The notes under the pieces are model-generated. The model saw only the letters and a program-made list of their open reading frames with translations, had not been told where the DNA came from and ran no database searches. Shown here piece after piece: positions 1 to 64,000 of a DNA stretch of 64,000 nt. The stretch covers positions 1 through 64,000 of the forward strand of contig CAMCYR010000003.1 of assembly GCA_945885475.1 (NCBI GenBank). The letters are read 5' to 3'. The translations under genes were made by a program, and so were the position numbers. Within the stretch, counting starts at the first letter, position 1. Every line of letters begins with the position of its first letter. The DNA comes from Chitinophaga pinensis. GTDB taxonomy: Bacteria > Bacteroidota > Bacteroidia > 2-12-FULL-35-15.

Positions 1-3000
1 GTTCCTGTTACGGTATAGGTTGTAGTCGTTAAAGGAGTAACAGATATAATTGCTGTTGAGGCACCTGTATTCCAGCTATAAGACGTTGCTCCAGAAGCTG
101 TTATTGTAACAGGATCAGTTGCACATATCGTTGTTGCTGAAGCAGAAACGGCTACAACCGGCAATGGATTAACTGTAATTGTAGCAACACTAGAATTTGA
201 TGATGCACATACTCCGCTTTGAACAACTGCACGGTAAGAAGTTGTTGCTGTTAAATTTAAATACGACTGTGATGTTGTAACATTTGCTATATCATGAATA
301 TCACTTGCAAAATTATCTATCGAATATTGCCACTTTACTATTGTACCTGTTTGGCCACTTAAAGAAAGTGTTCCACTGTTTGATCCCGAACAAACTGTTG
401 CACTGGAAGAAATACTTCCGCCAACGCTAGCACTAAGTGGCGCATCTGAAGAGGTAATTGCTATTGCAGACGTTCCGCCAATAGGATTAACAGTATTCGC
501 ACCACTCGGCCAAACTCCATCTGAATCTATAAAAGGGCAGCCAGCAATATTTCCAGTAGAAAAATCACGTTGTTCAATTCTCTTAATGCCATTTGCATTT
601 GTGTTTGGAATCACCAATCCATATGCACCGGAGACAGCTTGTACACTTGTACCATAAAATGATGCATAACTATTTGCTGTTGTATTTGCTGTTCCGTCTG
701 ACTCAACAAACGTTCCTGATAGTGGACGACCAGTTCCTGCAACGTTATCATATACAAATACAAAGTTTTTATCTATGGCACTTGAATTACCTCTTAAACC
801 TGTACCATTATTTGCTCCTGCAGCGGCAACAAGGTTAATAATTTTTGCAGAGTTTGTTGTTGTAGGCTGATATGCTATTGTTGTTCCGCTTGCGCCATCA
901 TTCATATTTATACGAATGAAAACATTATTTCCTGGCGTAAATCTAGAGTTGCCAGTTGGTTCAACAACAAACCATCCTGTATAAGAACCGGAAGCATTTG
1001 CTGTAAAGCTTCCGAAATTTCCTGCTGAACTTAAACTTCCTCCTGAAGAACGCACAAAACTTCCAGAAGTAGGAAAGATACAATTACCTGCACCATTCGA
1101 AGTAATCGGATCGGTGCTTAATACAAGTCCTGTAAAATAATTATATGTTGCATTCGCATTAAGATTTGTTAAAGTAAGTAAACAAGCATATGGAATACGA
1201 TTTGAATTTGTTCCATTTACACCTTGCATATATTGAGGTAAAAGAACTTCCGTGATTGTAGGTTGTGTGGTTACAGTTCCTGTTACAGAAATAGTTGCCG
1301 GAGAACCCGTTGCACCTGCACTTGCAATAGTTATTGTTCCAGCATATGTACCTGCAGTAACTCCTGTTAAACGAACTGAAATTGTTTTTGAAACACTTGC
1401 TGTAGAATAAGTCAGTGAACTTTGACCTGCCGTAGCAAATCCATCATCAGAATATTCATATCCACTAACCGCACTTACTGTTAAATTCGCAGTGAGATAG
1501 GAACCCGTAAGTGTAAATGTCTGCGCAGGTGAAGGTGCTCCTGTATTAGCACTAAATGCTCCCCCAGGGCTGAGTGTACCAACAGATATGATGGGTACAG
1601 GATCGCTAACTGTTCCATTAAGAGATATCGTTGATGGAGAATTTGTTGCACCTGTGCTTACTATATTAGCTGTTCCGTTATATGTTCCGACAGCTACTCC
1701 TGTTAAACGAACAGAAATTGTTTTTGAAACACTTGCTGCAGAATAAGAAAGTGAACTTTGTCCTGCAGTTGCAAACCCATCATCTGAATATTCATATCCA
1801 CTTACAGCACTAACTGTTAAATTTGAAATAAGATTAAAACCTGAAAGAGCAAATGTTTTTGCAGAAGAAGGTGTTCCTGTAAGAGCCGAAAAACTTCCTG
1901 CTGGACTTAATGCGCCAACTGTAATTGTTGGTGTTGTGCTTAAAGTGGAAGTTCCATAAATTGTAACATCATCTAATCTGAATGTTCCACCAGACGACGC
2001 ACCTGCTGTTAAGTCAGCACGTTGAGTGCCGTAAGGATAAATTCTGAAAGTTACAGTGCCTGAAATTGCTGAAGAAAAATCTACAAAATCCCAAGTAGCA
2101 ACAGTACCTGTAGTTGGCGAAACAGGTGCACTACCCCACGAAGTTGATGAAGCAAATCCATCTGTACTATAACGAACTTCTAACTGATTAGGAGCAGAAT
2201 TACTTGCCTGACGGAAAAAAGAAAGAGAGTTAATATTTAATTGATAGCCTGAATTTGCTGCAACAGAAAATTCGATATAGGAGTTATTATTAACTGCAGC
2301 TGTAGCATTGAGAGTTGTTGAATTAAAAACATTGCCTGTGGCATTACAAGTAATTGTATTTCTTGATAAAGCTACTCCTGTTGCATTTACAGAAACTGTA
2401 GGCGTATTTCCATTTGTAGGACATGCAGAGGTTCCTGTAAACGTATTAACATATAGCGTTGCATTAGGAGTTGCACTTACTTCTGAACCTGCAGACCAGG
2501 TAGTTCCATTTCGCGTAAACAATTTGAAAGAATATGTTGCTCCATTTGTAAGTCCTGTTATTAATTGTGGAGATGTACTTCCTTTATAAACTACAAATCC
2601 ATTTCCTAAAGCTGTTCCGCTGTTGTAAATGAGATTTGCTGTATATGCGCTTCCATCGCCGGATGGTGTTCCTGTGTTCGGAGCTGGAGCGACAACAATC
2701 ATCACTTCATTATAACAACCTGTCGGATTTGTCCAGTTCACACTTACTTCTCCTGAATTACCTGTTGCTGTTGCTGCTCCGGCTGTTATATTTACTGGAC
2801 TTGCATTTATGATAGTTTGAGAACCACCTGCTGTGAAGGATGAGCCTGTTGGTGTACCCGTCGCAAAAGTTAAACTACCTGAAGATATTGCTTGTACATT
2901 AATAGTGTTTGCTGAAACTGCAGAACAAGGCAAATCACAAGTAACAAATAAATAACCTGTTCCTATTGAAAACGATTGAGTCAAGAATGAAAATGCTTGT

Positions 3001-4469
3001 GCCCCTGCTCCTAAAGAAGTTGTTTTAGTAGCAAGCAATGTTGCTGTTCCCGAATTGAATGTTGTACTTGTTTGATACCATAATTTCAGATTAGTTAAAT
3101 CTGTTGAGGAATATGAACCTGCTGTTGTAAAACTTGCACTGTTTAAAGTAGCGGCTGTAGTACTAACTGTCACATCTGTTCGATATAAAATAGCATTCGT
3201 TGTATTCTGACTTATGTTTCCAGAAGAGATTGTTCCATTTGCAAGTGCAATAGTTGGAACGGCTGCAGTAATTGTTTGGTTTCCACCTGCAGAAATAGAA
3301 CCTGTAAGAGTTCCGCTTGCAAATGTTAAAGTAGGAGATGCATTTACATTAAATTTATTTCCTGCCGTTGCTCCTGAGGCAATTGAAGATGTAATCCAGA
3401 GGTATCCGGTTGAGCCACTGTTAATAGCAGTAGCGAGCGAGCTGAATGTAACAGTTGAACCGGAAGCAACTCCTACTTGTGTTGTTCCTATTTGTGTAGC
3501 AGAACTAAACGTATTTGATGTTGCATTGTAATACAATTTAAAATTTGTAATGTCACTTGCAGCATAAGCACCCCCGCCATTTCCGGTAACAAAAGCCAAG
3601 GTATTTAAAGTTGTGTTAGAAGTAGTAACTGCTACCTGAAAATTAGAAATAGGTTGATCAACAGAGCCCTGTAATAAATTACCTGCTGTAATTTGTGAAG
3701 GGGATGATAGAGCAATGGAAGGAACAGGTGCGGTATATGTTGTAATTGAAATGTTATCTATTCCAACACCTTTACTAGAGCTACTTCCGGAAGGCCTCCA
3801 AGTAATCCATCTAATTTGATAGACCGAGCTTGCAGTTAAACCAGTAAGGTTATAAGATAGCGTTGTTGGCGTATAGGTTGTTACAGCACCAAAAGTTAAT
3901 GCAGAACCACTAATTGTTGTAAAGGAACCTGTTGTTCCTAATCTATATTGTAAAGCAATTCCGAAATCCTGAGTTGTTGTTCCTCCATTAATTAATTCTA
4001 ATTGGTAGGCAACTGTTATGGCAGTTGCTGTTCCTGTATTAATTGCTAAAGCAATTGTGTTTGTGCCATTTGTTGTATTACTTGATTGTTGTATGTATGC
4101 TCTTGCATTCGAACTTACAGCATATCCATATACATTCCCACCTGTCTGCGATGCAGTAGCTGCTGTTACTGCTGCATTCCCTGCAGGAGCGGCCGTTTCA
4201 GCAGCAGACTGAGTTGCTCTTAGCGCTCCAGATGTCCATGCAGCCATCCCTGCAGGCATAGAAGTGAAGGTTGCAGTTCCAAAATTTTGAGTGTAGGGTA
4301 ATGTTTGTGCTGTTGGATTTGTTTGCCCCAAGCAAACACTCCAATAACCTGTCAATAAAAACAAAACCAGCGCAAAAGATAAAGCGTTCCAGCCTTTTTT
4401 AAGATTTTTTTTAATAGTATTCTTTTCAGTTAAAAACTGAATCATTTCTTTTGAATAAATTTTCTCCAT
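1..4469 (-). CDS. Large secreted Ig-like/choice-of-anchor repeat protein, C-terminus beyond the left window edge (partial)
   Basis: Minus-strand frame sampled from ATG at 4469 (MEKIYSKEMIQFLTEKNTIKKNLKKGWNALSFALVLFLLTGYWSVCLGQTNPTAQTLPYTQNF...) through ~1261-1320 to ~60 (STAIISVTPLTTTTYTVTGT) is one consistent frame; signal peptide, Thr/Ser/Gly-rich repeats, SYSWNTGAST Ig-like motif. Absent from the ORF track because it runs off the edge. Confidence 0.85.
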   Translation of the reverse strand, partial: MEKIYSKEMIQFLTEKNTIKKNLKKGWNALSFALVLFLLTGYWSVCLGQTNPTAQTLPYTQNFGTATFTSMPAGMAAWTSGALRATQSAAETAAPAGNAAVTAATASQTGGNVYGYAVSSNARAYIQQSSNTTNGTNTIALAINTGTATAITVAYQLELINGGTTTQDFGIALQYRLGTTGSFTTISGSALTFGAVTTYTPTTLSYNLTGLTASSVYQIRWITWRPSGSSSSKGVGIDNISITTYTAPVPSIALSSPSQITAGNLLQGSVDQPISNFQVAVTTSNTTLNTLAFVTGNGGGAYAASDITNFKLYYNATSNTFSSATQIGTTQVGVASGSTVTFSSLATAINSGSTGYLWITSSIASGATAGNKFNVNASPTLTFASGTLTGSISAGGNQTITAAVPTIALANGTISSGNISQNTTNAILYRTDVTVSTTAATLNSASFTTAGSYSSTDLTNLKLWYQTSTTFNSGTATLLATKTTSLGAGAQAFSFLTQSFSIGTGYLFVTCDLPCSAVSANTINVQAISSGSLTFATGTPTGSSFTAGGSQTIINASPVNITAGAATATGNSGEVSVNWTNPTGCYNEVMIVVAPAPNTGTPSGDGSAYTANLIYNSGTALGNGFVVYKGSTSPQLITGLTNGATYSFKLFTRNGTTWSAGSEVSATPNATLYVNTFTGTSACPTNGNTPTVSVNATGVALSRNTITCNATGNVFNSTTLNATAAVNNNSYIEFSVAANSGYQLNINSLSFFRQASNSAPNQLEVRYSTDGFASSTSWGSAPVSPTTGTVATWDFVDFSSAISGTVTFRIYPYGTQRADLTAGASSGGTFRLDDVTIYGTSTLSTTPTITVGALSPAGSFSALTGTPSSAKTFALSGFNLISNLTVSAVSGYEYSDDGFATAGQSSLSYSAASVSKTISVRLTGVAVGTYNGTANIVSTGATNSPSTISLNGTVSDPVPIISVGTLSPGGAFSANTGAPSPAQTFTLTGSYLTANLTVSAVSGYEYSDDGFATAGQSSLTYSTASVSKTISVRLTGVTAGTYAGTITIASAGATGSPATISVTGTVTTQPTITEVLLPQYMQGVNGTNSNRIPYACLLTLTNLNANATYNYFTGLVLSTDPITSNGAGNCIFPTSGSFVRSSGGSLSSAGNFGSFTANASGSYTGWFVVEPTGNSRFTPGNNVFIRINMNDGASGTTIAYQPTTTNSAKIINLVAAAGANNGTGLRGNSSAIDKNFVFVYDNVAGTGRPLSGTFVESDGTANTTANSYASFYGTSVQAVSGAYGLVIPNTNANGIKRIEQRDFSTGNIAGCPFIDSDGVWPSGANTVNPIGGTSAIAITSSDAPLSASVGGSISSSATVCSGSNSGTLSLSGQTGTIVKWQYSIDNFASDIHDIANVTTSQSYLNLTATTSYRAVVQSGVCASSNSSVATITVNPLPVVAVSASATTICATDPVTITASGATSYSWNTGASTAIISVTPLTTTTYTVTG
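1261..1960 (-). repeat. Two tandem ~340-bp intragenic repeats encoding ~110-aa domains
   Basis: Both copies encode (T/S)VSAVSGYEYSDDGFATAGQSSL(T/S)YS(T/A)ASVSKTISVRLTGV; long near-identical DNA blocks (e.g. gaatattcatatccact). Confidence 0.85.
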
Positions 4470-4994
4470 TACAAATTGTCGCAAAAGCGTTTAGGGTTAA
4501 ACAAACCGGAAACTAAAAACGATACCGTGGTTTCAGAATATTCTTAGGACAAGAATTTTCTTCTAGGATAATCACTGTTATCAAAAAATAATTTCACTAT
4601 ATCTTTGAATAAAAATATATTTTCAGCAAATGTCTTTGAAAGAAATAATTAGATGATTATTCGAAAATTAAAATACCGTTAAGCTTTTATAGGATATGTA
4701 AAAATAAAGCTTCATTCATTGAATTTTATTATACTGGTATTTTAACACATTACAGAAATTAACTTATCAAACAATAGCACAGTAAAGTACAGCAAAGTGA
4801 TAAATGCTTTTGTTTAATTAAAAAAGACTTGCTTTTGAAAATAGTAAAAACTATCAAAAATAATTAATCTATTATTTTTCTTTAAAATATTCTTTCGTAA
4901 ACATCTGGATTGAGTTTTTAAATAATACAAATCCTAGAGGGAGAGTAAATCGATACTTCAATTTATTAATAGATTCATACTTATTGAAAACGAA

Positions 4995-5378
4995 TCAGGC
5001 GGCCTTCTCCTCTATTAACTGATTGATCATCGTCAATAAATAGTCAAAGCGGATTGGTTTGGAAGCAAATTGATCTGCACCAGAAGACATTGCATAAAGC
5101 ACTTTATAATCATCCGTTACAGCTGTTAAAAATATAAATGGAATTCGGTAGAACTGCTCTATATTCCGAATTGCTTTACACATTTCTATACCATCCATTT
5201 CTGGCATTAATATATCTGATATGATCAACTGGGGCAACTCTGCTATCGCTTGTTGTATACCTTCCAACCCATTATTTGCAACAACAACTGTAAATCCTTT
5301 TTTACGGAAATTATAAGAGAGGAACTCTAAAATATCCGGTTCATCGTCAACTAGTAGTATCTTCATATTTGTATTCAT
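4995..5378 (-). CDS. Stand-alone response regulator receiver (CheY-like) protein
   Basis: KILLVDDEPDILEFLSYN...SDILMPEMDG...SKPI receiver motifs, no output domain. Confidence 0.9.
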   Translation of the reverse strand: MNTNMKILLVDDEPDILEFLSYNFRKKGFTVVVANNGLEGIQQAIAELPQLIISDILMPEMDGIEMCKAIRNIEQFYRIPFIFLTAVTDDYKVLYAMSSGADQFASKPIRFDYLLTMINQLIEEKAA

Positions 5379-5452
5379 ACTATTATTTTCAACAAAATTA
5401 AAGCATCAATGCATCGTATATTTTTAGTTTATGTTACTAAATTGTTATCATG

Positions 5453-5491
5453 GATAAAAAAAAGCACCCGCTTCAAAAGAACGGGTGCTTT
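5453..5491 (-). terminator. Rho-independent terminator of the downstream-facing T9SS gene
   Basis: AAAGCACCCG / CGGGTGCTTT stem with U-run on the minus-strand transcript, just after stop at 5516. Confidence 0.85.
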
Positions 5492-5515
5492 GACAATCAA
5501 ATTAAATCAAACTTG

Positions 5516-8242
5516 TTATTTAACAACAACCATTTTCAATGTTTTCTTCGCTTTGTTTGAAACAATAGCTGTAAAATATATACCTGCATCTAAATTAGAA
5601 GCGTCAACTTTTAAAGTAGTCATTCCTGCAGCCATTTGTCCCTCAAACACATTCGCAACTACTTTACCAGTAATGTCATAAACAAATACTGAAATGTTTG
5701 TCGCTTCGTTTAAGTTTACATCAATAGTTGCTTCCTGATTAACAGGGTTTGGATATAAATTCACACCTGCAATTGTTTGAATTTCTTCAATTCCAACTGA
5801 CAAAGTAGTACTGAATGTAATTGTATCGGCACAAGTACCATTTGTTGCAATCAACGTAACGTTATATGTTCCATTTGATGCATATGCATGAACAGGAGCT
5901 GTTGCTGATGAACTTGAAAAGTCACCAAAATCCCATGAATAAGAAGTTGCACCAGTAGATGTATTAGAGAAAGTAACATTAAATCCTGTTGTAGAAGCAA
6001 CGGCAGCAGTAGCTGTTGGAACAGGACTTACTGTTACTACTGTATTTGAAGATGTACCAACACCATCACAGGCAACTGCATTTGTTGTTGTTACATTGTA
6101 AGAACCAGCAGCAGTTACAACAATTGCTTGCGTTGTTTGTCCACCGGGACTCCATAAATATGTATCAGAAGTTCCAGCTGTTAATGTAACAGATTGTCCT
6201 GCACAAAGTGAAGTTGATCCTGTAACTGCAATTGTTGGAAGTGGAGAACTACTCACATTCACATTGACAGGAGCTGAAGTAGAAGAACACGAGTTCGTAT
6301 CTGTCTTAGTAACAGTGTAACTTCCTGTGGAAGATACCGTGATCGCATCTGTAGTAGCACTTCCCGGAGTCCATAAATTCCCACCCGTATAACTGGATGT
6401 TAATGTAACTGAATCCCCAGTACAGAAAGAAGTCGAACCACTAGCTGTAATTATAGGTAATGAAGGCAAAGCATTAACTGTTATTGCAGTAATTGCAGAA
6501 GTCCCAACACAACCGTTTACATCCGTAACAGAAACCGCTTGATTTCCCGAAGTTGAAATAACTGCAGAAGAAGTTGATGCTCCACTAGACCAGTTATAAG
6601 ATGCAAATGAACCTGTAGATAATGTTACTGATCCACCAGCACAAAAAGTAGTTGCACCACTAGCTGTTACTATTGGAGCTGGCAAAGTGTTTACTACAAC
6701 AGCTATCGGAGAAGTTGTAACGACACATCCTGCCGCATTTGTTACAGTAACAGAATAGTTACCTGATGCAGTAACATTAATTGAAGAGGATGTAGCAGAT
6801 GTATTCCATACATTTCCAGATGTTGAATCTGAAACTAAAGTAACTGAACCACCAGCACAAAAAGTAGTTGGTCCACTTGGCGTTACATTCACAGCTAAAT
6901 AATTAATTCCAGCTGTAGTATAAGGAGTGTTTTGAGGATTAAAATTTGACCAACATTTTGTCCAATCGTTTGTGTCATCAAAAGCACCACGGTAGGTTGT
7001 TGGTGTAAAAAATGGGTCAGTTAAATTCGGACTAGAGAAACTAGCACCTGCCATAGCAGGAGAAGCTGCTTGCAAAAGAAGATTTGGATTTGTATAGTTA
7101 TATGGATTTACAGCCATGATATCCAAGCTATTTGGCAAAGTTGAATTTCCATTTGCAGGAAAATTGAACCATCCTAAGACTGAATTATACGGTGCACCCC
7201 ATGTAATCGTTAAACCTGCTGAATCGATTAGTTGTGGGCAACCAGCAATAATATTATTCTTAAATTGAAGCGAATTAAATTTTGCATTGTTTGCAGCAAT
7301 GTCAGATTCTAATTTTACTCCAACAGGAAATCCTGCAAAAATAGAATTATACGCACATTGAGAAGTAGCCTTTTTAAAATGGACACCTCTACCGTGGTTA
7401 CCATTTATTGTAGTTGACGCAGCACGCTTTGGACCGTAAAAAGTAACGTTCGACCAAATTGCGCGTGTCAATGGAGCATTAGTTGTTCCGCCTGCGTCAT
7501 TATCTGTTTCAAAACCATTGGACCTAGAAACGTCAGCTACTGATGAATCACTTACTGCAACAGCAAACTGAACTCTTCCTGTAAAACCATAGTCTGTGTC
7601 AAAATTGTCATCCACACCTCTGTAAGAAATCAAGTGTTTACAATTTACTGTTCCACCAAACCATTCAAAAGAATCATCACCACCATGACTAACTTGTACA
7701 TAGTCAATTGTAGTTCCCAATCCAACACCACCCATTGTTAAACCATTTGTTTCGTTGTTGGGCAAGTATGCAATCCCGGCATACTCAATACGAACATAAC
7801 GAATGATTCCAGAGTTGTCGTTTGGATCAGTACCACCATACAATCCTTTTACAGCATCAATGCCACCTTCAGCTAAACGAGAACCGGCGGGGTCGTTAAT
7901 TGTAGATTTTCCACAAACGATAATTCCACCCCAATCACCAGGGGCTCTTGAACCTGCTGGCTGGAAAGAAGTAAATACAATTGGCTCCGTTTGAGTTCCA
8001 TCTGCAATAATTTTTGCACCCCGAGTGATAACAAGCGTAGATGCATTTCCTTTAATCAATGTTCCTGGTTCAATTGTTAATGTTGCATTACTTGTAACGT
8101 AAACAAATCCACCTGTCAACAAATAAATGTTATTTTTTGTCCAAGTGGTATTTGTGGTAATATCACCAGAAACTGCAATTTGAGCATTTGTACTGAATAT
8201 TCCACCCAGTAACATGGCGCTCATTAGTAAAATTTTTTTCAT
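5516..8242 (-). CDS. T9SS type A sorting domain protein with beta-helix-like N-terminus, four Ig-like repeats and a PKD domain
   Basis: Start refined to MKKILLMSAMLLGGIFSTNAQ at 8242; repeated (T)(F/L)C(A/T)G(G/D/Q)SVTL units; PKD SYSWDFGD; C-terminal NLYPNPVNQEATIDV...GIYFTAIVSNKAKKTLKMVVVK. Confidence 0.9.
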   Translation of the reverse strand: MKKILLMSAMLLGGIFSTNAQIAVSGDITTNTTWTKNNIYLLTGGFVYVTSNATLTIEPGTLIKGNASTLVITRGAKIIADGTQTEPIVFTSFQPAGSRAPGDWGGIIVCGKSTINDPAGSRLAEGGIDAVKGLYGGTDPNDNSGIIRYVRIEYAGIAYLPNNETNGLTMGGVGLGTTIDYVQVSHGGDDSFEWFGGTVNCKHLISYRGVDDNFDTDYGFTGRVQFAVAVSDSSVADVSRSNGFETDNDAGGTTNAPLTRAIWSNVTFYGPKRAASTTINGNHGRGVHFKKATSQCAYNSIFAGFPVGVKLESDIAANNAKFNSLQFKNNIIAGCPQLIDSAGLTITWGAPYNSVLGWFNFPANGNSTLPNSLDIMAVNPYNYTNPNLLLQAASPAMAGASFSSPNLTDPFFTPTTYRGAFDDTNDWTKCWSNFNPQNTPYTTAGINYLAVNVTPSGPTTFCAGGSVTLVSDSTSGNVWNTSATSSSINVTASGNYSVTVTNAAGCVVTTSPIAVVVNTLPAPIVTASGATTFCAGGSVTLSTGSFASYNWSSGASTSSAVISTSGNQAVSVTDVNGCVGTSAITAITVNALPSLPIITASGSTSFCTGDSVTLTSSYTGGNLWTPGSATTDAITVSSTGSYTVTKTDTNSCSSTSAPVNVNVSSSPLPTIAVTGSTSLCAGQSVTLTAGTSDTYLWSPGGQTTQAIVVTAAGSYNVTTTNAVACDGVGTSSNTVVTVSPVPTATAAVASTTGFNVTFSNTSTGATSYSWDFGDFSSSSATAPVHAYASNGTYNVTLIATNGTCADTITFSTTLSVGIEEIQTIAGVNLYPNPVNQEATIDVNLNEATNISVFVYDITGKVVANVFEGQMAAGMTTLKVDASNLDAGIYFTAIVSNKAKKTLKMVVVK

Positions 8243-8390
8243 ATTATAATATTTAAATTTTTTTACCGTGTTTGAGGGAAGCGGCATTACCCGTTTTAAT
8301 AACAATAAAGGCAGTACTAAAACGATGTAAAAGTAGATGCACTATCTTATGTGATTGTTATCTCCACTTTATTAATAAGTAAATCTTAAT

Positions 8391-8405
8391 TTAACAAAAA
8401 GTTAA
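8391..8405. promoter_or_regulatory. TTAACAAAAAGTTAA element upstream of the T9SS gene
   Basis: Two TTAA cores 11 bp apart (8391, 8402); resembles TTAAACAAAAATTAA at 11378. Confidence 0.35.
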
Positions 8406-8475
8406 GAGACAGTGAATTTTACATTGCCAAAAAAGTAAGCCATTCGAGCAGAAATGACTTTTAAAGAAATAATAT

Positions 8476-11322
8476 TTAGAATTTGTAGGAAAGAGATAAA
8501 GAATAATTTGTACCGTATCGGATACCTGTAATTTTCGTGTCTGTATCCTCTTCGTATTTTTTCGATTCATTCTGATCTTGATAAAAAACAGATTCCTGAT
8601 TAAAAATATCATTGATATTAAATTTCACTTCGCCATTTTTAAAAAGCCTCTTTGTAACTTGAATATCAAATAGGTCTCTAGGAGCTTCATAAATATTTCT
8701 ATACCCATTAGAACCAACCAAAAATATTCTTCTACCAATTTTATTATACAACAGGCTAACTCCCAATCCTAAGTCATTATCCAAATATTGTATCCCGGCA
8801 TTAAGAATGTATGGCGACTGACCTTGCATTGGTCGATATTTCTCTTCTTCGGTAACAGCTGTTTTCACATTCGATAAATCAACTTCCGATTTAATAAATG
8901 CATAGTTAGCAAACAGAGTAAAATGATCAAATTGTTTTGTATTAAATAGTTTTGTATTAAATAGAGTATCTAATAAATTTAATTTAAATCTTACTTCGGC
9001 TTCAAAACCATAATTAGTTGCGCCTACCGTATTTTGATACGTATATATTCTACTTCCTGTTCCTGCAGATAAATCTATAACCTGTTCAATAGGATTTTGA
9101 AATTGTTTATAGAATCCTGTCACAGAAAATAATTGTCCAAAACCGGGGTACCATTCAAACCGAACATCAGCATTGGTAATACTTGTTCTTAACAATGCAG
9201 GATTTCCAACAACAGCAGCAGAAGTATTAAAGTCATAAAACGTAAAAGGCGCCAACTCTCTAAACTCAGGGCGCGCAACAGTTTGCGAACCAGCCACACG
9301 GATATTTATTTTTTCAGTAATAGCATACGTAAAATTTAATGAAGGCAATATGTCAAAATATGTTGTATCAATATCAATAGGGTCACCTCCGTATGACTTT
9401 GAGTTTAAAACCTGATGAAAATTTTCAACTCTCGCGCCCCAAACAAATCGTATTTTTTCTCCTATATTATTATCTAATAAAATATACGCAGATGTTAAAT
9501 CAGAATTTGCAGAATATGAATTTGATGGATTCTTTAATTCTCCTATCTTAAATCCGGCTGGTCCTATATTTTCTTCTGCAAAAATAGAATCTTGAGAAAG
9601 TGTGAGTAAAGACCAATCAAATATTCCTACATTATTTACGACATAACCAAACACTCTAGCATCAAACGAACGATTTTTTAATTGTTTAGCACCGCCAATT
9701 TTAAATGTTTGTTTGTTTGCTAAAATTGAAAACGGAATAGCAACTTCTAAATACGCAGCTCTTAAGTTTTCATCCAACTTCGAGTAAAACTTTCCAGCAT
9801 AACTGTTAGAAGCAACACCATAAGGCACAAATGCTGTAAATACACTGTCCGATTCAGAGCCAACTGGCGTTAAGTTTTTATAGTAATACATTCTTCTCAT
9901 ATCTGGAACAATACGTTTTGTATTATTATAAGCCGTTCCCCATTTTATTTTTACTTTCATTTTTTTCGAAAGCAAATGATCCCCACTTAGCTGATTTGAC
10001 AGAAGAGTATTGCTTGTATACTGCATAGATGTTGCATGTATAAGCTGGTCATTTTCAAAACTAATTCCAGTTCTATCGATTACAGCATCTTCCGAATTGG
10101 TGCTATACATGTTTTTGAAAGAAATTTTATGATTATCACCAATTTTATATGCAAAATTCAGCATCGCTCCCCACAAAATATTTTCCTTGTAAACACTATC
10201 TTTATAATTAAACACTTGAGTTAAATCCGGATTAAAATCTTGTCGGTGGATAGTTTGAAGTTTTCTATTGTTATTATAAGTAATTGCACCTACAACACCA
10301 AAATCATTTTTAAAAAGTGAATCATTATAACCAAAAGCTAATTGATAGCTTTGTGCCAGTGGTGATGAGTTTTTTGTTTTGATAGCCCAATCATTTTCAA
10401 ACAACTTACTCGCCTCAAAACGGGTACTTATTGTTGACAATTGAAGAATGTAATCATCCGTGGACGGCAACCCTCTCGGCATCGATCTTTTACCATCATC
10501 TACACCCAACCAGTCTCTTTTTCCACCATCATACGTTTTATACTCCTTAAAAGTGGATTGTGTATTATATCCGGCACCTGCAGAAATACTCACAAAATTA
10601 TCATCAGGAATATCTTTTGTATTGATCATAATCACTCCTCCCGCAAAATCTCCAGGGAGATCCGGGCTAGCAGTTTTATAAATGATCATATTGTCCAGCA
10701 TATTTGATGGAAAGATATCAAATGAAAAAGCCTTTCTGTCGGGCTCAGTTGAAGGCAGAGGCAAACCGTTAACCATTGCTGTATTATATCGATCACTTAA
10801 TCCGCGTATAATTACAAATTTATTATCCTGTATACTTGCACCGCTAACGCGTTTTAAAACATCGCTCGTACTTTTGTCCGGTGAACGCTTAATACTCTCA
10901 GAAGAAATACCATCCGATAAACTTGCATTGTTCTTTTGAAGATTGACTAGATTACTATTCGTTTCTTTATCAATGGTGGCATAAATAACAACCGGTCCGA
11001 GGTCAGTAGATGCAGATTGCATACTGATGGAAATAATTGTGGGTTCACCCGATTTTACGACAATCCCAGATAACTCTTTCGTATTATAGGAAATCAACTG
11101 ACATCGAATAGAATACGTGCCGGGTGAAAGATTATTGATGCTGAAAGCACCATCTAAATCGGTATTGCTTCCGGTTGTTGTCCCTTTTATAACTACAACA
11201 GCTCCCGGCAGGGTTTCACCTGTTTTATCATCAATTACCTTCCCCTTTATACTGGAATTTTGAGAAAACCCTATCTTTGTAAAAACAAGAATAAGTAGCG
11301 TAATATAAAATTTCAAATTCAT
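8476..11322 (-). CDS. TonB-dependent outer membrane receptor with CarboxypepD_reg-like N-terminal domain
   Basis: SSIKGKVIDDKTGETLPGAVVVIKGTTTGSNTDLDGAFSI; plug VLKRVSGASIQDNKFVIIRGLSDRYNTAMVNGLPLPSTEPDRKAF; terminal SLSLSYKF; start refined to MNLKFYITLL. Confidence 0.93.
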   Translation of the reverse strand: MNLKFYITLLILVFTKIGFSQNSSIKGKVIDDKTGETLPGAVVVIKGTTTGSNTDLDGAFSINNLSPGTYSIRCQLISYNTKELSGIVVKSGEPTIISISMQSASTDLGPVVIYATIDKETNSNLVNLQKNNASLSDGISSESIKRSPDKSTSDVLKRVSGASIQDNKFVIIRGLSDRYNTAMVNGLPLPSTEPDRKAFSFDIFPSNMLDNMIIYKTASPDLPGDFAGGVIMINTKDIPDDNFVSISAGAGYNTQSTFKEYKTYDGGKRDWLGVDDGKRSMPRGLPSTDDYILQLSTISTRFEASKLFENDWAIKTKNSSPLAQSYQLAFGYNDSLFKNDFGVVGAITYNNNRKLQTIHRQDFNPDLTQVFNYKDSVYKENILWGAMLNFAYKIGDNHKISFKNMYSTNSEDAVIDRTGISFENDQLIHATSMQYTSNTLLSNQLSGDHLLSKKMKVKIKWGTAYNNTKRIVPDMRRMYYYKNLTPVGSESDSVFTAFVPYGVASNSYAGKFYSKLDENLRAAYLEVAIPFSILANKQTFKIGGAKQLKNRSFDARVFGYVVNNVGIFDWSLLTLSQDSIFAEENIGPAGFKIGELKNPSNSYSANSDLTSAYILLDNNIGEKIRFVWGARVENFHQVLNSKSYGGDPIDIDTTYFDILPSLNFTYAITEKINIRVAGSQTVARPEFRELAPFTFYDFNTSAAVVGNPALLRTSITNADVRFEWYPGFGQLFSVTGFYKQFQNPIEQVIDLSAGTGSRIYTYQNTVGATNYGFEAEVRFKLNLLDTLFNTKLFNTKQFDHFTLFANYAFIKSEVDLSNVKTAVTEEEKYRPMQGQSPYILNAGIQYLDNDLGLGVSLLYNKIGRRIFLVGSNGYRNIYEAPRDLFDIQVTKRLFKNGEVKFNINDIFNQESVFYQDQNESKKYEEDTDTKITGIRYGTNYSLSLSYKF

Positions 11323-11377
11323 TTTTAATCTTAATTTAATTCGATGACAAAGTAACCCAGCAAACGTCAAGATAGCG

Positions 11378-11403
11378 TTAAACAAAAATTAAAATAGTGT
11401 TAA
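11378..11403. promoter_or_regulatory. Array of three TTAA cores at 11-bp spacing upstream of the TonB receptor
   Basis: TTAA at 11378, 11389, 11400; atagCgttaa/atagTgttaa direct repeat with 22-bp period. Confidence 0.5.
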
Positions 11404-11429
11404 GGAACTCAGAAAATAGATTCACTTTG

Positions 11430-11455
11430 TTAATATTAAGTTAATTTTGATTTAA
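11430..11455. promoter_or_regulatory. Array of three TTAA cores at 11-bp spacing upstream of the response regulator
   Basis: TTAA at 11430, 11441, 11452 (tgTTAAtattaagTTAAttttgatTTAAc). Confidence 0.5.
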
Positions 11456-11509
11456 CACGCTAATGACTCGTAAAATAGAACTTTACACTGAATTTAAAAA
11501 CTAGATATT

Positions 11510-12199
11510 ATGAATAACAGCGAGTACAAGATCTTATTGGTTGATGACGAACCGGATATTTTAGAATTTTTAAGTTATAACCTAAAAAAAGAAGGTTACA
11601 ATGTTTTCACTGCTAACAACGGGAAAGAAGCTGTTACTGTCGCGAAAAAGGAAAACCCTCACTTAATCATATTGGATGTGATGATGCCGGACATGGACGG
11701 CATAGAAACATGTAGAGAAATCAGAGAAATTGAAGGATTAAAGGATGTTATGATCGCTTTCTTAACTGCCCGGAGTGAAGATTATTCTCAAATTGCAGGA
11801 TTCGATGTTGGTGCTGATGATTATATTAACAAGCCGATCAAACCTCGTGTACTGATTAGCAGAATAAAGGCATTATTAAGACGTGGTGCGAGTTCCGATT
11901 CCAGCAAATCAAGTGATAAAGTAGATATGGGCGGAATTAGAATTGATCGTGAACGCTATTTAATTATTCAGGATGGCGTAGAAGTAAGTCTGCCTAAAAA
12001 AGAATTTGAGCTACTTGCACTTCTCGCTTCGAAACCGGGAAAGGTTTTTACAAGGGATGTGATCCTGGATAAAGTATGGGGCGGAGATGTGGTTGTTGGA
12101 GATAGGACAATTGATGTTCATATCCGTAAATTACGCGAAAAACTAGGTGAAGAATTCATTAAAACAGTAAAAGGAATTGGCTATAAATTTGAATTTTAG
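11510..12199 (+). CDS. OmpR/PhoB-family response regulator transcription factor
   Basis: Receiver (LVDDEPDILEFLSYN, LDVMMPDMDG, NKPIKP) plus winged helix (LPKKEFELLALLASKPGKVFTRDVILDKVWG...VGDRTIDVHIRKLREKLG...VKGIGYKF). Confidence 0.95.
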   Translation: MNNSEYKILLVDDEPDILEFLSYNLKKEGYNVFTANNGKEAVTVAKKENPHLIILDVMMPDMDGIETCREIREIEGLKDVMIAFLTARSEDYSQIAGFDVGADDYINKPIKPRVLISRIKALLRRGASSDSSKSSDKVDMGGIRIDRERYLIIQDGVEVSLPKKEFELLALLASKPGKVFTRDVILDKVWGGDVVVGDRTIDVHIRKLREKLGEEFIKTVKGIGYKFEF

Positions 12200-12226
12200 T
12201 ATATTGCCAACAATTGACAGTTATAA

Positions 12227-13258
12227 ATGAACCAAGCATCGCCTAAAAGATTATTCCTGTTTCTTTCGCTCCTAATTCCTACAATTGTATTTGGAATAAT
12301 ATTTCTTTACACACAAGGACATTTACGTATTTATGCCGCACTTATCGGATTTCTTATTTCATTTATTACTGCAATCACTTTATTTGTTCTGATCAATTTT
12401 CTTGTCCTGAAAAAAGTAAATAAATTATTTACTATCGTTAAAACATTCAGAGCAAATAGCGACCACCCTTCACCTAGTCCGAAATACAGCATCAATGAAA
12501 TCCACAACCTTGAAGTCGAAATATTGGCTTGGGCTGAAGATCGGAAAGATGAAATTGAACGATTAAAAAAACTTGAAGTATACAGAAAAGAATTTCTTGG
12601 TAATGTTTCTCACGAATTAAAAACTCCCATTTTTAATATTCAGGGATACGTTTTAACTTTATTAGATGGAGGATTGGAAGATCCTACTATAAACAGGAAT
12701 TACTTAGAACGTGCAGAAAAAAGTATCGACCGGATGATTACTATCGTTGATGACTTAGAAGCTATTTCACAATTAGAAACGGGTGAATTACAGATCGACC
12801 CGGAACGTTTCGATATTGTTTCTCTTGCAAAAGATGTTGGTGATGCCCAGGAAATGAAAGCAAGCGCAAAAGGTATAGTTCTCACATTTCCGGAGGAAGT
12901 AAAACCTATTTTTGTTTATGCCGATAGATTTCGTATTCGACAAGTTTTTGTAAACCTAATAGTCAATTCTGTTAAATATGGAAAAGAATACGGAGAAACA
13001 AAAATCCGATTTTATGATGTAGGCGAAAATATTGTTGTTGAAATTGCGGACAATGGAATAGGAATTGAAAAACAGCATTTAGCTCGACTATTCGAACGTT
13101 TTTACAGAGTTGATAAAAGCAGATCGCGCGAGCAAGGTGGAACCGGCTTAGGATTAGCTATTGTTAAACATATTATTGAAGCACATAACCAAACGATAAA
13201 CGTAATGAGCACTGAAGGTGCCGGAACCGTTTTTACGTTTACAATGAAAAAAGGATAA
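12227..13258 (+). CDS. Membrane sensor histidine kinase (PhoR-like)
   Basis: Two N-terminal TMs; FLGNVSHELKTPIFNIQGY H-box; ADNGIGIEKQHLARLFERFYRVDKSRSREQGGTGLGLAIVKHI. Confidence 0.95.
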   Translation: MNQASPKRLFLFLSLLIPTIVFGIIFLYTQGHLRIYAALIGFLISFITAITLFVLINFLVLKKVNKLFTIVKTFRANSDHPSPSPKYSINEIHNLEVEILAWAEDRKDEIERLKKLEVYRKEFLGNVSHELKTPIFNIQGYVLTLLDGGLEDPTINRNYLERAEKSIDRMITIVDDLEAISQLETGELQIDPERFDIVSLAKDVGDAQEMKASAKGIVLTFPEEVKPIFVYADRFRIRQVFVNLIVNSVKYGKEYGETKIRFYDVGENIVVEIADNGIGIEKQHLARLFERFYRVDKSRSREQGGTGLGLAIVKHIIEAHNQTINVMSTEGAGTVFTFTMKKG

Positions 13259-13612
13259 TTATTTATTATTCATCACTTCCGCCTGCATTTTACTCAGACT
13301 ATTCAACACCAACTGATAAACCTCTGTCAGCAAGATAGGATTCTGAGCGTAAAATTCAAAACTCTCATTGTATTGTTTCTTTGTGATATTATTTTTCTTA
13401 AGTATGTCCGAATTCGGATTGACGGTATTCATTACAACATGATTTTTACTGTATGTACTGATATTCAATGTGGCTTCTAAGAGATGAATATCAACCATTA
13501 TTTCTGCCATTTTTTCCTTTGAAAGAATCTCATTCGGGATCGTTACGGGTGAATCAATAGAGGTACAACCGAACAAAAAAACAACAAAAAAGACAGATAA
13601 GAGTTTTTTCAT
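13259..13612 (-). CDS. DUF4296-family putative lipoprotein
   Basis: MKKLLSVFFVVFLFGC lipobox; MAEIMVDIHLLEATLN pattern typical of DUF4296. Confidence 0.75.
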   Translation of the reverse strand: MKKLLSVFFVVFLFGCTSIDSPVTIPNEILSKEKMAEIMVDIHLLEATLNISTYSKNHVVMNTVNPNSDILKKNNITKKQYNESFEFYAQNPILLTEVYQLVLNSLSKMQAEVMNNK

Positions 13613-13707
13613 TTATTGAAAGAATTAGCTTTTAAAGGCTGTTAACAAAGCACAATTACCGATAGATTATTGTTTAAAATTACACAAATTTAATACAAAA
13701 ATTAAGC

Positions 13708-13715
13708 TATTTTTG
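13708..13715 (+). promoter_or_regulatory. Bacteroidota -7 box (TATTTTTG) for the SDR gene
   Basis: TAnnTTTG match 7 bp before ATG 13722. Confidence 0.5.
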
Positions 13716-13721
13716 TAAAGA

Positions 13722-14519
13722 ATGAGCACAATCAAAAATAAAGTTGTTTGGATCACCGGGGCTTCATCCGGTATTGGCGAGGCAATGGTGCGAGCCTTTG
13801 CTGCAGAAGGAGCAAAACTTATCATTTCATCCCGCAGACTAGAAGAACTCCAGCGTGTAAAAAAAGAAATCAATCTTCCCGATTCAGATGTTCTGATACT
13901 TCCCTTAGATCTGTCCGATACCTCTAAAAGCGATGAATTAGCAAAACAGGTCATTTCAAAATTTGGCCGTATTGACATTTTGATTAATAACGGAGGAATG
14001 AGTCAGCGATCCCTCACCGCAGAAACACCATTGGAAATCGACAGGAAAATTATGGAAATTAATTTTTTCGGAACGATCGCCCTTACAAAAAGTGTACTTC
14101 CTTATATGATTAAGCAAAACAGCGGACATATTATCGCGATGAGTAGCATTGCAGGTAAATTCGGATTTTATTTCCGATCTGCTTATGCTGCCTCTAAGCA
14201 CGCACTCCATGGTTTTTTTGAATCATTACGCATGGAAGTACAACTTAATAACATCAAAGTATTAATTGTTTGTCCGGGTAAAATAAAAACCAATATATCC
14301 ATAAATGCTATTACCGGAGATGGAGGAAAACATAATAAAATGGACGAAAGTCAGGAGAAGGGATTAAGTGCAAAAGAATGTGCAAGACAGATATTATCCG
14401 GAATAAAAAATAATAAAGAGGAGCTGTTTATCGGAGGCAAAGAGTTAAGGGCAATTTGGGTAAAACGTTTTTTTCCAAATTTGTTTACGCGTTTGATTAG
14501 AAAACAGAAACCAGAATAA
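13722..14519 (+). CDS. SDR-family oxidoreductase
   Basis: VVWITGASSGIGEAMVRAFA, NNGG, YAASKHALHGFFESLR. Confidence 0.93.
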   Translation: MSTIKNKVVWITGASSGIGEAMVRAFAAEGAKLIISSRRLEELQRVKKEINLPDSDVLILPLDLSDTSKSDELAKQVISKFGRIDILINNGGMSQRSLTAETPLEIDRKIMEINFFGTIALTKSVLPYMIKQNSGHIIAMSSIAGKFGFYFRSAYAASKHALHGFFESLRMEVQLNNIKVLIVCPGKIKTNISINAITGDGGKHNKMDESQEKGLSAKECARQILSGIKNNKEELFIGGKELRAIWVKRFFPNLFTRLIRKQKPE

Positions 14520-14619
14520 TTTGAAAATTTGCAAATGAGCTGATTTGAAAATTAATTTTAAAATTAAATAAATAGTTAGCCAACTTTAAACTTTCGCACT
14601 TTAAACTTTGAACTGATAT
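14520..14619. repeat. Low-complexity intergenic repeat (TTTGAAAATT / ACTTTAAACTTT units)
   Basis: tttgaaaattTGCAAATGAGCTGAtttgaaaattaatttt followed by aactttaaactttcgcactttaaactttgaact. Confidence 0.5.
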
Positions 14620-15681
14620 ATGAGTAAACCAACAATAGCAGGCATTCAACAAGTAGGAGTAGGTATTCCAAATGTACACGAATCATTTAAATGGTATGCA
14701 ACACATTTTGGAATGGATATACCGATTTTTGAAGAAGCTGCCGAAGCAAATTTAATGTTGCCTTATACCGGAGGGAAGCCACACATGCGTCATGCGATCC
14801 TAGCGATCAACCTAAAAGGTGGAGGCGGATTTGAAATCTGGCAATACACCAGCAGAACACCTGAACCTTGCTCATTTGAACTTCAACTTGGTGACTTAGG
14901 CTTTTATTGCGCCAAGATGAAAACGAACGATGTAAAAGGCTCCTATGATTTTTTGAAATCAAAAAACGTTAATCTTGTTTCCGAAATCGTAAAAGATCCA
15001 AACGGAAACGATACTTTTTATTTACGTGATCCTTGGAGCAACCTTTTTCAAGTTGTAAAAAGTGATTCATGGTTTGGTAAAGGAATGCAATTAACTGGCG
15101 GACCCGCAGGAATGATGGTTGGCGTCAGCGACATTGAAAAGTCTAAAAAATTCTATGCGGAGATTTTAGGTTACGATACTGTTGTTTATGATAAACAGGG
15201 AAATTTTGATGATCTGAACAATCTTCCAAGCGGAACGCACGAAGTTCAGCGCGTACTACTAAAACATAGCAAACCACGAACAGGTGCATTTTCAAAACTG
15301 CTGGGTGCAAGTGAGATTGAGTTGGTTAAAACACTCGAACGCACACCGAGAAAAATATTCGAAAACCGTTTTTGGGGCGACCAGGGTTTTATTCACTTGT
15401 GCTTTGATATCAGCAACCAGAAAGCAATGAAAGAAGTTTGTGAAGAAAAAGGATATCCATACACGATCGACAGTGGTGAGAAATTTGATATGGGTGAGGC
15501 TGCCGGACATTTCAGCTATATTGAAGATCCCGATGGCGCATTGATCGAATTTGTTGAAACGAAGAAAATTCCAATCATGAAAAAATTAGGTTGGTATTTA
15601 GATCTTCGTAAACGCGATGCTTCAAAACCACTACCCGACTGGATGTTAAAAGCACTGAAATTTAATAGAGTAAAAGTATAA
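14620..15681 (+). CDS. VOC-family protein, two glyoxalase/4-HPPD-like domains
   Basis: Duplicated VGIPNVHESFKWYATHFGMD / VGVSDIEKSKKFYAEILGYD; DPDGALIEFVE. Confidence 0.85.
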   Translation: MSKPTIAGIQQVGVGIPNVHESFKWYATHFGMDIPIFEEAAEANLMLPYTGGKPHMRHAILAINLKGGGGFEIWQYTSRTPEPCSFELQLGDLGFYCAKMKTNDVKGSYDFLKSKNVNLVSEIVKDPNGNDTFYLRDPWSNLFQVVKSDSWFGKGMQLTGGPAGMMVGVSDIEKSKKFYAEILGYDTVVYDKQGNFDDLNNLPSGTHEVQRVLLKHSKPRTGAFSKLLGASEIELVKTLERTPRKIFENRFWGDQGFIHLCFDISNQKAMKEVCEEKGYPYTIDSGEKFDMGEAAGHFSYIEDPDGALIEFVETKKIPIMKKLGWYLDLRKRDASKPLPDWMLKALKFNRVKV

Positions 15682-15699
15682 ATAACTCTGTTAGAAAAT

Positions 15700-17355
15700 A
15701 TGCAAGTACTACTCACAACCCTTAATGCAAAATATATTCACATGAATCTTGCAATTCGTTTATTATACGAATTGAATAAAGAGCATGAGGGATTAGACTG
15801 GAAAGAATTTACCATCAAGGAGGATAAAAACGGAATTGCTGAAGAGTGCAGTAAGTATGCTATTGTCGCATTCAGCTGTTACATCTGGAATATCACTCAA
15901 ACTCTTGAAGTAGCCAAAAAAATAAAAGTTCTAAACCCAAACTGTAAAATTTTATTGGGTGGACCCGAAGTTAGTTACGACTGGAAAGATGTAATTGCCC
16001 TTGCAGAAGTAGATTATATTATAATTGGTGAAGGTGAAACACCCTTTACAGAATTCCTTAATTCATACCCGAATGTCGAATCGGTCTCTAGCTTAGTCTG
16101 GAAAAAAGAAACAGCAGTTTTTGAAAATAAAATGGCTCCGATGTTTGAGCTTAAGAATTTCGAAAATATCAATCCATATATAAACGACAAACCTACAGAG
16201 TTATTAAACAAAGTTTGTTATATCGAAACATCTCGCGGATGCCCTTACAAATGTGAGTTCTGCCTGGCTAGTCTTGACAATAAAGTTCGTTATCTGCCAA
16301 CTGATAATATCAAGTCTAACTTATTATACCTGATGCAGCATGGACGAACGATCAAATTTTTAGATCGCACATTCAATATAAAAAAGGACTTTACTATTGA
16401 TATTTTCAAATTCATTCTTGAAAATCATAGGCCGGAAAATGTTTTTCAATTTGAAATAACAGCGGATATTGTTCACCCCGACATTATCAAATTTATTGAC
16501 GAGCATGTCCCCAAAGGCTTATTCCGATTTGAGATCGGAATTCAAACAGTTAATCAAAAAGCGAATTTAGAGGTCAGCAGAAAACAAAATTTCGATAAAA
16601 CAAAAGGTATCATTCAGCAATTAGATAAAAAGATCGAAATGCATTTGGATCTGATTGTCGGATTACCACTTGACTATTGGGAAGACATTAAATTCAGCTT
16701 TGAAGAGGTCTTTAAATTGTATGCACCCGAATTGCAATTAGGCTTTCTTAAATTTTTAAAAGGAACACCGGTAAGAGAAAAATATGAAAAATACGGATTT
16801 AAGTTTGATCCGAATCCACCTTATCAAATCATAGAAAGTAATTATTTATCTGCGGAACAACTTCATCAGATAACATTAGTAGAACATTCACTTGAAGTAT
16901 ACTGGAATAAAAAAAGAGCACCACACACGTTAAAATATATCACAACAAACTATTCTATTTTTGATTTTCTTCTTGGATTAGGATTGCATTTTGAATCAAA
17001 AAGGGATCTTCACAAATTTTCATTGAATGATATTTTTGAGATCATGACGGAATATGTTTCTGAAAAATTCAGCGATGATCCCATCATCAATCAACTTGTT
17101 GCGGTCGACTACTATCTTCATCACAAGGTAAAGCCACAAACGTTGTTCATTGAAGAAATAGAGCGAATGCAGAAAAGCAAAATCATTGAAGATAAAAAAT
17201 TAAATCATCATAAATTTAGATATATTATGCTACCGCTGCAATTCAATTTCAATGCTTTTGAAAAAGAGAACATTATAGAAAATAAAAATTCAACGATCAT
17301 CATTCAATATGACGGAGTGAATAAAGCAAAAGTAATTGCAGATGTTGCTGAATAA
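15700..17355 (+). CDS. B12-binding-domain radical SAM protein (DUF4080-type)
   Basis: ETSRGCPYKCEFCLAS CxxxCxxC motif; N-terminal cobalamin-binding-like domain with GGPEVSYDW. Confidence 0.9.
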   Translation: MQVLLTTLNAKYIHMNLAIRLLYELNKEHEGLDWKEFTIKEDKNGIAEECSKYAIVAFSCYIWNITQTLEVAKKIKVLNPNCKILLGGPEVSYDWKDVIALAEVDYIIIGEGETPFTEFLNSYPNVESVSSLVWKKETAVFENKMAPMFELKNFENINPYINDKPTELLNKVCYIETSRGCPYKCEFCLASLDNKVRYLPTDNIKSNLLYLMQHGRTIKFLDRTFNIKKDFTIDIFKFILENHRPENVFQFEITADIVHPDIIKFIDEHVPKGLFRFEIGIQTVNQKANLEVSRKQNFDKTKGIIQQLDKKIEMHLDLIVGLPLDYWEDIKFSFEEVFKLYAPELQLGFLKFLKGTPVREKYEKYGFKFDPNPPYQIIESNYLSAEQLHQITLVEHSLEVYWNKKRAPHTLKYITTNYSIFDFLLGLGLHFESKRDLHKFSLNDIFEIMTEYVSEKFSDDPIINQLVAVDYYLHHKVKPQTLFIEEIERMQKSKIIEDKKLNHHKFRYIMLPLQFNFNAFEKENIIENKNSTIIIQYDGVNKAKVIADVAE

Positions 17356-17458
17356 AAAACAAATCTCTAGTACCTCGAATTAATTGATCTGCCCTCAATA
17401 CCGTTCTTCTGCGCATCTACCAAAGAATGATCAGATATTAATTGAAAAAAATAAAATT

Positions 17459-17836
17459 ATGAAATTAGAATTCCTTGACAACATTAACGAATATCAGGAC
17501 CAAGTGATTCGACTATTCAATTTCGATAAGACAGAAGCCATACAATTCCGGGATGCTATTCAGAAAACACTAATAGAAAAGGAACAAGCACTTGACCTAA
17601 ACTCCCTTGAATTTATTGAAAAAATAAATTGCAAACTTGTTCTTCACATTTCCGAAACAAATGAAGGTATTTTCAGTATGGATAACAAAACCTTTTTCTG
17701 TGATTTGACGATGGATGGCTACAAAAACATGATTCAATTATTAGAACCCTTTTGTATAAAAGATTCAAAAAGCTTTACAATGCTTTACGACCTGGACACA
17801 CAGATGGATTTTTTATTTTCTCCCTATGGGAGTTGA
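17459..17836 (+). CDS. Hypothetical protein
   Basis: ORF with internal start MKLEFLDNINEYQDQ; no recognised domain. Confidence 0.6.
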   Translation: MKLEFLDNINEYQDQVIRLFNFDKTEAIQFRDAIQKTLIEKEQALDLNSLEFIEKINCKLVLHISETNEGIFSMDNKTFFCDLTMDGYKNMIQLLEPFCIKDSKSFTMLYDLDTQMDFLFSPYGS

Positions 17837-17870
17837 TTGAGCTCTCCTTGTCTAGAATATGTGAAGCGGA

Positions 17871-19223
17871 TCAGCATTCAAGCAAAGACAAATATTTCTT
17901 TTTGGCACGATCCAATTCGGTCATTACCTCTGTCCGCAAATTCACCATTTTTTCAATTGTTGCGCGATCTTTACGAACCATCCGAAGTAATTTCCAGCGC
18001 CCTTGAATCTTTTTCAATACCGGATAAAACGCCAATACATAAAATCCAGTCAGAGAAACAATTAAAATAAACACCAAATTTAAAAGCCAACTTTTAAAAA
18101 TAATTGCAACAGCAGTCAGTTGAACGAACAGATAAAGTGTCCAGAATATCAAAGATAAATTAGCCCTGAAAGACGCATAAAATTCTGCTTTCTTGACTTT
18201 TTTTCCTGCAAATTTTTCAGCAATAAAATAAGGAGGGTAATTCAAAAGCAAGCCAACAAAATAAAATGGTACACCTAAATATACAATGATATACTCTAAT
18301 ACAAATGTACCTAAGTTCATTTTATTGATGTTTTCTTCCCGCAAAAGATGATCTCGTAAATTATTTTCGTTCAATAGTTTTATATATGGATAGATTTTGC
18401 TTTTAAGCGAAGCTACTAATTTCGGATCTTTTTCATCAAGTACATTCACCATTTCAACAATTTCAGAACTTGCGATCCCTTGATTCATTAATTTTGAAGA
18501 ATTCAAATGTTTATCGACAAGCCATTTGTGTGTATAAACTTCTTCGATATTAGAAACAAGTTTATCGTTATGAGAAGCATTGATATTTGTTACCTGCTCG
18601 AGAATCTTTTCTTCTAACTTCTTAGTGAAGTCATTTATCGCCTTAACTTTATCCGATTTATAACTCTCTTCGTATTCTTTCATTGAGATGGGTTTTCCAA
18701 TATCAATAAACACTTTGCTACGGAATTTCGTGGCCATCTGATAATTTATTCCAACGGGAATCACCAAAATATCTTTCGAATAGTTAAAGGACTCAAGCGT
18801 TTGAAAAGCGATCCTGGTCAATCCTTTTTTTAAATGTCGAAGTCGTCTTTCCTGCACACACAAACCTTCAGGGAAAATTAAAATTGTTTTATTGGCTGTT
18901 AAGAGGTTGCGACACTCCTCAAATGATTTGTCATTTTTTTTAAGTTCAGCAAAACCATCCTGCATACGGTACATCGGACTTACATTCATTTGATTGAGGA
19001 TCCATTTGGCAAATGCTCCTTTAAAGACATCGCCACGGGCAAAAAAACGCACTTTCTGGGGCGTTAACATCGCTAATATTACAGGATCGACAAACCCGTT
19101 TGAATGATTGGGCGCGAGGATCACAGGCTTGTTGCGTGGAATTCTATTCAATCCTTTCACATCGACCTTATAAAAAACTCTCAATGAAAAAAATACAAAA
19201 GGTTTTAATAGCCAGTAGAGCAC
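17871..19223 (-). CDS. PlsC-family 1-acyl-glycerol-3-phosphate acyltransferase with C-terminal membrane segments
   Basis: APNHSNGFVDP (NHx4D-like), FPEGLCVQERRLRHLKKGLTRIAF. Confidence 0.88.
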   Translation of the reverse strand: MLYWLLKPFVFFSLRVFYKVDVKGLNRIPRNKPVILAPNHSNGFVDPVILAMLTPQKVRFFARGDVFKGAFAKWILNQMNVSPMYRMQDGFAELKKNDKSFEECRNLLTANKTILIFPEGLCVQERRLRHLKKGLTRIAFQTLESFNYSKDILVIPVGINYQMATKFRSKVFIDIGKPISMKEYEESYKSDKVKAINDFTKKLEEKILEQVTNINASHNDKLVSNIEEVYTHKWLVDKHLNSSKLMNQGIASSEIVEMVNVLDEKDPKLVASLKSKIYPYIKLLNENNLRDHLLREENINKMNLGTFVLEYIIVYLGVPFYFVGLLLNYPPYFIAEKFAGKKVKKAEFYASFRANLSLIFWTLYLFVQLTAVAIIFKSWLLNLVFILIVSLTGFYVLAFYPVLKKIQGRWKLLRMVRKDRATIEKMVNLRTEVMTELDRAKKKYLSLLEC

Positions 19224-19246
19224 AATAGTAATATTAAATGGTTAAA

Positions 19247-20584
19247 TTATCGTTCAAATGTTAATCGCACTCCTTTTACCGATTCATTAAAGAGACCATT
19301 TTCGTAAACTAATTGTCCGTTAACAAACGTGTACTTTATTGAAGAGTGAAATTCAAAACCTTCAAATGGTGACCAACCGCATTTATAAAAAATATTAGAT
19401 TCGTGAACTACAAATGATTTATGCAGGTCCACTAATACTAAATCTGCAAAATATCCTTCGCGGATATATCCTCGTTTTTCAATTTGAAAACAATCAGCTA
19501 CGGCATGCGCCATTTTTTCGGCAATTTTTTCGAGCGATATTTTTCCTTGGTGATAAAACTCCAACATAGCCACCAACGAATGCTGCACCAATGGTCCGCC
19601 AGACGGTGCTTTGAAATAAGTTTGACCTTTTTCTTCAATAGTATGCGGTGCATGATCAGTAGCAACCACATCGATCTTATTTTCCAATACTGCCTTCAAA
19701 ATCGCATCTCTGTCACTCGCTTTTTTTACTGCAGGATTCCATTTGATAAAATTACCCTTCGTTTTGTAATCTTCATCCGAAAACCACAAATGATGTATAC
19801 ACGCTTCAGCAGTAATACGTTTTTCTTTTAATGGAATGCTATTGTCGAACAATTCCAGTTCTTTAGCTGTAGAGATGTGTAATATATGTAATCGCGTATT
19901 GTATTTTTTTGCTAGTTCTACAGCCAAGGAGGACGACTTGTAACAAGCTTCTTCGCTGCGAATCAGAGGATGGCATTCAACAGGTACATCCTCTCCATAT
20001 TTCTCTTTATACACCTGCATATTATGTCTGATGGTTTCTTCATCTTCACAGTGTGTCGCAATCAACATTTTACACTGGGAGAATAAACCTTCCAATGTTT
20101 CACGCTTATCAACAAGCATGTTACCTGTTGATGAGCCCATGAATACTTTTATTCCGCAAACATTTTGAGGATCTGTTTTTAATACTTCCTCTAGGTTATC
20201 ATTCGAAGCACCCATAAAAAAAGAATAGTTCGCCAAAGATACTTCAGATGCACGCTTGTATTTTTCTTCCAGTAATTCCTGCGTGAATACATTCGGAACA
20301 GTATTGGGCATCTCCATAAATGAAGTAACACCGCCTGCTACAGCCGCTTTTGCTTCAGTATAAATTTCTCCTTTGTGAGTTAATCCGGGCTCACGAAAAT
20401 GAACCTGATCATCGATACATCCCGGAAACAGATACTGATCTGTTCCATCAATAATTACATCTGCTGCTAAATTGATCTCTGATTCCGAAACTTTTAAAAT
20501 AAACCGATCTTCAATCAATACATCGCCTTTAAAAACAAGACCTTCATTGACAATATTTACATTTTTTATACGTGTTCTGCTCAT
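19247..20584 (-). CDS. pyrC: Dihydroorotase
   Basis: FPGCIDDQVHFREPGLTHKGEIYTEAKAAVAGGVTSFMEMPNT; VVATDHAPHT; start refined to MSRTRIKNVNIV. Confidence 0.93.
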   Translation of the reverse strand: MSRTRIKNVNIVNEGLVFKGDVLIEDRFILKVSESEINLAADVIIDGTDQYLFPGCIDDQVHFREPGLTHKGEIYTEAKAAVAGGVTSFMEMPNTVPNVFTQELLEEKYKRASEVSLANYSFFMGASNDNLEEVLKTDPQNVCGIKVFMGSSTGNMLVDKRETLEGLFSQCKMLIATHCEDEETIRHNMQVYKEKYGEDVPVECHPLIRSEEACYKSSSLAVELAKKYNTRLHILHISTAKELELFDNSIPLKEKRITAEACIHHLWFSDEDYKTKGNFIKWNPAVKKASDRDAILKAVLENKIDVVATDHAPHTIEEKGQTYFKAPSGGPLVQHSLVAMLEFYHQGKISLEKIAEKMAHAVADCFQIEKRGYIREGYFADLVLVDLHKSFVVHESNIFYKCGWSPFEGFEFHSSIKYTFVNGQLVYENGLFNESVKGVRLTFER

Positions 20585-20598
20585 GTTTTTATTTAACA

Positions 20599-20621
20599 AA
20601 AAAGCTCTTAAAAAGAGCTTT
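20599..20621 (-). terminator. Hairpin terminator between the GT2 gene and pyrC
   Basis: AAAGCTCTT-TTT-AAGAGCTTTTTT on the minus strand. Confidence 0.7.
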
Positions 20622-21333
20622 AATTTATTTTTTTGAACCGCATTTGAAGTACTCCCCAAAATGCTTCTTTGAAAATACCTTTGCTCATTTTTGAAACGCC
20701 CTCTGTCCTATCTGTAAAGGTAATTGGCACTTCCACAATTTTAAATCCTAATTTATAAGCTGTATATTTCATCTCGATTTGAAACGCATACCCGACAAAT
20801 TTTATTTCATTAAAATGAATGCGTTCCAATACGTTTCTTTTATAACACTTAAAACCGGCTGTGGTATCATGTATCGGAACAAATAAAACTATCCTTACAT
20901 AAACAGAAGCAAAATACGACATCAAAACACGTCCTTTGGGCCAGTTCTCAATTTTCCCATCCTTTATATATCGTGAGCCAATAGCTACATCGGCCCCATT
21001 AACACATGCTTCACGCAAGCGTATCAGGTCCTCAGGATTATGAGAAAAATCACAATCCATTTCGAAAATATACTCATATTTTCTAGCTAGGGCCCACTTA
21101 AAACCGTGGATATAGGCGGTACCCAAACCTAATTTCCCTTTCCGTTCTTCTATAAACAAACGATCCGAAAACTCTTGCATCAATCGCTTAACAATATCCG
21201 CAGTGCCATCAGGAGAACCATCATCAACAATCAATACATGAAATGAAAAAGACAATGAAAATACTTTGCGAATCATTCGCTCAACATTTTCCTTTTCATT
21301 ATAGGTAGGTATGATTATTAGACTATCGGACAC
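20620..21333 (-). CDS. Polyprenol monophosphomannose synthase-like GT2 glycosyltransferase
   Basis: IIPTYNEKENVERMI, IVDDGSPDGTADIVK, MDCDFSHNPEDL. Confidence 0.92.
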   Translation of the reverse strand: MSDSLIIIPTYNEKENVERMIRKVFSLSFSFHVLIVDDGSPDGTADIVKRLMQEFSDRLFIEERKGKLGLGTAYIHGFKWALARKYEYIFEMDCDFSHNPEDLIRLREACVNGADVAIGSRYIKDGKIENWPKGRVLMSYFASVYVRIVLFVPIHDTTAGFKCYKRNVLERIHFNEIKFVGYAFQIEMKYTAYKLGFKIVEVPITFTDRTEGVSKMSKGIFKEAFWGVLQMRFKKIN

Positions 21334-21735
21334 AGCTTTTTATTATAAAACGAAGATAGGGCTCTATTCAATAATTACCAAAGTTTTAAGAAATTTTGGC
21401 GATTTTTTTGGCAATATTGGTCCATTCCACTAAAAAAAGGAACTTCGGCTTGTCAGACCTGTATAATTTCAGGATTTAAGAGATAAATAAAATTGGATTT
21501 TATTTATTGGCATTTATCCTTTCGCTTTGTATAAAAGACCTATAAATAAAATATCCATACTGATTTTTTAGTCCAGCTTATTGTTTTCAAACCTTACAAA
21601 TCAAAAAGCTTTGAAATGTTGAAGAGCGGATGAATTACGAATCGTTACACTTAAAATAAATCCCCAAAGCGGCTGAAACGGAATTGAAAAATAATTTTGA
21701 ATTAGAGAATTATTAAGCAACTGGTGCAGTTTTTT

Positions 21736-23628
21736 TTACAATGCTCCTTTCTTAATTTCTTCTACAACAGCCGGATCTAGTAATGTTGATGTATCACCCA
21801 AATTAGAAACATCTCCTTCAGCAACTTTGCGCAAGATCCTGCGCATGATTTTCCCACTCCTCGTTTTAGGTAATCCGCTTACTATTTGAATTTTATCCGG
21901 TTTTGCAATTGCACCAATTACCTTTGTTACCTCCGCCAGAATTTCTTTTCGCAAGAGATCAATATCTTTATTTGCATTCGTACAAATCACATAGGCATAA
22001 ATCCCTTGTCCTTTGATATCATGCGGATAACCCACCACGGCACTTTCAACAATATCTGGATGCATATTAATTGCACTTTCCACTTCAGCGGTGCCAATGC
22101 GGTGCCCGCTGACATTCATGACATCATCAACGCGCCCGGTTATTCTATAATACCCGTCTTCATCACGTTTACAGCCATCACCTGTAAAATATAATCCAGG
22201 GTATGTGGTAAAATAATTTGTACGGCAACGATCATGATCACCATAGGTTGTCCTTACTATAGAAGGCCAAGGGAACTTGATACACAAATTTCCTTCTACT
22301 CCATTTCCGATAATTTCTTTTCCTTTATCATCTACTAAAATGGGTTGAATCCCTGGCAGTGGCAATGTTGCATAGCCAGGTTTTGTTTTTGTAATTCCAG
22401 CCATTGGAGAAATCATCATACCACCGGTTTCTGTTTGCCACCACGTATCAACAATCGGGCAATTACCTTTGCCGATATTTAAATTATACCAATTCCATGC
22501 TTCTTCATTTATGGGCTCCCCAACACTTCCCAACACTCTTAATGAATCTAATTTATAAGGCTTAACAAAATCTAATCCTGCAGCTTCAAGCGCTCTGATA
22601 GCGGTTGGAGCAGTATAAAAGATATTCACTTTATATTTATCTATTACGCTCCAAAAACGACCCGCATCGGGATAGGTTGGAATTCCTTCAAACAAAACGG
22701 ATGTTGCTCCTGCCAATAATGGTGCGTACACAATGTATGAATGTCCGGTGATCCAACCGATATCAGCAGTACACCAAAATACTTCTTTATCTCTGTATTG
22801 AAAAACAGTATCAAATGTATAATGTGTATAAACCATATATCCGCCGCAGGTATGCACAACTCCTTTCGGCTTACCGGTTGAACCGGATGTATATAAAATA
22901 AATAACATATCCTCTGCATCCATTTGCTCGGCTGGACAGTATGAAGTGACTTTTTGTAATTCATCGGCCAGCATGACATCTCTTCCTTCTTTTATTTTGA
23001 TGAAGGTTTGTGTTCTTTCCAACACGATTACTTTAGCAACAGAAGGACACACTTCCAAAGCTTCATCCACAACCTCTTTCATTGGAATATCTTTTGCACC
23101 ACGAAAAGCACCATCGCTCGTTATAACCAATTTGCAATCGCTGTCTTGAATTCTGCTGGACAAAGCGGATGCCGAAAAGCCCCCAAATACAACAGAATGA
23201 ACAGCTCCAATGCGGGCACAAGCCAATAATGCAATCGCTAACTCGGGAACCATCGGTAAATAAATACAGATCCGATCACCTTTTTTTGCTCCGTTATTTT
23301 TAAGGACATTCGCAAACTTACACACTTGCTCATGCAATGCTGCATAGGTCAACTGTACAGCTTTTTCTGATGGATCATTGGGCTCCCAATAATAGGCAAC
23401 CTGATTCGCACGCTCCGGAAGATGTCTGTCGATACAATTTTCAGTAATATTTAATTTACCACCGGCAAACCATTCTGATTTAGGTTCAGAAAAATTCCAA
23501 TCTAAAACCTTGTCCCATTTTTTGGACCAAAGAAATTGATCTGCTTTATCGGCCCAAAATGCTTCCGGATTTTCTATACTTTTTTGATATTCTAATTGAT
23601 ATTCTTCGAATGAGGAGATGCGCGACAT
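21736..23628 (-). CDS. acs: Acetate--CoA ligase
   Basis: LYTSGSTGKPKGVVHTCGGYMV, WWQTETGG, GRVDDVMNVSGHRIGTAEVE, LPKTRSGKIMRRILRK. Confidence 0.97.
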   Translation of the reverse strand: MSRISSFEEYQLEYQKSIENPEAFWADKADQFLWSKKWDKVLDWNFSEPKSEWFAGGKLNITENCIDRHLPERANQVAYYWEPNDPSEKAVQLTYAALHEQVCKFANVLKNNGAKKGDRICIYLPMVPELAIALLACARIGAVHSVVFGGFSASALSSRIQDSDCKLVITSDGAFRGAKDIPMKEVVDEALEVCPSVAKVIVLERTQTFIKIKEGRDVMLADELQKVTSYCPAEQMDAEDMLFILYTSGSTGKPKGVVHTCGGYMVYTHYTFDTVFQYRDKEVFWCTADIGWITGHSYIVYAPLLAGATSVLFEGIPTYPDAGRFWSVIDKYKVNIFYTAPTAIRALEAAGLDFVKPYKLDSLRVLGSVGEPINEEAWNWYNLNIGKGNCPIVDTWWQTETGGMMISPMAGITKTKPGYATLPLPGIQPILVDDKGKEIIGNGVEGNLCIKFPWPSIVRTTYGDHDRCRTNYFTTYPGLYFTGDGCKRDEDGYYRITGRVDDVMNVSGHRIGTAEVESAINMHPDIVESAVVGYPHDIKGQGIYAYVICTNANKDIDLLRKEILAEVTKVIGAIAKPDKIQIVSGLPKTRSGKIMRRILRKVAEGDVSNLGDTSTLLDPAVVEEIKKGAL

Positions 23629-23698
23629 AATTTTAAATTATAAGATTATTCTAAGTTAAGAAAAATAATTACTAAATTTAAGTATCAAATTATAAAAC

Positions 23699-24790
23699 AT
23701 GAAAACGTCTTTCAGAATTCCGCTTTTACTTAGCATTTTTATTTCATTGGTTGTCACTTCCTGCAAGGACAAAAACGACAGCGATGAAACAACTCCTCCA
23801 CTAAGCGGAACAGTTGGCATCGATGCTTCCACTTCAGTATCTGGTTATACAATTTTGTCCCATTTACCTGGAATTTGGAACGGACCGGTATCTTCATCAA
23901 CACCACTAGGTGGATTTCCCGAATGGATCGTTGATTTTCGTCCAGTTTCCGGAGCACAGGTTTCAGCAAAAAACGAACTCGATTCAGTGAACAATATCTT
24001 AATGAGCTTCTTTATTGTTAAGCATGCCGGAGCATACAAAATGGCCTTCAGAAACGGTGGAGGATTCGCAGGTTCACAACGCATAGCGTATGCAGTTATT
24101 GATAGCGTTTCAGAAACTACAAACAATTATTTTTATCGGTTTTCCGACTTTAAAGCAGGAAAAAACCGTGTATACACCAATGTACTTTTCAAAGACGACA
24201 GCTTGATCCTTCATGTATATACGAACGTGTATAATTCTTTACCAAGTGCACAGACACATATGCTATGGAAAGCTAAACTGCAAGACAACACTTCAGCACA
24301 AGCAGCAATTACAGCATTCAGCTTTCCCCAAAAACAAATGGTAAAAGATTTTTCTACTACATTCGATGGAAGAACAGAAGCCATTTATTATTCTGCTACA
24401 GACCTTGCAATTGATCCTTATAACGAATCTGCCCAACCCTATTTAGGACAAACTACAGTGAATGTTAGTTTTGATGGGAGCCACATTCCTGACCCTGCAA
24501 AAAAAATATTTTTAATGATCACAACACAACCACTATTCACGGGATTTACATTTATTCCTGCTCAATTAAAATACCGTTCACGATATGTCTTTTTAGCCTC
24601 AACGGATAATTCTTTTACGTTTAATTATATGCATCCCGGAAGTTATTATTTGTACTCACTTTATGATGCAAATGGCGATGGCACATTTTCTTCCGGTGAT
24701 TGGATGAGCTCTAATCTCACGAACACATTCTCTTTATCAGCCCAGGGAACACAGAGTGCGAATACCTTGATTGATTTTACAATCCCTTAA
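23699..24790 (+). CDS. Hypothetical lipoprotein
   Basis: MKTSFRIPLLLSIFISLVVTSCKD lipobox; no recognised domain. Confidence 0.75.
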   Translation: MKTSFRIPLLLSIFISLVVTSCKDKNDSDETTPPLSGTVGIDASTSVSGYTILSHLPGIWNGPVSSSTPLGGFPEWIVDFRPVSGAQVSAKNELDSVNNILMSFFIVKHAGAYKMAFRNGGGFAGSQRIAYAVIDSVSETTNNYFYRFSDFKAGKNRVYTNVLFKDDSLILHVYTNVYNSLPSAQTHMLWKAKLQDNTSAQAAITAFSFPQKQMVKDFSTTFDGRTEAIYYSATDLAIDPYNESAQPYLGQTTVNVSFDGSHIPDPAKKIFLMITTQPLFTGFTFIPAQLKYRSRYVFLASTDNSFTFNYMHPGSYYLYSLYDANGDGTFSSGDWMSSNLTNTFSLSAQGTQSANTLIDFTIP

Positions 24791-24836
24791 AAACAATCGG
24801 GTCGAAGAACTTAATTTCTTCGACCCCGATTGTTTT
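24791..24836. terminator. Bidirectional terminator between convergent genes
   Basis: AACAATCGGGTCGAAGAA-CTTAAT-TTCTTCGACCCCGATTGTT: long stem with one bulged C. Confidence 0.88.
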
Positions 24837-25635
24837 ATTTCGATAATTCGCTCGCTCTGTCTCTTGCATTTATAATTCCTTTTTGCAAATTTTCACCTAC
24901 ATGGGCTTCATTAAAAATTGTTAATGCCGCTTCTGTAGTTCCACCTTTGGAGGCAACTGCATTCATTAATAGATCCAATGATTTATCTGCAGTGTTCAAC
25001 AAATGAAATGAGCCTAACATCGTTTGTTTCACAAGCATTTCAGCTGTTGACTGATCGAAACCCATTTTTTTTCCTGCCTCTACCATCTGTTTTACGATAT
25101 AGAAAAAATAGGCAGGACCGCTTCCACTTAAAGCTGTTACAGCATCCAATAAATTTTCATTTTCAAAGAAGACCGTTCTTCCGGTTGTGCCCAATAAGTT
25201 TTCTGCTTTACGAACCTGTTCCATCGTTAACAATTTACTTCCCGTAAAAGCAGTCATTCCCATTCCAAGTTCGGCAGGGGAATTTGGCATTGCACGAATA
25301 ATACTCCTTTGATTCAAGGCATTTTCAATACGTTCTAATTTCATTCCTGCCATTATCGAAATAATTATATTTTCGGGTTGAAGCACCTGTCTCAATTCAG
25401 CACTCAGCTCATCAAAATCCTGAGGCTTCACAGCTAAAATAACAATATCACTTTCAGAAATACGTAAATCATTTACGACACAAACTTCTCCGATATTCAA
25501 TTTCAACAGTTCATCTTTTCTGTATTCATTCTTTTCAGCAAGTAATAAATTTTCTTTAGAAACAATGTTGTACTTCAAAAAAGAACGGGCATATATTAAA
25601 CCCATGTTACCACAACCTACAATTGTTATTTTCAT
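24835..25635 (-). CDS. proC: Pyrroline-5-carboxylate reductase
   Basis: MKITIVGCGNMG; AVTALSGSGPAYFFYIVKQMVEAG; ASKGGTTEAAL. Confidence 0.95.
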   Translation of the reverse strand: MKITIVGCGNMGLIYARSFLKYNIVSKENLLLAEKNEYRKDELLKLNIGEVCVVNDLRISESDIVILAVKPQDFDELSAELRQVLQPENIIISIMAGMKLERIENALNQRSIIRAMPNSPAELGMGMTAFTGSKLLTMEQVRKAENLLGTTGRTVFFENENLLDAVTALSGSGPAYFFYIVKQMVEAGKKMGFDQSTAEMLVKQTMLGSFHLLNTADKSLDLLMNAVASKGGTTEAALTIFNEAHVGENLQKGIINARDRASELSK

Positions 25636-26069
25636 ATTACTTTTTTTTTGATGGTAATCTGTTCATTTTTTATACAATTTTACCATTGCACAAATTACCT
25701 ATACTTCCTTCAATTAAGTAGACAATTTCTATTACAAAGACAAAGTTATTGTTTTCAATTTCATCGTCAACATTTTTATACGTAACATAAAAAGAAACAC
25801 CACAAATAAGTATTAATTCAGCCCTTTACTATCAAAAATTTATCCCTTTGAATCTGTAGTAACTTCAGATTTAATAAGTGTCTTTGGATACATGAAAAAA
25901 CGTTTTCAAAACGATAAAAAATCACAATTAGAGAGGCAAAAATTGATACATAACCAATAAAAAAAACATCCCCAGCTCTTATATTTCAATTAAATATGAT
26001 TTAAGCGCCAATAAATACAAAACTATTAAACTTTTTTATCCTTTCTTTGTTCTATAAAATAAAAAAGCG

Positions 26070-26516
26070 ATGCACTTTCTAACCACAACAACAGTTATAA
26101 ACAAACCCCTTTCCGAGGTTTTTGAATTCTTCAGCAACGCTGAAAATCTGAATAAAATTACGCCTCCGGATATGCAGTTTAAAATTCTGACTCCTTTACC
26201 GATTATCATAAAAAAAGGAACACTTATCGATTATAAAATAAAAGTAAACGGTATTCCATTTAACTGGCAAACAGAAATTACTGAGTGGGAACCTAACAAG
26301 CGGTTTATAGACAAACAACTGAAAGGGCCTTACCGTGTTTGGATCCACGAACACACCTTTGAAGAAAAAGATGGCAAAACAATCATGAACGATCACGTTC
26401 AATTTCTTTCTCCGGGCTGGTTCCTAGAACCTATCATCAACAAACTCTTTATTGAAAAAAAGGTAAAAGGTATTTTTGCATATAGAGAAAAAATACTGAC
26501 TAATTTATTCAAATAA
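26070..26516 (+). CDS. SRPBCC-family (START-like fold) protein
   Basis: Coenzyme Q-binding/polyketide cyclase-like pattern: EVFEFFSNAENLNKITPPDMQFKI...FIDKQLKGPYRVWIHEHTFEE. Confidence 0.85.
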   Translation: MHFLTTTTVINKPLSEVFEFFSNAENLNKITPPDMQFKILTPLPIIIKKGTLIDYKIKVNGIPFNWQTEITEWEPNKRFIDKQLKGPYRVWIHEHTFEEKDGKTIMNDHVQFLSPGWFLEPIINKLFIEKKVKGIFAYREKILTNLFK

Positions 26517-26552
26517 AAAAAGGCTTCTGGAATTCCGGAAGCCTTTTTTTTA
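26514..26552. terminator. Bidirectional terminator
   Basis: AAAAAAAGGCTTCTGG-AATT-CCGGAAGCCTTTTTTTT. Confidence 0.9.
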
Positions 26553-26565
26553 AGATTTAATAACA

Positions 26566-27795
26566 TTACAAGCCCAATACGATCTCATTCGGGTCTTTAC
26601 CGCCAAACAACATTTTTGTAGGATTTTCTAACATCTCTTTTACTTTCACAAGGAATCCAACCGACTCTCGCCCGTCAATGATTCGGTGATCGTATGATAA
26701 AGCAACGTACATCATCGGGCGAATAACAACTTGCCCATTAACAGCAACCGGACGATCAACCACATTGTGCATACCTAAAATTGCACTCTGTGGGGGATTG
26801 ATAATCGGAGTACTCATCATCGAACCAAAAACACCACCATTGGTGATTGTAAATGTTCCACCACTCATATCTTCCAATGTAATTTTATTATCGCGTGCCT
26901 TCAACGCTAAATTCTTAATCGCTGTTTCAATTCCAGCCAAACTCAATTGCTCCGCATTACGAACAACAGGAACAACTAGTCCTTTTGGAGCACTGACAGC
27001 AATACCGATATCAGCATATTTATGATAAACAATTTCTTCTCCATCTATCATTGCATTTACTGCCGGAAACAAATTTAATGCTTCTGTAACCGCTTTTGTA
27101 AAGAAACTCATGAAGCCCAAATTCGTTCCGTGCACTTCTTTAAATTTTTCTTTATACTTTGCCCGCATAGCATAAATCGCACTCATATCAACTTCATTAA
27201 AAGTAGTCAACATCGCTGTTTCGTTTTTCACAGAAACTAAACGCTGTGCTAATTTTTTACGCAATGGCGTCATCTTAGCACGATCAGTATCTCTGCTTCC
27301 ACCCCAACCAGATGTTGATGATGAATCAAAACCATTCGCTAATGTAAACAATACATCGCCTTTGGTGATGCGACCATCTTTTCCTGAAGCGCCTACTTTA
27401 TTTGCCGGTACATTATTTTCATCCATCAACTTTTTTGCAGCTGGAGAAGGAGTACCTGTCGCATACGAATCTGATTTTGCTGCCACAACAACCGGAGTTA
27501 CCGTTTCTTTTACAAGCTCTTTTTTCGCTTCTGCTTTCGGCTTACTTTCACCCTTCACACTGGTATCAACAGAACAAACGACTTGTCCAACTTTCACAGT
27601 ATCCCCTTCGGCAGCTAATAGTTTAATTGCTCCCGACTCCTCTGCATTGATCGTTAGTGTGGCTTTATCGGAATCAACTTCTGCGACTTCTTCATCTTTC
27701 TCCACATACTCACCATCTTTTTTAAGCCAACGTGCAATTACAACTTCTGTAATTGATTCACCCGGGCTAGGTACTTTCATTTCTACTATTGCCAT
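26566..27795 (-). CDS. sucB: 2-oxoglutarate dehydrogenase E2, dihydrolipoyllysine-residue succinyltransferase
   Basis: Lipoyl DSDKATL motif; E2 catalytic domain ending [27 protein letters not shown]. Confidence 0.96.
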
Positions 27796-27829
27796 AATTT
27801 TATTCTTTAGTCGTTTGTCTTTTAGTAAA

Positions 27830-30571
27830 TTATTTAGTTACTAATTGTCTTGATACAATTGCATCAATTATATTCTGTTGTTGTTCTGCATGTGATTTCG
27901 AAAAACCGGTCGCCGGACTGGCATTTTCAGCTCTTCCAACATATTTCAATGTCACTCCTTTTGTTTCTATATTTTTGCCAAAGAAACGCATGACATGTGC
28001 CCAAGCGCCCATGTTTTCAGGCTCTTCTTGTGCCCATACAAAATCTGATGCTCCTTTATACTTTTCAATGATTGCACCTAATTGTTTTGCAGGAAAAGGA
28101 TATAATTGTTCCATCCGAACAATTGCAACATCGCTTGCATCCGCTTTTTCTTTTCCTTCAATCAGATCATAGTAAATTTTACCGGAACAGAAAACTACTT
28201 TTTTAACAGACTTCACAACTGCAGTAGTATCATCGATCACTTCCTGAAATCCACCTGTCGTAAAATCTTTCACAGATGAAACACAAGTAGGATAGCGTAA
28301 TAATTTTTTAGGAGTGAAACAGATCAATGGTTTTCTGAAATCACGTTTAATCTGTCTGCGTATAACATGAAATTGATTTGCCGGTGTTGTACAATTAACA
28401 ATTTGCATATTATTGCCGGCACACTGTTGTAAAAAGCGCTCCAAACGGGCACTTGAATGTTCCGGACCCATTCCCTCATAACCATGTGGCAATAACATTA
28501 CCAAACCATTCATTCTTCTCCATTTCGCTTCCGCGGAAGTAATAAACTGATCAATAATGATTTGCGCACCATTGAAGAAATCACCAAATTGTGCTTCCCA
28601 GATCGTTAAGGCATTTGGTGTAGACATTGCGTAACCAAACTCATAACCTAATACACCGTATTCAGAAAGCAACGAGTTGTAAATCGTTAATTTCCCTTTC
28701 GCTCCGAAATTATTTAATGGAGTATATTCTTCTTCAGAGTCCTCTACTTTCACTATTGCATGACGGTGAGAGAATGTACCTCGCTCAACATCTTGACCGC
28801 TAAAACGCACATTATGCCCATCATGCATCAAAGAAGCATATGCCAACAATTCACCCATCGCCCAGTCGTAACTATCGTTAGCAATCATTGCTGCACGATC
28901 ATCAAACAATTTCTGGATTTTATTAAAAAACTTTTTGTCTTTCGGTAATTCAACTGTCTTTCTTGCAATTTCCAAAAACGACTTTTTATCAATTCCTGTT
29001 TCAGGAGACTTATCAAACGCATGCGCATCTGCCATCTTCAAACCCTTCCATTGACCTTCAAGGAAAGAAGTGACCTTCGCCTTTTCAGTTTGTTTTGCTT
29101 CGTCTAATTTTTCCTGCAAAAGATTTTTGAAATTCGTTTCCATTTCCTTTGCAAGATCCGCTGAAATTGAACCTTCCGATAACAGTTGTTTCGAATAAAT
29201 TTCTCTTGGATTCGGATGCGTAGCAATTGCCTTGTATAAAAGAGGTTGTGTGAAACGAGGCTCATCACCTTCATTGTGACCATATTTACGGTAACATAGT
29301 ACATCAATAAAAACATCACGGTGGAAAGTCTGACGGAATTCCATTGCCATCTGACAAACATAGACCAATGCTTCCACATCATCCCCGTTTACGTGAAAGA
29401 CAGGTGATAGAACTGTTTTTGCAACATCCGTACAATATGTACTTGAGCGTGCATCTAAATAATTGGTCGTAAAACCAACCTGATTATTAATTACCAAATG
29501 AATTGTTCCTCCGGTTTTATAACCTTCCAACTGACTCATTTGTAAAACCTCGTAAACAATACCTTGTCCTGCTAAAGCTGCGTCACCATGAATTAAAATC
29601 GGGCAAACCTTTTTCAAATCTCCTCCATGTAAATTATCGATCTTAGCACGTGCAATACCTTCAACAACCGGATCAACCGCCTCTAAGTGGGAAGGATTCG
29701 GAGTCAAGCTCAAATGAACTTGCTTTCCGTTGTTTGATTTCTGATCACTTGAATAACCCATGTGATATTTCACATCACCATCAAAAACAGAATCTTCAGA
29801 AGGGCGACCTTCGAATTCTGTAAAAATATCATTATATGTTTTGTTGAGGATATTCGCTAATACATTCAAGCGACCGCGATGCGCCATTCCAATAACAAAA
29901 TCCTCGATTCCCAGATCAGCACCTTTTTCACACACAGCATCTAAAGCGGGAATAGCTGTTTCTGCACCTTCCAATGAAAAACGTTTTTGACCAACAAATT
30001 TAGTATGCAGAAAATTTTCAAATACAACCGCCTGGTTCAATTTATTCAGGATCACTTTCTTTTCATCGAGTGAAAACGTGGGCGTATTCTTACTGCCTTC
30101 CATTTTATCCTGAAGCCATTTGATGATTTCGGGAGTACGGATGTACATGTATTCGGCACCAATCGACTGGCAATATGTTTGAGTTAAATGTGCGACAATG
30201 TCTTTTAGTTTGGAAGCACCGATTCCCAATTGTGATCCCGCCTGAAACACAGTTTCAAGATCCGCCTGACCCAATCCGAAATTTTCAATATCAAGTGTAG
30301 GAGCATATTTTCTGCGTTCACGCACCGGATTTGTTTGAGTGAACAAATGTCCGCGGGAACGATACGCATTGATCAAACTAATAACATCAAATTCTTTTCT
30401 AACGTTTTGAGGAATCTCACCAGCATCTTCATAATTTTTGCGAGCAAACTCGAAGCCGGCAAAAAATTGTCGCCAATCCGATTCAACCGAATTCGCATCC
30501 TTCAAATATTGCTGGAACAATTCTTCAATTGCTACAACATCTCCGTTACCTAAAAATGAAAACTTATCCAT
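27830..30571 (-). CDS. sucA: 2-oxoglutarate dehydrogenase E1
   Basis: [53 protein letters not shown]. Confidence 0.97.
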
Positions 30572-30665
30572 AAAGCTGTATGTTTCTCGTTTAAGACCTC
30601 AAATTTAAGGTTTTTAGACGAAAAAGGGAAAGAATTAGGGTCTTTTCTGAAAACGGCCAAAAAGC

Positions 30666-31025
30666 CTATTTCTGATGGGATTTATACTGATTTCTGATCA
30701 CTACCTTTTGTAATTCACGTTTTATAATGAGGTCGGTTACAATTACGGAGAAGGGTTCCGTACCGTTCTCACGAACCGCCTTGCTGACTTGCTCATCACT
30801 CAGATCGATACGGTATAATATGCCCATAAATTTCGACTGGTTCGTTTCGATCAATTTTTTTATTAGCGGCTCTACCTGATCGAAAAGTTCTTCATAGGCA
30901 TTGTATGCATTACCAGAAAATTTAACCTCCATGCCAAACATATCAAAATCTTTAATGAGTTGATTGGCTGTATCTTTTATCAGATCGAGGCGATTGATGT
31001 ATTTGGAAAGATCAGTGAAGTTCAT
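30666..31025 (-). CDS. Hypothetical protein
   Basis: 119-aa ORF collinear with neighbours; no recognised domain. Confidence 0.65.
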   Translation of the reverse strand: MNFTDLSKYINRLDLIKDTANQLIKDFDMFGMEVKFSGNAYNAYEELFDQVEPLIKKLIETNQSKFMGILYRIDLSDEQVSKAVRENGTEPFSVIVTDLIIKRELQKVVIRNQYKSHQK

Positions 31026-31136
31026 TTCTGTTTACAGCATTTTAAATCCGGAAAAGGAGACGCTTTGAGTACTATTTTTCATGCGATTTAAATACGAGGA
31101 GAGATAACTATTATCCCGGAATCAGATATCCGCCCA

Positions 31137-31460
31137 TCACTTCTTTCTTACATTCTCTATCCTCAACCTTTCAACTATTCGGTCATTGATAATGTGTTCC
31201 TGAATAATTTCATCCACATCACTTAATTCGACTCCCACATAAAAAACACCTTCAGGATATACCACAAGTGTTTGTCCGAAATCACAAATATCCAAACAAC
31301 CAGATTTTTGTGCTCGCAGTTTTATTGGAAGATTTAGTTCTTTTAATTTCTTTTTGAATGCGTCAACAATTTCCATTCCATGAACTTCTCCACAACTTTT
31401 ACGTTGCGCACCTGCAGCTCTTTGATTCGTGCAAATAAATATATGTTTGTCGTAGATCAT
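31137..31460 (-). CDS. Thioredoxin-like (2Fe-2S) ferredoxin domain protein
   Basis: HIFICTNQR...KSCGEVHG...KSGCLDICDFGQTLVVYPEGVFYVGV. Confidence 0.9.
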   Translation of the reverse strand: MIYDKHIFICTNQRAAGAQRKSCGEVHGMEIVDAFKKKLKELNLPIKLRAQKSGCLDICDFGQTLVVYPEGVFYVGVELSDVDEIIQEHIINDRIVERLRIENVRKK

Positions 31461-31461
31461 C

Positions 31462-32442
31462 TTACACTTCCCTCACCATTAAGCTATCAGAAAATCTAAT
31501 CAGCAATTGTTTTTTTGATTCATCAACAGGAATATCTTTTAAGAAAGTAATTGCCAGGTCATAATGTTTTTTCATTTCATTACGCGCTAACTCTTTTACA
31601 TTTAAAAAATTATAAATAGTAGTCACGGCTTCCACTTTTTCCTTTGCATCAAATTGCGGCGCATTGATCCACTGATGCAATTCTTCTTTCATATAACGGT
31701 TACCATCTGCTAATTCTATGGCCTTTAAGAGCAGGTACGTTTTTTTATTCGCGATGATATCTCCTCCTTTTTGTTTGCCGAATTTTGTCGCATCCGCGTA
31801 TACATCCAGAATATCATCTTGCAATTGAAAAGCGATTCCAATATGTTTTCCAAATTCATATAGTCGTTTTGCGTCCTCTTCTTTTGCACCACCAATAACA
31901 GCTCCAATCTTTAATGCACCGGCCAATAAAACAGCCGTTTTCAATTCGATCATTTTTATGTATTGCTGAATGGAAACTTTATACATTGACTCATAATTCA
32001 TATCGTATTGCTGACCTTCGCATACTTTTACTGCTGTATCACTAAAAATATCGAGCAAAGCAGGCAGCATTGTTTTATCGGCAAGACACAGTTCTTGATA
32101 CGCACGAACCATCATCGCATCACCACTTAAAATTGCAATATTATCGTTCCATTTTTCATGAACAGTTTGCTGATTTCTCCGCAATGGAGCGTTGTCCATC
32201 AAATCATCATGTACTAAAGTGAAATTATGAAACAATTCAATTGCTAAAGCAGGATGGATCACTTTTTCAACATCACCGTCAAAAAAATCGCAAGCCATAA
32301 ATACTAAAACCGGTCTCAGTCGTTTTCCTCCCAAGGACATAATATACGAAATAGGTTCATATAATTCCTTGGGATTGGCGCCATAATTCTTATTCTTTAA
32401 AGCCTCCTCTATCTGTTTCTGATATGTTATTATTGTATCCAA
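31462..32442 (-). CDS. Polyprenyl (isoprenyl) diphosphate synthase
   Basis: GGKRLRPVLV, LVHDDLMD, FQLQDDILD motifs. Confidence 0.95.
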   Translation of the reverse strand: MDTIITYQKQIEEALKNKNYGANPKELYEPISYIMSLGGKRLRPVLVFMACDFFDGDVEKVIHPALAIELFHNFTLVHDDLMDNAPLRRNQQTVHEKWNDNIAILSGDAMMVRAYQELCLADKTMLPALLDIFSDTAVKVCEGQQYDMNYESMYKVSIQQYIKMIELKTAVLLAGALKIGAVIGGAKEEDAKRLYEFGKHIGIAFQLQDDILDVYADATKFGKQKGGDIIANKKTYLLLKAIELADGNRYMKEELHQWINAPQFDAKEKVEAVTTIYNFLNVKELARNEMKKHYDLAITFLKDIPVDESKKQLLIRFSDSLMVREV

Positions 32443-32461
32443 TTCTATAATTTTTTTTCAA

Positions 32462-33325
32462 TTATTGCTCTGCTAATTTCATTAAATAAGTTCCATAACC
32501 GCTTTTCAACAAAGGTTCTGCAATTTTTTTCAATTGCTCTTTGTTGATATACCCCATTCGATAAGCAACTTCTTCGATACAGCCAATTCTTAATCCTTGA
32601 CGTTCTTCTATCACCTGAACAAATTGTCCGGCTTGTGACAATGATGCAAAAGTGCCCGTATCCAACCAAGCGGTTCCTCGATCTAAGATTCCTACTTTTA
32701 ATTTTCCGGATTGCAAATAATATTTATTTACATCGGTGATCTCATACTCACCTCTGGCACTTGGCTTCAATTTTTTAGCAACTTCTACTACGCTATTATC
32801 ATAAAAATACAATCCGGGTACAGCATAATTTGATTTTGGTTTTAGGGGTTTCTCTTCGATAGAAATAGCATTACCCTCTAAATCAAACTCGACAACACCA
32901 TAGCGTTCAGGATCAGAAACGTGATATGCAAAAACCACACCTCCTTCAGGGTCCTGATGCTTTTGCAATAACCTTCCTAAGCCCGCACCATAAAAAATAT
33001 TATCTCCTAATACCAATGCGACTTTATCCTTTCCGATAAATTTTTCACCAATTACAAACGCTTGTGCTAGTCCGTTCGGAACTTCCTGAACAGCATAACT
33101 GAATTTACATCCGAGATTAGCACCATCACCCAGCAATCTTTCAAACTGAGGAAGATCATGAGGAGTAGAAATGATCAGTACTTCAGAAATTCCCGCCATC
33201 ATCAAAACAGAAAGCGGATAATAAATCATCGGCTTGTCATAAACAGGCATTAATTGTTTACTGACAGCAAGTGTCAATGGATGCAAGCGTGTTCCGGAAC
33301 CTCCGGCTAAAATTATCCCTTTCAT
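32462..33325 (-). CDS. rfbA: Glucose-1-phosphate thymidylyltransferase
   Basis: [39 protein letters not shown]. Confidence 0.96.
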
Positions 33326-33363
33326 CTTAAATTACTTTTAGCAATAAGTATACTGTTTAAAAA

Positions 33364-35793
33364 TTATTTCTTTTTTTCAATTTTCAATTCATCGAGATTA
33401 ATATCTTCGTCCTCATCATATACCTCAATTAAAGGATCTTGCAAAAAAGCTTTGTTTGTAATTCGTTTTTCTAAACTCAATAAAAAACAAGGCAGCAAAA
33501 TCAAGTTGGAGCAATATGCAATTAACAATGTAATTGAAATCAAAATCCCCAAAGCTGCTGTTCCGCCAAAACTGGATGCGGAAAATATTCCAAAACCACA
33601 GAATAAAATAATTGCAGTATAGATCATACTAACGCCGGTTTCTTTTATGGTAAGCGAAACGGCTTTGGAAATACTGGAAGGAGAACTTTTCATCTCCTGA
33701 CGGTATTTAGTAAGGAAATACAATGTGCCATCGGATGCAATTCCAAATGCAATACTATAAACCAAAATAGTACTTGGCTTAATGTATATATGAAAGAAGC
33801 CCATTATTCCCGCAGTGATCAAGAGGGGAATTAAACTCGGCACAACGGAAATAAAAATCATCCGCGGCGACATAAATAAAGTATATAAAACGATTGCAAT
33901 CAGCAATACAGCGAGTAAAACACTTTCGAGAAGATTCTTAACCAAGAATTTATTTCCATGTAAAAAGATCATACTGTTTCCTGTAATCGAAACCTTGTAA
34001 TTTTTATAGGAAGGAAGCCATTCGCTTTTTTCGTAATCAAAATTAAAAATACTATCGATCCTTGGTTTTAAGCGCTCCAGCAACTTCCCGAGTTCAATTG
34101 ATCCGATGTCCTTCATCTGCACACTCACTCGTGTAAACTGTTTGGTACTATCAATAAAAGCGGCAAACTGTCCGGATTTATTTTCAGCATCAGACTTTGC
34201 ATAATCGGCAAGTTTTTGAAGATCCATAGCTCCCGGCAAACGGTATTCTTTTTTGTTTCCATCATTAAAAGCCTGATTAAAAAACTTAATTCCTTCCACG
34301 ACAGATACAGCCTTCGAAAAAACGGTGTCTTGCAAAAATAATTTCTGAAGCTTATTTATTTTATATAAGGTTCTGCCGCCATCGGCAAATACACCATTCG
34401 GTTTCTTTGTATCTATGGAAATTTCAAATGGCAAAACACCATTGTAATTCTTTTCGAAGTAACGCATATCCACAAGTATCGGATCGTTCTTCGGTAAGTC
34501 ATCTACAATATATCCCAGTGGTAATACTTTTGTTGTACCGTAAATTGAAATAGCAACAATTACAATTACAACAACATAAATGCGGGTGCGGTAATGGTGT
34601 ACCCAATAATCTATCTGTTGTAAAATTTTTGAGATTATTTTACTTTGTAAATGTTTAATATGCTTTACGGAAGGCGATGGCAGAAAACTGAATACGATAG
34701 GAATCAGCATCAGAGACACAACATAGGTTAACATCACACTCAAGGAAGAGATCAATCCGAATTCAAATAAAACCTGACTATCTGTAGAGCAAAAAACAGC
34801 AAAACCAATTGCAGTCGTAATATTCGCCATAAACAAGGAAATGCCTACTTTTTCGATTGAACGAGAGAGTGCGCGCATTTTATTTCCATGCAGCTTGTAT
34901 TCTGTATGATATTTATTCAGCAATAAAATACAGTTAGGTACTCCAATAACAATCAACAAAGGAGGAATCAATCCGGTAAGGACAGAAACATGATATCCGA
35001 ATAAAACGAGAATCCCGACAGACCAAATTACACCGACAAATACAACTATTAGTGAAAATACAACGGGCAAAAATGATCTAAAAAACAACATTAAAATAAC
35101 AGCAGTGACGATCAACGCCAAAATCATGAACAAAACTGTTTCACGCTGAATCATTCTCGCTACTGCTGTCCGTATATAAGGCATTCCTGAGTAACGAACC
35201 TGAATACCAGAAGCTGCAACAAATTTATCAACTTCGGCTTTTATCGAATCAACAATTATTAGACGGTTTTTTGTATTCAACAATTTATTATCGAATGTGA
35301 TCGCCATCAAAGTAGTTTTAGCAGTATCATTATAAATAATACCTTTATAAAAAGGAAGATCTTTGATGACCATTTTTATACTGTCAACATCTTCCTGCGT
35401 TTTAGGTCTTCTGGAAACTATAGGGATATTTTGAAACTTCTGTAAGCTGTCATTCTTAACAAGTGTTTGAAGTCTTGCAACAGACAAAACAGCTTTCACG
35501 CCCATAACATTCTTCATTCTATCGCCCAGATCTGCCCACGCATTAAAATTTTTAACCGTATACAATGAGCTATCAGAAATTCCGAGTACCATCACCGCAC
35601 CATCCTGTCCGAAACGTTTTTTGAATTTTTTATATTCCATTGCCGTTGTATCATGCTCCGGCAATAGGTTGGGTGCTTCGTAAGACAATTCAGCTTTCTG
35701 AGCCTCGTAAGCAAAAAATACGGTGAGTGTAGCAATTACAATTATAATTGCGATACGATTACGTAAAATAAAACGTGCGATAGATACCCACAT
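33364..35793 (-). CDS. MMPL/RND-family transporter
   Basis: ~12 TM pattern with two large periplasmic loops; IGVPNCILLLNKYHTEY, FGIASDGTLYFLTKYRQE. Confidence 0.9.
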   Translation of the reverse strand: MWVSIARFILRNRIAIIIVIATLTVFFAYEAQKAELSYEAPNLLPEHDTTAMEYKKFKKRFGQDGAVMVLGISDSSLYTVKNFNAWADLGDRMKNVMGVKAVLSVARLQTLVKNDSLQKFQNIPIVSRRPKTQEDVDSIKMVIKDLPFYKGIIYNDTAKTTLMAITFDNKLLNTKNRLIIVDSIKAEVDKFVAASGIQVRYSGMPYIRTAVARMIQRETVLFMILALIVTAVILMLFFRSFLPVVFSLIVVFVGVIWSVGILVLFGYHVSVLTGLIPPLLIVIGVPNCILLLNKYHTEYKLHGNKMRALSRSIEKVGISLFMANITTAIGFAVFCSTDSQVLFEFGLISSLSVMLTYVVSLMLIPIVFSFLPSPSVKHIKHLQSKIISKILQQIDYWVHHYRTRIYVVVIVIVAISIYGTTKVLPLGYIVDDLPKNDPILVDMRYFEKNYNGVLPFEISIDTKKPNGVFADGGRTLYKINKLQKLFLQDTVFSKAVSVVEGIKFFNQAFNDGNKKEYRLPGAMDLQKLADYAKSDAENKSGQFAAFIDSTKQFTRVSVQMKDIGSIELGKLLERLKPRIDSIFNFDYEKSEWLPSYKNYKVSITGNSMIFLHGNKFLVKNLLESVLLAVLLIAIVLYTLFMSPRMIFISVVPSLIPLLITAGIMGFFHIYIKPSTILVYSIAFGIASDGTLYFLTKYRQEMKSSPSSISKAVSLTIKETGVSMIYTAIILFCGFGIFSASSFGGTAALGILISITLLIAYCSNLILLPCFLLSLEKRITNKAFLQDPLIEVYDEDEDINLDELKIEKKK

Positions 35794-35814
35794 AATTAAA
35801 ACGATCTCCTTAAT

Positions 35815-36300
35815 TTAGTTTTCTTCCCGAAATTAATCATAATAAACGTACCCACAAAAAGAGAAATACATATCTGCATTATTTTTATGAAGATTTTTGC
35901 TAGCAAATTCGATGATGCGGTGTGTAGGATTTTAGGTGGGATGGATTGTAATTGTTGAATGATCGAACGATTTATTTTGCAACTTTACGATGATTTCTTT
36001 TTAATTGTCTAGGCTATATTTATAAGATTCGTAACCAATATAATTAAATAAAACATCTAAAATTAGCTCAACAAAAGTAAACTGAAACTAGCCGTCAATA
36101 TCAGAAGAGGTAGTTTGTTGAGAACCAACAATTGTGATATTAACAAATGTGAAGGCTTATTTTCCAGATGCATCAAGAATAGCTTCTTCAACAATATACT
36201 GAGCATATACTTGAAAGAAAATTAGTACAAGTAAAAGAGTTAAAAACAATCGGAGCAGAAAAAAAATAGTAGTTGAATAACTGAGTTTGAAATTAGAATG
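35815..36300 (-). pseudogene. Decayed CarboxypepD_reg-like / DUF5686-like secreted protein, N-terminal remnant
   Basis: Single minus-strand frame: TLLLVLIFFQVYAQYIVEEAILDASGK*AFTFVNITIVGSQQTTSSDIDG*FQFTFVELILDVLFNYIGYESYKYSLDN*KEIIVKLQNKSFDHSTITIHPT*NPTHRIIEFASKNLHKNNADMYFSFCGYVYYD*. Confidence 0.8.
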
Positions 36301-36301
36301 T

Positions 36302-37360
36302 CTACCCCATTTTTAAATCACGCTGCTCTAAAATATCTCTCAAATTTGGACGCAATCTGCTTTTATAAACAGATAAGCAATCCTCTTTCTTTCTGCCTTT
36401 ACGCAATGCGCGTTGCTCCTCAACAGGTAAAGAAGCAATGTGGACACACTCAGGCGTGCAGCAGCCATTCATTTTTTCGGCACAGGCATCACACTGAATG
36501 AATAACAAGTGACAATCATCGTTCGCGCAATTTACATGTGTATCACAGGATGCACCACACTGATGACAGTGCGCAATTACGTCAGCTGTAATGCGCTCCC
36601 CAACACGCTCATCGAACACAAAATTCTTTCCGATAAATTTCGACTCCAAGCCTTGCGCTTTAATCTGACGGACATAATCAATAACACCACCATGCAATTG
36701 ATTCACATCCTTAAAACCATGGTGTTTTAAATAAGCACTCGCCTTTTCGCATCGAACACCACCGGTACAATACATCAATATTTTTTTGTCTTTTTTATTT
36801 TTTAATTCTTCTATTACCATTGGCAATTCTTCGCGGAAGGTATCCGCATCCGGACAGATCGCTCCTGTAAATTTCCCAACTTCGCTTTCATAATGATTTC
36901 TCATATCAACAAGAATGGTCTCCGGATCCTCCATCGCCGTATTGAATTCCTTAGCAGTCAAGTGATTTCCGACATTGGTAACATCGAATGCATTATCATC
37001 TAAACCATCGGCAACAATTTTGGGACGAACCTTTATTGTCAGCTTATAAAATGACTTTCCGTCATCTTCAACCGCAATTTTAAATGGAATACCAGAAAAC
37101 AATGGATTTTGATTTAGATTGTATTTGACTATTTCCAAATTTTCTTCGGGAACGCACATTTGAGCGTTGATGCCTTCACGTGCGATATAAATACGTCCGA
37201 GTATTTTCCAATCATTCCATTGAGAAAATAAACTATCACGAAGTTCTTGTGGGTTATCAATAATTACGTAGCGGTAAAACGAAACAGTAATCCTTTTGAT
37301 GGATTCTTCCTGAATGCGTTTTTTAAGCTCCTTTTTGTTAACTCTGTTTTGCAGTAACAT
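36302..37360 (-). CDS. trhO: tRNA uridine(34) hydroxylase / rhodanese-domain protein
   Basis: DMRNHYESEVGKF, CTGGVRCEKASAYLKHHGF, Cys-rich C-terminus; start could also be 37396. Confidence 0.92.
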   Translation of the reverse strand: MLLQNRVNKKELKKRIQEESIKRITVSFYRYVIIDNPQELRDSLFSQWNDWKILGRIYIAREGINAQMCVPEENLEIVKYNLNQNPLFSGIPFKIAVEDDGKSFYKLTIKVRPKIVADGLDDNAFDVTNVGNHLTAKEFNTAMEDPETILVDMRNHYESEVGKFTGAICPDADTFREELPMVIEELKNKKDKKILMYCTGGVRCEKASAYLKHHGFKDVNQLHGGVIDYVRQIKAQGLESKFIGKNFVFDERVGERITADVIAHCHQCGASCDTHVNCANDDCHLLFIQCDACAEKMNGCCTPECVHIASLPVEEQRALRKGRKKEDCLSVYKSRLRPNLRDILEQRDLKMG

Positions 37361-37515
37361 AGTGTCGAGGGTTTTAAAATCGTTACAAAAGTACAATTTT
37401 GTTGCTTAAAAAAACATAAACATATTCAACGTTCACTTTTAAAAGGGATATTTAATTGAGAAATTATTTTGAATTTGAATTTAATTAAGGATATTTAGAC
37501 TTTAAATTTTACACC

Positions 37516-38460
37516 ATGATACAAAAGAGCGATAAAATATTAGTGATCGGATCATCCGGACAAATTGGAACTGAATTGGTTCAGAATTTAAGAGAAATAT
37601 ATGGCATCAGTAACGTTGTAGCCTCCGATGTAAAAGTTACAGAGCAGGCGAAAGAAGGCCCTTTTGAGGTTATTGATGTTATGAATGCCCAAGGATTACT
37701 GGAAGTTGTAAAACGACACAATATCAACCAGGTGTATTTATTGGCTGCCTTATTATCTGCAACTGCCGAAAAGATGCCGAAATTCGCTTGGGATCTGAAT
37801 ATGCAAGGACTCTTTAATGTCTTAGACCTTGCCAAAGAAAAAATCATTCAAAAAGTATATTGGCCAAGTTCCATTGCGGTTTTTGGCCCAAATACACCTC
37901 GCGAAAATACGCCACAATTCACCATCATGGAGCCTAGTACCGTTTACGGCATAAGTAAACAAGCAGGTGAACGCTGGTGCGAATACTATTTCAAGAAATA
38001 CGGTGTTGATGTAAGAAGCTTGAGATACCCCGGACTTATTGGCTGGAAATCTGCTCCCGGTGGAGGAACAACTGATTATGCCGTTCATATTTTTCATGAA
38101 GCCTTAAAATCAGGTAGTTACGAATGTTTTTTATCAGAAAACACTACTCTTCCAATGATGTATATGCCAGATGCGATCAAGGCAACTATCGGGATAATGG
38201 AGTCTGATTATCAAAAAGTTAAGATCCGTTCAAGCTATAATCTATCAGGGTTCAGTTTTTCTCCAAAAGAAATTGCGCTGGAGATCAAAAAATACATCCC
38301 CAATTTCAGCATTTCATACATCCCCGATTCCCGACAGCAAATTGCCGACAGCTGGCCCAAAAGCATCGATTCCAGTGAAGCAGGAATCGATTGGGGATGG
38401 AAACCGGAATACGATCTTGCAGCAATGACCAAGGATATGATAAAAAATTTGAAAAATTAA
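37516..38460 (+). CDS. NAD-dependent epimerase/dehydratase (L-threonine dehydrogenase-like)
   Basis: ILVIGSSGQIGTELV, YGISKQAGERWCEYYFKKYGVDVRSLRYPG. Confidence 0.88.
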   Translation: MIQKSDKILVIGSSGQIGTELVQNLREIYGISNVVASDVKVTEQAKEGPFEVIDVMNAQGLLEVVKRHNINQVYLLAALLSATAEKMPKFAWDLNMQGLFNVLDLAKEKIIQKVYWPSSIAVFGPNTPRENTPQFTIMEPSTVYGISKQAGERWCEYYFKKYGVDVRSLRYPGLIGWKSAPGGGTTDYAVHIFHEALKSGSYECFLSENTTLPMMYMPDAIKATIGIMESDYQKVKIRSSYNLSGFSFSPKEIALEIKKYIPNFSISYIPDSRQQIADSWPKSIDSSEAGIDWGWKPEYDLAAMTKDMIKNLKN

Positions 38461-38629
38461 TATCAATACTGTAACCAATTAATTTCATTCACCGTAAAAT
38501 TCTGTCGATAATTAAGAAAAATAGTGGATTAAAATTTGTCGATGATTTTTTTTGATTCGTCTAAAAAGTTTTGTTTTTTAAATGAATTATTCTAAATTTA
38601 GCTAGAATTTAAGAGATACTCCAAATAGA

Positions 38630-39502
38630 ATGAAAAAGGCTTTCCTCATATTACTGTTTGTTACCTTTAAGATCGCAATTGCCCAGTCGTCAGTTGGAAA
38701 AGACACAACTAATTTTACAGACCAAAACGGCAAAAAGCAAGGCAAGTGGATCATTTATAATAAAGATCTTCATAAAGTGTGTTTCAAAGACGACCAAAAA
38801 GTTGAAGAAGGTAAATTCTTAGATAGTAAGAAAACTGGTGCTTGGAAAGAATATTATTGCAATACGAATGTTAAAAGTGTGATCACATATGATAATAACC
38901 GTCCAAACGGTTACGCGAAAATGTACCACGAAAATGGAAAAATAAAAGAAGAAGGCCTCTGGAAAAACAACCGTTGGGTTGGTGACTACAAATTATATTA
39001 TGATAACGGACAGGTTCAACAAGCATTCAAATTCAATCCTACCGGAAAACGTGAAGGACAGCAGCAATACTTTCATCCTAACGGAAACGTAATGATTGAA
39101 GGAAATTGGGCTGAAGGCAAAGAAGCAGGACCACTCACCGAATATTATGAAAACGGAGATGTAAAATCAATAAAAAACTTCAATGGCGGCACACTAGATA
39201 TCTCTTCGGTTAAAACGTTCGAACCTAAAAAGCCACTTGTAAAAACGGGTCCGGATGTAAAAGTTGAAGCACCTCCTATTATTGCCGACAAAAAAGAGAA
39301 GGACAATATGGGGAAAGTATTTAACGGTGAAGGATACTGGAAATTATACAACTCAAACAAACAAGTTTCAAAAGACGGCATATTTACGAAAAGCCGCTTG
39401 ATCGATGGCAAAGTGTATACTTACAGCCCAGACGGAATTTTAAATAGAATTGCTGTTTACAAAGGCGGTAAATATGTTGGTGACGCTGTTATTGAAGAAT
39501 AA
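38630..39502 (+). CDS. Secreted YwqK/MORN-variant repeat protein
   Basis: Signal peptide; repeated YxENGxxK/YHPNGNV units. Confidence 0.85.
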   Translation: MKKAFLILLFVTFKIAIAQSSVGKDTTNFTDQNGKKQGKWIIYNKDLHKVCFKDDQKVEEGKFLDSKKTGAWKEYYCNTNVKSVITYDNNRPNGYAKMYHENGKIKEEGLWKNNRWVGDYKLYYDNGQVQQAFKFNPTGKREGQQQYFHPNGNVMIEGNWAEGKEAGPLTEYYENGDVKSIKNFNGGTLDISSVKTFEPKKPLVKTGPDVKVEAPPIIADKKEKDNMGKVFNGEGYWKLYNSNKQVSKDGIFTKSRLIDGKVYTYSPDGILNRIAVYKGGKYVGDAVIEE

Positions 39503-39535
39503 TAAAACTATATCGTAAAACATACGAAAACTTAA

Positions 39536-39543
39536 TATCTTTG
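39536..39543 (+). promoter_or_regulatory. TATCTTTG -7-like box
   Basis: Exact TAnnTTTG match directly abutting the hairpin at 39543. Confidence 0.3.
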
Positions 39544-39572
39544 GACTTATGAAAATTTCATAAGTCCTTTTT
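39543..39572 (+). terminator. Hairpin terminator after the YwqK-type gene
   Basis: GGACTTATGAAA-A-TTTCATAAGTCC followed by TTTTT. Confidence 0.75.
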
Positions 39573-39669
39573 ATTTTACTGACAGGCTGATTGATCCCGG
39601 TAACGTAATTAAAAACTATAAAATTAAAAAACGATTTCAAGCGTCCACAAAAGCGAAAAATAAGAGCGT

Positions 39670-41142
39670 ATGCAAAACAAACTTATCATCTATAATACCC
39701 TTTCACGTTCAAAAGAAAAATTTACAGCAATCACTCCTGGAATGGTTGGACTTTATGTTTGCGGACCAACCGTTTATAGCGATGTACACTTAGGCAATTG
39801 CCGCACATTTATTTCTTTCGATCTCATATACCGCTATTTGGTATTTATTGGATTTAAAGTACGTTATGTCAGAAACATCACTGATGCCGGGCATCTGGAA
39901 GGTGATAGAGATGAAGGCGATGACAAGTTTGCAAAAAAAGCAAAACTGGAGCAGTTGGAACCAATGGAAATTGTACAGAAATACACACTTGGCTTTCATG
40001 ATGTAATGCGTGAATTCAACTCGTTACCGCCAAGTATTGAACCAACTGCAACAGGACATATTTGCGAACAGATCGAGATGATCAAAATGATCATTGAGAA
40101 AGGATATGCATATGTTAAAAACGGAACCGTTTATTTTGATGTAGAAAGATACAATACTGAATTCTCATATGGTCAATTAACGAATCGTAAGCTAGATGAG
40201 TTATTGGAAGGTACGCGGGAATTAAGCGGTCAGGATGAGAAAAAGGGACGATTGGATTTTGCATTATGGATTCAGGCAAAATCTGAAACCCTTATGAAGT
40301 GGCCATCTCCTTGGGGATGGGGATTTCCGGGTTGGCATATCGAATGTTCAGCAATGAGCAGTAAATACTTGGGAGATACCTTTGATATTCATGGTGGAGG
40401 AATGGATCTTCAGGCAACACATCACACCAATGAAATTGCGCAATCACAAGCCTGCAATCACAAAGCACCCGTAAATTATTGGATGCATACAAATATGCTA
40501 ACGGTGAATGGAGTCCGCATGTCGAAATCTGCCGGCAATGGATTCTTACCCAGTGAATTATTTACGGGTGACCATCCTTTACTTGAAAAGGGATACAGTC
40601 CGATGGCTGTCAGGTTTTTCATGATGCAAACGCACTATAGAAGTACCTTAGATTTTTCAAATGAAGCATTGCAGGCATCAGAAAAAGGTTATGCCCGTTT
40701 AATGACATCGATTAAAACATTAGAGAACTTAAAGACTTCGAACACATCAACATCCGATATTAACGAACTCGAACAAAAATGTTTCGAGGCAATGAATGAT
40801 GATTTCAACGCACCGATTTTAGTTGCAAACTTATTTGAAGGCGCACGCATCATTAATTCTGTAAACGATGGCAAAGAAACGATCACGGCCGATGACCTTT
40901 CGCTATTAAAAACAATCATGCATAATTTTGTTTTTGACGTATTGGGATTAAAATCTGAACAGTCAAATTCATTAACAGATAAAGCATTGCAAGGTGTTAT
41001 GGAAGTGATCTTAGAGATCCGTAAAGAGGTGAAGGCTAAAAAAGATTTTGCAGCATCAGATAAATTACGTGATGACCTGAACAAACTTAACATTGTTATT
41101 AAAGACACAAAAGATGGTGCTACTTGGTCGATACAAGAATAG
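39670..41142 (+). CDS. cysS: Cysteinyl-tRNA synthetase
   Basis: [44 protein letters not shown]. Confidence 0.97.
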
Positions 41143-41157
41143 CGCACGACATACTCT

Positions 41158-42117
41158 TTGAAAAAAATACTAATCATACGTTTTAGCTCCATTGGCGACA
41201 TTGTTTTAACAACGCCTGTCCTGCGTTGCTTGAAACTCCAAGTCGGCGCTGAAATACATTTCCTTACCAAACAGTCATTCAAAGGACTTTTAGAAAACAA
41301 TCCATACATCACAAAAATTCACACCATCGAAAAGAGTGTGAAAGAAGTAATGGCACAGCTTCAAAATGAACAATTCGATTTTGTGGTGGATCTTCACAAC
41401 AACATCCGCTCTATCCAAACCAAAAAAGCGTTGAGTAAACCTTCCGCTGCATTTAAAAAATTAAATTTTCATAAATGGATTCTGGTAAATTTCAAGATCA
41501 ACAAAATGCCCGCGGAACATATTGTTGACAGATACCTGGATACAGTTGAAGCATTTGGAATCAGGAATGACAATAAAGGACTTGATTATTTTATTCCTGC
41601 GAAAGAAGAAGTACAAACTTCCAGCTTGCCTGAAAGTCATCAAAAGGGATATATCGGTTTTGTGATTGGAGCAAAACATTTTACGAAACAATTGCCGGTT
41701 GAAAAAATAATTTCGATCTGCAAAAAAATAAATAAGCCCATTATTCTATTAGGTGGAAAAGAAGATGCAGCGCGGGCTGAAATGATTGAAAGAGCTGTTG
41801 GAGAAAACATTTTTAATGCCTGCGGCAAATACAGTTTAAATCAATCAGCATCACTTATAAAACAGGCAATAAAGATTATCACACACGACACGGGACTAAT
41901 GCATATTGCAGCTGCATTCAAAAAAGAAATCATTTCTGTTTGGGGAAACACGGTTCCGGCATTCGGCTTCAGCCCTTACCTACCCGATCCGAATTCAAGC
42001 ATAGTGGAAGTAAAAAACTTATCCTGCCGGCCTTGTTCAAAGATCGGCTACGACAAATGCCCGAAGGGTCATTTTAAATGCATGATGGAAATTGATGAGC
42101 AAGCTTTTATGTTATAA
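41158..42117 (+). CDS. GT9-family glycosyltransferase (heptosyltransferase-like), TTG start
   Basis: KKILIIRFSSIGDIVLTTPVLRCLK; ITHDTGLMHIAAAFKKEIISVWG. Confidence 0.93.
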   Translation: MKKILIIRFSSIGDIVLTTPVLRCLKLQVGAEIHFLTKQSFKGLLENNPYITKIHTIEKSVKEVMAQLQNEQFDFVVDLHNNIRSIQTKKALSKPSAAFKKLNFHKWILVNFKINKMPAEHIVDRYLDTVEAFGIRNDNKGLDYFIPAKEEVQTSSLPESHQKGYIGFVIGAKHFTKQLPVEKIISICKKINKPIILLGGKEDAARAEMIERAVGENIFNACGKYSLNQSASLIKQAIKIITHDTGLMHIAAAFKKEIISVWGNTVPAFGFSPYLPDPNSSIVEVKNLSCRPCSKIGYDKCPKGHFKCMMEIDEQAFML

Positions 42118-42182
42118 CAAGAAATAATCTTAGGGGTTTAAGTGGTTAAAACTAAAAAAAGCAGATGTATTGCGGGGGACAT

Positions 42183-42692
42183 CTAGGCAAACAGCGCTTT
42201 CAGCTCCGTAGCTTCAGTCGGTTTCATTTTACCGGCCAAGATCAAACTTAATTGCTTTCTGCGCAATGCACCTTCATATCGCGCTTTTTCCTCATCCGTT
42301 TCAGGGTTTACTTCCGGCACAGGCAAGGGAGATCCATTTTGATCAACCGCGACAAACGTATAAATGGCTTCATTCGCTTTCACTTTTTCTCCCGTAACAT
42401 GATCTTCCACCCACACATCAATAAATACTTCCATAGAAGAGGTAAAAGCACGGGAAACTTTGGCTTCCAGCGTAACCAAACTTGCGTGCTTGATCGGTAT
42501 ATTGAAAGAAACATTATTCACCGAGGCCGTAACCACTACCCGCTTACAATGCCGGTGAGCTGCAATAGAAGAGACAATATCCATCCACTGCAATAGCTGT
42601 CCTCCAAATAAATTCCCCAATGTATTGGTATCATTCGGCAGCACTATTTGTGTTTGAATGGTTAATGATTCCTTCGGTGTTTTTGCTTTCAT
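42183..42692 (-). CDS. Acyl-CoA thioesterase, hotdog fold
   Basis: LPNDTNTLGNLFGGQLLQWMDIVSSIAAHRHC. Confidence 0.93.
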   Translation of the reverse strand: MKAKTPKESLTIQTQIVLPNDTNTLGNLFGGQLLQWMDIVSSIAAHRHCKRVVVTASVNNVSFNIPIKHASLVTLEAKVSRAFTSSMEVFIDVWVEDHVTGEKVKANEAIYTFVAVDQNGSPLPVPEVNPETDEEKARYEGALRRKQLSLILAGKMKPTEATELKALFA

Positions 42693-42747
42693 TATGCTAA
42701 TTATTATTTTGCAAAGATATGAGTATCTTTACCAAAAATTTAAAAGA

Positions 42748-43314
42748 ATGGATAATTTATTTAAATACGCGCTGGCATTGCATATAATCTTTATTGTAAC
42801 TTGGTTTGCCGGCTTGTTCTATATTGTTCGTCTTTTTATTTATCATACGGAGGCGGAACAAAAAATGGAGCCTGAGCGATCTATTCTTCAGGCACAATAC
42901 AAAATCATGGAAAAACGTTTATGGTACGGCATTACATGGCCTTCGATGATCATAACGCTGATAATGGGACCTTGGGTTATGAGTTACAATTTCTCCTATT
43001 ACATCACCTCAGCTTATTTTATTCTTAAACTTTGTTTTGTTGCAGCACTTGTTTTATATCATTTGCAATGTCATGTGATGTTCAAACAACTTCAGAACAA
43101 CATTGTAAAACACAGCTCTTTTAAATTACGTTTATGGAATGAAGTTGCAACGGTTCTTTTGTTCGCGATTGTATTTCTGATTGTCCTTAAAAGCAATGCA
43201 GGATTTGTTTGGGGAATGCTTGGACTTATTATTTTTTCGGCAACATTAATGCTCGCGATTCAGATCTATAAAAAGAGCAGAGATAAAAGCAGTAACGAAA
43301 AGGAAATTAATTAG
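42748..43314 (+). CDS. hemJ: Protoporphyrinogen oxidase HemJ/CopD-like membrane protein
   Basis: ALHIIFIVTWFAGLFYIVRLFIYHTEA...LWYGITWPSMIITLIMGPWVM; start refined to MDNLFKYALAL. Confidence 0.85.
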   Translation: MDNLFKYALALHIIFIVTWFAGLFYIVRLFIYHTEAEQKMEPERSILQAQYKIMEKRLWYGITWPSMIITLIMGPWVMSYNFSYYITSAYFILKLCFVAALVLYHLQCHVMFKQLQNNIVKHSSFKLRLWNEVATVLLFAIVFLIVLKSNAGFVWGMLGLIIFSATLMLAIQIYKKSRDKSSNEKEIN

Positions 43315-43364
43315 CAGAGAAGCTTTTAGGTAATATTACTGAATCAAGATCAATCAATGCAATT

Positions 43365-44372
43365 TTAATTTCTATACAACCAGGCATTGGGTTGCACTTT
43401 ACGAAGTGAATTCAATTCCGTCAAGGCATCTTTGCGAGTAGCAAAATCACCACAACTTACTACATATAAACCTTTATTATTTTTTCCGATAATTGCTGCA
43501 CTCAAATTTTCGGCTTGTAGGGATTGAACAAATTTTACAGCGTTTTCTTCAACCTGAAAACAACCGGCTACTAAATGAAAGTTAAATTCTAAATGGATGT
43601 TATTCACTTCAACAGTTGTAGTATCAGGAACAACTGCTTCAACCAACGTTGCAGCAACGGCTTGAGTAACCGAATCGGTCACAGCAAGTTTTATTGCAGT
43701 TGTATCGTTATACGCTGCAGCCTCAGCACTTGTTTTTAATTCGGGAAGTACCATTTCTTTTTTTGCAAAAGGATTAATGTTTGCATAATTGATGTTCTTC
43801 AGCAAATCTGTTTTAAATGGAATCCAGATTAAGGCAGCTAAAACTGGAACTATTAAAGCAATTGCGACAAGTCTTTTTACACTCCGTTTCTTTTTCTCTA
43901 CAGGGATTGCTCCTCTGTCTTTAAACTCTTTCTCGATACGCTTAGTAATCGTATCACGCTTAACAGCAGGAGAATTAAAGGATGACAGACCGAATGAATC
44001 GAGAAGAAAATTAGTTGGAGCAGGTTCAAATTGAATATTCCTTTCAACATCAAAATACAAAGTACCAACATCATCGATCGTAACTTTTGCCCCACTCTTC
44101 AGTTGTACATTCACTTCCTTCACAAAATAATGGATATATTTCAATGCTTCTGAATATGACTTCTTTTCAAAAGATGCGATCTGATGAGCCAATAAGCCAT
44201 CATTATTTTTCAGATTGATATTAAAAACTATACTTTTTGAAGGAGGAGAAAAGGTATGCTGAGAAGGATGAATCTTTGCTGGCGCATAATTCGCCACAAA
44301 CCCACCTAAATCGGGAACGATCACACAATTGTGGTCATATAATAATTCGCCAATATGTTTTTCTACGTTCAT
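43365..44372 (-). CDS. CCDC81-type HU domain protein with TM segment and C-terminal SPOR domain
   Basis: HIGELLYDHNCVIVPDLGGFVANYAPA; TM LVAIALIVPVLAALIWIPF; FHLVAGCFQVEENAVKFVQSLQ...YVVSCGDFATRKDALTEL. Confidence 0.88.
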   Translation of the reverse strand: MNVEKHIGELLYDHNCVIVPDLGGFVANYAPAKIHPSQHTFSPPSKSIVFNINLKNNDGLLAHQIASFEKKSYSEALKYIHYFVKEVNVQLKSGAKVTIDDVGTLYFDVERNIQFEPAPTNFLLDSFGLSSFNSPAVKRDTITKRIEKEFKDRGAIPVEKKKRSVKRLVAIALIVPVLAALIWIPFKTDLLKNINYANINPFAKKEMVLPELKTSAEAAAYNDTTAIKLAVTDSVTQAVAATLVEAVVPDTTTVEVNNIHLEFNFHLVAGCFQVEENAVKFVQSLQAENLSAAIIGKNNKGLYVVSCGDFATRKDALTELNSLRKVQPNAWLYRN

Positions 44373-44520
44373 TTCTATTCAAAAAAATAAGATTCAGTCA
44401 TTCACAATTTTCGACTTTGATTTAAAATAAAATTCGAAATCTTCTTTCGAATACAGTCGAGAAAGGTTACAATTCAAAAGTTCATCCGAACTCTTTTAAA
44501 AGTAATTGCTAGTGGTAAAT

Positions 44521-45258
44521 TTACAAAAATTTAGTTAGTTTTTTAAGATCTTCAGGAGCATCTACCGCAACACTCTCAAAATCAGTTAACTCGACTTTAA
44601 TTTTATATCCGTTTTCAAGCCAGCGGAGCTGTTCAAGAGATTCGGCAAGTTCTAATGAAGATGGTTTTAGGCGCGTAATTTCGTTAAGGATACTGGTACG
44701 GTATGCATAAATACCGATGTGCTTGTAAAAAGTAAAATTTTTGAGCCATTCCTGCTGTTCTTTCCCTCTGATAGCGGGGATTATCTGGCGGCTGAAAAGC
44801 ATCGCTTCTTTCTGCGCATTCAGAACGACCTTTGGAATATTTAAATTAAACAGCTCTTCTTCCGTTTTGATTATTTTAACCAGTGTCGCGATTTGTGTGT
44901 CGGCAGAACGAAAGCAAGAAGCAACCAGATCAATCTGTTCGGGCTGAATGAAAGGTTCATCCCCTTGAATGTTTATCACCAGATCAGCATCGGGGCAAAA
45001 TGTATTTACCGCTTCAAAACACCTGTCGGTTCCACTTTGGTGCATTTCACTTGTCATCACAACTTTTCCACCGAATGATTTTACATGTAAAACAATACGT
45101 TCATCATCGGTGGCTACCACCACATCGGTGAGTATTTTCGACTTTTTTGCCTGAAGATATACGCGTTCAATCATTGATTTTCCAGCAATATCAATTAACG
45201 GTTTCGCAGGGAAACGGGTAGAGGCATAACGCGCGGGAATAATTCCAATGATTTTCAT
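44521..45258 (-). CDS. kdsB: 3-deoxy-manno-octulosonate cytidylyltransferase
   Basis: IIPARYASTRFPAKPLIDIAGKSMIERVY; INIQGDEPFI. Confidence 0.96.
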   Translation of the reverse strand: MKIIGIIPARYASTRFPAKPLIDIAGKSMIERVYLQAKKSKILTDVVVATDDERIVLHVKSFGGKVVMTSEMHQSGTDRCFEAVNTFCPDADLVINIQGDEPFIQPEQIDLVASCFRSADTQIATLVKIIKTEEELFNLNIPKVVLNAQKEAMLFSRQIIPAIRGKEQQEWLKNFTFYKHIGIYAYRTSILNEITRLKPSSLELAESLEQLRWLENGYKIKVELTDFESVAVDAPEDLKKLTKFL

Positions 45259-45378
45259 AACAAACTGTATTTAATATACCACCGCATCAGCGCAGGCGCT
45301 GCGAATTTACTGATTTAATTTCACCTGAAGCATTGATAAATTAAAGAATTTAAGGTCTTTTTTTATTAAATTCGACAC

Positions 45379-46230
45379 GTGAAATTTGTAAGAACATTTG
45401 TATTTATTCTGGGAATAACACTTTTTGTTGGAAGCTCTGCGCATAAAAAAAGCATGTCGTGCCGGGAAATCATCGAACACATGCTCGATAGTATAAAAAA
45501 CATCAAAACGCAAGCATGCAGTATAAAAGCCACCGAGCGCATAGGCAAAAGCATTCTGATTGCTGAATGCTACATCAAAATAAATGTGAGTCCACGTAAA
45601 ATATATTTCCACAGTCCGGAAAAGGGTGTTGAATTATTATGGGTGGAAGGCACAAACAAAGGCAATGCCTTGGTTCATTCTAAAACAATTCCGCTGATGA
45701 ATTTTGATTTAGACCCCTACGGAAGTATTCTCAGAAAAGATCAGCACCATACGCTATTTGACCTTGGTTCCCCTTATATAGGAATAACCATAGCAAATAC
45801 AATCTTAAAAGCACCGAAAGACTTCGACAAACACTTTACATATGCCGGAACGCTTATCTGGAACAACAGAGAATGCTATCAGATAATTGTCAGTTACCCC
45901 GATTATAAATACATCGAATATATTACAAAAAGGGGAGAAACAGTAAACAGCATTGCGCATAAGCTAAGCACCAGCGATTACAAGATCCGCTACAAAAACG
46001 ACCTTTCCAGTTATTTTGGATCCATTAAAGAAGGTAAAAAATTGACGATACCAATCCCCTATTCGAACAAAGCCATCATGTACATCGATAAAAAAACGTA
46101 TATACCCATCAGTATTACGGTATACGATGAAGAGGGGCTTTATGAGGCCTATGAATTCACTTCAATGCGTGTCAATCCGACTTTCAAGTCAGATGAATTT
46201 TTGAAAAGCTACAAAGGATATAATTTTTGA
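45379..46230 (+). CDS. DUF1571-like secreted protein with internal LysM-like segment (GTG start)
   Basis: LNVSP(R)KIYF...LDPYGSILRKDQHHTL; LysM-like YITKRGETVNSIAHKLSTSDYKIRYKN...IKEGKKLTIPIPYS. Confidence 0.8.
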   Translation: MKFVRTFVFILGITLFVGSSAHKKSMSCREIIEHMLDSIKNIKTQACSIKATERIGKSILIAECYIKINVSPRKIYFHSPEKGVELLWVEGTNKGNALVHSKTIPLMNFDLDPYGSILRKDQHHTLFDLGSPYIGITIANTILKAPKDFDKHFTYAGTLIWNNRECYQIIVSYPDYKYIEYITKRGETVNSIAHKLSTSDYKIRYKNDLSSYFGSIKEGKKLTIPIPYSNKAIMYIDKKTYIPISITVYDEEGLYEAYEFTSMRVNPTFKSDEFLKSYKGYNF

Positions 46231-46273
46231 TTCTCAATGTTAAATTAATTTTACTTTAAATTAAAAATGAGCG

Positions 46274-46281
46274 TATCTTTG
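46274..46281 (+). promoter_or_regulatory. TATCTTTG -7 box for the second DUF1571-like gene
   Basis: TAnnTTTG ~20 bp upstream of ATG 46302. Confidence 0.55.
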
Positions 46282-46301
46282 CAAACTATTTTATATTGAC
46301 A

Positions 46302-47168
46302 ATGAAATTAAGAATACAGCACATTTTTCTTTTATCTGCATTTTTTGTGATCAGTACTACGCTGATCTCCTTCCGTTATAAAAAATCGAACACGTTCTCG
46401 AACAACCGTGAATTGATCGATAATATTTTTGAAGCGGTAGATAATGTAAAAACGCTGCGATTCGACCTTCAGTGTAACGAACGTATTAAAGGCCGAATGA
46501 CGCATTACGAGTCAAAAGTTAAGCTGCAGGTATCTCCCCGGAAATTATATTTATCATTAAGAGGTCCGGAAGTACTTTGGATACAAGGACAAAACAATGG
46601 AAATGCTTTGGTTAATCCTGGGGCATTCCCTTACATGAATCTGAATCTTGACCCATACGGAGCATTAATGCGCAAAGACCAACACCATACCATTCACGAA
46701 ATGGGATTTCAATACCTTGCTGATGTTTTAAAAGATGGGATGAAACGTGTAGGCGATAAGCTCGATAAATATTTTGTAGTAGTTGGAGAAGAAAAATTAA
46801 ATGGACGCAATTGTCTCAAGCTCGCTATTACTTTTCCGGATTTTGCCTGGACAAGTTATACTGTAAAAAAAGGAGAAAACTTAACTTCAATCGCCAGAAA
46901 ACTAAGAGTGAGTGAATACATGGTATTGATGAATAACTCAAAAATAAGTTGGTACAATGATGTGAAAGAAGGTCAATCGATTCAGGTACCAAATGCTTAT
47001 GGAAAATTAACGATCTTGTTAATTGATAAAGAATATTTATTACCGGTCAGCAATAAAATTTTTGATGATAAGGGATTATACGAAACCTATGAATACCATA
47101 ATCTGGAAGTGAACACAATCATACTTCCCGAAGAATTCACAAAAGGATATAAAGAATATAATTTCTGA
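46302..47168 (+). CDS. DUF1571-like secreted protein with internal LysM-like segment (paralogue)
   Basis: LWIQGQNNGNALVNPGAFPYMNLNLDPYGALMRKDQHHTIHEMG; YTVKKGENLTSIARKLRVSEYMVLMNN...VKEGQSIQVPNAYG. Confidence 0.82.
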   Translation: MKLRIQHIFLLSAFFVISTTLISFRYKKSNTFSNNRELIDNIFEAVDNVKTLRFDLQCNERIKGRMTHYESKVKLQVSPRKLYLSLRGPEVLWIQGQNNGNALVNPGAFPYMNLNLDPYGALMRKDQHHTIHEMGFQYLADVLKDGMKRVGDKLDKYFVVVGEEKLNGRNCLKLAITFPDFAWTSYTVKKGENLTSIARKLRVSEYMVLMNNSKISWYNDVKEGQSIQVPNAYGKLTILLIDKEYLLPVSNKIFDDKGLYETYEYHNLEVNTIILPEEFTKGYKEYNF

Positions 47169-47226
47169 TCTTCCGACTTCATTCGAAATCAACATTCAAA
47201 TTATCACCTTAAGTAAAAAAGAGGGA

Positions 47227-50061
47227 TCAATGTGCTTCCAGCCAATTTTTGCCAACACCCATTCCCACTTCCATAGGAATCACTAAACCGGGAATTGCAT
47301 TTTTCATGCGGCTTTCAATGATCGGCTTCACAATTTCCAACTCTTCTTTCAACACATCAAATACCAATTCATCATGCACCTGCAAAAGCATTTTTGATTT
47401 GATTCCCATTGCGATAAAATCTTTTTGAATATTGATCATTGCGATTTTTAACATATCAGCAGCACTCCCCTGAATTGGAGAATTGATCGCATTCCTTTCG
47501 GCATATCCTCTCACTGTATGATTGCTTGAATTTATATCACGAAGATATCTTCTACGACCCATGATCGTTTCAACATATCCTTTTTCACGGGCTTGCTCAA
47601 TACTTTCATCCATATACGCTTTGATACGCGGATATTTTTCAAAATAATTTTCAATAATATTGGCGGCTTCTTTTCGGGGAATGTTCAAACGTTCGGATAA
47701 TCCGAAAGCCGATATTCCATAGATAATTCCAAAATTCACCATCTTAGCATTCCTACGCATATCAGCTGTTACTTCCTCCAAAGAAATATTGTAAACCTTT
47801 GCGGCTGTCGCTTTATGAATATCCTGTCCGGATTGAAATGCTTCTATCATACCTTCATCCTTACTAAGCTCTGCAATAATTCTTAATTCGATCTGAGAAT
47901 AATCGGCAGAAAGTAAAATATAATTTTCGTTACGGGCAACGAATGCCTTTCTGATCTCTCTACCTCTCTCGGTTCTGATCGGTATATTTTGCAGATTCGG
48001 ATTATCAGAGCTCAGTCGGCCCGTTACCGCTACTACCTGATTGTAAGAAGTATGAATTCTATTGGTTTGAGAATTAACCAATTCCGGTAAGGTATCTACG
48101 TAGGTGTTTTTCAATTTAACGAGTTCGCGGTAATCCAATATTTTAACTACAATCTCATGTTTACCAACGAGTTTCGCTAAAACTTCTTCACCGGTAGCAT
48201 ACTGGCCGGTTTTTGTCTTTTTAGGTTTCTCAGCAATCTGCAGCACATCGAATAAAATTTCACCTACCTGTTTAGGAGAAGAAACATTAAATGCTGTTCC
48301 ACCCAAGTGTTGGATCTCCTTCTCTACAATTAAAATATCTTTCTCTAATTCAACCGACAATTCTTTCAGTGCATTCTTGTCAAGAGCAATACCCTCTTCT
48401 TCCATCGCTGCAAGAACAGTAATCAGAGGAATTTCAATTTCCTCGAATAGTTTTTTTGTATTCGGCTCTGTCATCATTCCTTCAAACTTATTTTTTAGCT
48501 GAAGAGTAATATCGGCATCTTCGGAAGCATATTCTTTAATATCTTCTAAAGGAACATCACGCATATTCAATTGCCCCTTCCCTTTTTTACCGATCAGCGT
48601 TTCAATGGAAACGGGAGAATAGTTCAAATAGGTTTCAGCAAGAACATTCATATTGTGGCGCATTTCAGGCTGAATCAAAAAATGAGCGACCATGGTATCA
48701 AATAATTTACCTTTCAGTTGAACGTTGTATTTTCTTAAAATAGAAAGATCATATTTAATATTCTGACCGATAAGCGTACTGTTTTCATTTTCAAAAACAG
48801 GTTTGAATTCATCTACGATCAACTGTGCTTCCGTTTGATCTTGAGGAACAGGAATATAGAAAGCCTCTCCTGTTTTATAGGCAAAAGATAATCCAACCAG
48901 TTCGGCTGTATACGTATCTAAACCAGTCGTTTCTGTATCGAAACAAACCTCTTGTTGTTGAAGAAGTTCAGCAATCAATGCTGCTCTTTTTTCTTTTGTA
49001 TCGGCCAGTTGATAGGAATGGGCAACATCATGTATTGTGCTGAAATTTTTCGGAGCGTCGACAGCATCCTGAGTAAACACATCAAGCTCCGTTGCAACAC
49101 CAAACATATCTATTTGATCAGGATCGGATTTTTTTATTTTTAAGGCAGGCGACTTACCAACTTCTGTGCTAGCGGCAAGCGGTTCACCAAGAATCTGCTC
49201 TGCCAATCTTCTGAATTCAAGTTCAGTGAATAACTCTCTTAACGCTTCTCTGTTCGGCTCTTCGATCTCCAACGCTTTTTCATCCAGCTCAACAGGAACA
49301 TCACAAATAATGGTTGCAAGCCATTTTGATTGAATGGCCATTTCCTTATTCAGTTCAACTTTTTCTTTTAATTTCCCTTTGAGTTTATCAGTATTCAACA
49401 ATAGATTTTCAATGGTGCCAAAATCTTTCACAAGCTGAATGGCTGTTTTTTCTCCCACTCCAGGGATACCCGGAATATTATCCACTTTATCACCCATCAA
49501 TCCTAAAATATCGATCAGCTGATCCACATTTTGAATATCCCATTTTTTACAAACCTCGGCAGTACCCATAATTTCAGCACCATTTCCCATTCGTGCCGGT
49601 TTATAGATAAAAATATTTTCTGAAACCAACTGTCCGTAATCTTTATCCGGAGTCATCATATAGGTAGTGAAGCCTTGCTTTTCGGCAAGTTTAGCAAGCG
49701 TACCGATCACATCATCCGCCTCAAAACCGGCTTTAGAAATAACTGGAATATTAAATCCTTCAATTACTTTAATTATATAGGGAATGGCCAATGCAAGGTC
49801 CTCGGGCATTTCTTCGCGGTTGGCTTTGTATTCGGTAAATTCAATATGACGGACGGTTTGTTCGGGAGTATCAAAAACGACGGCAATGTGAGTAGGTTTT
49901 TCTTTTTTCAGAACTTCCAACAGCGTATTCGTGAAGCCTAGAACAGCGGAGGTATTTAATCCTTTAGAATTTATACGGTGATTGTTTGCAAAAGCAAAAT
50001 AAGCACGATAAATGAGGGCAAAAGCATCTAATAAAAAAAGTTTTTTATTGTTTTCAGGCAT
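47227..50061 (-). CDS. polA: DNA polymerase I
   Basis: 5' nuclease GLMGDKVDNIPGIPGVGEKTA; 3'-5' exo FDTETTGLD; polymerase LSADYSQIELRI, RRNAKMVNFGIIYG, LLQVHDELVFDV. Confidence 0.98.
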   Translation of the reverse strand: MPENNKKLFLLDAFALIYRAYFAFANNHRINSKGLNTSAVLGFTNTLLEVLKKEKPTHIAVVFDTPEQTVRHIEFTEYKANREEMPEDLALAIPYIIKVIEGFNIPVISKAGFEADDVIGTLAKLAEKQGFTTYMMTPDKDYGQLVSENIFIYKPARMGNGAEIMGTAEVCKKWDIQNVDQLIDILGLMGDKVDNIPGIPGVGEKTAIQLVKDFGTIENLLLNTDKLKGKLKEKVELNKEMAIQSKWLATIICDVPVELDEKALEIEEPNREALRELFTELEFRRLAEQILGEPLAASTEVGKSPALKIKKSDPDQIDMFGVATELDVFTQDAVDAPKNFSTIHDVAHSYQLADTKEKRAALIAELLQQQEVCFDTETTGLDTYTAELVGLSFAYKTGEAFYIPVPQDQTEAQLIVDEFKPVFENENSTLIGQNIKYDLSILRKYNVQLKGKLFDTMVAHFLIQPEMRHNMNVLAETYLNYSPVSIETLIGKKGKGQLNMRDVPLEDIKEYASEDADITLQLKNKFEGMMTEPNTKKLFEEIEIPLITVLAAMEEEGIALDKNALKELSVELEKDILIVEKEIQHLGGTAFNVSSPKQVGEILFDVLQIAEKPKKTKTGQYATGEEVLAKLVGKHEIVVKILDYRELVKLKNTYVDTLPELVNSQTNRIHTSYNQVVAVTGRLSSDNPNLQNIPIRTERGREIRKAFVARNENYILLSADYSQIELRIIAELSKDEGMIEAFQSGQDIHKATAAKVYNISLEEVTADMRRNAKMVNFGIIYGISAFGLSERLNIPRKEAANIIENYFEKYPRIKAYMDESIEQAREKGYVETIMGRRRYLRDINSSNHTVRGYAERNAINSPIQGSAADMLKIAMINIQKDFIAMGIKSKMLLQVHDELVFDVLKEELEIVKPIIESRMKNAIPGLVIPMEVGMGVGKNWLEAH

Positions 50062-50143
50062 AACAAATTATGAATTTAAATATTTCATAAAAATAGCCGA
50101 AAAATCCCAGTAAGCGAGAACTGTTTAAAAGTATTTTGGAAAT

Positions 50144-50170
50144 AAAAAAGCTAGGAGAAATTCTCCCGGC
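50144..50170 (-). terminator. Possible terminator of the 50193 gene
   Basis: GGAGAA-A/T-TTCTCC core hairpin with CTTTTTTATTT on the minus strand. Confidence 0.45.
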
Positions 50171-50192
50171 ACCTGTAAAATGAATTATTCAA

Positions 50193-50759
50193 TTAGTTGG
50201 ATGCAGACTTATTATATGCATTAAACAACTCAACAATATTTCCGTATTCGTATTTTTTTTCTTCAAGCGCTTTTACAATCTCTTCATTATCAGACATCGC
50301 TTCCACCACTTGTTTTTGGAATTTACCTGATTTTATCTTCATAAACTCACCCGATTTTTTTTCCATATAATAATCGGATTTTACTTTAATATCATTCATC
50401 TGCAAAACTTCGATCTGTGATTCATACAGATTTACAGATCCTTTCGATAAGCGCTTTACAAACACTTGCTCTCCGTCAACATTGCGGGAAACAAATGTTA
50501 CTCCCTCAACGCAATATTCTTTGATCTTTGTCGGGTTGAATGTTTTGATTTCCCCGCCTTCCTTTTTACGATAAGCGGCTTTGGTGAAACTGTCAAACTC
50601 ACGCTTTGGATTCTTCTTTACTTCACCTTTAAGTGTATCACCATTCAACATGACCACATAACCGGGAAAATATTTCGCTTGGGCAAATGTTTTAACTTTT
50701 AAAGCCGTGAGAATAGCTACCACCACTATAGTCATGGAGAAAATGTTATTTATTTTCAT
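50193..50759 (-). CDS. Hypothetical secreted protein
   Basis: Signal peptide MKINNIFSMTIVVVAILTALKVKTFAQA; GYVVMLNGDTLKGEVKKN pattern seen in Bacteroidota secreted proteins. Confidence 0.75.
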   Translation of the reverse strand: MKINNIFSMTIVVVAILTALKVKTFAQAKYFPGYVVMLNGDTLKGEVKKNPKREFDSFTKAAYRKKEGGEIKTFNPTKIKEYCVEGVTFVSRNVDGEQVFVKRLSKGSVNLYESQIEVLQMNDIKVKSDYYMEKKSGEFMKIKSGKFQKQVVEAMSDNEEIVKALEEKKYEYGNIVELFNAYNKSASN

Positions 50760-50995
50760 AAATTGAATTTCAATAAATTAATATTTTTGTTTTAAAAGTT
50801 TCTACAAATTAAAAAAATAAATGTAGGTATAAAAACAGTACGTTTAAAACTCTCCTCAATTGTTAACAACTTATTAATAGCAAAAACGAGCCGTGGACAA
50901 GCCATTAAGAGCGCAAACAAATTACATCATCAATAAAAGAAGTACTTTCAACGGATGTGAAAGCAATTTTGTAAATTTGAAAAAATATTCAGCCA

Positions 50996-52669
50996 TTGAA
51001 ATCGTATCGTATTCTCTTTTTCCTTTTTGCCTGTACAATCATAACGGCTTGCAATAAATGTTCAGACGAAAAGCCAGAGGAAGTTGTGCTTGTAGAAAAA
51101 CCAGAAATGGTGAACGAAGAAACGACCAAATTAATTCAGGAAAAATTAAGCAAAACAGATACCAGCGATATTCTTTTTGTTGAAAACGATAGCTTATATG
51201 CTACACTATTTATCCTTGATTTTTATCGTCAGAGAAAATATTCAGTCGCTTTTACCGATAAAGGTCTGCTTACAAAAGAAGGAGATACACTTTTAACTGC
51301 CATCAAAAATGCTGAGGAGTATGGCTTGTATCGAGAAGACTACCACTTTCAAAAAATAAAGGATCTGATCAATTCGGCAAAGGATAGTCTTACAAATAAA
51401 GTTGATGTCGTAAAGTTGTTACATGCCGACTTACTTCTTGCTGATGCGTTTTTCACGATGGCTGTTCACATCAATAAAGGTCGCATCAATGCAGACAGCC
51501 TTACTTACGAATGGAAAGGCAATCAACTTGACACCAATATTGTTGAACTATTCAACACCGTTATTTCAAGAAATACAATTCGGATTGCATTTGACTCATT
51601 AGAACCAAAAAACGAATACTACCGAGCACTTAAATCTTCGTTAAAGAATTTAAAGTCCGAATTTAAAGATACAGACTGGGATAGCATCGCAAGCAGAGAA
51701 TCTGATTCCACAACTTTTATGTCAAGAGTTAAAGAGCGCTTGATAAAAAGCCACGATTACTTTGAAGAGTTTACCGGCTCCGATTCTATCAAACTTGTTA
51801 AATCGATCAAGAACTTTCAGTGCAAAAATAATTTAACTGAAGATGGAAAAATCGGAAAGCTCACGTTTAAAGCACTACAACGTACAAAACAGGATTACAT
51901 CGATCAGATAGCTGTGAATATGGAGCGCTGGCGTTGGTCGAAAGAACCAAGCGAAAAACAATACGTTTGGGTCAATATTCCGAAATTTGAAATGCACGTT
52001 GTTGAGGAAGATACCATTGTGATGCGATCACGGGTAATCGTTGGCGCTACGGATCATCAAACTCCATTATTGAAAAGTACCATCCGCTATTTTTTGATCT
52101 ACCCCTATTGGACAGTACCTCTCAGTATTGCAACAAAGGAAATTTTACCGATACTAAAACGGGATACTACTTATTTAAGCAGAAAGAATTTTGAAGTACT
52201 GGATAGGAACAATAAAAAGGTAGATGCATCAAAAATAAATTGGAAGAAATACTCAAAAAATTATTTCCCATGGAAATTAAGACAAGGTATAGGTGAAAAA
52301 AATTCACTCGGGATTTTAAAATTTAATTTCGAAAACAAATATGGTGTTTACATGCACGACACTGACAACCGAAAATTGTTCAACAGAGAAATGCGTGCAA
52401 TGAGTCACGGCTGCTGCCGCTTAGAAAAATTCATGAATTTTGCACAGTTCCTCATCCGCGATGACAGTATAAAATATCCAGTCGATTCATTGATCTCAGA
52501 TATAACGAAGGAAGAACAAAAGTACCTATACATCAAAAAACCTATCGCACTTTACTTTACATATTTCACAACAGAAGTGGATCAATTCGGGGAACTACAC
52601 TATTTTATTGATGTATACCATAGGGATGAAAAAATGCTGAAAGAAATGAGAAGAAAACGAAAATCTTAG
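50996..52669 (+). CDS. L,D-transpeptidase family lipoprotein (YcbB-like), TTG start
   Basis: Lipobox ITACNK; PG-binding segment IKNFQCKNNLTEDGKIGKLTFKAL; YMHDTDNRKLFNREMRAMSHGCCRLE catalytic motif. Confidence 0.93.
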   Translation: MKSYRILFFLFACTIITACNKCSDEKPEEVVLVEKPEMVNEETTKLIQEKLSKTDTSDILFVENDSLYATLFILDFYRQRKYSVAFTDKGLLTKEGDTLLTAIKNAEEYGLYREDYHFQKIKDLINSAKDSLTNKVDVVKLLHADLLLADAFFTMAVHINKGRINADSLTYEWKGNQLDTNIVELFNTVISRNTIRIAFDSLEPKNEYYRALKSSLKNLKSEFKDTDWDSIASRESDSTTFMSRVKERLIKSHDYFEEFTGSDSIKLVKSIKNFQCKNNLTEDGKIGKLTFKALQRTKQDYIDQIAVNMERWRWSKEPSEKQYVWVNIPKFEMHVVEEDTIVMRSRVIVGATDHQTPLLKSTIRYFLIYPYWTVPLSIATKEILPILKRDTTYLSRKNFEVLDRNNKKVDASKINWKKYSKNYFPWKLRQGIGEKNSLGILKFNFENKYGVYMHDTDNRKLFNREMRAMSHGCCRLEKFMNFAQFLIRDDSIKYPVDSLISDITKEEQKYLYIKKPIALYFTYFTTEVDQFGELHYFIDVYHRDEKMLKEMRRKRKS

Positions 52670-53868
52670 TATAAAAAATTGTTGTACGGATACCTTTTTT
52701 GATGCAACGCTTTCACTTTTTCATACAGCACCTTTTTGAATTCATCTAGATTTTTTTTATCAGTTGCTGAAATAAAAATACATTCTGAATTTAATTTATT
52801 CATCCATGTTTTTTTGAGATCATCCAAACTCAAATTCTTTTTTGTACTTGGTGTCAGGTCATCTTCCTCTTTTTCTTCAAAAACAAACGCATCAATCTTA
52901 TTAAACACCAACAATATCGGCTTATCACCGGCACCAATATCTGCCAGTGTCTGATTTACGACATTCAGCTGATCTTCAAAACTGGGATGAGAAATATCTA
53001 CAACATGCACAAGAATATCGGCTTCACGCACTTCATCTAAAGTAGATTTAAATGACTCCACCAACGTAGTTGGCAGTTTACGGATAAAACCAACAGTATC
53101 GGAAAGCAAGAATGGTAAATTTTCGATCACCACTTTCCGCACAGTTGTATCAAGCGTAGCAAACAATTTATTTTCAGCAAACACCTCACTCTTGCTCAAC
53201 ATATTCATGATGGTCGACTTACCGACATTGGTATAACCAACTAAAGCAACGCGGATCATATCCGCTCTGTTTTTACGTTGTGTTTCCATTTGGCGATCGA
53301 TGATCTTCAAGCGTTCTTTTAAAAATGCTATCCGGTCGCGTACAATCCTTCTATCGGTTTCAATCTCGGTTTCACCAGCACCTTTCATGCCGATACCACC
53401 CTTGATACGATCCAAGTGATCCCACATTTTCGTCAGTCGGGGCAAAAGATAAATAGATTGCGCAAGTTCAACTTGCGTTTTCGCATGCGCTGTGCGCGCT
53501 CTAGCAGCAAATATATCAAGAATCAACCGTGTACGGTCAACCACTTTTATTTTAATTTCCTTTTCGGTATTGATTTCTTTTTCAAGATTCCGTTGCTGTG
53601 CGGGAGAAAGTTCATCATCAAAAATAACAATATCGACCTGATGATCTACAACAAAAGTACGGACATCATTTAATTTTCCAGCACCAATAAAGGTTCGGGA
53701 ATCGGGATGTTCCAGGCGTTGCGTATATCGTTTTAAAACTTTCGCACCAGCTGTTTCAGTCAAAAACTCTAATTCATCAAGATATTCTTTAGCAGTATCT
53801 TCATCCTGACTTCTATTTATCAAGCCAATCAAAACGGCTGTTTCTTGCTTCTTTCCGGTATCGTACAT
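52666..53868 (-). CDS. hflX: GTPase HflX
   Basis: VIFDDELSPAQQRNLEKEI; GGIGMKGAGETEIETDRR; VALVGYTNVGKSTIMN; LLSDTVGFIRKLP. Confidence 0.97.
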   Translation of the reverse strand: MYDTGKKQETAVLIGLINRSQDEDTAKEYLDELEFLTETAGAKVLKRYTQRLEHPDSRTFIGAGKLNDVRTFVVDHQVDIVIFDDELSPAQQRNLEKEINTEKEIKIKVVDRTRLILDIFAARARTAHAKTQVELAQSIYLLPRLTKMWDHLDRIKGGIGMKGAGETEIETDRRIVRDRIAFLKERLKIIDRQMETQRKNRADMIRVALVGYTNVGKSTIMNMLSKSEVFAENKLFATLDTTVRKVVIENLPFLLSDTVGFIRKLPTTLVESFKSTLDEVREADILVHVVDISHPSFEDQLNVVNQTLADIGAGDKPILLVFNKIDAFVFEEKEEDDLTPSTKKNLSLDDLKKTWMNKLNSECIFISATDKKNLDEFKKVLYEKVKALHQKRYPYNNFLY

Positions 53869-53900
53869 TCAATATAGCAGTTTGGAACCTTCGAAAAATC

Positions 53901-54515
53901 TTAATTATTTTTTAATGTCTCGGTATATTCAGCAACTGCTTTAATTTGTTCGTCATTCAAAATTCCTCCAAACGGACCCATTGCATTTTTTCCGTTTTTG
54001 ATGATCTCCATTTTCGCATTAAGGTCCATTACAGATTGGCTAAGATCTTTTGCGCCCATTAAGGCTAATTTACCATCAGCACCATGGCAAGAAACGCAGC
54101 TTTTATTATATAATTCGGCACCATTCACAGTACTTTCAGAAATGGTAGACATACTTTTTGATTTTTGTTTTTTACTCATTTCAGCCAAACCATATGCCCC
54201 AACGATCAATAAAAGGGAAGCAACTGCCAAAATTTTATTTTGTTTTTTAAAGCCGATTACTGCTAATGGTATTGAAAGGAAAACAGCAACAATTTTTATG
54301 ATCAGCAATGATTTTATTTCAGGAAGCTGAATAAGCATATAAATTCCGGTTACTAAAAATAAGATGCTGACAATAATTTCAGGAACTTTAACCATTTTGG
54401 AAAATTTCAACAATGCTTCCTGCTTATTCAGCAATAGCAATGTGGTTTTAATGAGATAGATAAGTAAAAATAATACTACTACCAAGAGGTGTGTGTGGCG
54501 AATTCCTGTTTCCAT
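53901..54515 (-). CDS. Membrane protein with C-terminal cytochrome c domain
   Basis: About four N-terminal TMs (SirB-like), then SCVSCHGADGKLALMGAKDLS...MGPFGGILNDEQIKAVAEYTETL. Confidence 0.85.
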   Translation of the reverse strand: METGIRHTHLLVVVLFLLIYLIKTTLLLLNKQEALLKFSKMVKVPEIIVSILFLVTGIYMLIQLPEIKSLLIIKIVAVFLSIPLAVIGFKKQNKILAVASLLLIVGAYGLAEMSKKQKSKSMSTISESTVNGAELYNKSCVSCHGADGKLALMGAKDLSQSVMDLNAKMEIIKNGKNAMGPFGGILNDEQIKAVAEYTETLKNN

Positions 54516-54603
54516 TTTTTTATTTTTTTGTACAGCCAAAAGTACTAAAAATCCTCGAATTTTACCAGTCATACAATTTTAAACAGAAATCCGTTTAAAA
54601 TGG

Positions 54604-54611
54604 TATTTTTG
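54604..54611 (+). promoter_or_regulatory. TATTTTTG -7 box for the amidohydrolase
   Basis: TAnnTTTG ~19 bp upstream of ATG 54630. Confidence 0.5.
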
Positions 54612-54629
54612 TTTAGAACAAATTTAGAT

Positions 54630-57600
54630 ATGAAAAAAATAATTCTATTCCTTCTTGCTATTTCTTATGCCGCTGCAATTGTTGCTCAAGAAACATTTCC
54701 TGTAAACGGAACGTCCAATAAAAATCATGTGATCTATGCCTTCATCAATGCGAAAGTAATTGTTGATGCAGATCAAACCATTGATAACGGAACAATAGTT
54801 ATAAAAGACGGACTCATCTTTTCGGTAGGGACAAAAATTCCTATTCCGCAAGGTTCAGTGATCGTTGACTTGAAGGGCAAAACAATTTACCCCGGGCTAA
54901 TTGATGCATATACTTCTTATGGCATGCAGGAAACAAAACGCTCATCCGGTGGCGGCTACCCGCAGATAGAAAGCAATACAAAAGGAGCTTACGGCTGGAA
55001 TCAGGCGATTAAGGCTGAAAACGATGCAATAAAAAACTTTACTAAAGATACTAAAAGTGCAGAAGAATATCGGAAACTGGGATTCGGAGCAGTACTCACC
55101 TTTCAGAAAGACGGAATTGTGAGAGGTTCAGGAAGTGTGGTTACATTATCGGATAATCGTGAAAACGAGCTGATCCTAAATGAAAAGGCTGCGGCCATGT
55201 ATTCTTTCGACAAAGGCACTTCGGCTCAGGATTATCCTTCTTCATTAATGGGCTCAATAGCTTTATTGCGTCAAACGTATCTGGATGCAAGTTGGTACAA
55301 GTCGGATAAAACAAAAAAAGAATTTAATATTTCGTTGGATGCATTTAATATGCTTCAATCTCTGCCTCAGATATTTGAAAGTAACGACAAATTAAATGCA
55401 TTGCGTGCGGATAAGATCGGTGACGAATTTAAAGTAAAATACATTATCAAGGGAAGCGGCAACGAATACCAACGATTGGAAGACATCAAGTCAACAGGAT
55501 GTAAATTTATTATGCCTGTGAACTTTCCAATCGCCTATGATGTAGAAGATGCTTACGATGCGAATTATGTTTCATTGTCGGAATTAAAACACTGGGAAAT
55601 GGCTCCTGTTAATCTATTTGCAATGGAAAAAAACGGAGTGGTTTTCGCAATTACAGCATCCGACTTGAAAGACAAAAAAGATTTCTGGAAAAATTTACGT
55701 AAAGCCATCTCTTTTGGTTTATCTGAAAAACAAGCACTTCTTTCGCTGACAAGCATTCCGGCAGAAATGTTGAACTTAAGCGACAAGATTGGTAAACTAA
55801 AAGAAGGAATGATCGCTAATTTCATAATCACTTCCGGTAATTTATTTGATGAAAAAACGATCATTTATGAAAACTGGATCCAGGGAAATGCTTATAAAAT
55901 AAATGACTACAACACGATTGACATCAGAGGGAATTACGACTTTTCATTTGGCCCCGAAAGAGTGCTGCACCAGCTGAAAATTGAAGGTGAATTAGATAAA
56001 CTAAAAGCAACCTTACACACTGATACAGCCAAAGCAGCTGTTAACATTACAGTTTCGGGATATTCTGTTTCAATGAGTTTCAATACTATTAATTCAAACG
56101 GCACAATCCGTTTGAGTGGAAACATTTCTTCTGATCCATTAAAAATGAATGGAACTGGGCAGACACCGGATGGATCTTGGATAAATTGGAGTGCAAATTA
56201 TTCGGGGACGGTAATAGCAACGGTAAAAAAAGATTCAATAAAAAAGGATTCATTAAAAAAAGAAGCAATCAAATTCGGGCAAGTGATCTACCCATTTTGT
56301 GCTTACGGAAAGCAGAGTGATGAGCGCGAAGGATTCAGTAAATATGTCAGTGACTTTAAAACACGATACGATGCTGTTTTAATCAAACATGTTACGGTTT
56401 GGACGAATGAGGCAGAAGGAATTTTAAAAAATCAGGATGTATATATTACCGAAGGGCGCATTGTGCGTATCGCTGATGACATTGGAGCACCAAAACTGGC
56501 CTTCGCGAAAGTAATTGATGGAACAGGAAAACATCTTACTGCAGGTATCATTGATGAACATTCACACATCGCCTTAAGCAGCGTTAATGAAGGAACACAA
56601 GCATCTAGTGCAGAAGTGCGCATGGGAGACGTAATCAATTCGGAAGACATTAATATTTACCGTCAACTTTCAGGAGGTGTAACAACATCCCAATTGCTTC
56701 ACGGCTCGGCAAATCCGATTGGTGGCCAATCAGCGATCATCAAATTACGCTGGGGAAAATCTCCTGAAGAAATGAAATTTGAAAGAGCGGATGGCTTCAT
56801 CAAATTTGCTCTGGGGGAAAATGTAAAACAAAGTAACTGGGGAGATGTAAACACCATTCGTTTTCCTCAATCTAGAATGGGAGTTGAACAAGTGTACTAT
56901 GATGCTTTTACACGTGCAAAAGAATACGAAATAAAACAAAAAGCATATGCAGCACTGTCTGAAAAAGCTAAAGCTACTGCTGTACCTTTCAGAAGAGATC
57001 TTGAACTCGAAGCTGTTGCAGAGATCCTGAATAAAAAACGATTTATTACCTGTCACTCATACGTTCAGTCGGAAATAAATATGTTGATGCATGTTGGCGA
57101 TTCAATGGGTTTTAAGGTCAACACCTTTACACATATTTTAGAAGGCTATAAGGTAGCGGATAAAATGAAAGCACATGAGGCGGGTGCCTCAACGTTCAGC
57201 GACTGGTGGGCCTATAAGATGGAAGTAAAAGATGCGATCCCCTATAATGCAGCATTACTTTCAAAAGCAGGAATTGTAACCGCAATCAATTCAGATGATG
57301 CAGAAATGGGACGAAGATTAAATCAGGAAGCTGCAAAAGCTATTAAATATGGCGGATTATCAGAAGAAGAAGCATTAAAATTAGTGACGCTTAATCCTGC
57401 AAAATTGTTGCACATCGACAAAAAAGTTGGTAGTATAAAAGTTGGTAAAGATGCGGATGTAGTGCTTTGGTCAGATAATCCTTTATCGGTTTATGCGAAA
57501 GTTGAAAAGACAATTATTGACGGGCAGATTTATTTTGACGCAGAAGAGGATGTTAAAATGAGAAGCGCAATTCAAAAAGAAAGAGCACGTATCATTCAGA

Positions 57601-57713
57601 AAATGCTGGAAGAGAAAAAAAGCGGAGCGCCAACTCAAAAACCGGTTATGAAAAGAAAACAATTATTTGAGTGTGATACAATGCAGGAAGATTATTTAGA
57701 GATAGCAGAATAG
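54630..57713 (+). CDS. Secreted double-domain amidohydrolase-family protein
   Basis: Signal peptide MKKIILFLLAISYAAAIVAQ; N-terminal degenerate amidohydrolase-like half; C-terminal half GIIDEHSHIALSS...ITCHSYVQSEI...THILEGYKVADKMKAHEAGAS...INSDDAEMGRRLNQEAAKAI. Confidence 0.9.
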   Translation: MKKIILFLLAISYAAAIVAQETFPVNGTSNKNHVIYAFINAKVIVDADQTIDNGTIVIKDGLIFSVGTKIPIPQGSVIVDLKGKTIYPGLIDAYTSYGMQETKRSSGGGYPQIESNTKGAYGWNQAIKAENDAIKNFTKDTKSAEEYRKLGFGAVLTFQKDGIVRGSGSVVTLSDNRENELILNEKAAAMYSFDKGTSAQDYPSSLMGSIALLRQTYLDASWYKSDKTKKEFNISLDAFNMLQSLPQIFESNDKLNALRADKIGDEFKVKYIIKGSGNEYQRLEDIKSTGCKFIMPVNFPIAYDVEDAYDANYVSLSELKHWEMAPVNLFAMEKNGVVFAITASDLKDKKDFWKNLRKAISFGLSEKQALLSLTSIPAEMLNLSDKIGKLKEGMIANFIITSGNLFDEKTIIYENWIQGNAYKINDYNTIDIRGNYDFSFGPERVLHQLKIEGELDKLKATLHTDTAKAAVNITVSGYSVSMSFNTINSNGTIRLSGNISSDPLKMNGTGQTPDGSWINWSANYSGTVIATVKKDSIKKDSLKKEAIKFGQVIYPFCAYGKQSDEREGFSKYVSDFKTRYDAVLIKHVTVWTNEAEGILKNQDVYITEGRIVRIADDIGAPKLAFAKVIDGTGKHLTAGIIDEHSHIALSSVNEGTQASSAEVRMGDVINSEDINIYRQLSGGVTTSQLLHGSANPIGGQSAIIKLRWGKSPEEMKFERADGFIKFALGENVKQSNWGDVNTIRFPQSRMGVEQVYYDAFTRAKEYEIKQKAYAALSEKAKATAVPFRRDLELEAVAEILNKKRFITCHSYVQSEINMLMHVGDSMGFKVNTFTHILEGYKVADKMKAHEAGASTFSDWWAYKMEVKDAIPYNAALLSKAGIVTAINSDDAEMGRRLNQEAAKAIKYGGLSEEEALKLVTLNPAKLLHIDKKVGSIKVGKDADVVLWSDNPLSVYAKVEKTIIDGQIYFDAEEDVKMRSAIQKERARIIQKMLEEKKSGAPTQKPVMKRKQLFECDTMQEDYLEIAE

Positions 57714-57728
57714 TTCCAACTAACGAAG

Positions 57729-58261
57729 AATAGGAACGTAGATTTTTATGATGGTTATTATTTTTTAAGATAAAAAAGTATTTATGATTGGAGATAATTA
57801 TAAGCATTCGGACTTAACTAAGAAAATAATAAAAGCTTATTATAATATTTACAATAATCTAGGGCATGGTTTTTTAGAGAAGGTTTATGAAAAAGCTATG
57901 ATTATTGAGTTGAAGAAACAAGGACTAGAATGTGAAACAGAAAAACCAATTGATGTGTTTTATGATAAAATATGTATTGGAAGTTATTTTGCTGACATCA
58001 TTATAGAAAACAAAGTTATCATTGAGTTAAAAGCATGTGAATATTTAATTGAAAAACACGAAATTCAATTAGTCAATTATTTAAAAGCAACAGAAATAGA
58101 AGTTGGATTGTTATTAAACTTTGGAAAGGAAGTAGAATACAAAAGAAAAGTATTATCTAACGATTTTAAAAGAAACATAACCCTAGAAAATATAAAAATA
58201 TCATAAGACACACAGCTATCTTTTTTATCCTAAAAAATCATAAAAGATCTATGTTCCTATC
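57729..58261 (+). mobile_element. GxxExxY/PDDEXK_3-type gene cassette bounded by imperfect terminal inverted repeats
   Basis: ATAGGAACGTAGAT-TTTTATGAT (57730) vs reverse complement of right end ATAGGAACATAGATCTTTTATGAT (58237-58260); inner arms ATTTTTTA[A/G]GATAAAAAAG (57760-57778, 58220-58238). Confidence 0.6.
57784..58206 (+). CDS. GxxExxY protein (PDDEXK_3 family)
   Basis: NLGHGFLEKVYEKAMIIELKKQGL (GxxExxY) and nuclease-like FADIIIENKVIIELKA (D...ExK). Confidence 0.93.
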   Translation: MIGDNYKHSDLTKKIIKAYYNIYNNLGHGFLEKVYEKAMIIELKKQGLECETEKPIDVFYDKICIGSYFADIIIENKVIIELKACEYLIEKHEIQLVNYLKATEIEVGLLLNFGKEVEYKRKVLSNDFKRNITLENIKIS

Positions 58262-58273
58262 AAACAAAGCACT

Positions 58274-59560
58274 ATGAGAAAATTAATCCTATTAACATTA
58301 CTAGTAACTTCGACTTTCACCTTCGCACAAAAAAGTGTGCTAATCATGAATGGTACAGCACATATCGGGAATGACAGTATCATCCAGAATTCCCTGATAG
58401 GATTGAAAGACGGAAAAATAGTTCTGGTAGCGGATGCTACAACAGCAAAACTCGATAAATCAGCATACGATGAAGTAATAGATGCGGGAGGCAAACATAT
58501 CTACCCGGGATTTATTGCTCCGAATTCAACGCTAGGTCTCACAGAAATTGAATCGGTGAGAGCAACAAACGACTTCAGAGAAACGGGAACAACGTTACCA
58601 AATGTCCGTTCATTGATCGCATATAATACAGATTCAAAAATAATCCCAACCGTTCGGAGCAACGGCGTATTGCTTGCGCAGATAACACCTCGTGGCGGAC
58701 TCGTTTCGGGTACATCGAGTATTGTTACACTCGATGGATGGAACTGGGAAGATGCTGCTTACAAAACGGATGACGGCATTCACATCAATTGGCCAACGAT
58801 ACAAAGTCGGAAGTATTTAGACGAGGACAATATTTATCCGGGGCCCTTTGAAAAAAACAAAGACTATGTCAAACAAACTGATCTATTAAAAAAATTATTT
58901 GCCGACGCAAAAGCATATACTGAAAGTGCGGATAAAGTAGAAGCTAATTTGAGATTTGAAGCAATGAAAGGGATTTTTTCAGGCACTCAAACATTGTTCA
59001 TCCACAGCAATACAGTAAAAGAAATGGTGGAAGCGATTAATTTTGCGAAACAAAACAAAATCTCAAAAGTAGCTATTGTCGGAGGAAAAGAAAGCTGGAT
59101 GATAACAGACCTGTTAAAACAAAATGAAATTGCGGTGATCATTTCCCGTCTGCACGATCTCCCAACCTACCAGGAAGATGATATTGACCTACCCTATAAA
59201 CTTCCCTATTTATTGCAAAAAGGAGGCGTACTTTATTGCTTGAATAACGAAGGAGACATGGAAGCAATGAATACGCGTAATCTTCCATTTTTAGCAGGGA
59301 CAGCCGCAACCTATGGATTAACCAAAGAACAAGCATTGAGATCGATAACACTAAATACGGCAAAGATATTAGGAATTGATAAATCAACAGGAAGTATCGA
59401 ATCGGGGAAAGATGCTACTGTATTTATTTCTACAGGAGATGCCTTGGACATGCGAAGCAACAATGTGGAAAGAGCATTTATAAAAGGAAGAGATATTGAT
59501 CTGAATAACGATCAGAAAGTTTTGTACGAAAAATACAAAACGAAGTATGGGATAAAATAA
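58274..59560 (+). CDS. Secreted amidohydrolase-like protein lacking the canonical HxH
   Basis: Signal peptide MRKLILLTLLVTSTFTFAQ; IDAGGKHIYPGFIAPNSTLGL; C-terminal LGIDKSTGSIESGKDATVFI. Confidence 0.9.
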   Translation: MRKLILLTLLVTSTFTFAQKSVLIMNGTAHIGNDSIIQNSLIGLKDGKIVLVADATTAKLDKSAYDEVIDAGGKHIYPGFIAPNSTLGLTEIESVRATNDFRETGTTLPNVRSLIAYNTDSKIIPTVRSNGVLLAQITPRGGLVSGTSSIVTLDGWNWEDAAYKTDDGIHINWPTIQSRKYLDEDNIYPGPFEKNKDYVKQTDLLKKLFADAKAYTESADKVEANLRFEAMKGIFSGTQTLFIHSNTVKEMVEAINFAKQNKISKVAIVGGKESWMITDLLKQNEIAVIISRLHDLPTYQEDDIDLPYKLPYLLQKGGVLYCLNNEGDMEAMNTRNLPFLAGTAATYGLTKEQALRSITLNTAKILGIDKSTGSIESGKDATVFISTGDALDMRSNNVERAFIKGRDIDLNNDQKVLYEKYKTKYGIK

Positions 59561-59666
59561 AATCGGCCCTTTGCTTTATAAAAATATTTAATGAAGCTGA
59601 TTATCCCTTAAATAGTTTAGAAGAAGAACAAACAGCGTATAAATCAGTATTTTTGATTGCTTAATT

Positions 59667-60641
59667 TTAACTTTTGAATCCTAATTTCTGTCTTACGCGG
59701 TTCAATGTTACTTTTGCAATTTCCCTTGCCTTGTCGGCACCCTCTTGCAATTTCGAATCCAACTCATTACGGTTATTCATATAATGATCATACGTTGCGC
59801 GTTGCGTTTTAAACGTTTGCAATAAAAGATCATAGAAAGCTGTTTTTGCATGTCCGTATCCATAACCGCCTTTCAGGTAATTTTCGCGCATTTCAGCAAT
59901 TTGAGTTTCACTTGCAATTAATTTATAAAGTGTAAAGACATTACATGTATCCGGATTTTTTGGAGCTTCTAGGGGAGTTGCATCGGTAACAATACTCATT
60001 ATTATTTTTTTTAATTCTTTTTCAGGAAGAAAAATATTAATAAAATTGTTGAGCGACTTACTCATTTTTTTTCCATCAATTCCCGGAATTAGCATCGTAG
60101 CTTCATTCACTTTCCCTTCTGGAATAACAAATACGTCACCGTATGCATTGTTAAATTTTTCAGCAATATCACGCGTCATTTCCAAATGCTGCATCTGATC
60201 TTTACCGACAGGAACTAAATGCGCATCATACAAAATAATATCCGCAGCCATCAAAACAGGATAGGTAAACAAACCAGCATTAACATCCGATAAGCGTTCC
60301 GATTTATCTTTGAAAGAATGTGCATTCGCAAGCATGGGAAAGGGAGTAAAACAATTCAAATACCAGGCAAGTTCGCACACTTCAGGAACATCACTTTGGC
60401 GATAGAATATATTTTTATCCGTATCGAAACCAAAAGCTAACCAGGTTGCAGCTACAGCATCCGTACTTTCTTTTATCAAAACAGCATCTTTAATTGTTGT
60501 CAGTGCATGCAGATCAGCGATAAAAAAAAGCGATTCATTGCCTGCTTGTTCCGACATTTTTATGGCAGGAACAATTGCACCTAAAATATTTCCTAAATGA
60601 GGAATGTTTGTACTCTGAACCCCTGTAAGTATCCTTGACAT
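59667..60641 (-). CDS. trpS: Tryptophanyl-tRNA synthetase
   Basis: RILTGVQSTNIPHLGNILGAI; VPVGKDQMQHLEMTRDIAEKFN; KKMSKSLNN. Confidence 0.97.
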   Translation of the reverse strand: MSRILTGVQSTNIPHLGNILGAIVPAIKMSEQAGNESLFFIADLHALTTIKDAVLIKESTDAVAATWLAFGFDTDKNIFYRQSDVPEVCELAWYLNCFTPFPMLANAHSFKDKSERLSDVNAGLFTYPVLMAADIILYDAHLVPVGKDQMQHLEMTRDIAEKFNNAYGDVFVIPEGKVNEATMLIPGIDGKKMSKSLNNFINIFLPEKELKKIIMSIVTDATPLEAPKNPDTCNVFTLYKLIASETQIAEMRENYLKGGYGYGHAKTAFYDLLLQTFKTQRATYDHYMNNRNELDSKLQEGADKAREIAKVTLNRVRQKLGFKS

Positions 60642-60726
60642 CCTATTAATTATTGGTTATTAGCTGTAAAACTAGGACGTAAAGATACGGTTTATTTAAA
60701 ACCAATAAAACAGCATTAAAATTTCA

Positions 60727-60734
60727 TATCTTTG
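60727..60734 (+). promoter_or_regulatory. TATCTTTG -7 box for the plsC-like gene
   Basis: TAnnTTTG 9 bp upstream of ATG 60743. Confidence 0.55.
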
Positions 60735-60742
60735 TTTTGCTC

Positions 60743-61531
60743 ATGAAATACCTGATAGTGATACCACGAACACTTTGGAAACTCTTGTTTCTGCTCAATT
60801 TTGTTTTGGGGTTGATTCTATTATATCCTTTATTCTTTATTTTTCTTTCGAAAGAAGTGTGGTTTCCGCATGCTTTCAAATTAAAAAAATTCTGGGCGAG
60901 ATGGATCTTATTTGTTCCGGGTATCTCAATAAAAGTTACGCACGAGATTCCGCCGTCCAAACTACCCCAGCCAGCGGTATATTGCGCCAACCATTCCTCC
61001 TATTTAGACATTTCGATCAGTTATTTATTGATTCCGAATTACTATGTATTCATGGGAAAACAAGAACTAGGTAAAATTCCTTTGTTCAAGATATTCTTTA
61101 GAAAAATGAATATACTTGTCGACAGAGGAAGCAATAAATCATCGCACAGAGCATTTCTGAGAGCCGGTCAGGAGATCGACAAAGGCAACAGTACTTTTCT
61201 TTATCCTGAAGGAGGAATTTCAAGCAATGGAAAATTAAGAGGATTTAAAAACGGAGCCTTTAAACTGGCGATCGAAAAACAAGTCCCGATTATTCCGATC
61301 ACCTACCTGAACAATTGGAAAATATTACAAAATGGCGGCTTTTTTAAATCGTATGGCCGTCCGGGAGTTTCTAGAATCATTGTACACAAACCAATTTCAA
61401 CGGTTGGTATGATAGAGAATGATTTACTATCTTTGAAAACAAAAGTGTATGGTATTATTTCGGAAGAATTGGAAAAATACAACCAGAACGATCGATCAGG
61501 TTCGAAAAAAACAGAAAATGAAAATAGATAA
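60743..61531 (+). CDS. 1-acyl-sn-glycerol-3-phosphate acyltransferase
   Basis: YCANHSSYLDISI (NHxxxxD), FLYPEGGISSNGKLRGFKNGAFKLAIE. Confidence 0.93.
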   Translation: MKYLIVIPRTLWKLLFLLNFVLGLILLYPLFFIFLSKEVWFPHAFKLKKFWARWILFVPGISIKVTHEIPPSKLPQPAVYCANHSSYLDISISYLLIPNYYVFMGKQELGKIPLFKIFFRKMNILVDRGSNKSSHRAFLRAGQEIDKGNSTFLYPEGGISSNGKLRGFKNGAFKLAIEKQVPIIPITYLNNWKILQNGGFFKSYGRPGVSRIIVHKPISTVGMIENDLLSLKTKVYGIISEELEKYNQNDRSGSKKTENENR

Positions 61532-61811
61532 TGTAACAGTAGATAAGATTGCACATCTTGCCCGACTTGAATTCGAGAACGAAGCAAAAGAGCAGATCAA
61601 AAAAGACATGAACAACATGCTAGGCTTTATCGAAAAGCTGAATGAATTAGACACAACGGATGTTGAACCATTGATCTATATGAGTGATGAAGTGAATGTA
61701 TTACGTGAAGATGATGTGAAGCACGACATCAGCCAGGACGACGCATTAAAGAACGCACCGAAGCACGACTCCGATTATTTCAAAGTTCCTAAAGTGATTG
61801 AGAAGGCATAA
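61518..61811 (+). CDS. gatC: Asp/Glu-tRNA amidotransferase subunit C
   Basis: MKIDNVTVDKIAHLARLEFENEAKEQIKKDMNNMLGFIEKLNELDTTDVEP; start refined to 61518, overlaps the upstream gene. Confidence 0.95.
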   Translation: MKIDNVTVDKIAHLARLEFENEAKEQIKKDMNNMLGFIEKLNELDTTDVEPLIYMSDEVNVLREDDVKHDISQDDALKNAPKHDSDYFKVPKVIEKA

Positions 61812-61931
61812 AATACGGCTAACTTTTTCGACTCGATTTTATTACCCAGAAACTATTTGTCGTTTCCCTTTCGGCAGCCCCAAAGTTTTAATTCGTATTT
61901 TAATTCTTTGTTATCTGTGATTACCTCCATA

Positions 61932-62363
61932 CTATAAGCACTTTTTATTTGCCGTTTTCGCTCTGTAAAATGTTTGTGCTGATAATTTACGTTTGGTTAT
62001 CTCGCCATTTTGCTTGACCGAAATGGTTATATTTTCAATAACTATTTTCTGTGGTCTCGGTTCACCATTAAAAAGCGGCTTGCCATAATTCGTATTTAAT
62101 AAATTAAGACAGCGAGGTTCCTGTTGTAATTCAATAATCTTCCCATTTACATAAACAAATGCAGAAAATGATAAAATAGACGCATCTTTTTGCCCTTCAC
62201 CGTCCTTTAGCAGACTTAAAATCGGAATTGCGCTAACGGCCCCATCTGGTATGGTATCTCCGCCAGTAAAGCAACCGATATATATACTATAGCCAGATTT
62301 ATTTTGCGCAAACGAAAAGTAACAAATCAATGCAAAAGATAGAGTGGTAAGAATTTTTTTCAT
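61932..62363 (-). CDS. Hypothetical secreted protein
   Basis: Signal peptide MKKILTTLSFALICYFSFAQ; GYSIYIGCFTGGDTIPDGAVSAIPIL. Confidence 0.7.
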   Translation of the reverse strand: MKKILTTLSFALICYFSFAQNKSGYSIYIGCFTGGDTIPDGAVSAIPILSLLKDGEGQKDASILSFSAFVYVNGKIIELQQEPRCLNLLNTNYGKPLFNGEPRPQKIVIENITISVKQNGEITKRKLSAQTFYRAKTANKKCL

Positions 62364-62410
62364 AAAATAAACCTAGGTAATAAAATCAATTTAAACAAAA
62401 TTTAACCAAA

Positions 62411-63382
62411 TCAAATCCATCCTTTCTCAAAAATATCTTTCGTGTGATACGTAATAATGATGTTTGCTCCAGCTCTTGCAAAAGCATACATATTTTCCAT
62501 TACAATTTTTTGCTCATCGATCCAGCCTTTTTGGGCAGCCGCCTTTACCATAGAATATTCACCGGAAACATTGTAACAAGCGATTGGTAAAAGTGTATGC
62601 TGTCTTAAATTAAAGATCACATCCATATAAGCCAAAGCAGGTTTTACCATTAAAATATCTGCTCCTTCCGCCTCATCCAAAAGCCCCTCTGTCATCGATT
62701 CATTTCCATTGCGATGATCCATCTGATACGACTTACGATCACCTTTTTGCGGAGCAGAATCTGCTGCTTCGCGAAACGGACCGTAATAAGCAGATGCATA
62801 TTTTATAGAATACGACATGATGGCCGTATTCTCAAAACCATTTTTATCTAGCAAAGAGCGCATCGCGGCAATTCTTCCATCCATCATATCACTAGGCGCA
62901 ACCATATCTGAACCCGCTTGTGCGTGCGCCAATGCCATTTTTGCTAATACTTCCACAGAAGAATCGTTGTGTACATATTCATCGTGCAAAATTCCACAAT
63001 GTCCATGTGTTGTATATGCACACACACAAACATCCGTGATCACATACAGCGTATCACCAAACTTCTCCTTCAGCGCTTTTACTGCTTTCACAACGATAGA
63101 GTTATTGCTGAAGGAAGAACTGGCGTCTACTGTTTTATGTTCACCAACACCAAAAAGTAAAATTTTATTAATCCCAATCTGCAGGCCGTGTTCAACAGCT
63201 TTCAACAATTCGTCAACCGAATAATGATTGATCCCTGGCATGGCATCAATCGGATGAATCACTTTTTCACCATCCACTACAAAGTAAGGATAGATAAACA
63301 TATCTTTTGAAAGACGAGTTTCAGCAACCATTTCACGAACAATTGCATTTTTTCTGAGTCTGCGGGGGCGTTGTGTTATCAT
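62411..63382 (-). CDS. hemB: Delta-aminolevulinic acid dehydratase
   Basis: RPRRLRKNAIVREMVAETRL; VCVCAYTTHGHCGIL; MVKPALAYMDVI. Confidence 0.97.
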   Translation of the reverse strand: MITQRPRRLRKNAIVREMVAETRLSKDMFIYPYFVVDGEKVIHPIDAMPGINHYSVDELLKAVEHGLQIGINKILLFGVGEHKTVDASSSFSNNSIVVKAVKALKEKFGDTLYVITDVCVCAYTTHGHCGILHDEYVHNDSSVEVLAKMALAHAQAGSDMVAPSDMMDGRIAAMRSLLDKNGFENTAIMSYSIKYASAYYGPFREAADSAPQKGDRKSYQMDHRNGNESMTEGLLDEAEGADILMVKPALAYMDVIFNLRQHTLLPIACYNVSGEYSMVKAAAQKGWIDEQKIVMENMYAFARAGANIIITYHTKDIFEKGWI

Positions 63383-63396
63383 GTGCTACGTATTAT

Positions 63397-63536
63397 TGGA
63401 ACGCGGATTTTTTATGATGGTTATGATAAAATATGATTTTTTCTGTGTTGGTTTATGATAACTTATAATTTTCTTAACGCATTAAATATTTTATCATTTT
63501 CAATCATAAAAATCTTAACAAATCTTCGTTCCTATT
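63397..63536. repeat. ORF-less MITE-like inverted repeat sharing ends with the GxxExxY cassette
   Basis: Left ATTGGAACGCGGATTTTTTATGATGGTTATGATAAAATAT; right end reverse complement AATAGGAACGAAGATTTGTTAAGATTTTTATGATTGAAAATGATAAAATAT. Confidence 0.65.
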
Positions 63537-63541
63537 CTATC

Positions 63542-64000
63542 TTATTGAATTCCGAAAACCGCTTCTGCTAATCCAACTTCATCGAATGATGCTGGCAGCA
63601 AACAATTTTCAATTTTATATTCTAGTAATTTTTTCTCAGTTGATTTTCCGATTGCGATCACTTTTTGCGAAGCAGAGATCTTTCCTTTTTCAAAAAAAGA
63701 TTCAACGTTTGACGGACTTGTAAACACTAAAACTTCAGTATCCGGAAGTGTTGCATTTTCTTTTTTTACTGTTTCATAAACAACCAGGTCCGTAAGTTTA
63801 GTGGCGTCTTCAAATTGTTGCTGAATAGTGCGGAGTCCACCTTTCGCCTGAGGAAACAAGACGGTTTGATCACCAACCGTTTTAGCGAATTTTTTTCCCA
63901 CCACTTTTGTATCCGGCACAGAGCCGACAAAAGCTGCGTTTCTGTTGTGTTTTCTCAACTCCTGTTCGGTTGATTTTCCAATCACTCCAAATTTAGTTTT
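63542..64000 (-). CDS. hemD: Uroporphyrinogen-III synthase, N-terminus beyond the right edge (partial)
   Basis: VLVFTSPSNVESFFEKGKISASQKVIAIGKSTEKKL; frame stays open to the window end (KTKFGVIGKSTEQEL). Confidence 0.85.
   Translation of the reverse strand, partial: KTKFGVIGKSTEQELRKHNRNAAFVGSVPDTKVVGKKFAKTVGDQTVLFPQAKGGLRTIQQQFEDATKLTDLVVYETVKKENATLPDTEVLVFTSPSNVESFFEKGKISASQKVIAIGKSTEKKLLEYKIENCLLPASFDEVGLAEAVFGIQ

Follow-up and report, generated by a model that had tools for sequence, protein, structure and literature searches.

What is a 140-aa GxxExxY gene doing between two amidohydrolase genes, enclosed by ends that repeat each other in inverted orientation? The question is raised by a short unit in the window, i.e. 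the 64,000-nt stretch analysed here, which opens contig CAMCYR010000003.1 of a Chitinophaga pinensis assembly (genome G000, 3.06 Mb). A previous sequence-only reading had described the inverted ends, assigned the gene and proposed a nuclease-like protein that acts on, or mobilises, its own ends, making this a minimal one-gene mobile or homing-type unit. We examined the locus, the GxxExxY genes of 36 congeneric genomes (many of them draft assemblies) and GxxExxY loci from other genera.

The element and its predicted nuclease

The features of the locus, and of a related gene-less unit in the same window, are collected in Table 1. The inverted ends around the ORF are present and had been accurately described.

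Table 1. Positions of the GxxExxY unit, its neighbours and the gene-less unit in the window
Feature	Position	Strand	Remarks
GxxExxY unit			531 bp: left arm, 140-codon ORF and right arm
Left (5') arm	57730-57778	+	49 nt; terminal GGAACGTAGAT, then TATGAT-type words
Right (3') arm	58220-58260	-	41 nt; inverted counterpart of the left arm
GxxExxY gene	57784-58206	+	140 aa; predicted PD-(D/E)XK (RecB/Cas4-like) nuclease fold
Amidohydrolase gene, 5' side	54600-57713	+	amidohydrolase family match
Amidohydrolase gene, 3' side	58274-59560	+	amidohydrolase family match
Junction between the amidohydrolase genes	57714-58273		holds the focal element; 18-82 bp in several congeners
Gene-less inverted unit	63395-63535		141 bp; focal ends; between hemB-like and hemD-like genes
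hemB-like gene	62411-63382		name from reading of the ORF
hemD-like gene	63542-63985		name from reading of the ORF

The left arm reads ATAGGAACGTAGATTTTTATGATGGTTATTATTTTTTAAGATAAAAAAG and the right arm, read inverted, ATAGGAACATAGATCTTTTATGATTTTTTAGGATAAAAAAG; the two differ by substitutions and one insertion or deletion. Local alignment of the upstream flank with the inverted downstream flank gave a score of 44, against 18 (maximum 29) for shuffled flanks and against a median of 20, a 90th percentile of 26 and a 99th percentile of 46 for neighbouring genes, the tail of this last control being conservative because some control genes carry an arm themselves. The focal arms exceed chance similarity, and their inner pair is the most complementary (92 %) among the window's inverted pairs of at least 22 nt. 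No Rfam match was obtained in 57600-58400, PADLOC returned none for the focal element (i.e. no indication of an anti-phage role), and a scan of the window for additional runs of at least three identical CNNA[GT] words was equally negative.

The GxxExxY assignment and the amidohydrolase neighbours proposed from sequence were both confirmed, the focal protein matching TIGR04256 (135.5 bits for a cut-off of 35, E=1e-39) and PF13366, PDDEXK_3 (140.7 bits for a cut-off of 22, E=3.5e-41). The PD-(D/E)XK-like motif put forward at the same time is borne out by conserved active-site residues, E32, D71, E81, K83, Q95 and Y99 of the focal protein being invariant or nearly so (E81xK83, Q95xxxY99). The QxxxY motif is characteristic of the RecB/Cas4 branch. 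The best solved Foldseek matches of its AlphaFold2 model (pLDDT 88) were SSO0001 (4ic1), which we take to be a Cas4 protein, LHK-Exo, lambda exonuclease and the Holliday-junction resolvase Hjc, with TM values of 0.4-0.5. By its residues and modelled fold, the focal protein is a RecB/Cas4-like PD-(D/E)XK nuclease, with an activity that is predicted. No solved homologue was found by sequence, and no transposase family occurred among the Pfam or NCBIfam matches of the gene. GxxExxY genes were found in all 36 congeners; G000 itself holds three further ones, with words of CACAGAT, CGCAGAG and ACGAAT type.

Word arms across the GxxExxY family

Each arm is a run of a 5-7 letter word that follows the scheme C-N-N-A-[G/T] (e.g. 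CACAGAT, CGCAAAG, CACTAAG, ACGAAT and TATGAT), with a spacing of mostly 7-10 nt. Over 131 distinct GxxExxY loci of the 36 congeneric genomes, the arm score, which is biased towards matched arms and whose low threshold was passed by 111 of the 131, had a median of 44; the control medians were 18 for shuffles and 20 both for 268 neighbouring genes and for swapped pairs. Nearly every GxxExxY gene in the genus carries inverted ends, with a variant of the word that is its own. For 82 loci from other genera the median was 32 versus 18 for the control, and 44 of them lay above the control 95th percentile; the cross-phylum scan, which returned 80 loci, was queried with a sub-alignment of one clade, so that clade is what it samples. 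Similar words were seen at loci in Pseudomonadota, Planctomycetota, Acidobacteriota, Cyanobacteriota, Thermodesulfobacteriota, Methanobacteriota and others.

In a maximum-likelihood tree built from 104 proteins, 100 of which had a word class, this class changed 18 times, against a mean of 66 and a minimum of 59 in 300 label shuffles. A gene always carried with unrelated flanks is thus not what relatives display: the arm word tracks the protein clade. Simple linkage could explain part of this correlation and, since linkage alone could produce it, words were compared with spacers, and arms with each other within elements. Between the two arms of 80 elements, mismatch was 6.5 % in words vs 20 % in spacers (p=1.5e-22), which points to sequence recognition of the words. 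Arms within one element scored about 48 at every protein distance, whereas same-side arms of relatives whose proteins are 45-60 % identical were at background score. At the focal junction, the distance was 0.18 within elements, 0.24 between same-side arms of different genomes and 0.26 after random re-pairing (minimum 0.22 in 2000), the within value being favoured by taking the best pair where arms are tandemly duplicated (G001, G013). Arms are more alike within an element than to their orthologues, the opposite of what inheritance alone would give; something therefore keeps them matched, be it selection or copying. G-U-compatible arm mismatches on the sense strand were not in excess (88 vs 102), which gives RNA pairing no evident role in this matching.

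Gene-less copies and occupied or empty junctions

The ends are not confined to the focal locus. They are dispersed, recurring without the gene elsewhere in the genome and in relatives: besides the unit next to the hemB-like gene (Table 1), G000 carries an inverted pair on contig 6 (~72998-73218) and, on contigs 2 and 24, arms that are single or decayed. Every gene-less copy read was either a single arm or an inverted pair about 120-220 bp long. As to an origin of the window's gene-less unit by deletion from a gene-bearing one, the unit matches a full element in its left end and in some sub-terminal sequence, but its core scores no higher than shuffles. The pattern GGWACGCAGATYTNTWAWGATTTTTATGAT, with up to three mismatches, was found in 18 of the 36 congeneric genomes (maximum 61, in G013), and the same pattern read backwards, as a control, had no match in any of the 36. 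Genomes with a focal-clade gene had a median of 2 gene-less copies vs 0 in those without (p=0.007, in a post hoc test without phylogenetic correction, with the clade assigned by hand and the arms of gene-bearing copies counted in). A clade member is present in G018, G012 and G032 with no copy by the GGWACGCAGATYTNTWAWGATTTTTATGAT pattern, and G015 (64 % complete) has 10 copies though it has no clade member.

Most of the 61 matches in G013 are a focal-end variant, GGAACGCAGATCAAAAATGATTTTTATGAT, with an attached CGCCTGTGGCG mini-palindrome (L222-L239), and some of these GGAACGCAGATCAAAAATGATTTTTATGAT variants lie in tandem arrays, ~200 or 440 bp apart. This abundant variant differs from the arms of the GxxExxY gene at G013's own amidohydrolase junction.

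Empty sites, which the sequence-only reading had left to be looked for, do exist in relatives. About half of the amidohydrolase junctions read in 30 genomes hold a GxxExxY element; those without it start from 18 bp and include single arms in G014 and G007, a 3' remnant in G006 and apparent arm traces, GCGTTCCGAT, in G005. At occupied amidohydrolase junctions the GxxExxY gene is broken in G031, G033, G016 and G017. From these arm remnants and broken genes it follows that the element is old and decaying there. Single arms are tandemly duplicated beside the amidohydrolase-junction element in G013 (L034), G001 (L037) and G012 (L041).

At the hemB-hemD junction, G007 and G017 have a complete focal-clade GxxExxY element, several genomes have the gene-less unit, five have only 15-22 bp, and G013, G014, G027 and G028 have other, mixed word repeats. 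Additionally, a 596-bp element-bearing stretch in G031 corresponds to 33 bp in G000, with both sides 97-98 % identical. The junction orthologous to the G031 element (L119) is occupied by a GxxExxY element in G031, G007 and G014; in G001 (L169, C45) it holds what looks by eye like a RAYT-like gene, between CACCCCTGTCAGGGTTTCAAACCCTGACAGGGGTG palindromes.

Over 90 elements, target-site duplications showed no excess over swapped flanks. None of 210 same-genome GxxExxY pairs (in draft genomes) was at least 80 % identical, the maximum being 73 %, and 48 cross-genome pairs reached that level; since near-identical gene copies are lacking within a genome, it is the gene-less repeat that multiplies. 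GxxExxY was nearly absent from plasmids (8 of 72,556 records, searched with one query from another clade). The homing-type unit of the original proposal found no support. The minimal one-gene mobile unit, with no target duplication and no near-identical copies of the gene in the same genome, should be recast as a nuclease gene kept in single copy, to which a dispersed repeat family belongs.

Likeness to RAYT/REP systems and competing explanations

In RAYT (TnpA-REP) systems, a single-copy gene lies between two inverted flanking repeats of a type correlated with the protein, and gene-less doublets and singlets are dispersed in intergenic DNA (PMC2817692, PMC3116915). Likewise, GxxExxY genes lie between paired inverted repeats that also occur, dispersed, in gene-less form, the repeat type correlates with the protein, and the gene is single copy, no same-genome pair reaching 80 %. 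The focal system is nevertheless not a RAYT, as it has neither an HUH transposase nor a palindromic REP: its protein has a predicted PD-(D/E)XK RecB/Cas4-like fold, unlike the HUH tyrosine transposase of RAYT, and its arms are tandem short words, unlike REP palindromes with a GTAG-type tag. A further difference is the presence of GxxExxY arms in many bacterial phyla and in archaea. No description linking GxxExxY to cognate inverted word-repeat arms was found in the open-access PMC literature, and the comparison suggests an unreported nuclease counterpart of RAYT/REP repeat systems.

The best explanation, to which as a whole we give about an even chance, is a RAYT/REP-like model in which the GxxExxY gene makes up a single genetic unit with its two inverted arms of repeated words. 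In such a RAYT/REPIN-like partnership, the nuclease-fold protein, probably oligomeric, would bind the short word repeated in each arm and would cut or nick DNA at the paired inverted arms; cutting would then lead to gene-less arm pairs and single arms being copied into short intergenic junctions, while the GxxExxY gene itself would stay essentially single copy. We infer the binding of the arms, their cleavage and movement, and the role of the protein as producer of the gene-less copies. The lack of target duplications, the genomes in which copies and clade members do not coincide, the deviating G013 variant and the arms of unrelated genes described next all count against the model.

Arms of this design are also found beside other genes. 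Four-helix 23S_rRNA_IVP genes (PF05635) of the genus had a median arm score of 36 over 26 loci, some of whose ORFs were chosen by a rough motif, a value that stands without a separate control set; their arm words were AGTTGGC, GAGATNT, AAGTCAAA and AGTATCAGGTA. The IVP genes L015-L018, L020 and L021 (G000) and L322-L350 lie outside rRNA where inspected, and most lie between inverted arms made of a word repeat of their own, such as CAGTTGGCAGTTGGC and TAGATTTGAGATGTGAGA. The weakest PF05635 match, L022 (G000:C82), is directly 5' of an ORF that appears by eye to encode a reverse transcriptase and may therefore belong to a diversity-generating retroelement as its Avd-type accessory gene. Since IVP genes, unrelated to GxxExxY, have analogous arms, such arms may not be the work of a nuclease, which is the chief ground for caution about the part played by the GxxExxY protein; a common rule may hold for several small selfish genes, GxxExxY and IVP. 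The S23p gene of a 23S intervening sequence (IVS) in Coxiella lies next to tandem GACAGAT heptamers (PMC4990558). The focal element resembles this IVS as a small gene between inverted ends but differs from it in lying between amidohydrolase genes and not inside 23S rRNA, in encoding a PDDEXK_3 rather than an S23p/IVP protein, and in that GxxExxY arms show no sign of selection for RNA pairing.

The sharing of one arm design by non-homologous four-helix genes favours a passenger role, in which the word repeats are spread by another enzyme and the nuclease plays no part in mobility; GxxExxY genes would then have come to lie within inverted pairs already there, or would regulate themselves with the arms as operators. 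The same junctions also gather several unrelated repeat families, such as the RAYT-like gene with REP-like palindromes in G001, other palindromes in G027/G035/G003 and the mixed word types at hemB-hemD in G013, G014, G027 and G028. We nonetheless regard this role as unlikely, given the strong link between word class and GxxExxY clade and the family-wide conservation of the nuclease residues, which neither a passenger nor a pure repressor would need. Somewhat less likely again is an ordinary self-mobilising element, a small TIR transposon with GxxExxY as its transposase and the gene-less copies as its MITEs. A gene between inverted ends, MITE-like gene-less pairs that share these ends, and presence or absence at near-identical loci would all fit, but the 90 elements without target duplication, the absence of a near-identical gene pair within one genome and the near-absence from plasmids in the single-query search do not. 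GxxExxY elements also differ from IS/MITE elements in having no known transposase fold, and their ends match within each element yet differ between relatives and clades, unlike those of MITEs.

We consider least probable, and improbable in itself, an element acting at the RNA level, whose transcript arms would pair and be processed by RNase III; splicing or processing would remove the unit from the operon mRNA, and the insertion would be tolerated for that reason. RNase III excises IVS that carry an S23p gene and end in inverted repeats, which provides a precedent (PMC4990558), and the RNA of the unit folds better than shuffles (z=-3.1), although long inverted repeats of any kind fold well. 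The lack of excess of sense-strand G-U-compatible mismatches speaks against it, as do spacers that diverge three times as much as words and the many sites with single arms and gene-less copies.

Finally, the partnership of GxxExxY with its arms can be extended to the whole family. It is conceivable, though we put it somewhat below an even chance, that GxxExxY proteins of bacteria and archaea are sequence-specific nucleases, each with a clade-specific word and two-armed repeat, that drive selfish intergenic repeats, with IVP as a second, independent driver. If true, this would explain much of the repetitive intergenic DNA of CGCAAAG, CACAGAG, CACTAAG or ACGAAT type in these genomes, and unrelated nucleases would have given rise to REP-like partnerships on more than one occasion. 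The GxxExxY family is widespread and has no assigned function; a cognate repeat gives it a direct and testable one, and natural variation of the word over many protein-word pairs could make the recognition code readable from sequence.
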